A stretch of 64,000 nucleotides of DNA from Ianthella basta (taxonomy: Eukaryota; Porifera; Demospongiae; Verongiida; Ianthellidae), in the NCBI GenBank assembly GCA_964019415.1, contig OZ025870.1:9211415-9275414 (forward strand), in the 5' to 3' direction. The position numbers and the translations under genes are program-made. The notes beneath the pieces are model-generated. The model was not told the origin of the DNA and searched no databases. It worked only from the letters and a program-made list of their open reading frames with translations. Below, one piece after another: positions 1 to 64,000 of this stretch. Positions within the stretch are counted from its first letter, which is position 1. The number at the start of each line of letters is the position of its first letter.

Positions 1-1087
1 GCTTTGAACACATTGGAGCCCTCCAGTATTTAGTTATCAGCATATGTGAGAGTCGCCAGTAGAAATCGAAGATTAGCGCATTTTACTGAAAATGACTTTT
101 CGCTATCAAGTTATACCTGTACCCCTTCTGCATCATTTTGCAAAGTTAGGGAACTGAACGTGCTTCCGCAACTGAGAAAATGAGAAGTAAACAACTGACC
201 TAAAAGTTTAATTGTGAGCAGTATACTGAATTCCGCATAACAGCCCAGTATACTACGAGGCACATGGCATATATGGCAGCCAAGCAGAATTAGCAGGGAG
301 AATAGCACATTTACACCGCTTTCTTGGCTTATTCGTTTATCTCTCTCTCTTCTGGGACCACCTGAGAGTGAATGATTGACGAAAACATCTCAGATGAGTG
401 CTGGGCAGGGGCTGGGGGTCTTATTAACCTGTAGTACACCTTATTTAGACTTGACTGGCAGGACTGCTTCCAATTGGCTAATGATAGATGCATACATTTT
501 CTGTTAGGAGCACATTACAATGCCTGCTGTATGCTTCACAAGTACTGTATAGATCATTTCTATCTTGGAGTGCTGGAGTCAAAAAATGAATGGTTCAAGT
601 CGCTTTTTCTTTGTCATCTCCTTTTTCTTGTTTTCACCCGCTAGAGATGGGAGCTGAGTAGCAAATTTTGGCGTGATGTATGGTGGCCGGCGGGATTGCG
701 CAATGAAGCGGTGGCACATCTGTTCGATATGTAACACTTTCTCTTTCGACAAAGGGCGCACATCGTAACTGTGATGTAGTCGATCACACCTGGCAGGCAC
801 ACGATCGTCAAGAACGCTTCACAGCAACTCAATTAACAGGCAAGGTACAACTCAGGCTGCAGAGACTACCACACATGGTACAACACTGCGCATGCTCACA
901 AAAAACACATGGAGATAAGGTGGTACAAAGGTCTGTGGTAAGCTGTGTCTAACAATAGTAACTCTTATCTAGTAATACTGGAATGATAAACATAAGGATA
1001 GACATAGCCCTACAATACATGTGACCAAAACCACAGTGTAATCATGTAGGATAAACATAGTAATACAGTCACATACACTACAGTAAC

Positions 1088-2314
1088 TAACAGCAGCTAC
1101 ATCTGTGCTAGATGTGTGTGTCTTGCGCAAGGGGGCACTCTGAGTGTGAGGATTGTAGCACCTTTCGCCAGCATGAAAGAGAACCTTGCTACCCTCCCCT
1201 TGGACTATAAGGAACTTGCGGAGCTTCCGAACGCCTGGCAGATACGTGTAGCATTCATCCAAGTACTTTCTCCATGGATGAATGCTTTTCTCATTTGCAA
1301 TGAAAGTGGTGCAGTGGTTGGCATAAGTGCTTTTCAGTTCTTCAGCATTGAAAACATCAGCCACATTGTAAGACTTGGAGCAAGCCGCGAACAATCGATC
1401 TGGTAAAACCTTTGTGTGACCAGCAACAAGAAAACATGTGAATTGAGCTTATCAGGCCACGTTCCACAGCTTCTATGGCCCAGCCAAACAGGTAGTGATT
1501 TTTGTTGGTGTTGGTTGCATTGTCGAGGAAGGTCATCACCCTCTTGAGCCATGGATGCTTGGACTTGATGTCTTCAATATATGCCTGCAGCAGTGACACC
1601 GTATGGTCTGTGTTCTTGGGACCAAGCTGTTCACTGAAGAGTTGGACATGCCCGCTGTCATCACGCTGGTCCACAATGCCAAAGACGTCATGGGACTCCT
1701 TCATGAGGTAGTATGTGCTTGCAGGCTGTGGTGACCTACCTCAGTACGGAGTGAGCTTCGCCTGCTGGTAATCTGCACTCAGGACCAATGTGAAACTGAC
1801 GATTGTTGTATGTGCCACCCTCGACTGTAGACAGCTTACTCCATTCTTCTTTGCACCTTGCCACCATTTTGTTGTAGAATTTTCGTGCGAGTTTCACATC
1901 AAGCAAGTGGTCCTGGTGCATCCCTTTGAGTGTTGCCAGTTCCTTCTCATGTGGCCGTAGTCTGTCCTCAGAGGAGTTTCCAGAATCCCTAATCTTCTTG
2001 ATGGTAAATGCACACCTGCTGATATCAACACCCATAGCTTTGCAAGTGACGCAGTAATCCTCTTTATGAGGGCAGATGCTTACTCGTGGAAAGTGTTTCT
2101 CCAACAGCCTCCAGAATGTTGAAGCACCCATGGTCTTCCCTCCTGTTTCTTGTTGTGCACGGTTGAACTCTGCAACCACAGAGTGACGCAACTTGGCTGT
2201 GTAGTCATTCTCGGACTTTTTTGGTGGATCAATCCTGGTGAAGTGGCTGCTGAAGTACGACAACGCTCCATGGCTGTCATGGCTTCGACCATTGGGGTGT
2301 GTGCAGTTCTTCAC
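1088..2314 (-). pseudogene. broken DUF7869-like RNase H-type protein (putative transposase)
   Basis: Three minus-strand segments read as one protein. The first (2314-1736, 192 aa) has a segment with FWRLLEKHFPRVS followed by a CVTCK zinc-knuckle-like motif. The second (about 1723-1420) contains FGIVDQ and FLDNATNTNKNHYLFGWA. The third (about 1415-1088) contains FLVAGHTKVLPDRLF and then SDVFN-like VADVFNAEEL. The D-N...K/N and GHTK..PD blocks are the hallmarks I associate with DUF7869-type proteins, which fit an RNase H-fold DDE/D nuclease. The reading frame changes between the first and second segments and again just before the GHTK block, so about two frameshifts break the copy. It lies wholly inside the TIRs of element C, which implies it was that element's transposase. 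Family name from memory; confident that it belongs with the gene at 50-57.7 kb. Confidence 0.65.
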
Positions 2315-2387
2315 AAACAGTTTACATGTGAAACAGTTTTGCTATGCATCTTATATCAGAATTGATGTATAATTACCTCAATGAGTT

Positions 2388-2760
2388 GTTAAGGCCTGTT
2401 CACACTTGATGCGCATTCAATTCGTATTGGAATCCGCTTCATTTCAATGCGCATCCAATGCGCATTGATCACGTTCACATTGTACTTTTGAAATTCGCGC
2501 TGGTACTCGTAGTGCACGTGAAATATACGTTTCCTGGTGACGCAACGGGGTTCGAAGAAAATGGCGTACGTTGAGGCAATGATAGCGTTAGCACTTGTTT
2601 TGTGGCTTAACTATGTTCGGTTGTGCATGAAACATCGCGCGAACAGGAGTAGAAGGGATATCGAACGAAGGAGAAAACAGCGAGCGAGGATTAATCGCAA
2701 TTTCAGTCACAGACGGCTTTGGCGGCACTGCAGCTACTAATAAATATTGCGGTATTTGCC
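2388..2760 (+). mobile_element. possible truncated 5' end of a PIF/Harbinger-like element
   Basis: The stretch opens with TTAAGGCCTGTTCACACTTG, a start typical of PIF/Harbinger ends, followed by palindromic GCGCATT motifs (GATGCGCATTC, CAATGCGCATCCAATGCGCATTGATC). A short open frame follows from ATG 2561: a hydrophobic stretch then an arginine-rich segment (RRDIERRRKQRARINRNF), a composition common at Harbinger transposase N-termini. No opposite TIR is visible before the end of element C, so the piece would be truncated. It may instead be the ordinary promoter side of element C. Low confidence. Confidence 0.25.
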
Positions 2761-3184
2761 ACCAAAATAAATCTCTTTAGGCCTTCGGTCGAAGGAATAT
2801 AGACGATTTTTGATCGGCGATCTTTGTCGGCCATTTTCTCGAAACTGCATATTGCGCTAATCTTCGATTTCTACTGGCGACTCTCACATATATCTCTCTA
2901 TATATTTTGGTAGAGCTCAAATCCTTTGTTCGCAAACTCCTCATGCAGTTTGCACGTGATCGACACGAAACTCAGGATTATTACAGAGCGCCGCATGGTG
3001 ATGGTTATAAGGGGGTAGACGGAAGATGATTCGCCGCGCCTGCGAAGAACCCCACACATTTTCCCTTCGTTACGGAAAAAGACGCCACGTTTTTCGGCCG
3101 TTTATGGTCTGCGTATGCGGAATATCGGTTATGTAACGTTTCACTAGGCACCATGCGCAAGGGAGAGCGCTCGTGCTCTGCCAT

Positions 3185-3353
3185 GCAACAGCGCTGCGGC
3201 TAACACTATCTATGGCACCATACTGATGTAAATCAGATGCAATATGAGACTAAAATGCGGCAACATTTTAAACCTCTTCCTTCTGTGAAGCAACAGAGCT
3301 GCAGCCAACACTATCTGTGGCACCATTCTGATATACATCAGCTACAATTTGAT
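3185..3353. repeat. degenerate tandem duplication of about 60 bp
   Basis: Two diverged copies of a CTGCNGCNAACACTATCT-NTGGCACCAT-CTGAT segment lie at about 3187-3243 and 3291-3353. The rest of 2888-4010 shows no convincing gene: a minus-strand open frame of 71 codons (3268-3483) overlaps the second copy and is not recognised. A CA-rich stretch near 3640-3720 contains no motif I can name. Confidence 0.4.
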
Positions 3354-4011
3354 CTCTCTTGCGAGTGGAGTAATTGTGGGATGGTGTCTTGACAAGAGTA
3401 GATAGGTAGGAACGCCAGAGCAAGAGAGTTGTGGCATTTGGACTTAAGATATGGCGTTCCCCTGAGCAAACATAAGCTTCCATTTTTTCTTACTTGATGT
3501 GCCCACATACACTGTTCTTCACTTCCATTCTTAGACTGCCAATTTTGCAGTTGTTTCTATGTCATATCCATTGTCAGTGTGTGCATTGGTCCACTTATTC
3601 TGGATGATTCTCTGTCTACATCATGCTACACACAACATTGCCTGCAACATGCATGCATAGCTATGATTGCAGCCTACCAGCTGGCATACCCACACCGTCA
3701 TAAGCCACACTGTCGTGGAGTAGCTATCGTGCAGCAGCCGTCGTGGAGGCGCCGGAGCAGGGAAACCCGCTGAAGGCGGTCTTTCCTGCTAGTTCTTGTA
3801 TAAAATAACTGATTACACGTCACGCGCACTCTGCCCGCAACGTACGTCTACGGGATTTATTGTCACGCGCCAAACAACTGAAATGCTTCTATGAGGCTTA
3901 GAATCATCATTTAGACGCATGTTACCATGGTAACGGGATCTATGATTGTTTTAGCAAGTTGCATACTATTCCCAATGGTGCACATTTAATTTTGTTCTTA
4001 AATTTGTGCAG

Positions 4012-4466
4012 GACTGTGTTTACCAGTGGATTGGCGTATAGTAGTAGGAAGGACGGATGTATTCATTTTTCACCGTCAGCCACATCAGCCAATGAGCTTA
4101 TTCGAAGTTTCCCAATGCTTGCAAAGCTTTCTGCAGACTACAGTGAAAGCTATCAAGCAATTACATCAGCTTGGCTTTGCTCATGGAGACATCCGTCGGG
4201 CGAACATATGCTTCAATGCAGACTGTGAAGCTGTTTTGATTGATTTTGATAGAGCAGTCAACAAGTGTGCAGTGTCACTTGAACAGGACTGGAATGCTTT
4301 TTGCCATATTTTTTCTCAAATTGGTTTGGGGCAGGATTGGGACAATTTTGTCTCAAGCGTGGAATCGTTAATAGCACAAGATGAACCCGAATTCAGAGTT
4401 CCGGAGGGTGTGCAAGGTCAAGTCACAGTGAGAACTGTTCTTGAACGAAGATCAAGACCTAAATAG
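4012..4466 (+). CDS. 3' exon of a protein-kinase-like gene
   Basis: An acceptor (TTTGTGCAG, ending 4011) opens a frame of about 150 codons with no internal ATG at its head, ending in TAG at 4464-4466. It reads as the C-terminal half of a kinase fold: an alpha-E-like helix (VKAIKQLHQLGF), then the catalytic loop AHGDIRRANI (HxD replaced by HGD, with the metal-binding Asn five residues on), then VLIDFDRA in place of DFG. The downstream part (EQDWNAFCHIFSQIGL) resembles the lobe seen in small atypical kinases of the HGD/DFD type. The N-lobe is not in the sequence I can read upstream, so earlier exons would lie before 3960 or are lost. It could be a host gene exon, a pseudogene, or cargo of a mobile element. 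Function beyond kinase-like is not assigned. Confidence 0.5.
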
Positions 4467-4473
4467 ATTGGTC

Positions 4474-4512
4474 GACACACACACACACACACACACACAC
4501 CACACACACACA
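4474..4512. repeat. (CA)n microsatellite
   Basis: An almost pure run of CA dinucleotides just downstream of the kinase-like stop codon. The following 4513-4738 stretch is AT-rich and holds nothing I recognise. Confidence 0.95.
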
Positions 4513-4738
4513 ATCAGAGCCTAGAACATAGGACAGAAGACAGTGTAGTATATTGGTGTGTGGTATATTAATATATTATGTTATATATTCATTACTGTTG
4601 GTGGTGTATTCAATTTCTTAACTGATGGTGCAACTTTATTCAAGTGGGAAATGGTGTGCATGTTTGAACAGCAAATCTGCTGCATATCTGTGCGTGATAC
4701 TCCAGTCTTAGAGAGCACTTTGCAGTAAAGGCACATGG

Positions 4739-4985
4739 TGGACTAGGAAACACACCGAGGCAGAGTAGGGCACACGCAGAGGCGGACTAGGGCACACGCA
4801 GAGGCGGACTAGGGCACATGCAGAGGCAGACTAGGGCACACGCAGAGGCGGACTAGGGCACACGCAGAGGCGGACTAGGGCACACGCAGAGGCGGACTAG
4901 GGCACATGCAGAGGCGGACTAGGGCACACGCAGAGGCGGACTAGGGCACACGCAGAGGCGGACTAGGGCACATGCAGAGGCGGAC
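4739..4985. repeat. 22-bp minisatellite (GGCGGACTAGGGCACACGCAGA)n
   Basis: About eleven head-to-tail copies of a 22-bp unit built on GGACTAGGGCACACGCAG, nearly identical in the middle and more diverged at the left edge. C/T variation at one position (CACACGCAG / CACATGCAG) recurs with a higher-order pattern. The same unit reappears as a short two-copy remnant near 58853-58890. Confidence 0.95.
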
Positions 4986-5253
4986 CCATTACCCGCGCCG
5001 CGTATACAATACACAGCATGGGAAGTGCGTGATTCACAGGATACTCATATTACATGGTGTGTACTTGATATTTCCCCATTAGCCCAGACTATGGAAATTT
5101 TCCATCAACCTTGCCCCCCAGGCTGTTGTGAAGTAAATGAGAGGCCTGCTGTTCTGCATAATGCAGCAGGTTGGGAAGGTGCGCACGTGGAGCGGTTCAA
5201 GGCGGCTCAATCTAGATCGAGAGAGAGATTACATGCAAAGTACAACAGACATA

Positions 5254-5360
5254 CGTTGTGTGTGCGTGCGTGCGTTCGTGCGTGTGTGTGTGCGTGCGTG
5301 TGTGCGTGCGTGCGTGTGTGTGTGTGCATGTTACATGTGTATGTGTATGTATGTATGCCC
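5254..5360. repeat. (GT/GC)n microsatellite
   Basis: Alternating GTGTGCGTGC tracts followed by GTATGT repeats. Open frames crossing it on both strands (cysteine/valine-rich or histidine/threonine-rich) are products of the repeat, not genes. Confidence 0.9.
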
Positions 5361-5514
5361 ATGTGTTCATATACAAATACACTGGGTATTGCACATGTGT
5401 ACGTACTGTCCCTATGTATAGTACACCATACAATGGCACTTTCTAATGTACGTACAGTTCTGTTTATTGCACTTTGCAAGTTACATCCCCTTACGCTTTG
5501 CTGTGTTGCAGACA

Positions 5515-6400
5515 CTGGTGCCACTGCAGTGGGGGATGGCGAATGGGGCCACCTCCAAATCGATGCAATGTCGCTCTACCTATTGACGACAGGATGGATG
5601 CTTCAGATGACACAAGAAGCCTCATTGCTGCCTTTACTTTTCCTGTTTTCATCATCTTGGAGAATTTCTTGGCGATAGTGTCCTTGTTGACAGAGCGGGA
5701 GGTGATGGAAAGCCTTTGCTGATAATGGTGCCTTCCCGGAGGAGTTCAGAGATGTTACCTTCTTTCCAAAGTGTTAGTCTCTTCTCAAGACAGGAGATGT
5801 TGTCCTTGACTATAGCCTTAGGGTGAGGCTTTTGGAGAAGTAGGGTTGGTAGCATTATCGCAGCAGTTAAGGCTATCGACTCCATGGCATTGGATTCTCC
5901 ATAGGCTCTGAACAAATTTGACAATTCCACAACAAACGACTTGCCGACAGTACCGTGTGGAACAGCGAAAATTATGTTCCTCCATCGAGTTATCTCCTTA
6001 TAGGCTAGTCTGATAGAGTGAGCAAACTGTTCCCCATCCACTGAGTCACTCCAACGAAACTTGGGCTCAGAGAGCGGAGCGAATGATGTAAGTCCGTAGT
6101 CCTCGAGCTGATTTTCTGACTGTGCACATCGGGGATCATGTCCTTCTCTGGGCGGAATCTGCGAAGTGTGACTGCTTCTGAGGCGTTCCTCTTGGTTCTG
6201 GCATCTTCCGAGCATATTTGGTTGGCAGTTGGAACACGGTCTCCCATTCTTAACGCAGAGACAATTCTGGCATCGCCCGCAATTGCCACAGGAGCAGCAT
6301 GGAGGCATCACTTCGTCGCTACGATCGTAAGAATCAGAAGACGATCCTTTAGGATCTGGATCCAGCACGTGCCTGGCCAGTTAAAATTGGCTGGGGAGAT
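5515..6400 (-). mobile_element. 5' fragment of an RLE-type LINE (cysteine-rich N-terminus, no RT)
   Basis: A minus-strand frame from ATG 6368 to 5652 (238 aa) begins with a cysteine cluster, CCSCGNCGRCQNCLCVKNG then CSNC, closely matching the N-terminus of the full LINE protein at 20.2 kb. It continues into the spacer region typical of these proteins (NLFRAYGESNAMESIALTAA, LLLQKPHPKAIVKDN, then LW..GNISELLREG). A frameshift near 5700 moves the reading into another frame that continues with KKFSKMMKTGKVKAAMRLL, the segment that normally leads into the reverse transcriptase. The similarity stops near 5515, so the reverse transcriptase and endonuclease are missing. It is a 3'-truncated and broken copy of a different subfamily from the one at 20.2 kb. 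Upstream (to about 6470) lies a short GC-richer leader. Confidence 0.7.
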
Positions 6401-6477
6401 TACAATGAGGACGAAACTCAAGAAGCGCCAATCTTCGCGCGATCCGCCATCTTGTCAAAAAAGTACTGCGCTGTGCT

Positions 6478-7078
6478 CCAGTGCTACCCATAGGGCCTCC
6501 CACTACCCACAGGGACTCCAGTGCATAACCATAAGGGCTCAAGTGCTACCTATATGGCCTCCAGTGCAATCCATTTGGCCTCCAGCTACCATAGGGACAC
6601 CAGTGCATACCCATATGGCCTCAAGTGCTATGCGTCTGGCCTTCAATGCATATTCATAGTGCCTGCAGCTACCCATAGGGCATCCAGTGCTACCCATAGG
6701 GCCTCCAGTGCTACTCCATTTCTGCACACACAGCCTCCATTGCTAGCCATAGGGCCTCCAGTGCTGCTCATATGTCCTCCAATGCATATTCATCCGGCCT
6801 CCAGCTACCCACAGGTCCTCCAGTGCAACCCAGTGGGCCTCAAGTGCCACCTATATGGCCTCCAGTGCTTTCCCATAGGGTCTCCAGTGCTACTCATAGG
6901 GCCTGCTGTGCATACCCATTGGGCTCCCAGTGCTACCCATGGGGCCCCCAGTGCATAGCCAAAGGGCCTCCTGTGCATACCCATCTAGTGCTGCCAAGAG
7001 GGCCTCTAGTGCTACGTACCCTTGGGGCCTCCAGTGCATAATATCCATAGGGTGTCCAGCTAACCATAGGGACACTAT
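6478..7078. repeat. 21-22 bp minisatellite, orientation 1 (GGGCCTCCAGTGCTACCCATA)n
   Basis: Degenerate head-to-tail copies of a 19-24 bp unit with core GGGCCTCCAGTG-C(AT)ACCCATA. Variation is high, so the array is old or evolving by slippage. Open frames across it on both strands show the same period and are not genes. Confidence 0.9.
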
Positions 7079-7651
7079 CACCCTTTCACACGGACCGCTT
7101 AACCCGGGTTAGCGCGTTCACTTTTGGGGTCAAATCCGGGTCGAATCCGGGTCAAACCCGGATAAATCCGGGTTGTCATCCGGGTTCTAACCCTGCTTGC
7201 GAGGTGGGGTTCGACCCACATTTATCCGGGTTAAAAATGGTGGCGTGCGAGTAGACGTGGCAGACGAACGGTCAAGGCTCTTTTGGGCAGATAGTCGGAC
7301 GCAACCATCTGCGCAGAGCTACAGGGATCGTATGGAAATGATATCCTTTTCGGTAAGATCGAGGGTGAGCCAGGCGACTCACGCGTGGGTTGGATGCCCA
7401 CTTAGAACCCGCGGATTGTGCTTCGTACGCATTGCGCTACTGCTGTCAGTCGTCTTCTAGCTTGGTCGGGCATAGGTCCTCCAGCGCAGCGAGAAAAATG
7501 CTATCAAAAACGTGGTGATCGTCCGCCATTTTTTTTTTAAACTCGGGTTTGGTACCCAATCGTGAGGTCGCCGTGTGAACGCTAATCCGTGTCGAACCCG
7601 GATTCAATCCGGATCACGATTCCGGATTAAGCGGTCCGTGTGAAAGGGTTG
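7079..7651. mobile_element. 573-bp MITE with 22-bp TIRs inside the minisatellite
   Basis: CCCTTTCACACGGACCGCTTAA at 7081-7102 is mirrored exactly at 7627-7648; allowing CA/CAA before the C-run, the element is 7079-7651. TAT stands directly outside both ends (7076-7078 and 7652-7654), compatible with a 3-bp target duplication of the PIF/Harbinger kind. Subterminal AACCCGGATT-like repeats lie in both arms. The interior holds no transposase. The minisatellite continues on both sides, so the MITE inserted into it. Confidence 0.8.
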
Positions 7652-7653
7652 TA

Positions 7654-8558
7654 TAGTGCATACCTATAGGGCTTCCACTGCTACTCATAGCGCCTGCTGT
7701 GCATACCCATAGGGCTTCCAGATCTGCCAATAGGGCCTCCAGTTTCTACCCATAGGGCTTCCAGTGCTGCCCATAGGGACTCCAGTTTATACCAGTGCAT
7801 ATCCATAGGGCCTCCCGCTAACCATAGGGATTCCAGTGCATACCCACAGGACCTCCAGTACAACACATAGGGCCTCCAATGCTACCCACAAGGCCTCCTG
7901 TGCATACCCATTGGGCCTCCAGTGCTACCCATAGTGCCTTGAAGGCAACACATAGGGCCTCCAGTGCTACCCATATGGCATCCAGTGCACATCCATAGGG
8001 CCTCCAGCTACCCATAGAGGCGTCGACTCCAGTGCATGTCCATAGTGCCTCCAGCTACACATAGGGACTCCAGTGCAACACATAAGGCCTCCTTTGCTAC
8101 CCAAAGGGCCTCCTTTGCTACCCATAAGGCCTTCTATGTATATTCATAGGACCTCCTGTGCTAGACATTCGTAGGTGCTATATACCCTTATGGCCTCTGA
8201 TGCATACCCTATAGGGCCTCCAGTGCATAAGCATTGGGCCTCTATTGCAACCCATAGGGCCTCCAGCTGCCCATAAGGACTCCAGTGCGTACCCAGAGGG
8301 CCTCAAGTGCTACCCATCTGGCCTCCAGTGAGCTTCCATGTTGCCCATAGGGTCTGCAGTTCATATACCCATTGGGTTCCAGTGCTACCCACACGGCCTC
8401 AAGAGCTAGCCATAGGGCCTCCAGTGCTGCCCATTGAGCTTCCAGTACTACGTACCCATAGTGACTCCAGTGCAGTGCTACCAATAGGGCACAGTGCTAT
8501 CGATATGACCTCCAGTGCAACCCATAGGGCCTCCAGTGTTACACATATGGCCTCCAGT
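7654..8558. repeat. 21-22 bp minisatellite, orientation 1, continued
   Basis: Continuation of the GGGCCTCCAGTGC(AT)ACCCATA array to the left edge of the Penelope-like palindrome. The unit is in the same orientation as at 6478-7078. Confidence 0.9.
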
Positions 8559-9256
8559 GGTCCCCCTTTCACGGTTTAATGTGTTGGGGTGGCGCTGAAT
8601 GTGCCAGCTCTCCTGTAGACACCGCGTGGTTACCAAGGGGTGTGTGTCGATCACTTCCACCTTGAACAGGTCCACTAGGTGGCCCGTGAACCACACATGC
8701 TCAGCTAGAGCAGATGCAGCGCCGCATCCCCATTCCTGAGTGCACACTGGTGTTCAGTCAACCGGTGCTTGAGGGTTCGACCAGACTGTCCAACATACAC
8801 TTTGGGGCACTCGGAACAGGGGACTTTGTAGACAACACCTGTGCGCTGGTCCTAGGGTACCGGGTCCTTTGGGTGTACTACCTGGTGCCTGAGGGTGCTG
8901 TGTGGGTTAAAGGCTACCCTGATGTCCAGACAGCACCCTCAGGCACCAGCTAGCTATAGTACACCCAAAGGACCCGGTACCCAAGGACCAGTGCACAGGT
9001 GTCGTCTACAAAGTCCCCTGTTCCAAGTGGACAGTCTGGCCGAACCCTCAAGCACCAGTTGACTGAACACCAGTGTGCACTCAGGAATGGGGATGCGGCG
9101 CTGCATCTGCTCTAGCTGAGCATGTGTGGTTCACGGGCCACCTAGTGGACCTGTCCAAGATGGATCAACACACACCCCTTGGTAACCACGCGGTGTCTAC
9201 TGGAGAGCTGGCACATTCAGCGCCACCCCAACACATTAAACCGTGAGAGGGGAACC
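8559..9256. mobile_element. palindrome of two Penelope-like GIY-YIG fragments
   Basis: Arms 8559-8901 and about 8930-9256 are reverse complements of each other with a loop of about 28 bp; the right arm has a short internal gap relative to the left. Read outward from the centre, each arm encodes a GIY-YIG-like endonuclease C-terminus: GVVYKVPC, then VYVGQSGRTLKHRLTEH, then SALAEHVW...ESWHIQRHPNTLN. This is the 3' end of a Penelope-like retroelement, a group known for inverted and tandem partial copies. The copies are broken and lack the reverse transcriptase. Treated as a fossil. Confidence 0.75.
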
Positions 9257-9535
9257 CTGCCTAGGGAGTACACAGCACTGCTGGACTGACTGGACAACTT
9301 ACACACTCATTCATTTCCTAATCAAAACTGCATTTTATTGTTAATATTATTCATTACACATTATCTGCTGTCACCTGTCACAAATGCACCGTCATAACAT
9401 CATCCACTGTCTCCATCATCTATAAATGCATGAGTGCTGCACTTGTCATTATTCCCTGATGAAGGTAGCTGGATGCTACAGAAACATCGGAAATCCTCTT
9501 TCATTTTGGCTAGTGTATACGAACACAGATATAAT
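9257..9535 (+). mobile_element. probable 3' tail of the rightward Penelope-like copy
   Basis: This AT-rich, non-coding stretch follows the rightward GIY-YIG fragment on the same strand and carries the hammerhead-like motif at 9452-9492, the arrangement known for Penelope-like elements. It ends where the minisatellite resumes in flipped orientation. The extent is inferred from context. Confidence 0.5.
9452..9492 (+). ncRNA. hammerhead-ribozyme-like motif (type I, Penelope-associated)
   Basis: The core boxes are present in order: CTGATGA (9456-9462), a stem II hairpin GTAGC-TGGAT-GCTAC (9465-9479), then GAAA (9481-9484). Stem I is formed by TTCC (9452-9455) and GGAA (9489-9492), leaving the expected cleavage nucleotide at C9488. 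Stem III is reduced to the few bases of ACAT, as in the minimal dimer-active ribozymes known from Penelope-like elements, and it is imperfect; stem II also has unpaired flanking bases. The position just downstream of a GIY-YIG fragment on the same strand supports the call. Catalytic activity is doubtful. Confidence 0.6.
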
Positions 9536-9539
9536 ATAT

Positions 9540-10590
9540 GACCTGGAGTCCCTATGGGCAGCTCTATCAGGAGGCTGACACTGGAGGCCCTTTGGGCACT
9601 AGATCTCCATATGGGTATGGACTGAAGGCCCTATGCATGGGTATTCACATTAAATTATGCCCTATGGGCATATAGCACTGGAGGCCCTATTGGTAGCACT
9701 GCAAGCCCTGTACATGTATGCAATGGGTAGCATTGGACGCCCTATGGGTATGCACTGGAGGCCCTGTGTGTACATGTATGCAATGGGTAGCATTGAAGTC
9801 CGTATATTATGTATTGGAGGCCCTATGGGTATATATGACCTGGAGTCCCTATGGGCAGCTCCATCAGGTGGCCCTATGGATATGTACAGTAGTCCCTATG
9901 GGTATATAGCACTGGAGGCCATATGCATGGGTATACACTGGAGGCCCTTTGGGTACTGGATTCCATATGGGTATGCACTGAAGGCCCTATGGGTATTCAC
10001 ATGATGCCATATGGGTATGTAGCATTGGAGACCCTATGCAATCTTGCAACAGGTTCCCAAACTGTGGGTAGTCGTTACCTTGGTTACGAAACAAAATTGT
10101 ACAGAACAATGATGTCACACAGTCTGTAACCTAGGTAACAACTGCCCAAAGATTTGGAACCTCTTGCAAGATTGCATAAATCCACTGTATGCACTGTAGC
10201 TATAATATGTGTATTCCACCTCTGGCCCTATGGGTAACTCTGGAGGCCCAATGGGTAGCACTGTAGGCCCCACGGGCAGCTCTGGAGGCCCTATTTATGG
10301 ATAGCATTGGAGGCCCTATGGGTATGACCTGGAGACCATAAGGATGTGCACTGGAGGCGCTATGGGTAGCGCAAGAGGCCCTGTGGGTAGCACAGAAAGG
10401 ACTGGAGGCCCTTTGGGTATGCACTGGAGTCCATATTTGGTATGCGCTGGATGCCGTTAAAGTAGCGCTGGAGGCCCTATGGGTAGTACTAAAGGCTCTA
10501 TGGGTGTGCACTGGAGGCCCTTTGGGTATGCACTGGAGTCCATACAGGTATGCCGGACCTATATGTGCCAGTATAGGCCCTACGGGTAAT
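9540..10590. repeat. 21-22 bp minisatellite, orientation 2 (GCACTGGAGGCCCTATGGGTA)n
   Basis: The same unit as at 6478-8558 but reverse complemented, so the array flips orientation across the Penelope-like palindrome. A 140-bp MITE interrupts it at 10037-10176. Confidence 0.9.
10037..10176. mobile_element. 140-bp Tc1/mariner-type MITE with TA duplication
   Basis: TGCAATCTTGCAA at the left end is mirrored by TTGCAAGATTGCA at the right, both directly flanked by TA (10035-10036 and 10177-10178). Inner palindromic blocks (GGTTCC...GGAACC and GTTACC...GGTAAC) extend the fold to nearly the whole element. It inserted into the minisatellite. Confidence 0.8.
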
Positions 10591-12112
10591 AGTAGCTAAC
10601 AAGTCGGTGCACAATATCGTGGTTAGCTATATTAGAAAGATTCCTCGCCTCAGGTAGTAGCTAGTGAGTGATATCATTCAGCGCCATGTAGCTATAGAGC
10701 TAAGGAGATTCGCCGCTTCAGGGTATTCGTTGCAGTGTAGCTACTTAGCTAGAGATTCATCACTTCAGCTAATTCTTCGCCGTGTACAGATATACCTTGT
10801 CTCAGTAAATTTGTCGCCATGGAATGGAGGTTGCTGTGAGGAACTGTCGCCGGGGGTTCACGGGCTGCTTTCAGAATGGTAGCCACAGTTGAAATCGCCA
10901 TACAATCGTGTCCTCGTTTTGGAGTTCGACACAAACGGCACCCCACTGCTAGCTAAGCTACAGTCAGTTTATCCTCTCTCGCTGATTGTTCGGCCTCCTT
11001 TCGCCGCCTCATTGTACCTGTTCACCAAGCGTACGCGCGTGTGCGGCTGCCTGGATAATCCTGGCCGTGCAGCCATGGAGAATTCGAAGCCTGGCCTGCT
11101 TGCGCAAACCTGGGACTGCTGCAGTATACACTTCCGGTCACATGCCCGAGGTTGCATCTTTGCGCAGATTCGAGGTTTGCGCACAACATTATGTTATACA
11201 TGTACATGTCAAATGTGGAGTAGTCTAAAATTTATATAATTATGTTGGGCCATTGTCTTTTTAATATCTCTTGCGACATTAAGCTCACACAGCATTACAT
11301 GTAATATAATTATAGTTGTTCATTGGAATCCTATGATGTTGCTTCGAATCTGCATAATTAGCTTTATCACAGTTGGTCATCAGCAATACACGATATGTAG
11401 CCACTAATGACTCGCGATATCTTGGACTGCATGGGAGACAGTCAATCATCAACCAAGGACACCTCGTGCATAATTAGTAGGAAGATTTATGGCTATAGTT
11501 TTGAGGAGGTACAGGAAATGTATGCAACTTCTCTGGCCTGATGTCATCCTAGATCACACCACCATGCAAGCGGAAGTGAGCTACCCTTTACTGATAAAAA
11601 TACAAGGAGCTTATTTATTTCAGTAAGCTGCCTCTCGTTCTTAGCTCTAGCTACTTGGAGGCAGATTGGCAAAGTGACTTGCACTTGCATCAAAGATACA
11701 TGTACAGATAGGCTGGATGCACCTGCATTGGATCCAGAGCGGGTGACTGTGAGTCATTTGTTGTTATTATTGTACATTACAAGCAAGCTGCTTTGCATTT
11801 AGTGATGAGCTGCAGTGCTTTTCAGGCTGTACATGTGTCACTGGAGGGATTAAACACAAATAGCCAGGGCTAGTTTATCGCTTTCCCTATTGATAAGCTG
11901 CTGGGACGTGTTACGAGTTTCTTGTTCTCTGTTCCCTATGCAAGACTGATTTTAAGAATTGAGATTGGGGATATATCGGTAACTACGTATAATTATATGC
12001 AGGCAAATCTTCTTTCCCTCTCATTACTACCTTAAATTCATGTGCACTGTGTATGCTACAGTTTCACTGCTGTTCTGGTATTAGAGGCCTTTTTAATTAG
12101 CTGTGCCACACC
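10591..12112. other. region without recognisable genes
   Basis: About 10620-10800 holds three degenerate copies of an AGATTC.CCGCTTCAG-containing segment. A small inverted repeat, TTGCGCAAACCT near 11099 against GAGGTTTGCGCA near 11170, frames some 90 bp. Open frames of up to 116 codons overlap on both strands here and show no motif I recognise. The remainder is AT-rich. Confidence 0.5.
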
Positions 12113-12113
12113 A

Positions 12114-13006
12114 CTGTAGTGTAGTGTAGTGTAGTGTAGTGTAGTGTAGTGTAGTGTGTGTAGTGTAGTGTGTGTAGTGTAGTGTAGTGTAGTGTAGTGT
12201 AGTGCAGTGTAGTGTAGTGTAGTGTAGTGTGTGTAGTGTAGTGTGTGTAGTGTAGTGTAGTGTTGTGTAGTGTAGTGTAGTGTAGTGTAGTGCAGTGCAG
12301 TGCAGTGCAGTGTAGTGTAGTGTAGTGTAGTGCAGTGTAGTGCAGTGTAGTGTAGTGCAGAGCAGTGTAGTGCAGTGTAGTGTAGTGTAGTGTAGTGTAG
12401 TGTAGTGTAGTGTAGTGCAGAGCAGTGTAGTGCAGTGTAGTGTAGTGTAGTGTAGTGTAGTGTAGTGCCGTGCAGTGCAGTGCATGCAGTGTAGTGTAGT
12501 GCAGTGTAGTGCAGTGTAGTGTAGTGCAGTGCAGTGTAGTGCAGTGTAGTGCAGTGTAGTGTAGTGCAGAGCAGTGTAGTGCAGTGTAGTGTAGTGTAGT
12601 GTAGTGTAGTGCAGTGTAGTGTAGTGCAGAGCAGTGCAGTGCATGCAGTGTAGTGTAGTGTAGTGTAGTGTAGTGCAGTGTAGTGTAGTGTAGTGCAGTG
12701 CAGTGTAGTGTAGTGTAGTGTAGTGTAGTGTAGTGCAGTGTAGTGTAGTGTAGTGTAGTGTTGTGTAGTGTAGTGTAGTGCAGTGTAGTGCAGTGTAGTG
12801 TAGTGTAGTGCAGTGTAGTGTAGTGTAGTGTAGTGTAGTGCAGTGTAGTGTAGTGTAGTGTAGTGCAGTGTAGTGCAGTGTAGTGTAGTGTAGTGCAGTG
12901 TAGTGTAGTGTAGTGTAGTGTAGTGCAGTGTAGTGCAGTGTAGTGTAGTGTAGTGCAGTGTAGTGTAGTGTAGTGTAGTGTAGTGTAGTGCAGTGTAGTG
13001 TAGTGT
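12114..13006. repeat. pentanucleotide satellite (AGTGT/AGTGC)n
   Basis: About 890 bp of TAGTG units with interspersed CAGTG variants and a few irregular joints (TGTGTAG, GCATGCAG, GCAGAGCAG). Because the period is 5 and the minus strand has no stop in this motif, two minus-strand frames stay open for over 300 codons and read as repeats of TTLHY. These are artefacts of the repeat, not proteins. Confidence 0.97.
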
Positions 13007-13670
13007 CACAGCCAATGGCACTTCCTAAAGCTAGTTTATACTTCATTCTGAGTTGTGACTATGTCTGTTTGAATGTATATAATCCTGTCCTTTGTTAGTG
13101 CTTGCTTGTGCACGTGCACTGTTGATGCTGGATGGCTGAACTCCACCCAGATTGCACAGCAGGGACTGAGTATAAAATGAATCTTTCATTCAAATTCTAG
13201 CATAATGGTTGTCCATTGAAGTCCCAATGATGCAGCTTCTCATATTCAGCTTTACCACAGCTTTGTACGTGTCTGTACTTAAATGGTATTTTTAACAGCA
13301 TAGTTGGCGGTAACGACCTCACTGTTTCTAGCTTGGACTACATAGGAAAAAATCTTTCATCATCCAAGGACACTTTATATCAGGAATTTTATTGGTTATA
13401 GTTATGTGGAGGTGTAGGAAAAGTATCTTGGGTGCTTGTTCTCAGGCGTGAATTACATCCAGGATCTGAAGTAAACGGAACTTAATAAGTCTTTCATTGG
13501 CCATTGGGTGTACATAGTGCTTAACTATATTGTGACTATGACTCTATAATAATGTTAATACAGTGTTAATACATGTAAATATTTTACAAGAAGCAAGTTT
13601 CCTCAGCTGGTATAAGGGTCATTATTTTAACTAGCATGGTTTCTCTTCATGCAGAAATAGCCCATAACTA
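13007..13670. other. intergenic, nothing recognised
   Basis: AT-rich sequence between the satellite and the first acyltransferase-like fragment. No open frame or repeat worth naming. Confidence 0.5.
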
Positions 13671-14054
13671 ATGGGTGATCTACGCTTCACAAACAATATT
13701 CTTGCCATCATTGGTGTTTCTTGGTAGCTCTTCAGTCTAGCTACGTCGGAGTGATGGCAGCAACAAGACAACAAGCCAAAGTTGTCGCCCATTGTACTCA
13801 GTAAGCACAGCACTTAACTTAGATTCGCATTATAAAGTCATGATAGTGCAAGCCATTAACGGTGGAATTCCTTTCTTAGACCATTATATTAAATTTGCTA
13901 TAGACTGATGGGTTCACAGCTCGAGGCCCAAGTGAAGGATGCACCACTGTGGTTATGTAACGCTCTTGGCAGTTATAAACCATTGTGGTTCAGCTTCAAA
14001 TTGACTCTAATGCAGTTTATTGTTCACATCAGCTGCCTTGAACATGGGCTGAAG
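13671..14054 (+). pseudogene. partial decayed copy (exons 1-2) of an LCAT/PLA2G15-like gene
   Basis: The stretch parallels exons 1 and 2 of the gene at 15975-18355. The first exon (13671-13800) starts MGDLRFTNNILAIIGV but is soon out of frame, and ends at the same TTGTACTCA/gtaagc donor. The second (about 13904-14053) encodes MGSQLEAQVKDAPLWLC and ends CLEHGLK before a GT donor, matching MGSQLEASVKKAPLRLWLC...CLKHGLK of the longer copy. The segment before MGSQLEA is shortened. No exons 3-4 follow. This is a remnant of a tandem duplication. Confidence 0.65.
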
Positions 14055-14537
14055 TACGTGAGTGTATGCTTAAAGTAATTCATATACAGTGAATTATTTG
14101 CAACAATCTTATGCTCAATGGGTTCAAACTATACTGCACTGCACCTTGGATGGACATTATAATTATAGGGAGCAAGTACATATTATATATAAGGAGTCTT
14201 GTTTCAACCAACTAACCTAATTTCTTGTGTTGAAATTCTATCTAAGTATGCAAATAAGAAGAAACAAATATACAGCAATAATAATTATTATGGGTATAGC
14301 AGAAATACAAATTATGCAACCAAAATGACTCTGAAGGCATGCATGCATATGCAAGTGAGACAATGAATGACAAGGAATTTAGAAGTGGTTCTTAATCCTT
14401 AATCCTGATCCCTTATATATACTAGCTGCACACTGACTAGTAGCAGCGCTAGCTATATAACTATGATAATCATAAATAATGGGTGTCAGCCATTTTGACT
14501 GAGTTTTTATATACAAGGCTGTATGTGTCATACCCAT

Positions 14538-14852
14538 TCATCTAACCAGTGGCCATCCAAATGCATCAGACTCTGTGGAGGTTGCCTTCACAAGTGTGCA
14601 TGACTGCCCTTTGGGTGTTTTCCACTTCAGCCCACAATATTCCTTATGGTTCCATACCATTTTCAGTTGTGCACATGGCTTCCTACCAGCCTGTGCTTCA
14701 CAGCATATATGACTGGGGTCACGCAGCTCCAACTTGTAATGTTCACTATTATAGCATAGTTGGCTGAGGGTCCAGACATGCAGTGACCAGTCAGCAAAGC
14801 AACCAACGTTAAACCAATAGTCTTGGAGAATTACTGTGAAACCGCAGTACAC
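14538..14852 (-). CDS. unrecognised small cysteine- and tryptophan-rich open frame
   Basis: A 104-codon minus-strand frame with regularly spaced Cys and Trp (WFNVGCFADWSLHVW, then CCEAQAGRKPCAQLKMVW, YCGLKW, SCTLVKATSTESDAFGWPL). The spacing suggests a compact disulphide-linked secreted module. Sequence around 14668-14710 recurs in partial form near 44570-44610, so a small repeat or gene family is possible. I do not recognise the family, see no signal peptide in this frame, and cannot exclude a chance open frame or a single exon of a longer gene. Confidence 0.3.
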   Translation of the reverse strand: MYCGFTVILQDYWFNVGCFADWSLHVWTLSQLCYNSEHYKLELRDPSHICCEAQAGRKPCAQLKMVWNHKEYCGLKWKTPKGQSCTLVKATSTESDAFGWPLVR

Positions 14853-15157
14853 TATGCAGCACTGATTAATATGTCATTTCTAGCATCAACATTACTAGCA
14901 CTTCCCTGATGTCCTGCAAAATATGGTGCAGTGATGTATGCAGGAGAGGATAGGGCAAACGGGTCAGCATTAGGAATATCATTCAAGCTGATGATAGCAG
15001 CTATGGTATGTCATCCGTCATGGTTCTCTGCCAATTGTCTATAAATTTATATGAGTACACTTTGCCCGCTTTTGCTCCTGTAACACGAAACCTATATGCA
15101 GACCATAAATAGCATGTGACTCCGCCTCTTCTTTTAATAATGCAATTCGTCCACGTG

Positions 15158-15166
15158 TATAAAAAG
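15158..15166 (+). promoter_or_regulatory. possible TATA box
   Basis: TATAAAAAG preceded by CACGTG, with a TCATTCAGTC initiator-like sequence about 30 bp downstream. It lies about 0.8 kb upstream of the acyltransferase-like exon 1 and could serve a 5' untranslated exon. Weak evidence. Confidence 0.3.
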
Positions 15167-15974
15167 GTTCGACGTACTAAGTGCTGTGGTCGCTCATTCA
15201 GTCACTGCTCAGTGTGGCGCGGATCTTTGTCGACTTTTCTGGTCCAGTTTAGCTACCAGTCTAGATCTTGTCTTGTCTCAAGGTGCAGTTGCTGGCATGT
15301 GTGCATGCATGGGTACTCTCACTACTATCTGTTTCTTCCGGGTACTGTCAAGTTCTAACGTGTTCGAGAATTATTCTGTATAGTGCAAGTAATTATATAA
15401 CCACGGTGGTCAAGCAGATCGTAGTCGATTCATTCGGGAAATGACATGTAGCGTTCTCAGTGTCGGTGTCGCTATAGGGTCCATGGTGTCGCGATCTCCG
15501 TATGAATGACGTGCGTACGCTGCGTAAAATGAACTGCTACGTAAAATTGTAGCTATACTGGCGACTGGTCAGCAACTTAAGACTGAAGGCCACGAACGGT
15601 TGAAATTTACAGTTGTCCCTGTCGAACTGGCTAGCCCTCACCTGCACATGCGACTGCTTGAAGGCGATGGGCGGGCAATTAAGTGTACGAGCACATGCAG
15701 TGGGCACCATGACAGGCTCAGTGAACTTCATTGTTGTTTGCACTATATATGTCACTTATGCGTGCTACCTGCCTCGATCATATGTCCATGACTATAATGC
15801 CACCGTGCATACATACAATTGTGTCAAGTACATGTAGTTGCCTTACTTATTGAAATAAATCATTATAGTATTATTTTGCTGGCTGGGTGTGCTTTCACCA
15901 GAATCATGCATGTTCTTTTTGCTATTCACTCTTAAGTCATCTTTATAGACTGCCGGTTCATTGTCTGAAGAGTG

Positions 15975-18355
15975 ATGGTTCATCTACGCACCACATACAG
16001 TGTTCTTGCCGTCACTGGGGTTTTCTTGGTAGCTCTGCAATGTGGCCACTTTGGAGCTGCTGCAGCAGAAGGCAACAATTGCAAGCCAAAGCTCTCTCCC
16101 ATTGTACTCAGTAAGCAGCTAGAGAGTAATTAAATTTGCATTAATTCACATTGTAATTGTAGGCATAAGAATATATATGGTATTACAGCACAAGCTATTT
16201 AATGGTTGAAACGCTGTCCACTGTATTACAGTACCTGGAATCATGGGCTCACAGCTGGAGGCCAGTGTTAAGAAGGCACCACTACGTCTGTGGTTGTGTA
16301 ACACATTATTTGGCAGACTTAAGCCATTGTGGTTCAGCTTCAAGTTGGCTCTTCTGCAGTATATTGACATCAACTGCCTTAAGCATGGGCTGAAGTGAGA
16401 CGTCCTGCATTCAGTTGTTGAATAATCTGCTATGTATTGCCCACAAACTACGTATTCGCCCACATTATTTACATTGCTTTGATATTTCACAAGTTGCCTT
16501 ACTAATTTGTAACTGTATAATCTGCAAGGTGGTGAGCAATTAATACATGCAATGGAGTTATAATTAACCTATCTAAGACAGCCACCTATGGGCCAGTTCT
16601 AACTGACCGTTAGAGAGAGGTGGCTTCTCTACAGAGGAAGATCATAAATAAATGCTTTATTATAAGAGTGCTATCTGGGGCCAAGGAGGCTGTTGTAGAG
16701 AGCTGGCTGCCTAACACAGTGGCCATGTTAGACAGGTTTCATGTAGCAATAGAATACAATGTTTACCTGTTTAACAAGATCCAAAGGAATTGATACAGAA
16801 AAAGGGCACTAATGCAAAACATAAATTTCATATGACATTGTACTATAGTATTGCATGACTATTGTATAGTGTTACATGCTATAAATGTTATGCAACCACT
16901 GAAAAGTAATACTATTACAATAATCAGGAATACCAGTAACTGTTATGTGTATGTGTCTATTCAACAGCTAGAAAGGAGGTAGCCTTGAACCTTTGTTTCA
17001 CTTCACAGACTAAATTATGATGCAGCCAGTGACACATACACACCAAACAGTGGCGTGCATGTGAGAGTTGCAGGAGCTGCAGGGAGTGATGTGGAGAAGG
17101 TCGAACATGTAGACACCCTCAAATTACTCCCTTACTTTCATGAAATGGTTGATGGCCATAGGTTACCAGAGGGACATTTCCATTAGAGGAGCACCCTACG
17201 ATTGGAGGTTTGCTGCAGGTACATTTGTATACTGTATCCACACATGAACTGATAATCATTATATGTTTTGTTATATTCTTGCCTTATTGTTAGTTGGATT
17301 TGCTGCTAAAAGCAAACCAATCTATCTTAACAATACACTGGCACATACAATGTTATATAATTACATATAATAGCGTTGGCATTAAAGCACTCCATGTTGC
17401 AAAAATATGTTTGCACTGATTATTTTGAAAAGGAATAAGGGGAACACCAGAATAATTATTCACAATGGGAATTTCTGCGAAATGTAGGGTCTATGGTAAA
17501 GCTGTGTGTTACTTTCTGTAGACAAACTGGAGGAGCAGGGCTACTACCGTGAGCTCAAGGCCTTAATGGAAGAAATGTATGCAGCCAATTAATGGCAGAA
17601 CTCATGTCACTCTGGTAGCCCACAGCATGGGAGGACCGGTGTCCTTGTACTTCTTGAACAACATTGCGAGCCAATCTTGGAAGGATACCTACATTCACGC
17701 CTATGTTCCCATAGCAGCTGCTTGGGATGGTGGATTAGAAGCACTAGAGATCATATCTCTGGTTTTCCTCAGTGGGTTGAAGCACTCATTCATTCAAAAT
17801 TGAAAGAGATTCTAAAAGATGTTACTCGATCTTTTCAAAGTGTATTTTGGATGCTTCCAAGTCCACTAGTATGTGGCAATAGCACAATAGTGCAAGTTGG
17901 ATCAGACAATTATACTGATAATGACTTTGAAGCTCTGTTTGAGCGCATTGGTTTCCCTGATGGGTATGCAATGTACAGCAATGTAGAACCTCTGGTGGAT
18001 GGTTAGAGGGCACCTAATGTGTCCGCCTTCTGTTTCTATGATTTGCGTGGATCTGATAGCACCCCTGAAGGCTTCGCATATGCTGAGCAAGACTTTCCGA
18101 ATTCTCAACCTATTGCTCGTTCTATGGGAGATGGTGATGAAGTGTTCAACTGGAAGATACTGGAGATCTGCCTCAAATGGGCTGAGGAGCAGGATGCCAC
18201 TTTTGAAAGCCGCACATTTACCTCTGATCACAGAAGAATCCTTCTGATGGTGACTTGCTTGCTGCCATTCATCAAATTGTCACAATACCGCAAGAGTGTA
18301 CAACCACAGAAGCACCCACTGAGAAGAAGAAGAAAGGTTGGAGCTGGTGGGGATA
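15975..18355 (+). pseudogene. LCAT / group XV phospholipase A2-like gene, four exons, frameshifted
   Basis: Exon 1 (15975-16110) encodes a signal peptide (MVHLRTTYSVLAVTGVFLVAL...) and ends CKPKLSPIVL. Exon 2 (16231 to about 16394) gives PGIMGSQLEA, the conserved start of the mature LCAT/PLA2G15 fold. Exon 3 (17009-17218) includes GVHVRVAGAAGSD and RGAPYDWRFA. Exon 4 (17522-18355) has the lipase nucleophile in VAHSMGG, FCFYDLRGSDSTPEGFAY, the Asp region GDGDEVFNW and a C-terminal SDGDLLAAIHQIVTIP. All junctions are GT/AG. The frame shifts within exon 3, before the nucleophile in exon 4, and near SDH in the last part, with a TAG after EPLVDG. The family acts on phospholipid acyl chains in lysosomes or outside the cell. 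The number of breaks argues for a pseudogene; assembly indels are the alternative. Confidence 0.75.
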
Positions 18356-20217
18356 ACATGCAAATGAACTTAATTGCCATGCAAGGTTTTTCTACTGCAG
18401 CTATGTATGTAAGAATGCATACACTTTTCTTGTAGTTTAATCTCTAGCTAAATATTAGGACATGACTGTATGCAGATGGCAGTGTGCCCTAGGATTATGT
18501 GAGACAATAGCAATGTAATATTTATTGATGCTGCATGCAGTCAAGTGTGATAGATGCATCTTCATGTTAACTATCAACAATGAATACAAAATGTGAATGC
18601 AAGTGAACAATCACAGCATTCATGCAGTATGTACATGCACATTCAGATGTGCAGTCATAATTACAGTATTATCTAGTGTATATGTTACGTGCTATACGTT
18701 GTTATAATTATTTTACATGAATATTGTCTTATAGCACACACTACAACAATTTTAATGTGCCTCCAGAATAATTATACTAGCATGCATATGCCTTCCTCAT
18801 ACCTCTAGTGTACAGCTACCGGTAATGGGAAGTTATTATGATAGTAGAGTAAGATTCTAGCCATGAAAAGCTGGAGCTGGTGGGGGTAATGCACAAATGG
18901 ACTTAAAACCCATGCTATTTCTAATTAAGTCGTTTTTTATTGCAGCTATATACGTAAGTGTGATTTTCTTAAAGTTTAGTCTGATATCATTATTAAGACA
19001 GGACAATATAGATGGCAGTGTGCTCTACAATTATATGCTACATTATTAAAAAAATAATAATCATCATTGATACATTACTGTAAAGTGTGGTACATGCTTC
19101 TTCAAGTTAACAGCCAATATACAATGAATACAAAAAGAACAAAAGCAGCACGTATGATGTACATGTACATCTGGATGTGCAGTCATAGTATTATCTGTAT
19201 TGTGTATAAATGTTATAATAGACTGATGAATATTGTCCTAAAGCACACACTATGATTATTTGCGTCTGCCGTATTAATCTGTCTTCCTCCTTAATTGTAC
19301 CACTAGCCTAGCTGTGCTTGCATGCATGCTGGTGTATGAATATAATATTTCACAGAAATTCACACTAGATTTTGTGGTGCTGCAATTTATGATTATTATT
19401 CAACAGTGTTTAATAACAAAAATGGATCATAAGTGACTCATAAAGTGTTATCTAAAGCTCTCATTTTTGACATGCAATTTATATCAGTTGTCATTGACAT
19501 GAAGCTGACTTCTGTGAATGCATGAAAGCTCCATAATGACCTTGGCAATATCCTAGGTATTCCTGCACTTGTTTCTGGCACATGATGTTCTAGTGCATGT
19601 TGGTAGCTACAATGTCACTGGCTGCGATGTAACCCTCATCATTGCATGATATATTTGTCCAATATCAAGAGGAACAAAATTTAAGTAGTTATCAAACTTT
19701 TAATAAGCCCAGGGCACACTTGCTTCCTTACTGATGTTAGTCCTGTATTGCTGTAACTTGCTAGCTAGTTTGTTAGAAAGTTGCCATTGAAGGTACCATA
19801 TATAGCTAATAGAAAAAATTACATTATATACTGCACTGCATGATGATGAACTCTACAACTGTCCCAAGCAAGAACAGTCATGTGTGTTTCCACAACTCTG
19901 ATGATAATTAAATACTGCAATCTCCAGTTTAACTGCATGCAGTGCGAAGAACAGCGCCCAACTTTTAGCAGCTGTTGACTCGGTAGCCAGCACGAAGTAG
20001 CTATATAGCTAGCTATTACAGCACGTTCCACGATCGTAGCTATGCTAAATCACCACTGCACTAACTGCATTAGTTACCAGTTTGTAAAAGATCTTGTTAA
20101 CTTGCAATAACAGCTTACTTACCATGGTTTAATATAGTTTTAAGTTAGCAGACTTACTCAACATTGTTAACCCAAGTAATGAATGTATAGTCATAATCAT
20201 AATATCAATATGGGAAA
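18356..20217. repeat. AT-rich region with tandem duplication of the acyltransferase-like 3' end
   Basis: The segment around 18340-18560 (GTTGGAGCTGGTGGGG, then TGCAGCTATGTATGTAAG, and a stretch with GGCAGTGTGC) recurs in diverged form at about 18868-19100. Hence the end of the gene was also duplicated in tandem. The rest, to the LINE start at 20218, is AT-rich with no gene that I can support. Confidence 0.5.
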
Positions 20218-23160
20218 ATGGCGGAAAGATCTCAAGCACGATCGCAAAGATGTTGCCCATGTATGAAGACTGGTCGCTGTGTGAGGTGTCAGTGCGTGAA
20301 GAATAAGCTATCGTGTGTCGATTGTTGGCCATCGCTGTCAAACCCAATTAGATGCCAGAATTTGAAGCGCTCACCTTTAACACCGATTCCAGTCGCGGAA
20401 TCTCGCGTAAGAAGTAACGTTGAAAGCCCTCGCATACCGGATTGCACTCACTCAGAAGATTCAGAATCTATCGGTTCGGAAATTGGAGAACTGCTTAAAT
20501 TTTTAGCCAAGCCTACAAGGATTTTAAGAAGGATACCCCGCCTGTCTCGACCATCTGCTGCTAGAAAGCTCGCCGCCATTATTGAACAAGTTGTGTCTCG
20601 TAATGACGTCCCATCCTGGGCTAGGCTTCTCCAATTTCCCAGAAGGTGTCTTCGCCGTCCTGAGCGAGGGGGTAGGCGGTGGAGTTTGGCTTCTTCAGTT
20701 AGTAAGCAAGTGTCCGAAGAGAACGGTGATCCCGACGAGTCGTACAGTACTGAAAGCTATGGAAGACGGCCAAAATCGCGGAATTCTACGGAGGCATTGG
20801 CGGCCAGAGTCAGCAGCAAGTTGGAGGAAGGGGACTACAGAGGTGCAGTGAGGTTGGCTTGTAGCAGGGACACAATAGCAGAGCAGTCCCCTTCCACAAT
20901 TGAAGCCATGAAACTGAAGCATCCCCCGCGGAATTTGAATTCCATCATTGAGGATCAGCCACACCCGGCTCCCTTGAGTTTCACTGTTAATGAAGAATTG
21001 ATTAGAAGAGCAATCATGTCGTTTCCCAGTGGCTCTAGTGGGGGAACTGATGGTTTGCTGCCACAACACCTGAAGGATCTTATTGGACCTGCAGCAGAGG
21101 ATGGTGCTGTAAGTGTTTTGAATGCGCTAACTGCCTTGATTACCTTGATTCTAGAAGGTAGAACACCTGTAGCAGTACGCAGTTTATCGTTCGGTGCTAA
21201 ACTTACAGCGCTCACAAAAGAAAATGGTGGCCTTCGCCCAATTGCTGTGGGAAGTACCATCAGGAGACTTGCTTCTAAGTGTGCATGCCTTCATGCTCTC
21301 AATACCATCCCAGATATCCTGGCTCCCCACCAATTAGGGTTTGGAATTCCCAGTGGAGTGGAAGCAGCAGTGCATGCCACAAGGATTTATTTGCACAACC
21401 TACCATCCAACAAAGCCCTCATTAAGGTAGATTTTGAAAATGCATTCAACAGTGTCAGGCGTGACAAGATGCTTTATGCAGTGAAGAAGTTCATTCCAGA
21501 ACTATTGCCATATGTCCACTCAGCCTACTCTACCGAGTCAGTGCTTTTATGGGAGAAAGTGGAGATCATCTCATCAGAGGGTATACAACAAGGAGACCCT
21601 ATTGGCCCATTGTTGTTCTGCTTATCCATCCACGACCTTGTCTCTAGTTTGAAGTCAGAGTACAAGATCTTCTATCTTGATGATGGTACAATAGGAGGCA
21701 CACTTGAGGACATCGCTGCGGACCTGTCATTCATCGAAGAAGCAGGGGAGCAACTAGGCTTGCGACTTAATGTAGCAAAGTCTGAACTGATCTATAATGA
21801 TGGTTTTGATACACAGGATATGCCTGTGCTGGCTGATCTGCAGTATGTTAGTCCTGATCAAGCAATGTTACTGGGGTCTCCTTTGGGGGCTATGTCATTG
21901 AAGAAAGTTTTGGATTGCCAAATTAGCCAGCTTCAATTGATAGGAGAACGCCTGCACCACCTCCATGCACATGATGCTCTTACTCTCCTTCGGCATTCAT
22001 TCTCTGTCCCAAAACTGCTACATATTTTGCGTACATCACCAGCTTTCCAGACACCTTTGTTAATTTCTTGGGACCATCTGCTGCTATCCATCTTGTCTAA
22101 GATCACCAACCTCAACTTCCATCCCTGCTGGCTTCAGGCCACTCTCCCTGTCTGGTGTGGTGGTCTTGGCATACGAAGGGCCTCCCATCTTGCACCTACT
22201 GCCTTTTTGGCTTCAGCTGATGGAGCCCTGTCGCTTATGCTAGACCTGTTACCAGCTCACCTCTCAACAACTCAGTATGAGGAAAGAGATTTTGCTTTGA
22301 GGGTGTGGAAGCAAGACCTACCACCCGAGATGCCTGCACCCACTACATCGAGTAGGCAGAAAGTCTGGGATAGGCCAAGGATTGATGCTCTGTTTGAGAC
22401 CATCCTCACACTCTGCAATGATGATGAATCCAGAGCCAGGTTGCTGGCTGCTGGCTCAGCAGAATCTGGAGCATCGCTGAATGCTCCGCCAGTTTCTTCC
22501 CTTGGACTGAGAATGAGTGATGAGGCCATCAGTATTGCTGTGGGTTTGAGAGTGGGTGCTCCCCTTGGACAGCCTCACCAGTGTGCACACTGTGGCAGTA
22601 ATGTTGACCAATTTTTCAGACATGGTCTAAGTTGTCGTTTCAGCCAGGGGAGATTGTCGCGTCACAATACTGTGAATAGTCTCATCCAACACGCTCTCAC
22701 AGCTGCGAAAATCCCCTCTCGGCTAGAGCCTTCAGGGTTGCACCGGGCAGATGGGAAGCGTCCTGATGGGATGACCATGGTTCCCTGGGAACAAGGAAAG
22801 TATCTAGTATGGGATGCCACATGTGTCGATACGTTTTGTCAGTCGCACCGTCGAAGAGCAGCCACAGAGCCAGGAGGAGCAGCGGCACATGCTGAAGAAG
22901 AGAAGGCCAAGAAGTATGCTCACCTGGACAGCATGTATCTTTTCCAGCCAGTTGCTCTGGAGACTTGTGGTACCATTGGTCCAAAGTCCAGGGATTTTCT
23001 GAGGGAGCTTGGCCAGCGGCTCAAGATGGTTACTGGGGAAGCACGGTCATGTACCTTTCTACTGCAGAGAATCTCCATTGCCATTCAGGTCGGAAATGCA
23101 GCATCGGTGATTGCATCCCTCCCTGACAGTGCTAATGTTGACATCAGTTTTGATCTCTGA
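20218..23160 (+). CDS. RLE-type LINE protein: zinc cluster, reverse transcriptase, restriction-like endonuclease
   Basis: An uninterrupted 980-aa protein from ATG 20218 to TGA. Residues about 12-47 form a cysteine cluster (CCPCMKTGRCVRCQC...CVDC). The reverse transcriptase follows: GGLRPIAVGS, VDFENAFNSV with catalytic D405, QQGDPIGPLLF (457-467) and YLDD (486-489). Near the end are a C-X2-C-X9-H-X3-C knuckle (C789, C792, H802, C806) and a restriction-like endonuclease core with RPDG (D850) and VWDAT (D866), then AEEEKAKKYAHL. This order defines a single-ORF, RLE-class non-LTR retrotransposon, which copies its RNA at a nicked chromosomal target. Its intact length suggests a recent or active copy. 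No poly(A) tail or target duplication was located by eye; the 3' part of the element probably ends between 23200 and 23400. Confidence 0.9.
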   Translation: MAERSQARSQRCCPCMKTGRCVRCQCVKNKLSCVDCWPSLSNPIRCQNLKRSPLTPIPVAESRVRSNVESPRIPDCTHSEDSESIGSEIGELLKFLAKPTRILRRIPRLSRPSAARKLAAIIEQVVSRNDVPSWARLLQFPRRCLRRPERGGRRWSLASSVSKQVSEENGDPDESYSTESYGRRPKSRNSTEALAARVSSKLEEGDYRGAVRLACSRDTIAEQSPSTIEAMKLKHPPRNLNSIIEDQPHPAPLSFTVNEELIRRAIMSFPSGSSGGTDGLLPQHLKDLIGPAAEDGAVSVLNALTALITLILEGRTPVAVRSLSFGAKLTALTKENGGLRPIAVGSTIRRLASKCACLHALNTIPDILAPHQLGFGIPSGVEAAVHATRIYLHNLPSNKALIKVDFENAFNSVRRDKMLYAVKKFIPELLPYVHSAYSTESVLLWEKVEIISSEGIQQGDPIGPLLFCLSIHDLVSSLKSEYKIFYLDDGTIGGTLEDIAADLSFIEEAGEQLGLRLNVAKSELIYNDGFDTQDMPVLADLQYVSPDQAMLLGSPLGAMSLKKVLDCQISQLQLIGERLHHLHAHDALTLLRHSFSVPKLLHILRTSPAFQTPLLISWDHLLLSILSKITNLNFHPCWLQATLPVWCGGLGIRRASHLAPTAFLASADGALSLMLDLLPAHLSTTQYEERDFALRVWKQDLPPEMPAPTTSSRQKVWDRPRIDALFETILTLCNDDESRARLLAAGSAESGASLNAPPVSSLGLRMSDEAISIAVGLRVGAPLGQPHQCAHCGSNVDQFFRHGLSCRFSQGRLSRHNTVNSLIQHALTAAKIPSRLEPSGLHRADGKRPDGMTMVPWEQGKYLVWDATCVDTFCQSHRRRAATEPGGAAAHAEEEKAKKYAHLDSMYLFQPVALETCGTIGPKSRDFLRELGQRLKMVTGEARSCTFLLQRISIAIQVGNAASVIASLPDSANVDISFDL

Positions 23161-25009
23161 CGATTCTGTTTTAGCATTTTGCATGCATGCTTATTTAGGG
23201 TGTACTGTACTTTTAGCACTATTTAGTGTTTAAGCACTGTGTGTCAGAATCTGTATATGTGATATTATTATTGTGGTTAATCTATTATTGTATTTTATTA
23301 CAATGTAAAGCACTTACGTACACTCATACCATTATTACCTATTCATTATAGCATTGTAATAATAATATCAATATTGATATATATTCACGGTGCCATATAC
23401 AAACTGTACAAAGGAATACTGTAGGTTTCCCGCTAGTAACATAATGTTTTGGAAATCACTTCAGCCTGGAACAAGATGGATTGCCCATTGCTCCTATCTT
23501 GGCTTGCATGCTGTATGAATAAGCACTTCGTTTTGCACATATTCCCAGGCATCAATCAAACAGTGGACATTCAGCTGCCTATATATATATATGCACACCA
23601 TGCATGCATGTAGACTTCAGGAAGGTGCACGTGTGCTTCTGATCGTGAGAGTGCATTCATACTTAAATCATTATGGGGTGCCCCATAAAATCATGCACAT
23701 TGATGACTTTCTACAGCAGCACTAGAATGCAAACTAGAATGCTGCAGTCTCTATATACACGCATGAAAGCTCATGAATTACGCTACTATACTGCTGTATG
23801 TATAATTATTTGGGTGCATATAGTAAGGTGAGAATATACTGTGAGGTGTAATAATATAATCATATATATATATATATATATATACAGTGCAAGTTATATA
23901 TATATATATATATATATACAGTGCAAGTAACAATATACACCACTTTTCACACCTGAAGCCATAAATATAATATAATATAATATAATATAATATAATATAA
24001 TGTTTGGGGACTGTGGGCACCCTGTGGCGCAGACCATTGGTAAGATGGCAAACTGAAGGCAATTTTAACGATTTTAAATATGACAGAATTTTTAATTAAG
24101 CCTTTGTTTACGTGCAAGGTGGCGCCAAATTGCAAATATAAAATGCCATAGCCCCATATCATTGCTATAGCACATTTATATAGTATGGTGATTGCGCAAA
24201 TATGGGGATTTAAGCATTAGCAGGTGGTCCTATATATGTGATATAGACCTGAAAAGAGGTCTGATATCACGACATCAAAGCTCTGATTGCGCAACAGGTC
24301 TGATATTAAGAAGAAATGTAATGAAACCAGAGCCAAATGTGTGTACTGTCAGGCGAAGCAGTCTTACCATTTCACTATGTCTGTGACAATCAGTTCTGCG
24401 GAGGATCTTGACGCTCCAGGAAAAAACGCGACCGCTAAAAATCGTCGAAGGAAAGTCAGTTGTACAAGATACATGCGTAAAGAAACGTACTCTAGGAACC
24501 GAGCACTGAGTCCGGCTCTGTTGCGCGAAACTATGGCGTGGAAGACGCGCAGACACGGTCCGTTGAGCGACTTCTTCAGATGACGAACACAAAGTCCAGC
24601 TGGATATCGTCGAAAGCTCTCAAATGTGGTTAAAATTTCCCCTCTAGTTCTGAGTCTGCATCGAAGTCGGTGTTCTGCCAGAAAAGAAGCGTTTTCAGGA
24701 CTCTCCGTCCAGCACCCTGTCATGGCCACAACCAAAACTGCTGACTGTGCATTATTTTGAATTCGGTAATCTCATTGGTCAGCGTACTGCCAATATGCGC
24801 GCAGTATTCTCATTGGTCAGCCCTGAAGCTTGTTGTGACGTCACGGAGGCGTCTACTGAATGCAATGGTACCGTAGCCCGTTCCAGAAGGTTCAGTGACG
24901 TAATGCAGGCGCTTATGGAATGCAAATGGCGTCGTCGCCGGAGAGGTCTAGGCTCGATATTGCTGCAGAAGGTTCGTTCCTGTTGCGCACTCACCATACT
25001 ATATAAGAC
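23161..25009. other. AT-rich intergenic region with microsatellites and CCAAT-box segment
   Basis: (TA)n tracts lie at about 23864-23884 and 23896-23918, each followed by CAGTGCAAGT, the end motif of the foldback family further right. (TATAA)n lies at 23966-24001. From about 24400 to 24950 the sequence is richer in GC, with two CTCATTGGTCAG blocks and repeated TGACGTCA/GTGACGTAATGCAGGCG motifs, as in a promoter region. Overlapping open frames of about 100 codons on both strands there are unrecognised; the 123-codon minus-strand frame (24735-24364) could be a first exon but has no supporting motif. Confidence 0.4.
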
Positions 25010-25147
25010 ATATAGTACGGTAGGTCGGTCTATAGCCTCTATATAGGACCTCGGTGCTCATATTTACCTCGGCGCTTCGCGCCTCGGTAAATATGTAAGC
25101 GCCTCGGTCCTATATATTGGCTATAGACCTCTCTACCGTACTATATG
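25010..25147. mobile_element. 138-bp hairpin MITE
   Basis: ATATAGTACGGTAG at the left is mirrored by CTACCGTACTATAT at the right, and the arms match almost throughout (GTCTATAGCC, TATATAGGACC, ATATTTACCTCGGCGC) up to a TTC loop near 25077. It is a near-perfect foldback with AT-rich, TA-containing ends. The following 25148-25436 contains GTGACGTCA-type motifs but no gene. Confidence 0.75.
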
Positions 25148-27254
25148 CATTACATATTGATAGTGGGTGTTATAATAATTTAATATGAAAATCCAGCAAA
25201 TGCTCACAAAACTTCCTAGGCAAGAGCAAGTGGTCGATGAGGCTGTGAACTCAGCAGGGATTAGTAATTAAAGACTCTGGTGTTCAATTAGAAGGCTGAC
25301 AATTTAGTGTGACATCATGGAACGGTGACGGTTTGTGTGACGTCACGCAAACGTCACACCCTAGTCGATCTAAAATATAGCGTTCTTTTCGTGACGTCAC
25401 CTTTCGCACCTCAAAGACCTCCTTGAAGTGGCCGGCAGGAAGAAATTTCTTCCCATGCACCCTCAATTCAATGGCATGCCCTTAGGCAAGCTTACATTTG
25501 CTTGCTGCAGCGTGCACTCCAATGGCGGCGGTGCAGGTTCTGACCAGCTGTAACTTGCGCTGGTGGTCTTTTTCTTCAGCCATTGAGCGCATTCACTTTC
25601 TGGCACATGTGGTGGTGCGAATGGTGCTGGTGCCACTGTAACTTGCACAGGTGGTCTTTTTCTATGACCAACTAGCGCAGATACTCTACTGGCACATGTG
25701 GTGGTGGCTACTGTAACTTGCACTGGTGGTGCTTTTTTTCTATGACCAACTAGCACAGATACTCTACTGGCACAGGTGGTGGTGGCTGCGATATTGTAAC
25801 TTGCACTGTGTGGATACAGTGCAAGTTACAATATATACCACTAATCTAAAGTAAATAATATAATATAAATAGATAAATAAATAATTCCCAGGAGGGTTGG
25901 CGGCCTTCATGAGCATATGCTAGGTATGGCTTTGAAGTATGGGAGATTTGAAGACTTTTAAATGAGACGGAATTTTTAATTAAGTATTCATTCTTCTACA
26001 AGCAGCCTGCAAAATACTAATATAAATGCACATAGGAGAACACTTAATTATGGTGCATTTATATTGATGCATAGTGGTATCTTGTATATTAATGCAACTG
26101 GGCTCGTTGAGACATGAAACTTGGTGGACACATCCAAGTGGTCCACCTTCCTATGTTATTAGCGGGATTTCTTAATTAGTCTCAAAATGGCCGACATATG
26201 TGAGGTGTACCATTTATTTAACCAGCCAGGCCCACTCAGTCTTGACACTTGGTGGACCTAGCCAGATAATCCAACTGTTCATGTCATTAGCTGGATTTCT
26301 TAATTAGTCACAAAATGGCCAAGAAAAGCGAGGTTTAATGCATATCCCACATACCCAGCTCCGCTAAGTCTTGATACTAAGTGGACATAGTTAGATGACC
26401 CATTTGCTCGTGTCATTAGCAGGATTGCTTAATTAGTCACAAAATGGAGGCGATGTCTTGAACAATCACATATTGACACCAATTTGTAGGCATTTGCTGC
26501 TATGCTGGAGCAGAGCAGCACCCACATGTACACTTGCTCACAACTATCCAGCCACAATATCCAGCTACTATACCACCAATGATAAATACAACCACCATCA
26601 CCACAACAGTGGAAGTTGCAATGAGTAGTATATTATGTGCTACAGCTGAAAGAAAACAGACCACCATGCACATCAGGTCCTGCTACCATATACTACTACC
26701 ACCACCACACAGTGCAAGTTACAATATTACGGCCACCACATGCATTTCTAGATGAAACGACCGCCACCACCACCACACTGTGCAAGTTTCAATGCATGCA
26801 TTCAGTATATGCGCCATTGCTCTAGAAAAAAACACCACCGCCACCACCACCACACAGTGCAAGTTACAATATCGCAGCCACCACCACCTGTGCCAGTAGA
26901 GTATCTGGGTCAGTTGGTCATAGAAAAAGACCACCAGTGCAAGTTACAGTAGCCACCACCACATGTGCCAGTAGAGTATCTGCGCTAGTTGGTCATTGAA
27001 AAAGACCACCAGTGCAAGTTACAGTGGCTCCGGGCCAGCACATGCAAGTTACAGCCGGTCAGAACCTGCACCGCTGCCATTTGAATGCATGCTGCAGCAA
27101 GCAATTGTAACTTGCCTAAGGGCATGCCATTGAATTTCTTCCCATGCACTCACAATTCAATGGCTTGCCCTTAGGCAAGCTTACAATTGCTTGCTGCAGC
27201 GTGCATTCCAATGGCAGCGTGCAGATTCTGACTGGCTGTAACTTGCACTGGTGG

Positions 27255-29250
27255 TCAGTCATGACACTTGATAGACCTAGCCAGATAATGCAACTGTTCA
27301 TGTCATTAGCAGGATTTCTTAATTAGTGGCAAAATGGCCAAGAAAAATGAGGTTCATTGCATATCTTACCGACCCAGCCCTGCTAAGTCATGATACTAAG
27401 TGGATGAAGTTAGATGACCAATTTCCTCATGTCATTGACAGTATTGCTTAATTAGTCACAAAATGAAGGCGATGTTTTGAACAATCACATTTTGAAACCA
27501 ATTTGTAGGCATTTGCCGCTATGCTGGAGCAGAGCAGCACCAACATGTACACTTGCTCACAACTATCCAGCCACAATATCCAGCTACTACACCACCACAT
27601 AGATAAATACAACCGCCATCACCACCACCACAGTGGAAGTTGCAATGAACACACCAGTATAATATTATGTGCTAGAGCTGCAAGAAAACAGACCACCACA
27701 TCAGGCGCTGCTACTACATACTACTACTACCACCACCACACAGTGCAAGTTACAATATTACGGCCACCACATGCATTCCTAAATGAAAATGACCACCACC
27801 ACCACCACATGGTGCCAGTACAATGGATGCATTCAGTATATGTGCCATTGCTCTAGAAAAAACACCACCACCACCACCACACAGTGCAAGTTACAATATT
27901 GCAGCCACCACCACCTGTGCCAGTAAAGTATCTGTGCTAGTTGGTCATAGAGAAAAAGACCACCAGTGCAAGTTACAGTAGCCACCACCACATGTGCCAG
28001 TAGAGTATCTGCACTAGTTGGTCATAGAAAAAGACCTCCAGTGCAAGTTACAGTGGCACCAGCACCATTCGCACCACCACATGTGCCAGAAAGTAAATGC
28101 GCTCAATGGCTGAAGAAAAAGACCACCAGCGCAAGTTACAGCTGGTCAGAACCTGCACCGCCACCATTGGAGTGCACGCTGCAGCAAGCAAATGTAAGCT
28201 TACCTAAGGGCATGCCATTGAATTGAGGGTGCGTGGGAAGAAATTCAATGGCATGCCCTTAGGCAAGTTGTTTTGAGCGCATTTACTTTCTGGCACATGT
28301 GGTGGTGCGAATGGTGCTGGTGCCACTGTAACTTGCACTGGAGGTCTTTTTCTATGACCAACTAGTGCAGATACTCTACTGGCACATGTGGTGGTGGCTA
28401 CTGTAACTTGCACTGGTGGTCTTTTTCTCTATGACCAACTAGCACAGATACTCTACTGGCACAGGTGGTGGTGGCTGCGATATTGTAACTTGCACTGTGT
28501 GGTGGTGGTGGTGGTGTTTTTTCTAGAGCAATGGCACATATACTGAATGCATCCATTGTACTGGCACCATGTGGTGGTGGTGGTGGTCATTTTCATTTAG
28601 GAATGCATGTGGTGGCCGTAATATTGTAACTTGCACTGTGTGGTGGTGGTAGTAGTAGTATGTAGTAGTAGCAGCGCCTGATGTGGTGGTCTGTTTTCTT
28701 GCAGCTCTAGCACATAATATTATACTGGTGTGTTCATTGCAACTTCCACTGTGGTGGTGGTGATGGCGGTTGTATTTATCTATGTGGTGGTGTAGTAGCT
28801 GGATATTGTGGCTGGATAGTTGTGAGCAAGTGTACATGTTGGTGCTGCTCTGCTCCAGCATAGCGGCAAATGCCTACAAATTGGTTTCAAAATGTGATTG
28901 TTCAAAACATCGCCTCCATTTTGTGACTAATTAAGCAATACTGTTAATGACATGAGGAAATTGGTCATCTAACTTCATCCACTTAGTATCATGACTTAGC
29001 AGGGCTGGGTCGGTAAGATATGCAATGAACCTCATTTTTCTTGGCCATTTTCCCACTAATTAAGAAATCCTGCTAATGACATGAACAGTTGCATTATCTG
29101 GCTAGGTCTATCAAGTGTCATGACTGAGCGGGCCGGGCTGGTTGAATACATCATACACATCACATATGTCGGCCATTTTGAGACTAATTAAGAAATCCTG
29201 CTAATAACATAGGAAGGTGGACCACTTGAACGTGTCCACCAAGTTTCACG
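27255..29250. repeat. large inverted repeat, centre about 28228
   Basis: Left arm 27255-28212 and right arm 28244 to about 29140 are near-identical reverse complements, including the modules around CATGTCATTAGCAGGATT, the CTGGAGCAGAGCAGCACC block and the CACCAC arrays. The centre reads GCCATTGAATTGAGGGTGCG. Arms of about 0.9 kb make this the clearest complete foldback in the cluster. Confidence 0.85.
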
Positions 29251-29524
29251 TCTCAACAAGCCCAGTTGCATTAATATACAAGATACCACTATGCATCAAT
29301 ATAAATGCCCTATACATTAAGTGTTCTCCTATGTGCATTTATATTAGCATTTTGCAGGCTGCTTGTAGAAGAATGAAGACTTAATTAAAAATTCCGTCTC
29401 ATTTAAAAGTCTTCAAATCTCCCATACTTCAAAGCCATACCTAGCACATGTTCATGAGGGCCGCCAACCTCCCTGGGAATTATTTATCTATTTATATTAT
29501 ATTATTTACTTTAGATTAGTGGTG

Positions 29525-30659
29525 AAACCATTAAACCATCGAGAAAGATAAGAAAACATACATGGCTTTTGTGGATCTGGAAAAGGCATACGACAATGTA
29601 AGCAGGGAAAAGTTGTGGAAAGTGCTATATGCTTATGGGGTGAAAGGAAGGCTGTTAAGGGCAATTCAGGCACTGTATGCCAACGGAAGGGCCAAGGTGA
29701 AAGTTGGGGAAATGGAATCAGAGTTGTTTGAGGTGCATAGAGGTGTGAGGCAGGGTTGCACTCTCTCACCATGGCTCTTTAATGTGTTTATCGACAGTGT
29801 GACGAGGGAGGCAAGAAGGCAATTTCTGAGGGAGGTGAAGTTGTCAACTGGTGATGTAGGGCTACTCCTTTTTGCGGATGACATGGTGGTAATGGCAGAA
29901 TCAGTGGAAGGGCTACAACACAATTTACAGGTGATGAGTGATGTGCTGAGCAGGTGGGAGCTGAGGGCGAATTGGAGAAAGACTAAAGTGATGAGGATTG
30001 CAAGGAAGAGAGAGGAATGTGAAGTCAAAATTGAGGAAGAGGTAATAGAACAGGTAGATGTAATGAAGTACTTGGGTGTGATGATTAGTAGTGATGGGAG
30101 AATGGAGAAGGAAGTAGAGGCAAGGATTGGGGGTGCAACACGGGTGATTGGAGGGTTGAATGATGTAGTACTGAGAAGGAAGGAATTGAGCAAGAGCACT
30201 AAGCTGAAAGTAGTGAATGCCACAGTGATGCCAACATTACTGTACGGTTGTGAGACGTGGACTCTATCTAAGCAGCAGCAACTGAAAGTGCAGGCCACCC
30301 AGATGAAGATGTTAAGACGGATCGAAGGTGTGACTAGGTTGGATCGAATGAGAAATGTAGACATTAGGGAGAAGTTGAGACAAGAAAGTGTTTTGGATGC
30401 AGTGAAGAGAAGGCAGGAGAAGTGGAGGGTTAGACTGGAAGAAATGAGCAATGAGAGGTTAACAAAGAAAGTTTTTGTTGGAGAGATGGAGGGGAAGAGA
30501 CCAAGAGGAAGACCACGCTCAAGATGGACAGATAATTTTAAATAGCTTCTATATCGTATAACTAACTACTTGCCATGCTAACATATCAGTGTATAAGTAT
30601 AGGGATGACCTCCAGTATTGGAGATGTATCCATTTTGGTTATTGAATTGAATTGAATTT
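29525..30659 (+). mobile_element. 5'-truncated LINE with 11-bp target duplication
   Basis: GATTAGTGGTG occurs at 29514-29524 and again at 30660-30670, directly bounding the insert; the uninterrupted foldback sequence elsewhere reads GATTAGTGGTGTATATTG. The insert ends in a TTGAATTGAATTGAATTTG tail, a short tandem-repeat 3' end as in RTE- and CR1-like LINEs. The 5' end starts within the reverse transcriptase. Confidence 0.85.
29562..30545 (+). CDS. partial LINE reverse transcriptase (RTE-like), C-terminal part
   Basis: An open frame of 327 codons starting inside the palm: MAFVDLEKAYDNVSREKLW (an internal methionine, not a true start), then RQGCTLSPWLFN, FADDMVVMAES with the catalytic FADD at residues 104-107, YLGVMISSDG, LYGCETWTLS and a basic C-terminus with RPRGRPRSRW. 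The last two blocks are the usual tail of RTE-type LINE proteins. The upstream apurinic-type endonuclease and the first reverse transcriptase motifs are missing because the copy is 5'-truncated. The remaining frame is unbroken, so the insertion is young. It is dead on arrival as an autonomous element. Confidence 0.85.
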   Translation: MAFVDLEKAYDNVSREKLWKVLYAYGVKGRLLRAIQALYANGRAKVKVGEMESELFEVHRGVRQGCTLSPWLFNVFIDSVTREARRQFLREVKLSTGDVGLLLFADDMVVMAESVEGLQHNLQVMSDVLSRWELRANWRKTKVMRIARKREECEVKIEEEVIEQVDVMKYLGVMISSDGRMEKEVEARIGGATRVIGGLNDVVLRRKELSKSTKLKVVNATVMPTLLYGCETWTLSKQQQLKVQATQMKMLRRIEGVTRLDRMRNVDIREKLRQESVLDAVKRRQEKWRVRLEEMSNERLTKKVFVGEMEGKRPRGRPRSRWTDNFK

Positions 30660-30739
30660 GATTAGTGGTGTATATTGTAACTTGCACTGTATTTACTTTA
30701 GATTAGTGGTGTATATTGTAACTTGCACTGTATATATAT

Positions 30740-31180
30740 CTATACCACCACATGTGCCAGAAAGTATATGCGCTCAATGGCTGAAGAAAAGACCACCAGC
30801 ACAAGTTACAGCCGGTCAGAACCTGCACCGCCGCCATTGGAGTGCACGCTGCAGCAAGCAAATGTAAGCTTGCCTAAGGGCATGCCATTGAATTGGGGTG
30901 CATGGGAAGAAATTCAATGGCATGCCCTTAGGCAAGTTACATTTGCTTGCTGCAGCGTGCACTCCAATGGCGGCGGTGCAGGTTCTGACCGGCTGTAACT
31001 TGTGCTGGTGGTCTTTTCTTCAGCCATTGAGCGCATATACTTTCTGGCACATGTGGTGGTGCGAATGGTGCTGGTGCCACTGTAACTTGCACTGGTGGTC
31101 TTTTTCTATGACCAACTAGCGCAGATACTCTACTGACACATGTGGTGGTGGCTACTGTAACTTGCACTGGTGGTGCTTTT
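30740..31180. repeat. foldback centre near 30897
   Basis: Reverse-complementary arms meet at GCCATTGAATTGGGGTGCAT. The left arm carries CACCACATGTGCCAGAAAGT, the right arm its complement at about 31036-31056. The left arm is shorter than the right, which runs on to about 32370. Confidence 0.8.
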
Positions 31181-32227
31181 TTCTATGACCAACTAGCACA
31201 GATACTCTACTGGCACAGGTGGTGGTGGCTGCGATATTGTAACTTGCACTGTGTGGTGGTGGTGGTGGTGTTTTTTCTAGAGCAATGGCGCATATACTGA
31301 ATGCATGCATTGTACTGGCACCATGTGGTGGTGGTGGTGGTGGTGGTCATTTTCATCTAGGAATGCATGTGGTGGCCGTAATATTGTAACTTGCACTGTG
31401 TGGTGGTGGTGGTAGTAGTATGTGGTAGCAGCGCCTGATGTGGTGGTCTGTTTCCTTGCAGCTCTAGCGCATAATATTATACTGGTGTGCTCATTGCAAC
31501 TTCCACTGTGGTGGTGGTGATGGCGGTTGTATTTATCTATGTGGTGGTGAGTAGCTGGATATTATGGCTGGATAGTTGTGAGCAAGTGTACATGTTGGTG
31601 CTGCTCTGCTTCAGCATAGCGGCAAATGCCTACAAATTGGTGTCAAAATGTGATTGTTCAAAACATCGCCTCCATTTTGTGACTAATTAAGCAATACTGC
31701 TAATGACATGAGGAAATTGGTCATCTAACTTCATCCACTTAGTATCATGACTTAGCAGGGCTGGGTTGGTAAGATATGCAATGAACCTCATTTTTCTCGG
31801 CCATTTTGCCACTAATTAAGAAATCCTGCTAATGACATGAACAGTTGCATTATCTGGCTAGGTCCATCAAGTGTCATGACTGAGCGGGCCGGGCTGGTTG
31901 AATACATCATACACATCACATATGTCGGCCATTTTGAGACTAATTAAGAAATCCCGCTAATAACATAGGAAGGTGGACCACTTGGATGTGTCCACCAAGT
32001 TTCACGTCTCAACGAGCCAAGTTGCATTCATATACAAGATACCACTATGCATCAATATAAATGCACCATACATTAAGTGTTATGCTATGCACATTTATAT
32101 TAGGATTTGGCGGGCTGCTTGTAGAAGAACGAAGACCTAATTAAAAATTCTGCCTCATTTAAAAGTCTTAAAATCTCCCATACTTCAAAGGCACACCTAT
32201 CACATGTTCGTGAGGGGTGCCTAACCC

Positions 32228-32338
32228 CCCGGGAATTATACTATATTATATTATATTATATTATATTATATTATATTATATTATATTATATTATATTATA
32301 TTATATTATATTATATTATATTATATTATATTATTTAC
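32228..32338. repeat. (ATATT)n pentanucleotide tract
   Basis: About twenty head-to-tail ATATT units within a foldback arm, at the AATTCCC joint. Parallel tracts lie at about 35326-35408 and, as (AATAT)n, at 36435-36470 and 40080-40110. Confidence 0.95.
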
Positions 32339-33639
32339 TTTAGATTAGTGGTGTATATTGTAACTTGCACTGTATATATATAAACCACCACCACCACCAC
32401 ACAGTGCAAGTTACAATATCACAGCCACCACCACCTGTGCCAGTAGAGTATCTGCGTCAGTTGGTCATAGAAAAAGACCACCAGTGCAAGTTACAGTAGC
32501 CACCACCACATGTGCCAGTAGAGTATCTGCGCTAGTTGGTCATTGAAAAAGTTGAAAAAGTATGGGAACTTGCAACTTGCATGGGTGCTGCTCTGCTCCA
32601 GCATAGCAGCAAATGCCTACAAATTGGTGTCAATATGTGATTGTTCAAGACATCGCCTCCATTTTGTGACTAATTAAGCAATCCTGCTAATGACATGAGC
32701 AAATGGGCCATCTAACTATGTCCACTTAGTATCAAGACTTAGCGGAGCCGGGTAGGTGGGATATGCATTGAACCTCGCTTTTCTCGGCCATTTTGTGACT
32801 AATTAAGAAATCCTGCTAATGACATGAACAGTTGGATTATCTGGCTAGGTCCACCAGCTGTCAAGACTGAGTGGGCCTGGCTGGTTAAATAAATGGTACA
32901 CCTCACATATGTCGGCCATTTTGAGATTAATTAAGAAATCCCGCTAATAACATAGGAAGGTGGACCACTTGGATGTGTCCACCAAGTTTCATGTCTCAAC
33001 GAGTCAAGTTGCATTAATATACAAGATACCACTATGCATCAATATAAATGCACCATACATTAGGTGTTCTCCTATGTGCATTTATATTAGTATTTTGCAG
33101 GCTGCTTGTAGAAGAATGAAGACTTAATTAAAAATTCCGTCTCATTTAAAAGTGTTAAAATCTCCCATACTTCAAAGCCATACCTAGCATATGCTCATGA
33201 AGACCGCCAATCCTCCTGGGAATTATTTATTTTTTTATTTATTTATTTATTTATATTATATTATATTATTTACTTTAGATTAGTGGTGTATATTGTAACT
33301 TGCACTTGAACGTGTCCACCAAGTTTCACGTCTCAACAAGCCCAGTTGCATTAATATACAAGATACCACTATGCATCAATATAAATGCCCTATACATTAA
33401 GTGTTCTCCTATGTGCATTTATATTAGCATTTTGCAGGCTGCTTGTAGAAGAATGAAGACTTAATTAAAAATTCCGTCTCATTTAAAAGTCTTCAAATCT
33501 CCCATACTTCAAAGCCATACCTAGCACATGTTCATGAGGGCCGCCAACCTCCCTGGGAATTATTTATCTATTTGTATTATATTATTTACTTTAGATTAGT
33601 GGTGTATATTGTAACTTGCACTGTATATATATCTATACC

Positions 33640-34350
33640 ACCACACAGTGCAAGTTACAATATCGCAGCCACCACCACCTGTGCCAGTAAAGTATCTGTG
33701 CTAGTTGGTCATAGAGAAAAAGACCACCAGTGCAAGTTACAGTAGCCACCACCACAGTGCCAGTAGAGTATCTGCACTAGTTGGTCATAGAAAAAGACCA
33801 CCAGTGCAAGTTACAGTGGCACCAGCACCATTCGCACCACCACATGTGCCAGAAAGTAAATGCGCTCAATGGCTGAAGAAAAAGACCACCAGCGCAAGTT
33901 ACAGCTGGTCAGAACCTGCACCGCCACCATTGGAGTGCACGCTGCAGCAAGCAAATGTAAGCTTACCTAAGGGCATGCCATTGAATTGAGGGTGCGTGGG
34001 AAGAAATTCAATGGCATGCCCTTAGGCAAGTTACATTTGCTTGCTGCAGCGTGCACTCCAATGGTGGCGGTGCAGGTTCTGACCAGCTGTAACTTGCGCT
34101 GGTGGTCTTTTTCTTCAGCCATTGAGTGCATTTACTTTCTGGCACATGTGGTGGTGCGAATGGTGCTGGTGCCACTGTAACTTGCACTGGTGGTCTTTTT
34201 CTATGACCAACTAGTGCAGATACTCTACTGGCACTGTGGTGGTGGCTACTGTAACTTGCACTGGTGGTCTTTTTCTCTATGACCAACTAGCACAGATACT
34301 TTACTGGCACAGGTGGTGGTGGCTGCGATATTGTAACTTGCACTGTGTGG
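33640..34350. repeat. foldback centre near 33997
   Basis: Arms around GCCATTGAATTGAGGGTGCG pair for about 350 bp each way, from ACCACACAGTGCAAGTTACA on the left to its complement near 34345. The right arm plus its continuation to 35450 is nearly identical to 31270-32380. Confidence 0.8.
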
Positions 34351-35454
34351 TGGTTGTGGTGGTGTTTTTTCTAGAGCAATGGCACATATACTGAATGCAT
34401 CCATTGTACTGGCACCATGTGGTGGTGGTGGTGGTCATTTTCATTTAGGAATGCATGTGGTGGCCGTAATATTGTAACTTGCACTGTGTGGTGGTGGTAG
34501 TAGTAGTATATAGTAGCAGTGCCTGATGTGATGGTCTGTTTTCTTGCAGCTCTAGCACATAATATTATACTGGTGTGCTCATTGCAACTTCCACTGTGGT
34601 GGTGGTGATGGCGGTTGTATTTATCTATGTGGTGGTGTAGTAGCTGGATATTGTGGCTGGATAGTTGTGAGCAAGTGTACATGTTGGTGCTGCTCTGCTC
34701 CAGCATAGCGGCAAATGCCTACAAATTGGTGTCAAAATGTGATTGTTCAAAACATCGCCTCCATTTTGTGACTAATTAAGCAATACTGCTAATGACATGA
34801 GGAAATTGGTCATCTAACTTCATCCACTTAGTATCATGACTTAGCAGGGCTGGGTTGGTAAGATATGCATTGAACCTCATTTTTCTCGGCCATTTTGCAA
34901 CTAATTAAGAAATCCTGCTAATGACATGAACAGTTGCATTATCTGGCTAGGTCCATCAAGTGTCATGACTGAGCGGGCCGGGCTGGTTGAATACATCATA
35001 CACATCACATATGTCGGCCATTTTGAGACTAATTAAGAAATCCCGCTAATAACATAGGAAGGTGGACCACTTGGATCTGTCCACCAAGTTTCACATCTCA
35101 ACGAGCCAAGTTGCATTCATATACAAGATACCACTATGCATCAATATAAATGCACCATACATTAAGTGTTATGCTATGCACATTTATATTAGGATTTGGC
35201 GGGCTGCTTGTAGAAGAACGAAGACCTAATTAAAAATTCTGCCTCATTTAAAAGTGTTAAAATCTCCCATACTTCAAAGGCACACCTATCACATGTTCGT
35301 GAGGGGTGCCTAACCCCCCGGGAATTATATTATATTATATTATATTATATTATATTATATTATATTATATTATATTATATTATATTATATTATATTATAT
35401 TATATTATTTACTTTAGATTAGTGGTGTATATTGTAACTTGCACTGTATATATA

Positions 35455-36440
35455 AACCACCACCACCACCACACAGTGCACGTGCAAGTTACAATATCGC
35501 AGCCACCACCACCTGTGCCAGTAAAGTATCTGTGCTAGTTGGTCATAGAGAAAAAGACCACCAGTGCAAGTTACAGTAGCCACCACCACATGTGCCAGTA
35601 GAGTATCTGCACTAGTTGGTCATAGAAAAAGACCTCCAGTGCAAGTTACAGTGGCACCAGCACCATTCGCACCACCACATGTGCCAGAAAGTAAATGCGC
35701 TCAATGGCTGAAGAAAAAGACCACCAGCGCAAGTTACAGCTGGTCAGAACCTGCACCGCCACCATTGGAGTGCACGCTGCAGCAAGCAAATGTAAGCTTA
35801 CCTAAGGGCATGCCATTGAATTGAGGGTGCGTGGGAAGAAATTCAATGGCATGCCCTTAGGCAAGTTGTTTTGAGCGCATTTACTTTCTGGCACATGTGG
35901 TGGTGCGAATGGTGCTGGTGCCACTGTGAAACGCTGGTCGCCACATGCAAGTTACAGCCGGTCAGAACCTGCACCGCTGCCATTGGAATGCACGCTGCAG
36001 CAAGCAATTGTAACTTGCCTAAGGGCATGCCATTGAATTTCTTCCCATCCACTCACAATTCAATGGCATACCCTTAGGCAAGCTTACAATTGCTTGCTGC
36101 AGCGTGCATTCAAATGGCAGCGGTGCAGGTTCTGACCAGCTGTAACTAGCATGTGCTGGCCCGGAGCCACTGTAACTTGCACTGGTGGTCTTTTTCAATG
36201 ACCAACTAGCGTAGATTCTCTACTGGCACATGTGGTGGTGGCTACTGTAACTTGCACTGGTGGTCTTTTTCTGTGACCAACTGACGCAGATACTCTACTG
36301 GCACAGGTGGTGGTGGCTGCGATATTGTAACTTGCACTGTGTGGTGGTGGTGGCGGTGGTGCTTTTTTCTAGAGCAATGGCGCATATACTGAATGCATGC
36401 ATTGAACTTGCACTGTGTGGTGGTGGTGGCGGTCGTTATA
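35455..36440. repeat. foldback segment with two adjacent centres (about 35837 and 36050)
   Basis: The left centre repeats the GCCATTGAATTGAGGGTGCG joint; its right arm is cut short near 35934 and joins a second palindrome whose centre reads GAATTTCTTCCCATCCACTC. The join suggests recombination between two units of different subtypes. Confidence 0.7.
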
Positions 36441-39400
36441 TAATATAATATAATATAATATAATATAATATAATTCCCGGGGGGTTAGGCACCCCTCATG
36501 AACATGTGATAGGTGTGCCTTTGAAGTATGGGAGCTTTTAACGCTTTTAAATGAGACAGAATTTTTAAATAGGTCTTCGTTCTTCTACAAGCAGCCCGCA
36601 AAATCCTAATATAAATGTGCATAGCATAGCACTTAATGTATGATGCATTTATATTGATGCATAGTGGTATCTTGTATATTAATGCAACTGGGCTCGTTGA
36701 GACGTGAAACTTGGTGGACATATCCAAGTGGTCCACCTTTCTATGTTATTAGCGGGATTTCTTAATTAGTCTCAAAATGGCCGACATATGTGAGGTGTAT
36801 GATGTATTCAACCAGCCAGGCCCGCTCAGTCATGACACTTGGTGGACCTAACCAGATAATCCAACTGTTCATGTCATTAGCAGGATTTCTTAATTAGTTG
36901 CAAAATGGCCGAGAAAATGAGGTTCATTGCATATCTTACCGACCCAGCCCTGCTAAGTCATGATACTAAGTGGATGTAGTTAGATGACCAATTTGCTCAT
37001 GTCATTAGCAGTATTGCTTAATTAGTCAAAAAATGGAGGCGATGTTTTGAACAATCACATTTTGAAACCAATTTGTAGGCATTTGCCGCTATGCTGGAGC
37101 AGAGCAGCACCAACATGTACACTTGCTCACAACTATCCAGCCACATTATCCAGCTACTATACAACCACATAGATAAATACAACCGCCATCACCACCACAG
37201 TGGAAGTTGCAATGAGCACACAAGTATAATATTATGTGCTAGAGCTGCAAGAAAACAGACCACCACATCAGGCGCTGCTACCATATACTACTACCACCAC
37301 CACACAGTGCAAGTTGCAATATTACGGCCACCACATGCATTCCTAGATGAAAATGACCGCCACCACCACCACACTGTGCAAGTTACAATGCATGCATTCA
37401 GTATATGCACCATTGCTCTAGAAAAAACACCCCCACCACCACCACACAGTGCAAGTTACAATATCGCAGCCACCACCACCTGTGTCAGTAGAGTATCTGC
37501 ACTAGTTGGTCATAGAAAAAGACCACCACCAGTGAGTTACAGTAGCCACCACCACATGTGCCAGTAGAGTACCTGTGCTAGTTGATCATAGAAAAAGACC
37601 ACCAGTGTAAGTTACAGTGGCCACCACCACATGTACCAGTAGAGTATCTGTGCTAATTGGTCATAGAAAAAGACCACCAGTGCAAGTTACAGTGGCCCTG
37701 GACCAGCACACACACCATTCACACCACCACATGTGCCAGAAAGTAAATGCGCTCAATGGCAGAAGAAAAAGACCACCAGCGAAAGTTACAGCCGGTCAGA
37801 ACCTGCACCGCCGCCATTGGAGTGCACGCTGCAGCAAGCAATTGTAACTTGCCTAAGGGCATGCCATTGAATTTCTTCCCTTGCACCCTCAATTCAATGG
37901 CATGCCCTTAGGCAAGCTTACATTTGCTTGCTGCAGCGTGCACTCCAATGGCGGCGGTGCAGGTTCTGACCGGCTGTAACTTGCGCTGGTGGTCTTTTTC
38001 TTCTGCCATTGAGCGCATTTACTTTCTGGTACATGTGGTGGTGGGAATGGTGTGTGTGCTGGTCCAGGGCCACTGTAACTTGCACTGGTGGTCTTTTTCT
38101 ATGACCAACTAGCACAGATACTCTACTGGTACATGTGATGGTGGCCACTGTAACTTGTACTGGTGGTCTTTTTCTATGATCAACTAGCGCAGGTACTCTA
38201 CTGGCACATGTGGTGGTGGCTACTGTAACTCACTGGTGGTGGTCTTTTTCTATGACCAACTAGTGCAGATACTCTACTGACACAGGTGGTGGTGGCTGCG
38301 ATATTGTAACTTGCACTGTGTGGTGGTGGTATATATATATATATATACAGTGCAAGTTACAATATACACCACTAATTTAAATACAGTGCAAGTTACAATA
38401 TACACCAGTAATCTAAAGTAAATAATATAATATAATATAATATAAATAAAGAAATAAATAAATAATTCCCAGGAGGGTTGGCGGCCTTCATGAGCTAGGT
38501 ATGGCTTTGAAGTATGGCAGATTTTAACACTTTTAGCTAGGTATGGCTTTGAAGTATGGCAGATTTTAACACTTTTAAATGAGACGGAATTTTTAATTAA
38601 GTCTTCATTCTTCTACAAGCAGCCTGCAAAATACTAATATAAATGTACATAGGAGAACACTTAATGTATAGTGCATTTATATTGATGCATAGTGGTATCT
38701 TGTATATTTATGCAACTGGGCTTGTTGAGACCTGAAACTTGGTGGACACATCCAAGTGGTCCACCTTCCTATGTTATTAGCGGGATTTCTTAATTAGTCT
38801 CAAAATGGCCGATATATGTGAGGTGTACGATTTATTTAGCTAGCCAGGCCCGCTCAGTCTTGACACTTGGTGGACCTAACCAGACAATCCAACTGTTCAT
38901 GTCATTAGCAGGATTTCTTAATTAGTTGCAAAATGGTCGAGAAAAGCGAGGTTCAATGCATATCCCACCTACCCGGCCCCGCTAAGTCTTGATACTAAGT
39001 GGACATAGTTAGATGGCCCATTTGCTCGTGTCATTAGCAGGATTGCTTAATTAGTCACAAAATGGAGGCGATGTTTTGAACAATCACATTTTGACACCAA
39101 TTTGTAGGCATTTGCTGCTATGCTGGAGCAGAGCAGCACCCACATGTACACTTGCTCACAACTATCCAGCCACAATATCCAGCTACTATACCCACCAATG
39201 CAATAGATAAATACAACCACCATCACTACAACAGTGGAAGTTGCAATGAGTAGTATATTATGTGCTACAGCTGAAAGAAAACAGACCACCATGCACATCA
39301 GGTCCTGCTACCATATACTACTACCACCACCACACAGTGCAAGTTACAATATTACGGCCACCACATGCATTTCTACATGAAACAACCGCCATCACCACAA

Positions 39401-42255
39401 CACTGTGCAAGTTTCAATGCATGCATTCAGTATATGCGCTATTGCTCTAGAAAAAAGCACCACCGCCACCACCACCACACAGTGCAAGTTACAATATCGC
39501 AGCCACCACCACCTGTGCCAGTAGAGTATCTGCGTCAGTTGGTCACAGAAAAAGACCACCAGTGCAAGTTACAGTAGCCACCACCACATGTGCCAGTAGA
39601 GTATCTGTGCTAGTTGGTCATTGAAAAAGACCACCGGTGCAAGTTACAGTGGCTCCGGGGCAGCACATGCAAGTTACAGCCAGTCAGAACCTGCACCGCT
39701 GCCATTTGAATGCACACTGCAGCAAGCAATTGTAACTTGCCTAAGGGCATGCCATTGAATTTCTTCCCATGCACTCACAATTCAATGGCATGCCCTTAGG
39801 CAAGCTTACAATTGCTTGCTGCAGCGTGCATTCCAATGGCAGCGGTGCAAGTACTGACCAGCTGTAACTTGCATGTGCTGGCCCGGAGCCACTGTAACTT
39901 GCACTGGTGGTCTTTTTCAATGACCAACTAGCGCAGATACTCTACTGGCACATGTGGTGGTGGCTACTGTAATTCACTGGTGGTGGTCTTTTTATATGAC
40001 CAACTGACGCAGATACTCTACTGGCACAGGTGGTGGTGGCTGCGATATTGTAACTTGCACTGTGTGGTGGTGGTAGTAAATATAATATAATATAATATAA
40101 TATAATATAATTCCCGTGGGGTTAGGCACCCCTCATGAACATGTGATAGGTGTGCCTTTGAAGTATGGGATATTTTAAGACTTTTAAATGAGGCAGAATG
40201 TTTAATTAGGCCTTCGTTCTTCTACAAGCAGCCTGCAAAATACTAATATAAATGTGCGTAGCATAACACTTGATGTATGGTGCATTTATATTGATGCATA
40301 GTGGTATCTTGTATATTAATGCAACTGGGCTCGTTGAGACGTGAAACTTGGTGGACACATCCAAGTGGTCCACCTTCCTATGTTATTAGCAGGATTTCTT
40401 AATTAGTCTTTAAATGGCCGACATATGTGAGGTGTATGATGTATTCAACCAGCCCGGCCCGCTCAGTCATGACACTTGGTGGACCTAGCCAGATAATCCA
40501 ACTGTTCATGTCATTAGCAGGATTTCTTAATTAGTTGCAAAATGGCCGAGAAAAACGAGGTTCATTGCATATCTTATCGACCCAGCCCTGCTAAGTTATG
40601 ATACTAAGTGGATGTAGTTAGATGACCAATTTCCTCATGTCATTAGCAGTATTGCTTAATTAGTCAAAAAATGGAGGCAATGTTTTGAGCAATCACATTT
40701 TGCCACCAATTTGTAGGCATTTGCCGCTATGCTGGAGCAGAGCAGCACCAACATGTACACTTGCTCACAACTATCCAGCCACAATATCCAGCTACTACAC
40801 CACCACATAGATAAATACAACCGCCATCACCACCACCACAGTGGAAGTTGCAATGAACACACAAGTATAATATTATGTGCTAGAGCTGCAAGAAAACAGA
40901 CCACCAAATCAGGTGCTGCTACCACATACTACTACCACCACCACCACACAGTGCAAGTTACAATATTACGGCCACCACATGCATTCCTAGATGAAAATGA
41001 CCACCACCACCACCACCACATGGTGCCAGTACAATGCATGCATTCAGTATATCCGCCATTGCTCTAGAAAAAACACCACCACCACCACCACACAGTGCAA
41101 GTTACAATATCGTAGCCACCACCACATGTGTCAGTAGAGTATCTGCGCTAGTTGGTCATAGAAAAAGACCACCAGTGCAAGTTACAGTGGCACCAGCACC
41201 ATTCGCACCACCACATGTGCCAGAAAGTAGATGCACTCAATTGCTGAAGAAAAAGACCACTAGCGCAAGTTACAGCTGGTCAGAACCTGCACCGCCGCCA
41301 TTGGAGTGCACACTGCAGCAAGCAATTGTAACTTGCCTAAGGGCATGCCATTGAATTTCTTCCCATGCACCCTCAATTCTATGGCATGCCCTTAGGCAAG
41401 CTTACATTTGCTTGCTGCAGCGTGCACTCCAATGGCGGCGGTGCAGGTTCTGACCGGCTGTAACTTGCGCTGGTGGTCTTTTTCTTCTGCCATTGAGCGC
41501 ATTTACTTTCTGGTACATGTGGTGGTGGGAATGGTGTGTGTGCTGGTCCAGGGCCACTGTAACTTGCACTGGTGGTCTTTTTCTATGACCAACTAGCACA
41601 GATACTCTACTGGTACATGTGGTGGTGGCCACTGTAACTTGTACTGGTGGTCTTTTTCTATGATCAACTAGCGCAGGTACTCTACTGGCACATGTGGTGG
41701 TGGCTACTGTAACTCACTGGTGGTGGTCTTTTTCTATGACCAACTAGTGCAGATACTCTACTGACACAGGTGGTGGTGGCTGCGATATTGTAACTTGCAC
41801 TGTGTGGTGGTGGTATATATATATATACAGTGCAAGTTACAATATACACCACTAATCTAAATACAGTGCAAGTTACAATATACACCAGTAATCTAAAGTA
41901 AATAATATAATACAATATAATATAAATAAAGAAATAAATAATTCCCAGGAGGGTTGGCGGCCTTCATGAGCATATGCTAGGTATGGCTTTGAAGTATGGC
42001 AGATTTTAACACTTTTAAATGAAACGGAATTTTTAATTAAGTCTTCATTCTTCTACAAGCAGCCTGCAAAATACTAATATAAATGTACATAGGAGAACAC
42101 TTAATGTATAGTGCATTTATATTGATGCATAGTGGTATCTTGTATATTTATGCAACTGGGCCTGTTGAGACCTGAAACTTGGTGGACACATCCAAGTGGT
42201 CCACCTTCCTATGTTATTAGCGGGATTTCTTAATTAGTCTCAAAATGGCCGAGGA
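36440..42255. repeat. tandem foldback units with centres near 37885, 39770 and 41370
   Basis: Three successive units, each beginning with an (AATAT)n-AATTCCC block (about 36435, 38410 and 40080) and each having the palindromic centre around GCCATTGAATTTCTTCCC. TACAGTGCAAGTTACAATAT ends appear in tandem pairs at about 38346/38385 and 41827/41864, so ends have inserted beside or duplicated next to ends. The last copy stops at AAAATGGCCGAGGATTGAGG, about 42243-42262, joined directly to another unit's centre. Confidence 0.75.
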
Positions 42256-43371
42256 TTGAGGGTGCATGGGAAGAAATTCAATGGCATGCCCTTAGGCAAG
42301 TTACATTTGCTTGCTGCAGCGTGCACTCCAATGGCGGCGGTGCAGGTTCTGACCGGCTGTAACTTGCGCTAGTGGTCTTTTTCTTCAGCAATTGAGCGCA
42401 TCTACTTTCTGGCACATGTGGTGGTGCGAATGGTGCTGGTGCCACTGTAACTTGCACTGGTGGTCTTTTTCTATGACCAACTAGCGCAGATACTCTACTG
42501 ACACATGTGGTGGTGGCTACGTATACTGTAACTTGCACTGGTGGTGCTTTTTTCTATGACCAACAAGCACAGATACTCTACTGGCACAGGTGGTGGTGGC
42601 TGCGATATTGTAACTTGCACTGTGTGGTGGTGGTGGTGGTGTTTTTTCTAGAGCAATGGCGGATATACTGAATGCATGCATTGTACTGGCACCATGTGGT
42701 GGTGGTGGTGGTGGTCATTTTCATCTAGGAATGCATGTGGTGGCCGTAATATTGTAACTTGCACTGTGTGGTGGTGGTGGTAGTAGTATGTGGTACGTAG
42801 CAGCGCCTGATGTGGTGGTCTGTTTTCTTGCAGCTCTAGCACATAATATTATACTGGTGTGTTCATTGCAACTTCCACTGTGGTGGCGGTGATGGCGGTT
42901 GTATTTATCTATGTGGTGGTGTAGTAGCTGGATATTGTGGCTGGATAGTTGTGAGCAAGTGTACATGTTGGTGCTGCTCTGCTCCAGCATAGCGGCAAAT
43001 GCCTACAAATTGGTGGCAAAATGTGATTGCTCAAAACATTGCCTCCATTTTTTGACTAATTAAGCAATACTGCTAATGACATGAGGAAATTGGTCATCTA
43101 ACTACATCCACTTAGTATCATGACTTAGCAGGGCTGGGTCGGTAAGATATGCAATGAACCTCGTTTTTCTCGGCCATTTTGCAACTAATTAAGAAATCCT
43201 GCTAATGACATGAACAGTTGGATTATCTGGCTAGGTCCACCAAGTGTCATGACTGAGCGGGCCGGGCTGGTTGAATACATCATACACCTCACATATGTCG
43301 GCCATTTAAAGACTAATTAAGAAATCCCGCTAATAACATAGGAAGGTGGACCACTTGGATGTGTCCACCAA

Positions 43372-43375
<4 letters not shown>

Positions 43376-43410
<35 letters not shown>
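43376..43410. repeat. (TA)n microsatellite ending the foldback cluster
   Basis: A pure TA run interrupts the TGTCCACCAAG-TTTCACG module of the last foldback arm and marks the end of the cluster. Unique-looking AT-rich sequence follows. Confidence 0.9.
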
Positions 43411-43415
<5 letters not shown>

Positions 43416-46240
43416 TAAGCACATACGTTGCTAGTACTGTTCTAGCTATGGCATACATGAGGCATGCAAGCCATTTACAGGCCCGAGAACAGAATGGAGG
43501 GCATTTTGTGTACAGTAAGCTGATAGTGAAAAGGCATGACAATGAACGGAGCCCACTTACTTTGGAATGGTTGTAAGGTAGCTATATTGCTTCTCAGGTA
43601 TATATATGCAGAAACATATATAGTTGTACTGCATGTCCAGGCTCCTGTAGTATAAGATGTATGTATATCTGTGCTGCTTGGGCAATGCTTGCACAAAACT
43701 GAGGCCAAAATGAGCCCAGGGAGATGAGAGGCATGCAGGTTTGCACAGCAATTGATCTTTTTGAGTTATTTGGCCATTTGGCTGCTTTACAGCTCTCACT
43801 ACCCCACTGGACCACTATGCAAAGGTCAAAGTGGTTTTCATCACCGCAAGCCACAGCGAGTATGCAAACGGACGCTACGTGTTAGCTTGCCTGGCCAGCT
43901 TCCAAGCTAGCTAGGCTACGTAGCTATATAGGTACGTACCCACTAGAGCTGTTCACCATTTTAGAAGAACAGGGCTATAATTAAAGGTGCATTGTAACTT
44001 GTAATGCTTCTACTAAAGCTGCTTTCGACATTAGAGCCCTTTTACAGTGCTTTCGAGGTTCCTTGTCCCAATCGCCATTTGAAGTCTGCTGCACCCAATC
44101 ACGTGGCACGTGATAAATGAGCGTCACGATTCAATATTCGTCCTTTTGTATTCGAAATATTAAATTCCAATTGCGTGAGCACCCTTTTGTATACAAAGAG
44201 TGCTCACACAATTCGAATTTCGAATATGATATGACGAATCGTGACGCTTATTTATCACATGCCACGTGATCGAGTGCAGACTTCAAATCGCGATCGGGAC
44301 AAGGAACCTCGAAAGCACTGTAACGAATTGCACTGTGGACCTGTACTATACTTAGAGTAGCATGCAATGGATACATAATTATGTTTCTGTTGCTATCATT
44401 ACTGTTGAATTCGAAGTAAACCAATACACTATCACATTAATAAGCATTTGACTGGCTTAGACTGGGTGTACAACCATCTGGTCACATGAGTTTATGACAG
44501 TTATGCATGCATGATCATCCTTCAAGTAAAAATTACATCTATCCATCCATTTCCTTAGGGGGCACTACTTCTTCTGTGTATGGCTTCCCATCAGCCTGGG
44601 CTTCTCAGCATAATATGCAATCTGCATCCTGCATGCAGCTTCCACCCCCAACCTGAGTTGACAGTGAAACCTTAGTATAATATATTATCTCACTATGATC
44701 TTACCATAGCCACAACAGCTTTACCTGCTATTATACATCACTTTTTTACATGAGGGTCATTCTCAGCTGATGTTAAGATGTGACATCAAATTTTTGTTGG
44801 CATTTGTGTATAGTATGTATATGTAAATGGTATACAGATTTGTTAGAATAATATAAAATAATTATGGCAGAGAAGGAGGAAGGTTTTCAGTTGTAGCTGT
44901 GATAGTAAGAAGGCTGTGCTGGTAATGATCTGTATTGAGAGGAAGGGTAGGCAATGCCATAGAGACATGCACATTAGTAAGGGACTAAGCGGTAAATCAC
45001 AATGTCCTGTATAGGAATAGCCCTTTAACTTCATAACCCAATATATGTGACCCTCTCATCTTTGTCTTCTGCGTGCAAGCTTGCTATGACATTGTATAAT
45101 GTTAAGCATGAACAATGTTGTCAAGTGCATTTCAATGTGAGCGAACAAGGGTAATTTCTCAATCAATGGTAACTTGTGAACATATAACTGCAGCCAATTC
45201 CATGTGTTGCCGCAATCCATATATTATAAGCATATATAGGATAAACAACAGACATATAGTATAATGTAATATTTATTTTTATACAGATTCCTTACTCACT
45301 GACCTGAGTGATATTATGATTGAATGTGCAGCAAGGTTAGAGCTTTGCACAACCAAGGATATCTCCTTCCAGTCACGTGGCCACGAGTTGGAGGTTTGCA
45401 CGCAACAAATGTGATATAGCGGAAACAGATCTTGTCACGTTCAGTGAATCAGACCATAATATCATGCACCCAACTGCATGCAGGTGCTAATTTGGTTCAT
45501 AACTAGCTATCTACACTTCCTAACCTGTGGTTCCTTGTTATAACCTGACAATGGTTGTTCCCACTCTCCCTTCCTCTGCAAGAACACCATAGGTCATGGG
45601 GTGGGGAAAGTCCTACATGCCAGCTACAACACCACAGGGATGGGGCAATGGTTAGCATCTGCTACTTACCATTAAGTTGGTATGGGGATACTCACCAACA
45701 ATGCTCAGGGTGGCCGAAAGTGCATCAACAAAGTGACAATTCTCACCTCTTACCCACCAAATACTTGGGTCACCGAGCTGGAGTAGATGGCTATATGCAT
45801 GGGGACAACTGATCATTGCAACGGCTGATCAGTATGCGCTTTAACATGCATCCTTGCTTCCGAGACAACCTTGTTGCACGATGAAGGACACGATAAAGGA
45901 CACTAATCCACCTTTTCGGCTGAACGGACTCAGTCCAGCTCACTTATGGCTATAGCGATTGGCTAAAGCCATAATGCGCCATGTCACCATATACCATGAA
46001 ACTTACTCTAGCAGTTAGATTACATCGAATCATGTGCAATCACTGATGATCAATGATGATTGAACATTAAAGCTAGGCATACTTCCAAGTTGCTCCACAG
46101 GTATAGCTGAAGAGGCGTTGGATTGGAAGTGTGAGTAGCAGCTTTCTGAGGGACCGCACAGGTCCCTATCTAATGTATTGGTCCGGTCCGGTCGGTCCGT
46201 TTTGGTCCGAAAATTATACCCGACCTATTATATAAACATA
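43411..46240. other. unique-looking region without supported genes
   Basis: No gene that I can support. A MITE lies at 44045-44320. About 44566-44610 partly repeats the small minus-strand frame at 14.5 kb. A frame around 45570-45790 reads NTIGHGVGKVLHASYNTTG...GGRKCINKVTI with internal stops and may be a decayed secreted-protein exon of unknown family. A GGTCC-rich stretch (46160-46215) lies just outside the Ginger end. Confidence 0.4.
44045..44320. mobile_element. 276-bp Tc1/mariner-type MITE with long TIRs
   Basis: CAGTGCTTTCGAGGTTCCTT at the left end is mirrored by AAGGAACCTCGAAAGCACTG at the right, each directly flanked by TA (44043-44044 and 44321-44322). Most of the element folds back (GTCACGATTC, CACGTGGCA, GTGAGCACCCTTTTGTATAC). 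Its CAGTGC start resembles the ends of the foldback cluster without further identity. Confidence 0.85.
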
Positions 46241-46345
46241 TGTTACGACCTGTTTCACAACCGCCGACCCGTTTTGAAACCGGTTAACCCGTTTTGAAAC
46301 AGGTCAACCGGTTTCGAAACGGGTCAACCGGTTTCGAAACGGGTT
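46241..46345. repeat. left Ginger TIR and subterminal repeats
   Basis: After the terminal TGTTACGACC come four to five units of about 20 bp of the form AACCGGTTTCGAAACGGGTC. Each contains the palindrome GTTTCGAAAC or its GTTTTGAAAC variant. They are candidate transposase-binding sites. Confidence 0.8.
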
Positions 46346-46439
46346 GCTGCAACAGCAGCAAAATCGAGTAGCACGTGCGCGCACAGCTGCAATCGGCGCG
46401 AAATCGTGTGCAGCTGTGTTTGGAAGTCGATCGGGCACC

Positions 46440-48508
46440 ATGAACACGGCAGCCAGCCACAGAAGGGACTTTGAGGAGTTCACACTGCAGAAGTTTCCCC
46501 CAGACAACAAAAGGGAACTAGTGGAGTTTACCACAGGGATTTTGGTGACAGAGTTGGAGCAGCAATCAAAGATCCCTCTAGTGCAGCTTTGTCAAGAAGA
46601 CCAGATTACAACTGCTAGACCTCCCAAGTCTAGGTGCACGTGATGTGCTAGTTGTGCCAGCAAAGGAGCAAGTGTGTCAGCTAGCTAACAATAAGTGCTT
46701 GTAGAGTAGCTAGTGTATAGTGTAGTCACAGCTAGCTAGCTATAGCTACAATAGAATAGCTATGTAACTTCATGAAGATCCAGCTAAATTATATTTCACC
46801 TAGATGCATATATACTATTCATCCTGATAACTACATATAACTGTCTTATTATTTCTTCCATTCACAAAGACAGTGGAGGACAACTCTGTCCTGGGACAGT
46901 ATCGTAGGGTGGCATATGTGGATGAATTTTACTCCATTATCCACGATGTTCATGAAAAGGATCTTCTGCATGCAGGTTACAAGAAGACATTTGATAAGGT
47001 AAGTATGCATGGCATTGCAGTTTTATGTAATAAATATGGATGTAGGTACATATGCTTGTGACTGTAATTCTGTATCGTACATAAAATGATATTAAATTTT
47101 GCAATCTGATCATTATAATTATTAAATCTGTTGTACTAGATTCAGAGCATGTACCACGGTATCCCACAGAGTGTGGTGGAAAGATTTGTAGCCACATGCC
47201 CCCACTGTCAGCTGCGCAAACCTCAGCTTTCCACTGCTCCTTTAAAGTCCATCATTGCTAATGGCTTTTTGTGTAGGTTGCAGGTGAGCATAATTAATTT
47301 CCTAGCATGTACATATGTGCATGCATGCACACGTTGCAGCACTATCAATGTTCAAATGTCTTTTGGGTTAACGTTATAAGCATACTTCAATTACTCATTC
47401 AGATTGATCTCATAGTCATGAGACACTTGCCAGACAACGAGAACAGGTGGATTCTGCACTGTGTTGACCATTGGTCAAAATTCAATTTTGCCTTCGCCCT
47501 TCCCAGAAAAAAAGCAGCCAGTGTGGCTGCAGCTCTCAACAGCTACCTTTCCCCCTACTTTGGAGTTCCACGGATTCTACACTCTGACAATGGGCGAGAA
47601 TTTGTGAACAGTGTGATTGAAGGTTTGCTTGCGATTTGGCATTGTGACATCCAACTGGTCAGTGGCCGTCCTAGACATCCGCAGAGCCAGGGATTAGTGG
47701 AGAGAGCTCATTTCACACTGGAGAAGAAGCTCGCATCAGAGATTAGTAAGAACAACTCCAAGAACCCACCATGGAGTGCCTAGCTGCCTCGACTAATCTG
47801 TTAGTTGCATAGAGCATACATGCAGACTTACATGCAGAATGTCTATTACAGTCTTTATACTTTACACAATAATATTATATTTGTGCATTCAGATGCTATG
47901 AATACACAGGTGCATGAAACAACAGGAAGGAGCCCGTATGAACTTGTGTTTGGCCAAAAGCCCAGATCCGTCCTGTTTCCAGTATCGACTGCCACTGGAG
48001 TCATTTTGGAGGAGGACTTGACCAATGACGGATTGCACTTCGACACTGGGACATCTGCATTTGAGATGCCAGCGGAACAAATTGATGCGGAGGATGTTGA
48101 GGACTGCAACCAAGACATGGATGTGAATCTAGTCTAATCAATACATGGGCACTTAATACCATGCATATGTTTATTTGATCATGATGTATAATTATATTCT
48201 GATGTTATAGAAGTCATAGTGGAGTACTGAAAGTATGCTACCCAGCAAGCGAGCTAGAGGGGTACACTGGTTCACTGCCATGGTCAGTACAAGGGTGGCA
48301 GCAGGCTGCTTCTACTTCTTTGAGAAAAGCTGCAAGGGAACAAGCTCCATGGAATCAATTTGTGGCAAATGCTTACAAGTGCACAACTGGTTGTGTGACT
48401 CGGAAATGCCACTGCATAAAGCAGGGCATTAGTTGCAGCTCACATTGCCATGGAGGCAAAACCTGCACTGGAAAAATCTGTGACTTTACTAGCTTTACTG
48501 AGAGTTAA
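46440..48508 (+). CDS. Ginger-type integrase-like transposase with CXC-like tail, multi-exon
   Basis: Possible exon 1 starts at ATG 46440 (CACCATGA context). Exon 2 (46874-46998) and exon 3 (47140-47283) give the H2C2 zinc-binding domain: IIHDVHEKDLLHAGYKKTF, then YHGIP...CPHCQLRKPQ. Exon 4 (from 47403) is the integrase core: VDHWSK (first Asp), ILHSDNGREF (second Asp) and GRPRHPQSQGLVERAH (Glu). Exon 5 (47893-48137) continues with TGRSPYELVFGQKPR. A cysteine-rich stretch at about 48380-48470 (CTTGCVTRKCHCIKQG, then CSSHCHGGKTC) matches the tail of KRBA2/Ginger-type proteins. The enzyme class cuts and joins transposon ends by DDE chemistry. The copy carries one or more breaks. The exon 1 to 2 junction is uncertain. 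Confidence 0.75.
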
Positions 48509-48870
48509 ATCTATCTTAAATGTGATGGCATTTAACTTTAAGACAACTTTAAGTTCTAACTTTCACCTTTAAGGAGTTCCAACTTTCACGAACTTTAAAA
48601 CACAAATACTGTGATCTAAAGCTAACTTATAGTTGACAAGAATAACTATAATATATCTTTAAGTTTCAACTTTCAGCTATAAGGTATGACTAATTCAGCA
48701 ACTTTAGTTTGTATTTAACTGTGAGCTAAAGCTAACTTAAATTAGAAAACAACTACCTTTAAGATGACTTTAAATTCAACTTTCATTTATACAGGTGAGC
48801 AGTACCTCATTAGCTTTAGTGTGTACATACTGTGAGCTAAACCTAGCTTAAATTTGGAACAACTATACCT
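48509..48870. repeat. TTTAAG-rich tandem repeat, left half
   Basis: Diverged copies of a unit of about 115 bp: ACCTTTAAGATGACTTTAAG, TTCCAACTTTCACTTATA, GGTGAGCAGTACCTC-TTAGCTTTAGTGTGTA, TACTGTGAGCTAAAGCTAGC. The array continues after the nested element at 57952, which shows where that element inserted. Confidence 0.85.
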
Positions 48871-49151
48871 AAGACCTTCTTAGAATGACTGTCTCATTAT
48901 TAAAATGAATGTCCACAAGGGGTATTGCTATAAAACAGATCATTATTTCCACTGTATTCGTCACTGCTTAGAAAATCATGTTATTGCAGCAATTGCTAAT
49001 GGTTGTATAGTTTTAAGGATACATATTGATGAACTTAAGTGAGAGTAAAGTTTAAAATCCTCTATGATGATGAATAAATGGTGCATACAACAACTGTTTG
49101 TTTATATTGTTGTCAATGTTTGCTGAATAAGTTAATATATGATGTTATTCC

Positions 49152-51817
49152 TCATTAACTTGACTGGCAATTGCTAAGAACTCAATTTCTGCCATCGTGT
49201 CCGGCCCTGCATTAAAAGTGATGACATCTCTTCCGGCTCTAATACAGGTACTGGAGATTTCACCTGAAACATGAAGATAAAGACATTTGCAATATAATTT
49301 ATGTGTACCATTGTAATGAGCCACTGTGTATGTCATGATATCTTGGGCACAATTTTGTGACCCACATGTACAGTTGACATGCATGTGAAATTGCTTGTGA
49401 TCTGGTTATGTGTATTGTACTAGGTATCTTGGACACAATTTTGTGACCTACACTTGACTTGTGAAATTGCATATGTTTGTGTGCTATGTATGTATTATAT
49501 CTTGGCCACAATTTTGTGACCCACAGTTTAATCTAACCAGCACACAGGCGCGGACCGCGGACCTAGGCGCGTGACTCCTGACCAATGAGATGCTCGTATT
49601 TGGCTGCTATGAATACAATTGCCAAGGATCCTTGGCAATGGTATTCATAGTTCTTGTGGGGTATGGCCGTTGCCTGAGCGGCAGCGAGGAAGCGAAATCG
49701 TTTATCGTATCAAAGTTAGAACGAAAGAATATCATTCTATCGTAACGTGAACTCTCGTGACAGGCCAACGGGTCGTTCGACGTCTGTTGTAGTGGGGGCT
49801 TTACCTCGTAGGAGAATGACTTTGCGTTCTTTGGATACACGGCGAAATACGAAGAAAGATGGTTTGGGGGCAATCAAAGAGAGAGCGTCGAGCGCGACCA
49901 TTTTACCCGTCCGTGATAATTGGAGCTGTATCTTGCAGAAGAGTCTTTCGCTAAGCTTTTTACCAGTATCATTCTATCAACACATGTTCATGAACACATT
50001 TCGTTCGACTCAAAGACTGCGAAACGCCATTAGAGACGATTTAAAGCGTAGCAAACTTAGCTAGCAAGCAAGCTAGTTATAAGCAATTAGCTACTGTTTA
50101 GCTACCTATTTCAATTTTGTGCTGTGGTGTCTAAACGTCTTAACTACCTACTCATGACGGCGGCTCCGAATGGGGTAGGCATTTCTCGGCGGAACGATTT
50201 TGGGCTTCGTTTCTCCCTTGATCATTCTTACAGACACGCCCTCCTGCCGAGCCAACACATGGACTTCCACCACAGCGTGTACCCGTTAAAACGCGTTAGG
50301 TCGTTCGATGATCTGATTGGGCGCACGATTTCCAGCTGTACGGAAAGAAAGCACCAGACCAGACCCTTCCCCGCTCTTCGTAAGTAGCTCACAATAATTA
50401 TAAATTTCTTGTGATCGGAAATTGGGAGATAAGAATTGGTAGATTTACCTTATTTATTTCGCGATTTTTAGGAAATTGGTAGTCTACCCACATTGACAGG
50501 AACTAGCTACGGAAGATACAACTTAACTGCTTGGTTGCAGAGGTGAGTCACGTGTATGAACCACTGTTCTATAGTCTGTATGTAGCAGTATCAGGTTTAG
50601 CAGACCCAAGTCTAGCCTAACCATTTTTAGTTACTGGTGACCTGTCTACGAAAAATGACCAAGGGATATCGCATCACTGTAGCCCCTGTTTGCTTCAGTG
50701 GCCAAATAGTTAAATGTTATGTACCTTCTTTGTTGTCTTCCTGGAAGACGACTACCAGTTCTCCTTCAACTGTGAACGCACGTATTAGTGTGGTCCACAG
50801 TTGCTCAGTGCTTCTGTAGACCACAAAGTTCTTGTGGATGGGAACTTCAGAGCACCTGAGGCTGACTCCTGGGGTGCTGTGGGCATCCTGTGCCCAGAAG
50901 CCAACCACAATTGCTGATACTGTGTTTGGGAACATCTGACCTACACAGGGAAAATTATGTCGATACACCAGCTGCAGTAAAAGTGCCATCTCATGCATGT
51001 CTACATAATATTGAATTTCTATGTGTAAGCACCAAATAAGTCATGCAATCCAGGATCATATAAGTAGCTTTATTGTTTCCTAGTTGCCCTAATCTCACGG
51101 GGCCAGACCCTTTCTCATGAAGCAGTATCATTTGTAAAGACTGTCGCATAGTGTAGCAGCCACTCTACGGGCAGCTGCCTCGATCCTTGCGCCTTCTTTG
51201 CACACCGCCATACTACGTCGGGTTGAACTTGACCCACAACAAAGAGGTGTTATGAAACACCTAGTCCGGCGTTCCCACGGATATTACACAACAGTTGAGC
51301 TAACTCCCAGACCCTTTCTCGGGCGCTTGCACAATACCGGAAAGGGTCTGGCCCCGCGAGACTATAGTTGCCCAGAAACCTCCTTTCAATTGCAAGAAAG
51401 TGAAAAAAAGAAAAGGTAATGCTTGTGAGGAATCAACTCTTAGAGAGGTTAGGCCGTTCTAGTCCAGTATGGTAGTGCGTGTGCCAACAAGTGGTCATGT
51501 AAATCAAGAAACCCCCTTTTCAACCGTCTGGCTACGCCTCTGTAATCTTGAAATAATACTAGGTTATGTACTGTATAATAGCTATTGCTGTAGCTGTAGA
51601 CTAACCTTCCAATGCCTGTGCATGGGCATCATCGAAACAACCATACATAGTCTGGCTGCATTGCAGGTGGGCTGCAAATACTTGGGCAAACTCTGCAGCC
51701 TTTTCCACACTGCAGTGAGCCATTATGATAAATGACTGTACAGCCATGTGAATGGTGCTGAGTTCTTTTGCACTCCAAGCAAGTGTTTTTATGTCCTCCA
51801 CATCAGCAGCATCATTC
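49152..51817 (-). CDS. possible methyltransferase-like minus-strand gene (three exons)
   Basis: Three minus-strand segments have good splice sites. The first is 51817-51609: acceptor TTCTTGTAG, NDAADVEDIKTLAWSAKEL, then donor GGAAG/gttagt. The second is 50944-50722: acceptor CCCTGTGTAG, MFPNTVSAIVVGFWAQD, YRSTEQLWTTLIRAFTVEGE and LVVVF, donor GAAG/gtacat. The third is 49260-49152: acceptor ATGTTTCAG, GEISSTCIRAGRDVITFNAG, ending IASQVNEE and a stop. The order L-IRAFT-GELVVVF ... G...TCIRAGRDVITF resembles the C-terminal SAM-binding half of DNA-adenine-type methyltransferases (G-D-VLDPF-G-G-T...A...GR..I..E), but the glycine-rich loop is degenerate and no catalytic DPPY is seen. The upstream part is missing. 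Real exons are likely; the function is a guess. Confidence 0.4.
49347..49526. repeat. subterminal CACAATTTTGTGACCCAC repeats at left of element B
   Basis: Three copies (about 49348, 49436 and 49508) of CACAATTTTGTGACC(C/T)(A)CA, one every 70-90 bp. The reverse-complement palindrome CACAAAATTGTG followed by the same GACCCAC occurs in the 36-bp array at the other end (57014-57301). Confidence 0.7.
49607..49650. promoter_or_regulatory. 44-bp loopless palindrome
   Basis: CTATGAATACAATTGCCAAG with GA/TC at the centre is followed by its reverse complement with one mismatch. It lies between the end of the minus-strand gene and the first plus-strand exon of element B. It may be a protein-binding site or a tiny foldback insertion. 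Confidence 0.6.
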
Positions 51818-54800
51818 TACAAGAACACAAAGTCACACACAGTGTTCAGTCATAACATTTTGATATGTCAGTACAATGGTGGAAGTGTTGTATACATATG
51901 TATCCTTAATATATTTAATCTTTTCCAGTCTGTGCGTTCGTTCGTTCGTTTGCTTGTGCGTGGCATTAAAAACGGGCATTTGATTGGACGACGCAATGAA
52001 GTAACTGCAAACATGGCTGCTTTGGCAGTGTACATGTGCCTTGCAGCCAGCCGTCTCTTAGACACTCTGCGCGCCTCTGTATGCATGTACATGCATAAGG
52101 TACGTATACACTCATACGTACATGTGAATAAGTACGCACTGGGAGCAAGAACATGTACATACAAAAATAGATACGTTTGGTATAAACATCATATTATGCA
52201 CCCTTGTCATCTTCTCTATAGGATTCAGTGATAGTGATGATGATGATGATGAGGTTCTGCACTTTTACAATATCGAAGGCGAACAGGAAGGTGTGTAAAC
52301 GTGACATGCACTGTGTGTGCGTGTGTGTGCATGTATACTGGTACGTACAGTGCATGCATAGTGGTACGTACGGTGTATGCATAGTGGTACGCACAGTGCA
52401 TGCATAGTGGTACGTACAGTGTATGCATAGTGGTACGTACAGTGTATGCATACTGGTATATGCAGTGTGCATATGTAATGTGCACATATTCAGACCTTTT
52501 GGACGCTAAGTGAATGTATGTACGTACTGTGTGTGTGTGCGCACATTTGTTGGTATATGCATGTGTGTGGGTGCTTGGGTCTAAATGTGTGTGTACGATG
52601 CAAAATAGATAAATGCAGTGTAAGAACTGATACTATTAATGTACCTTCACTATACGTAGCATCCAGTGACTCCTCCTCAGTCCATGATGATGATGATGAT
52701 AATGGTGACATCCTTCATTACTATGAGACAGAAAGCAGGCAGGAAGGTATAGTGTATACATATAATGCATAACTATACCTTAACCACATGATATACACCT
52801 GGCACAAAAATGGTATCGCATTATCTATACTGCTTGCACTATGTACGTGTGCTTGTGCCTGGGGTACATTAGCAAATACCCTTATCCTGCATAAAATGGT
52901 GACGAGTAGCAACAGGTACATAAAAGTGTAACACAAATAGTTAATGTGCATAAAATTAAATAGAACAGAACCAATCTGTTCAAACTTACTGTTTGGCATG
53001 TCAGTAAGGAGGACTAAGATATATACGTATATCTGAACGTATCCCATTAAATTATGGATGTACATTTTCTAAGATGAAATAAGTTGTCACAAAATTGCAC
53101 TTGCACAACTAACTGGACACAATTGCAAGTATGTAACTAAAATAAATCGACAATCATCCACAATATTTAATTACTATACATAATAGGTCCATCATGCTGC
53201 TCATGTAACTGCTTGAGTAGCGTGGATGAGGACTACAGGAAGAAATGCCATGAAGTATTCAAGGGAAAAAAACAGGCATGAGCAGCGTCAATTCATTCTG
53301 GACTTGATGGTGGCATCTCAGACTAGCAAACAGGAAAGGAAGTTTAAGGTTTGAATGTCTGGCAAGCCTACTAGAGACTGCTAATACACAACTTTATACA
53401 ACTCGTCAACTACGTAATAGACAGCTGTAAGTTTGTATTATACTCTTAATACTCATGTTACAGCTTATGATGCAAGGAAGATGGCTGTGCTGCAAGGCAT
53501 TTGCCCATTTGTTAGAGACGACTACAAAAAGGGTAAGACGAATTCATAGCCTGTACCATTCTGGGGTGACAACACTGGACCGAATAACACCTCAAGGACG
53601 CAACACTTCCAACAGGTACAATACCATTTTACACAGAAATGCAACAAATTACATAATATTATGCATACATTAACTACATGCCTGCCTGCAGGACTGAGCA
53701 AGCAGTGGCATGGATGAACGGGTGGTTTCAGCTAGTGGGAGACCACATGCCCGACAGTCAGATGATCCACCTACCCAATTTTCTTACCAGAGAAGGAATC
53801 TATAAAGAGATGGAGCAGGAAATGAGGGCTGAAGGGATGATGAAAGAAGAGATAGTGTCCCTGTCACACTTTCATCAGCTTTGGTCAAAACACTTCCCAT
53901 GTGTATCCATCCCAAAGGTACGTACTGAGTGAAACGTTACATTGTATATCTCAGATTTTATAAAACAGAACCTGCCCATATCCACCCACCCACCCACACA
54001 CACAAACACATATACACAAACACACACATGTACACACGCACAGACCAATCGATTTGCACAATGTGACACCTGCGCAAAGTACAAACAGGAAAAGAGGAAG
54101 TTAACCGGTAACAAAGAGAGAGTGGCACAACTGGAGGCAGAATACAAACTGCACATGGGGGAGATCAAGTGAGCAGAAAGGTTTTCTCCAGAGCAGTACA
54201 AGAAATACTTAAGTATGAATTGTTTCACTCAATGCTTTTACAGGTTAGAGAGGAATAAGTACCACAAACATGTTAGAAAAGCACGCTCTAACCCAAGCAA
54301 GTATATGACCATAATAATTGACGAGATGGACCAGGAGAAGACAAGTCTTCCCTTTTTGCCGAGGGAAAGCAAGGCAGCCCAGGTTGAATAGCATACACAA
54401 GAAACATGAGAGTTGATAACTTTACACAAAGTATAATAATGCACAATGGTCCACATCCTACTCACACCAGATTAAACTGACATATCACCTTTTGTGTCAA
54501 CATTGCAGGGTCTGTGGAGACTCAAAACCCACGTTACTGGAGTCATCGTTCACACTGATGTTGAGCATGGTAAGAAAGTATATGCTTTTGTGGACCATCT
54601 GCAATGGCCACATGACTCCAATTTGACAATAAACATTTTGGAGGAAGTACTCTCAGAGTGGCACCACAACCAACTCCCAGACGTCCTATATCTACAGCTG
54701 GACAATTGTTTCCGGGAAAACAAGAACAGGTACCTCTTTGGGTACTGTGCCAACTTGATAGAGTTGCAAGTATTCAAAAAGGTGAGTACAATACAGGACA

Positions 54801-57687
54801 CATTCGGCTTCACTATATAGTGGCGGATTGTCTGTAGTGGATACAACTTTGAATGGTACATACGTATTGACAGACTCTTACTAATAGGGAATTATTTAAA
54901 TTATTATAATAAAACTAGACAAATATGAGGTTCCTCAGTCAATCCTAACTGTAGTCACATGGACAACTGCTAGTGTTTATATACTATAATGATGGAACAC
55001 AAGTAAATTCCCAACTCTTCATTTTGTTTCTGTTATGTACGTAGATCAGAATCAACTTCCTGCATGTGGGCCATACCCATGCAGATGCTGACCAGTTTTT
55101 TAGTCGCATATCTCAGAGAGTCCAGAGACATGGAGCTCAGAGTATGACAGGTAATGTAACAATGATGATGTTTTCGTGCACTAGTAGTAAATATGTACAT
55201 ATGCTAAATTTTAACATTAAATTTTTCATTAGGGCTGATTAAAGTCTAGCATGTCACAGTCTTTGAAAGTAAGTGACATGTCACTAGGTTCCAAAAATTC
55301 TGATCACTTTACAGATCTTTGCCATCAAATCAAGGAATCATACACACCAGCAGCAAAAACAGTGGTTCTAGACAGGGTGTATGATTACAAGGATCACTAC
55401 GACGGTCATATTGACAAGATCAGCGGCCACTCACGTCCTCTGTGCTTCAAGTTCCAGCTGGTTGAATCCAGAGCCTTTCTGCAGTACCGCCACAACAGCA
55501 GCTGTGCCTGGATCACCTGCAGAACACCACTCTTGAAGGTTTGCCGATAAATGTGCATGGTTGAAAAGGCAAAATGGGGTACCAGCAGCCTATGACGCTA
55601 TTCTCTTACGTGCTCTCCACGTTGCCATTGGGTACGCTGTCGTTGTCAATACCTCAAAATAAGCCTATCCATGGTCTTTAATTGTACTTTGCCATAGCCG
55701 TTTGGCTAGTTTCGCTGAAGCGCCCCAATACATTAAGACAGGAGACGCCATTTTGAACCGGCACATTCCTAAATTATTAGTCTCGTTCCCAGCCCACTTC
55801 CGGCCGCCATTTTAAAATGGCGGGCGGAAGAGGGCTTGGAACGACACTATTCCTAAATAGACGTCACGAGCGTGACGTCTGATTACATGTATAGTTTGTC
55901 TAACTTTCAGAATGCCCTGCAAAAATGTCTTAAATTTCTGCTACAGACACAACCCAACAACAGGATGACACCAGCGCAAGTACCACCTACTTTGGAGAAG
56001 AATGACATGCCTCTTCTGAGACGGGACATCCCAAAGTGGTTAGAGTGGCTTGAAGAGGAAGCCTGCCAGGAGTGGCAAGCCTTTCTGAGAGACCCTCTTC
56101 CTCCTGGCACACGGGAGCACAAGCTACCACAACTGGTGGAAATGAGGAAAGCTGAGGACCACCATCACTCTGTGGAGAGGTGTTCCATACTTTCAAGACC
56201 AACATTCAGTGAGGTTGGTGCCACACTGCGAGAGAATTTAATGCCATAGAGTAAATCAGCATCTGTGATTCAGACTGTAAGTGACTTTCTTGGCGTCTGA
56301 AATAATAGAATACAGCTCTCCACATTAGTGTATACACAGTACAAGTTATACTAGTGTATAAAATTGCATGGTACTAGCTAGCTAGCTACAAATTTGTGCC
56401 CATGCAGCTGTACAAGGAAATTAGAAATGCAGGGTGAACTCCATGGAAATGAGGCTTATCACGGTGTTGAGTTACTGGTGCTTGTTTCTATGCTTCTTCT
56501 GCTGGCCATTTCTAAATCCATTTTAATTTTGAAGGAATTTTATAGCTACACTAATTTGTACAGTATTTGCATATCCAAATGGCTATAACTACATTACATT
56601 AATACCTGCATTGAGTAATACCCCTTCGGATCCTTAAATTAGATGAAGACTGTGCAGAACATTGAGCACAGTTATGCTACTCTAGATGAACTGGCTGCCG
56701 TGTTACCATAATGGTTATACATACATGCGAGCACAACAAAATGGCGGCATTGGGGTATCTTAATATGCGGGGAAGACAAACTTCCCACCCGCTCCAGCGC
56801 TGTACTTATTGGATTGACACCGGAGCTTAGATATTTGCCCTTCACGTCCATACGTAAGTCCTCATACATGACTTGGGTCTGTAGGTGCCTTGTGTCGTGC
56901 GCTAGGAGCATGCAAAAATTTGGTGGGAAAGAAAATAATATGAAAAGACAAAATGGGGTACTAGCAGCCTATGATGCTTTTCTCTTATGTGCACTCCAGG
57001 TTGCCTTTGGGTACTATACCAGTTCACAAAATTGTGACCCACTTTGCTACTATACCAGTTCACAAAATTGTGACCCACTTTGCTACTATACCAGTTCACA
57101 AAATTGTGACCCACTTTGCTACTATACCAGTTCACAAAATTGTGACCCACTTTGCTACTATACCAGTTCACAAAATTGTGACCCACTTTGCTACTATACC
57201 AGTTCACAAAATTGTGACCCACTTTGCTACTATACCAGTTCACAAAATTGTGACCCACTTTGCTACTATACCAGTTCACAAAATTGTGACCCCTTTTGCT
57301 ACTACACTCCATCATCCTTGTATTATCATGCTCCAGGTCATTATTGGCTCCCGAACTGGAGTGGTGGGCGTGGAAGACACCTCTTATCTGAGTGTTGGCT
57401 CTCTTGTGGCCGTAAACGTTGAGGAATGGGATCCACCTTGTATCGGATTGGTCTCTGAGGTCAAAGGGGAGGAAGAGGTGGAGGTAGCCTGGCTGAGGGG
57501 CAGCTACACCAAGCCATGGCTGCCATGGATGGTCCCAGATCCAACAGACCAGCGAAGAAAGACGCAGTGGTGCACTGCAGTGAGGAGAGAGGCAATACTT
57601 TTGTATAACTTCAAGCTCACCAAAGGCAACAAACTCCGTCGCAATGTAATCCAAGCACTAAAAGAACAGTACGAGGCCTTGCTGTAG
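50154..57687 (+). CDS. DUF7869-like putative transposase of element B, multi-exon
   Basis: A possible first exon (50154-50381, MTAAPNGVGISRRNDFGLRF) ends at a GTAAGT donor. Two similar acidic exons (52222-52290, 52660-52746) precede CSCNCLSSVDEDY (53187-53348; a frameshift at an A-run). Then follow GRWLCCKAFAHLLE (53464-53615); WMNGWFQLVGDHMP and SHFHQLWSKHFPCVSIPK (53692-53917); RFAQCDTCAKYK (54044-54168); YMTIIIDEMDQEKTSLP (54244-54382); LYLQLDNCFRENKNRYLFGY (54509-54781); FLHVGHTHADADQFFSRIS (55045-55150); VYDYKDHYDGHI (to 55538); a WLEWLEEEACQEWQAFL exon (55914-56249); and a Tudor/SH3-like C-terminus with LVAVNVEEWDPPCIGLV (57337-57687). The D in IIDEMDQ, in QLDN and in GHTH-ADADQ form a plausible RNase H-type triad. 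Junctions are GT/AG. A stop lies at the 55233 junction, so this copy is slightly decayed. Confidence 0.65.
51094..51360. mobile_element. 267-bp MITE inside element B
   Basis: CTCACGGGGCCAGACCCTTTC at the left is mirrored by GAAAGGGTCTGGCCCCGCGAG at the right (one mismatch). The interior has no coding capacity. It lies in an intron of the minus-strand gene. No clear target duplication was found. Confidence 0.75.
52325..52480. repeat. 23-bp minisatellite (TGGTACGTACAGTGTATGCATAG)n
   Basis: About six head-to-tail copies inside an intron of the element B gene, between the two acidic exons. Units differ at C/T positions. Confidence 0.85.
55778..55847. mobile_element. 70-bp hairpin mini-MITE
   Basis: AGTCTCGTTCCCAGCCCACT on the left pairs with the right arm GAGGGCTTGGAACGACACT around the central palindrome CCGCCATTTTAAAATGGCGG. 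It lies in an intron of the element B gene. A TGACGTCA-like palindrome (ACGTCACGAGCGTGACGT) follows at 55862-55879. Confidence 0.6.
57014..57301. repeat. 36-bp tandem repeat, eight copies
   Basis: Eight near-perfect copies of a 36-bp unit containing ACCAGTTCACAAAATTGTGA and then CCCACTTTGC. Because 36 is divisible by three, several frames on both strands stay open and read as 12-residue repeats (for example YTSSQNCDPLCY); they are not evidence for a protein. The copies sit in an intron just before the last exon of the element B gene. A short exon-like stretch before them (56953-57011) duplicates one near 55572-55630. Confidence 0.9.
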
Positions 57688-57951
57688 TTCAAAACACCTG
57701 AATTGCTGTAATCTCATGTCTGTTATTCATCTGTAATCAATATTATCATGAAATGAGAATATCTTCAGTATACTCACATCTGAATTGTTCTGCCATCATG
57801 GGGCAATCTTTGACCTTAGTGCAAATGTAGTTTGAGAATTATGCAAGAATGATGCTAATTGCAATTAAAAATTAGCACATTTGGCCATGATCAGGCAAAA
57901 TTATCTCTGGACAGTCATTCTAATAATAAGACACTCATTCTTAGAGGCTGT

Positions 57952-58215
57952 TACCTTTAAGATGACTTTAAGTTCCACTTTCACTTATACAGGTGAGCAG
58001 TACCTCATTAGCTTTAGTGTGTACATACTGTGAGCTAAACCTAGCTTAAATTTGGAACAACTATAATTACTTTTAAGTTTCAACTTTCACTTATAGGTGG
58101 GCAGTACCTCGTTAGCTTTAGTATGTATATACTGTGAGCTAAAGCTAGCTTAAATTTGGAAACACCTACCTTTAAGATCACTTTTAAGTTCCAACTTTCA
58201 CGTATAGGCGAGCAG
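57952..58215. repeat. TTTAAG-rich tandem repeat, right half
   Basis: Resumption of the 115-bp tandem unit seen at 48509-48870, starting with the duplicated TACCT. Bases 57952-58064 closely match 48751-48864. Confidence 0.85.
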
Positions 58216-60349
58216 CATATTATAATTATATATAATTATTCGACTTCACTCTGCACATGTTTATATGAAGCTAGGCTTATATGCCTGACACTGCATGTGC
58301 AAGCCCAATATGTCATAACTGCTCACATGGTCGTCTCTTGTAACAGGCGTGACCAGTGAAGATGTCACATGCAAGATTGATCACCTTACTGGACCATATG
58401 CATGACCCTGCATTCCACACAACAACATGCAGTCCATGACCAGGAGGTGAAGCAATCGTGCACAAGGACTGCGCCTAAAATGCACACTATGCATGCTATA
58501 GTTATAGCTACTACTTTATGTCATCCCTTAGAGAGAACTGCAGACAGCCACAATCAATGTAGCTGTTTCGCCCTGTTTGGGGACTCCTCAGTGCAGTGCA
58601 CTCTCAACCCTTGCATGCAAGGTGCAGCTAGTGTGTTAATAACATGCAAGCATCAGTTGTGCAATACACACATCGTGAACTGAAATAAGGTGATCTTAGG
58701 CCGATTTACATAAACTCCAGTGCAAATGACACACATAAGTGTATTTCAGGCAATACCAAGCCATCATCAGGTTTGCTGGGAGCGAATGTGGCTGTCTGAA
58801 CTTCACAGTGAAACACAGACCTACTATTAGTTGAGGCAAGCAAAGTCGTTCACAGATGCAGACTAGGGCACACACAGAGGCAGACTAGGGCGAAGAGGCG
58901 CAAACAGCTACACACTGTAATACACCACAGTCTGCAAGCAAACATGACTGGGCAGTCTGTTTAGAAAACAACACAAGTTTACTGGACACTAGCACACGAC
59001 ACCAGTAGGACTAGGCACCTACTTACTAAAACTAGCTCTTGCACTATTAATTTTACAACTCAGTATGCTTTAATGATTTGAAACTGTATCTCTAATATCA
59101 TGCATAGAATCATGTGTACTTGCATGGAAAGTAATCAACAGGAGACTTTCCATATACTCATATGACATGAGACGAAGAGTAGGACCTTTCATATGTATAC
59201 CTATATCAAATAGCTATGCCCCTTGTGTATCACTAGACACCTATGCCACATGAATGGTGTACAGGCACAAACCACCAACTTATCATATGATCAGAGCTAA
59301 TTAAACAGCTGCAAGCTAGCAAAAATAAGTTTGAGTTCGAATCAATCGGGTAAGAAGAAATTCCCTAAAAAGGAAAGACACTTAGCTAGCCAGTACATGT
59401 GAGTACTAGTCTCACGTAGGCTATGCGAGTACACCATGTGGGTTTGTTACATAATCACGTGAACATACTGAATCACTGTCAGTGAAGTCTGAAGTGCGTA
59501 CACACACTCGCTGACACGCACGTACCCACTGTAGCTACGTACTGATTTTACCTTTCCTTTCCAAAGTAAGGCGACGGCGTTAGCCCTGTACCAGCAACAA
59601 GTGAAGAAAGCGGGACAGGTAAAGAAATCTAGCCGTTGTGCTACCGCCATTTTGTTGTAATGACGTCATCAGCCCGCGCGGTTGTTTTAAATTTGAAGAT
59701 GCATCTTGGGCGGAATCAGGCTGACCGGGGTTGTGTTCATGATCTATGTGCTATCGTAAGCACACACGTTAGAATGTTAGGCTCAACAGCTTCTCGAAAA
59801 GCAGTAATCAAGGTCTTTTGGTGAGTCTTTGGTTATGTTGCTACTAGCTGATCATCTGCTGAATAGATTGTAACTAGGTAGTTTACAGGTAGTTTGCTAG
59901 CTTATTCACAATCAAGTAAGTTGTATGAGATTGGAACTTGATTGCGATGCTCACCGTGCGTGCATATTCGCGTTTGTCATCAGTGTCTCCATTGCCCCTG
60001 GCCTTCGGTAGCAGGGATTTCTCAGCTGGATAGCTATTTGTTCAGGTGAGACTATAGCTGATGAGAAAGCAGCCAGTAACTCAAATCATTGGCACTACGT
60101 TAACATGCAAGAGCCTTGAAACACTTTAGTAAATGATTAATAGCTAGTAGCTGTGTTGCTGACCTGTTTCATCAGAATAGGTATGAGATATGTATTTCAT
60201 AGACCTGTAGCCTGTGCCACTGACTGCATTTTTACTGCATGCTGCAGGTGTTACACCATCAGCTATCCATGGAGAGCAATATGGAGTGGAAGTTTGATTG
60301 TGAACCACCCTGAGAAGACGCACATCTCATTGGAGAGCAGGTGTGCTCC

Positions 60350-60410
<61 letters not shown>

Positions 60411-60789
60411 TACCTCCATGCCTGTGGTTGTTGCATACATTGTAGACATTATATCATATGCATTGCAGCAGGCTGTACTCACTGATTGTCTCATTTTATT
60501 GCCACCAGGCTCCAAGGCATGGAGAGCTCTCATCAATATCCATGCAAGTTCTCAACAGCAAAACGATCATTAAGAGGTGTAGGGCTGAGTGTTGTATCGC
60601 TCATACAACCATGCACCTGCAATTTTACAGAAGCAGTTTATGCTCCTTGTCATTCTGCCTGTCAAGTAACTTTACTGCATGTTCTTGCCTGTTTGACTAC
60701 AGCAAACCTCACTGTTTCATTCTTTATTATTCATCTTTAAATGTACACACAATGTCCTGTACCAAACTGTAACTTTATTATACAGATCA
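58216..60789. other. Ginger interior, mostly non-coding
   Basis: No exon that I can support firmly. A two-copy remnant of the 22-bp GGACTAGGGCACAC minisatellite lies near 58853-58890. A CG-richer stretch at 59560-59720, with GCCATTTTGTTGTAATGACGTCATC, resembles a promoter. A possible exon at about 60245-60342 (CYTISYPWRAIWSGSLIVNH) ends at a GT donor and may belong to the Ulp1 gene. A (TG)n run occupies 60350-60408. Confidence 0.4.
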
Positions 60790-61235
60790 TCACTCTTAAA
60801 GTTACTGAAAGGTACACTTTAAAGTCTTTCTTTACTGTATTTAAGGTTGTGACCATCTGTCATATTTACTAACTGTTTAAATACGCTTTAAAGCTAGTAA
60901 ATGCCCGATTTAAGGGTTACCTTATAGATGACATAAATTTAGTAAAGATAATAACATTTAAAGATGAATTAAAGCTTACTTAAAGGTACCCTTATAGGTG
61001 TCACTGCATTGCATTTAAGTTGCCTTTAAGCATTCCTTTAAGTCACATTTAAGTGACCATCTTTACTGTAAGTTAAGTCATCAAAAAGTCAATGCTTAAA
61101 TCGGGATTTACTAGCTTTATGACTTACTTAAACATTCAGTAAATGTGAAAGCTAGTCACAGCCTTAAATTCAGTAAAGCTATCTTTAAGTCCACTTTAAG
61201 GTACATTTAAGTGATACTTATAGGTAAGAGTTTTT
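60790..61235. mobile_element. 445-bp AT-rich foldback element
   Basis: Left-arm blocks CTTTACTGTATTTAAGGTTG, AAAGCTAGTAAATGCCCGAT and TTTAAGG are mirrored on the right by CAGCCTTAAATTCAGTAAAG, ATCGGGATTTACTAGCTTTA and others. Outer GGTACACTTTAAAGT / ACTTTAAGGTACA blocks also pair. It resembles a diverged long-TIR MITE rich in TTTAAG, like the tandem repeat elsewhere in element A. Confidence 0.65.
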
Positions 61236-61350
61236 CCAGTGCTGCTCCAACCAGTCTTATGCTGAGAGGTAAGTGTATAAATGCTGTTACTTTTTATTTT
61301 TATATATGGTATGATTCATAATATGATATTGCTTGTCTGTCACACTATAG

Positions 61351-63488
61351 AGCACCCCCACAAAAGAAGCTCAAGATGATGCTTCCCAATACCAGTTGCT
61401 CTCCTACCCTCGTTGACTGTGATGCCATGCAGCAAGCACCACGTCACTCTCCTGGCTCCAGTGCCCATCCTAGCTGTACGTGAATTGCAATGTTATAGTA
61501 AGAGCTGCCATTAATGACAAAAGTACATGCATGCATGTTGTCATAGAGTGTAACGTACGTCTGCCATAAAAGCTCATTTGACTCATGCGATTATTACATT
61601 GTGCTCTACAGTGCATGATGAAGAATTGGAGAAGCAGGTGTTTTCTGATAGTCTGCTGCAGTTGTGGCAGACTGGAGGAGATGCCGTACGAGCAAATGCC
61701 ACAAATGAACATCATGATGTAAGACAACCCATGCATGCATACACAAATACAATGTACATATTATTGCATGTGCGTTTCAACATCCTATATTTTGCCCTAT
61801 ATACATAACCTGTAATAGTCAAATGCCAACTAACAGATATCTGCAGGATTAACAGTGTGAAGCTTAACATTTTCAGTTTCATCAACAGTTTTATATAAAT
61901 GTTCATTGTAAGGTATAAAGTAATGATGTGTCGTCCTTCCTTTCAGCTCTGTGAACACTTCCAGTCACCTGGAGAGTATGCACTTTTTGTGGACACACAT
62001 GTCGCTCTATGGCTAGACTCATGTGCACACAAGAAGCTGCCTTGCCTGCCTGAGGTGTGTGGGGCTCCGTAATAGTGACTGAGACTCTGCAGGAGGAGTT
62101 TGACAAGTTCAAATCTGCCTTGCTTAATATGGAATGCAGCCGTTTGGAAATTGGTCCCCTACTCCAATATTAGAATGCCTTTGTGAGGCCAACACATGGC
62201 ATCCCGATCACAATGTTTGGCAAGCAGTACCTTGAGCTTCACTACTCAGAGGTAGACTGCCTCTGCCAATGGGTTGTAGACACCAGAGCCTGTGGAAGAA
62301 GGGACATCACCATTTCTGATAGTGGCTTATCGCTTTCTAATTATCCACCTGTGCCAGTCAAGCCAGAGAAACCAGACAAGCTGGAGAAACCAGTCAAGCT
62401 GGAGAAACCACTCAAGAGACAGAAGGTACTCAATTCCTGATATCATGTGCTTTAAAACTACAGTAACTGCTTCTCGTAGTGCTTATTATAGTTTTTTAGT
62501 TTCTTTTTGCAGATGGCAGAAACAACAGCCAGGGACGGTGACACCACCGGCACTACTAATCTTGATGAACAAATGGGACAGCTACTACCAGCAGCAACAA
62601 GCAGAGACAGAGATGATGTAGTGGCTCTTGGTCAACCACAGCAACAGCTACTACAAACAGCAACAGCAGTAAACAAGGATGTTGAGGTTATTAATGCAGA
62701 CATGCACACTTGCAAACTACCACCAGAACCATATTGGATCCAGCATCTTGAGCTTCGTGAACACGATAAAGAACTGCTCACAGGGGGCAACTGGCTCACT
62801 GATAAACATATCAATGCATTCAACAAGCTGCTAAAACAGCAATGTCCGATGCAAAATGGTCTGTATGACCCACTTTTAATAGCAAAGATGACAAGACACT
62901 CTGAAACAGCGAACTTCGTTCAAATTATCAACTTAGACAACTTGCACTGGGTGTGTGCAGCAAACATTGGCTGCCCAGACAACACTGTCAACATCTATGA
63001 CAGCTTGCCTACATATTCAGTAGGCTCAAAATCTCTGCACAAACAAATGCAGCCATGCTATATATATATGCACTCAAAAGAAGTGCTTTGAACTTCGGTT
63101 CATTAATGTGCAGCGGCAGTGTGGGAGTGCTGATTGTGCATTGTTTGCAATTGCAAACAGCACAGCATTGTGTTTTCGCCAAGATCCTCATCAAATAAGA
63201 TACGACCAGTGCCAGATGAGGCAGCACCTCCAGAAATGCTATGAGGAGGGGAGGATGCAACTTTTTCCCACACACACAACTGCCCCAAGAAAGAAGAGGA
63301 AACAAGTCTGTACCACAGTTACAGTGCCTGTATATTGTTTGTGCAGGCAACCACATACCCAAAGTACAATGATACAATGCCATACCTGCAAGGAATGGTA
63401 TTATGACAATTGTCTTCCTAATATTGGAGAACAATTCTGGAAAACAAACATGAAGTGGGTGTGTACCACCTGTACTACCCAACTGTAA
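61351..63488 (+). CDS. Ulp1-like cysteine protease with C-terminal PHD finger (Ginger cargo domain)
   Basis: Upstream exons 61351-61475, 61612-61718, about 61947-62080 and about 62097-62425 (ending in proline/lysine-rich PVKPEKPDKLEKPVKLEK) all have AG/GT limits. The main exon starts at ATG 62513. It reads WLTDKHINAFNKLL, then LDNLHWVCAANIG (catalytic His), NIYDSLP (Asp) and QCGSADCALFAIA (Gln and catalytic Cys), the order of the Ulp1/SENP C48 fold. After a basic linker comes a PHD-type zinc finger, YCLCRQPHTQSTMIQCHTCK and then EWYYDNC, ending VCTTCTTQL. Ulp1 proteases cleave ubiquitin-like modifiers; in Ginger1 such domains are known C-terminal additions to the transposase. The copy has a couple of breaks. 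It may be the 3' half of the same gene as the integrase. Confidence 0.75.
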
Positions 63489-63822
63489 CATTTACCAGTA
63501 GCAACACTCTTAACAGTACATACAGACGTACATGCAGTTAGTTCTATTGCTGGAATCATTGTAAACATCATCTGTTAATGAAGAATAAATCAGTCAGTAA
63601 AGCAGTACCGAGAGTGCATGCCTTCAAAGGAGACATGAAGCTGCACCTGACTGTGTCCTGCCGTATCATAGGTCTATGCCGCCATCCAGCTAGCTAGCTA
63701 CGTACGTACATACACACAGTAATCTATGGCTACACAGCTTAGTAATACTCCACTACCCACCCCTTAATAATACCCACAGGAAGGATTTCATCCGCTCCGT
63801 TCCGTGAAGTAGTCCCGACCCA

Positions 63823-63952
63823 TTTTCTCTGACCCGTTTCAAAACAGATCAGGTTGAGAATTGGGTTGTAACGTATTGACCAGTTTCAAATCGGGTCGAC
63901 CGGTTTTAAAGTGGGCGATTGGTTTCGAAACGCTGCAAAACGGGTCGTTACA
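63823..63952. repeat. right Ginger TIR and subterminal repeats
   Basis: GACCCGTTTCAAAAC, TCGGGTCGACCGGTTTTAAA, GGTTTCGAAAC and AAAACGGGTCGTTACA mirror the left end, with more divergence between units. Sequence beyond 63956 (to 64000) is outside the element and shows nothing recognisable. Confidence 0.75.
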
Positions 63953-64000
63953 TATACGCACCTTGTAAGGAACAAGCTCTTTCGCTACAGTCCATCATCA

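Follow-up and report, generated by a model that had tools for sequence, protein, structure and literature searches.

A deleted copy of a two-gene DUF7869 transposon, probably of the Sola superfamily, in the genome of the sponge Ianthella basta

The window, i.e. the whole stretch of 64,000 nucleotides of Ianthella basta DNA analyzed here, harbors a mobile element, referred to as B, bounded by terminal inverted repeats (TIRs) and a 4-bp target-site duplication (TSD). Its right arm contains a gene for a protein of the Pfam family DUF7869, and its left arm the remaining exons of a companion gene on the opposite strand. The features of the locus, with window coordinates, are as follows.

48466..48870, plus strand: left host flank, a multi-copy repeat with tandem units, target of the B insertion; 98.8% identical over 405 bp to the empty site on contig C6
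48867..48870, no strand: left target-site duplication, ACCT
48871..57952, plus strand: element B, 9,082 bp, an internally deleted copy, delimited by the TIR match, the 4-bp TSD, two more copies and the empty site
48871..48914, plus strand: left terminal inverted repeat (AAGACC...)
49145..49270, minus strand: final companion-gene exon, with the stop
50717..50935, minus strand: remaining companion-gene exon, with a family G counterpart seen by eye
51601..51816, minus strand: remaining companion-gene exon, conserved in C3 and C5, with a family G counterpart seen by eye (alignment A5)
52077..52078: deletion junction, at which about 7.8 kb of the C5 copy, including upstream companion-gene exons, are missing
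53692..56249, plus strand: right-arm exons of the DUF7869 transposase gene, with borders deduced from GT/AG sites
54245-54382, 54510-54781, 55048-55150 and 55317-55538, plus strand: core DUF7869 exons
57335..57687, plus strand: candidate final exon, with an open frame up to the stop at 57687, tentatively linked to the transposase gene
57909..57952, minus strand: right terminal inverted repeat (reverse complement AACAGCC...)
57953..57956, no strand: right target-site duplication, ACCT
57957..59500, plus strand: right host flank, joined to the left one at the empty site; 99.2% identical over 1,544 bp

The ends of B were determined by comparing its termini with each other and with the rest of the genome. 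With the right end at 57952, 36 of 44 ungapped positions are identical between the left 44 bp and the right 44 bp, compared to just 11 of 44 with the end at 57951, and shuffling the letters of one arm 20,000 times gives at most 26 of 44, which corroborates the TIR-like ends of about 45 bp described in the original prediction. Both ends were searched against the whole genome containing the window (209 Mb, 96 contigs), as had been proposed, and two more copies sharing both ends were found, on contigs C3 and C5. The left-end query (307 bases) gives at least four matches, three of them full-length at 98-100% and the fourth partial, at 85% and without the terminus, while the right-end query (263 bases) gives at least five. 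A T lies directly after the right end, as originally placed, in all five B-family right ends among the matches listed, and the next four bases beyond it differ (ACCT, TGTA, TTAT, TGGT and ATTT). Since this T is constant while the four bases beyond it vary and, in the three copies with both ends, equal the four to the left of the element, it is part of the element; hence, B ends at 57952 on the right and has a duplication of 4 bp. The element had been placed at 48871 to 57951 with a 5-bp TACCT duplication. Its left end stands and its right end moves 1 bp further; TACCT does occur on both sides, but its T is element-derived, so the 5-bp duplication was rejected as a chance T beside a 4-bp one. 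The three copies with both ends (window, C3 and C5) have the TSD ACCT in the window and TGTA and TTAT in the other two, and the longest direct match flanking each of them is exactly 4, instead of the 5-6 bp for which an alignment of flanks had been suggested.

Two sets of short repeats are found inside B. Eight near-perfect copies of a 36-bp unit with a common CACAAAATTGTG core, in inverted orientation, occupy window positions 57012-57304, and three looser copies lie at 49335-49525, near the other end of the element. They are possible candidates for transposase-binding sites.

The state of the locus before the insertion can be read from an empty site. A query in which both B flanks were fused with a single ACCT yields 59 matches in the genome, the best of which (C6:9250340-9250539, 196 of 200 bases, no gap) shows the left flank contiguous with the right one across one ACCT. 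Hence, the B insertion hit one member of a multi-copy host repeat, and the search for empty sites put forward earlier is answered by a near-identical one. The tandem repeat said to continue outside both ends is indeed present on both sides of B, with units of about 104-111 bp, and the flank unit is 97% alike on the two sides over 114 bp.

To the left of B, an open frame at 47298-47780 matches the rve integrase domain (PF00665, E 2.7e-11). The segment shared with C6 begins at 48466, about 0.7 kb to the right of this frame and, as judged by eye, where that gene ends, and a 46-bp piece at the 48466 border recurs at many places in the genome. This fits a Ginger-like element that carries B nested at its 3' end. 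The nesting in a Ginger element that had been proposed stands in part: B did insert into a host repeat beside the rve frame, but termini of an outer Ginger-like element around B were looked for and none were found. Ginger elements share with B the 4-bp TSD; the rve-type transposase, however, is absent from B, whose joined protein gives no rve match in Pfam at E up to 10, and the Ginger-like integrase frame lies outside it. On the other side of B, an open frame at window positions 62492-63088 shows a weak match to the Ulp1 protease (Peptidase_C48, E 1.8e-4).

The three copies of B differ widely in size, with 6,203 bp for the C3 copy and 22,762 bp for the C5 copy, and B had been described as complete. 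About 7.8 kb of the C5 copy are, however, absent from B between 52077 and 52078, and since this block carries exons of the second gene, its loss from B is the simplest interpretation. The C3 copy keeps the first 1.2 kb of the block, followed by a separate deletion, and with the start of the block thus shared by C3 and C5 the completeness of B was rejected. Regarding coding capacity, the C5 copy has one in-frame stop within the transposase core, and the core transposase exons of B, as joined, have none; a B-specific frameshift near 53260 was also considered and rejected because the C5 copy has equal length there. B is thus an internally deleted and probably non-autonomous copy of a large two-gene transposon. 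Within the C5 copy, in turn, about 6.1 kb of inserted sequence carry an open frame of 951 aa (locus L017, 4095-6950), which by eye is LINE-like (reverse transcriptase and endonuclease), with GGAAATGTACAGG-like repeats close to both ends of the insertion.

The right-arm gene was predicted to be of the DUF7869 type, and the joined exons match this family in Pfam with an E value of 2.1e-65. The three sequence blocks on which its recognition was based, IIDEMDQ, QLDNCFRENKNR and GHTHADADQFF, are all present, in separate exons of the multi-exon gene. The DN....NKN and GHT....D motifs are invariant in the seven DUF7869 proteins aligned, although a B-like copy, L029, has Asn in place of the second Asp. 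These conserved Asp motifs (DNxxxxNKN and GHTxxxxD) likely belong to a DDD transposase, with the position of the first catalytic Asp differing in the alignment, where IIDEMD of B is offset with respect to the SFD or SAD of the other proteins. Weak matches to DDE_Tnp_ISAZ013 (PF07592), below the cut-off, are obtained for two host DUF7869 proteins (E 0.0049 and 0.079) and span the second and third Asp motifs. The assignment as a DDE/D-type transposase thus gains from the Asp motifs and the weak DDE hits, which make DDD likely, with an ambiguous first Asp. A comparison of DUF7869 with solved structures gave no significant match, and no mention of the family was found in the literature searched.

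DUF7869 is not confined to B. The genome contains 69 matches to the family, including near-identical sets with long intronless frames, and four further DUF7869 families with TIRs and 4-bp duplications were delimited, referred to as F2, F3, F4 and G. A full copy of family G measures 12,516 bp, and the F4 elements 2.5 kb, with DUF7869 as the only large gene. Over B, F2, F3, F4 and G, 11 of 12 end pairs are flanked by equal 4-mers, a count which for F2, F3 and F4 is favored by the placement of their ends where termini and flanks agree, and which for B and for the G copy on C14 is independent of that choice. The longest direct match is exactly 4 in 10 of the 11 equal pairs, the remaining one being an F3 copy in an AT repeat; both F3 pairs among the 11 lie inside such repeats and are little informative. 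The twelfth pair, from the C7 copy of family G, reads CTGT and ATGT. Two of the five F2 loci and two of the three F3 loci were extended to the left end. The targets are ATTT and ACTT for F2, ATAT for F3, ATAT and AAAT for F4, and ATAT and CTAG for G; AWWT fits both of the F4 pairs, both F3 pairs (in AT repeats) and one of the two F2 pairs. No TIR was found at the similarity borders of F5 and F6, two pairs of near-identical DUF7869 loci, nor were TIRs or ends found where they were sought in the L025, L027 and L028 set. Among the other loci, C20:2468569-2500565 has three DUF7869 matches within 32 kb, with near-equal score and identical profile range, as in a local duplication, and a PHD finger is found at the N terminus of a DUF7869 protein from the two-copy family L043 and L047 (L043 1210-2334, E 3.6e-05).

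A search of prokaryote genomes with an alignment of seven DUF7869 proteins retrieved eleven bacterial loci, with 31-43% identity in the best segment and 236-598 query residues spanned. Metagenome bins are the source of some of them, and a named strain, Desulfocicer vacuolatum DSM 3385, of at least one. Inverted repeats were searched for in seven of the eleven (all but L062, L065, L066 and L067), and six of these seven have them around the gene: L057 to L061 have an inverted pair of about 40 bp near the gene on both sides, the pair of L064 is longer and less perfect, and L063 shows no fitting repeats around its DUF7869 gene. Flanking 4-mers were read for six loci; they are AT-rich and equal in two of them (AAAT, AATT), the other four, read by eye, being ATAT/ATTT, AAAT/ATTT, ATAT/ATGT and ATAT/AAAT. 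Bacterial elements in which no large gene other than DUF7869 is present measure about 2.1 kb and have TIRs. In alignment A3, which has B exons as two of its 12 rows and excludes L061, 11 of 12 rows match DUF7869 and three weakly match PF07592 (best E 0.018), and NCBIfam searches of four bacterial transposases gave nothing useful. No relatives were found in viral contigs, in three scans, or in plasmids, in a scan with a bacterial relative as query. The protein of L063, from a metagenome-assembled Cycloclasticus symbiont of a Poecilosclerida sponge, has a GHTKFAPDR block as in host F3 and F4, unlike the other bacterial loci, and this gene may be sponge DNA in a bacterial bin or a transfer.

Five families with TIRs and 4-bp duplications, together with six of seven bacterial relatives lying between inverted repeats, support DUF7869 as a mobile-element protein. 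Moreover, since small elements with DUF7869 as their sole large gene have TIRs, it is the most plausible transposase there, and it is very likely the transposase of B as well. In a tree of 25 core sequences, in which eight of the eleven bacterial loci were used, several rows are exon-joined fragments and several B-like rows miss an exon, the 11 B-like sequences, that of the window among them, are separated from the remaining host families and from the bacterial sequences with a support of 100 and on a long branch.

The companion gene is conserved and divergently transcribed, and its upstream exons survive in the C5 copy. One of these exons has 17 matches in the genome, 8 of which have a DUF7869 match no more than 20 kb away, compared to a mean of 0.94 when places are shifted along their own contigs (0 of 5,000 shifted sets reach 8). 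The eight are not independent, as two are family G copies and one (C2:4784531) is located beyond the right end of a family G copy. Companion and transposase genes are arranged back to back, pointing outwards, in six of the eight nearby pairs and otherwise in two. By eye, the companion protein displays a GGxH block reminiscent of ParB and a tail that resembles a methyltransferase. Pfam yielded no significant match to either of the two, one exon has no match in NCBIfam, a search of the whole genome with PF01555 and PF02195 does not hit the gene, the protein matches none of the solved structures, and hhalign comparisons with phage ParB/methyltransferase proteins gave no support. Against a wider ParB set the score was 12.64, with 11.80 for the reversed control, and 23 of 60 column shuffles reached at least that score. 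The profile tests being negative, the ParB and methyltransferase look of the companion is therefore one of inspection by eye and of analogy. A separate region, C2:3933571-4040246, has four companion-exon matches over about 107 kb, three of them equal-scoring, with no DUF7869 match within 270 kb, and may represent a host gene that arose from the companion gene.

B and its relatives were compared with the known DNA transposons by features, i.e. by description rather than by sequence match. According to the published description, Sola elements are found in bacteria and metazoans, encode a DDD transposase, produce 4-bp TSDs, measure 2-9 kb, or in some cases over 15 kb, and have TIRs of 11-1124 bp (PMC10741241). 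The 44-bp TIRs of B lie within that range, the 4-bp TSD is shared by the three two-ended B copies (3 of 3) and by 11 of 12 pairs over the five families, and DUF7869 elements, with eleven bacterial loci here, are likewise both bacterial and eukaryotic; TIRs, duplications, Asp motifs, size and bacterial relatives thus fit the published description of Sola. For Sola2, the published account gives 4-bp, AT-rich TSDs of the form AWWT, with ATAT, AAAT and ATTT among them (PMC3627910). F2, F3, F4 and the bacterial relatives resemble these in their TIRs and 4-bp AT-rich targets (ATTT, ACTT, ATAT, AAAT and AATT among them), whereas the targets of B (ACCT, TGTA and TTAT) do not show the preference and its proteins form a separate clade. 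Sola1, reported from bivalves too (PMC10294476), includes an element of Ectocarpus, Sola1-1_Ec32, with an opposite-strand second gene that has ParB-like and methyltransferase domains according to a 2025 report (PMC12477816). Both it and B are large two-gene elements with a transposase and a second gene on the opposite strand, and B has the superfamily's 4-bp TSD; the two domains went undetected in the companion of B. In layout, B comes closest to Sola1, and by target site F2, F3, F4 and the bacterial elements come closest to Sola2. ISAzo13-type transposases (PF07592) show a weak profile match to DUF7869 proteins, below the Pfam cut-off where bits are given.

Taken together, B is probably, as we see it, a deleted copy of a two-gene DDD cut-and-paste transposon, best placed in the Sola superfamily and nearest Sola1 by architecture. 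We infer for B the catalysis, the RNase H fold, the Sola membership and the function of the companion. In the proposed mechanism, the right-arm DUF7869 protein would act as a DDD transposase that binds the TIRs of about 44 bp, excises the element and inserts it at breaks staggered by 4 bp; this staggered joining would duplicate 4 bp of the target, and the B lineage would show little preference for particular sites. The opposite-strand gene of the left arm would produce a companion protein, a putative DNA binder or marker of the element by analogy with Sola1-1_Ec32.

The original prediction took B as an autonomous or once-autonomous member of an undescribed superfamily, and an assignment of B and its B-like relatives to a DDD superfamily of their own, so far undescribed, with 4-bp duplications and only a distant relationship to Sola, may be argued from the fully supported split and long branch of the B-like proteins, from B TSDs lacking the AWWT preference reported for Sola2, and from the lack of mention of DUF7869 in the literature searched. 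We consider it unlikely, given that both groups score above the cut-off of a single Pfam model, that TSD length is equal, Sola being made up of groups that differ in termini and targets, and that the opposite-strand two-gene layout matches the published Sola1 element. Since the combination of features is that of Sola and a Sola1 element also has such a second gene, the undescribed superfamily lacks support. Nor do we see much room for DUF7869 being a cargo or regulatory protein of an element moved in trans by another transposase: its catalytic fold is deduced, which would leave space for such a role, but the small elements with DUF7869 only (F4 of 2.5 kb, bacterial ones of about 2.1 kb) have TIRs, and this reading is very improbable. 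Finally, the 97% likeness of the flank units on both sides could come from a rearrangement of the tandem array or an assembly join instead of an insertion, an explanation that is hardly credible in view of the C6 site with one ACCT and contiguous flanks, and of two more B insertions in other flanks.

A wider proposal, which we regard as doubtful, treats the B-like lineage as a distinct group or superfamily of two-gene DDD transposons with unselective 4-bp targets, where a companion of unrecognised fold would assist or mark the element, DUF7869 would be the transposase and the prokaryotic kin would be insertion elements. A new member of Sola with a curious second gene is more likely than a wholly new kind of transposon.

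With B read as a Sola-type element, the uncharacterised Pfam family DUF7869 gains a likely job, that of a Sola-type transposase, as indicated by the ends, the target duplications and the empty site, and the DUF7869 elements of this genome are tied to bacterial elements with inverted repeats. Because B-like elements carry a conserved divergent second gene, the idea that certain eukaryotic transposons may encode a protein binding or modifying their own DNA could be examined in this lineage too.
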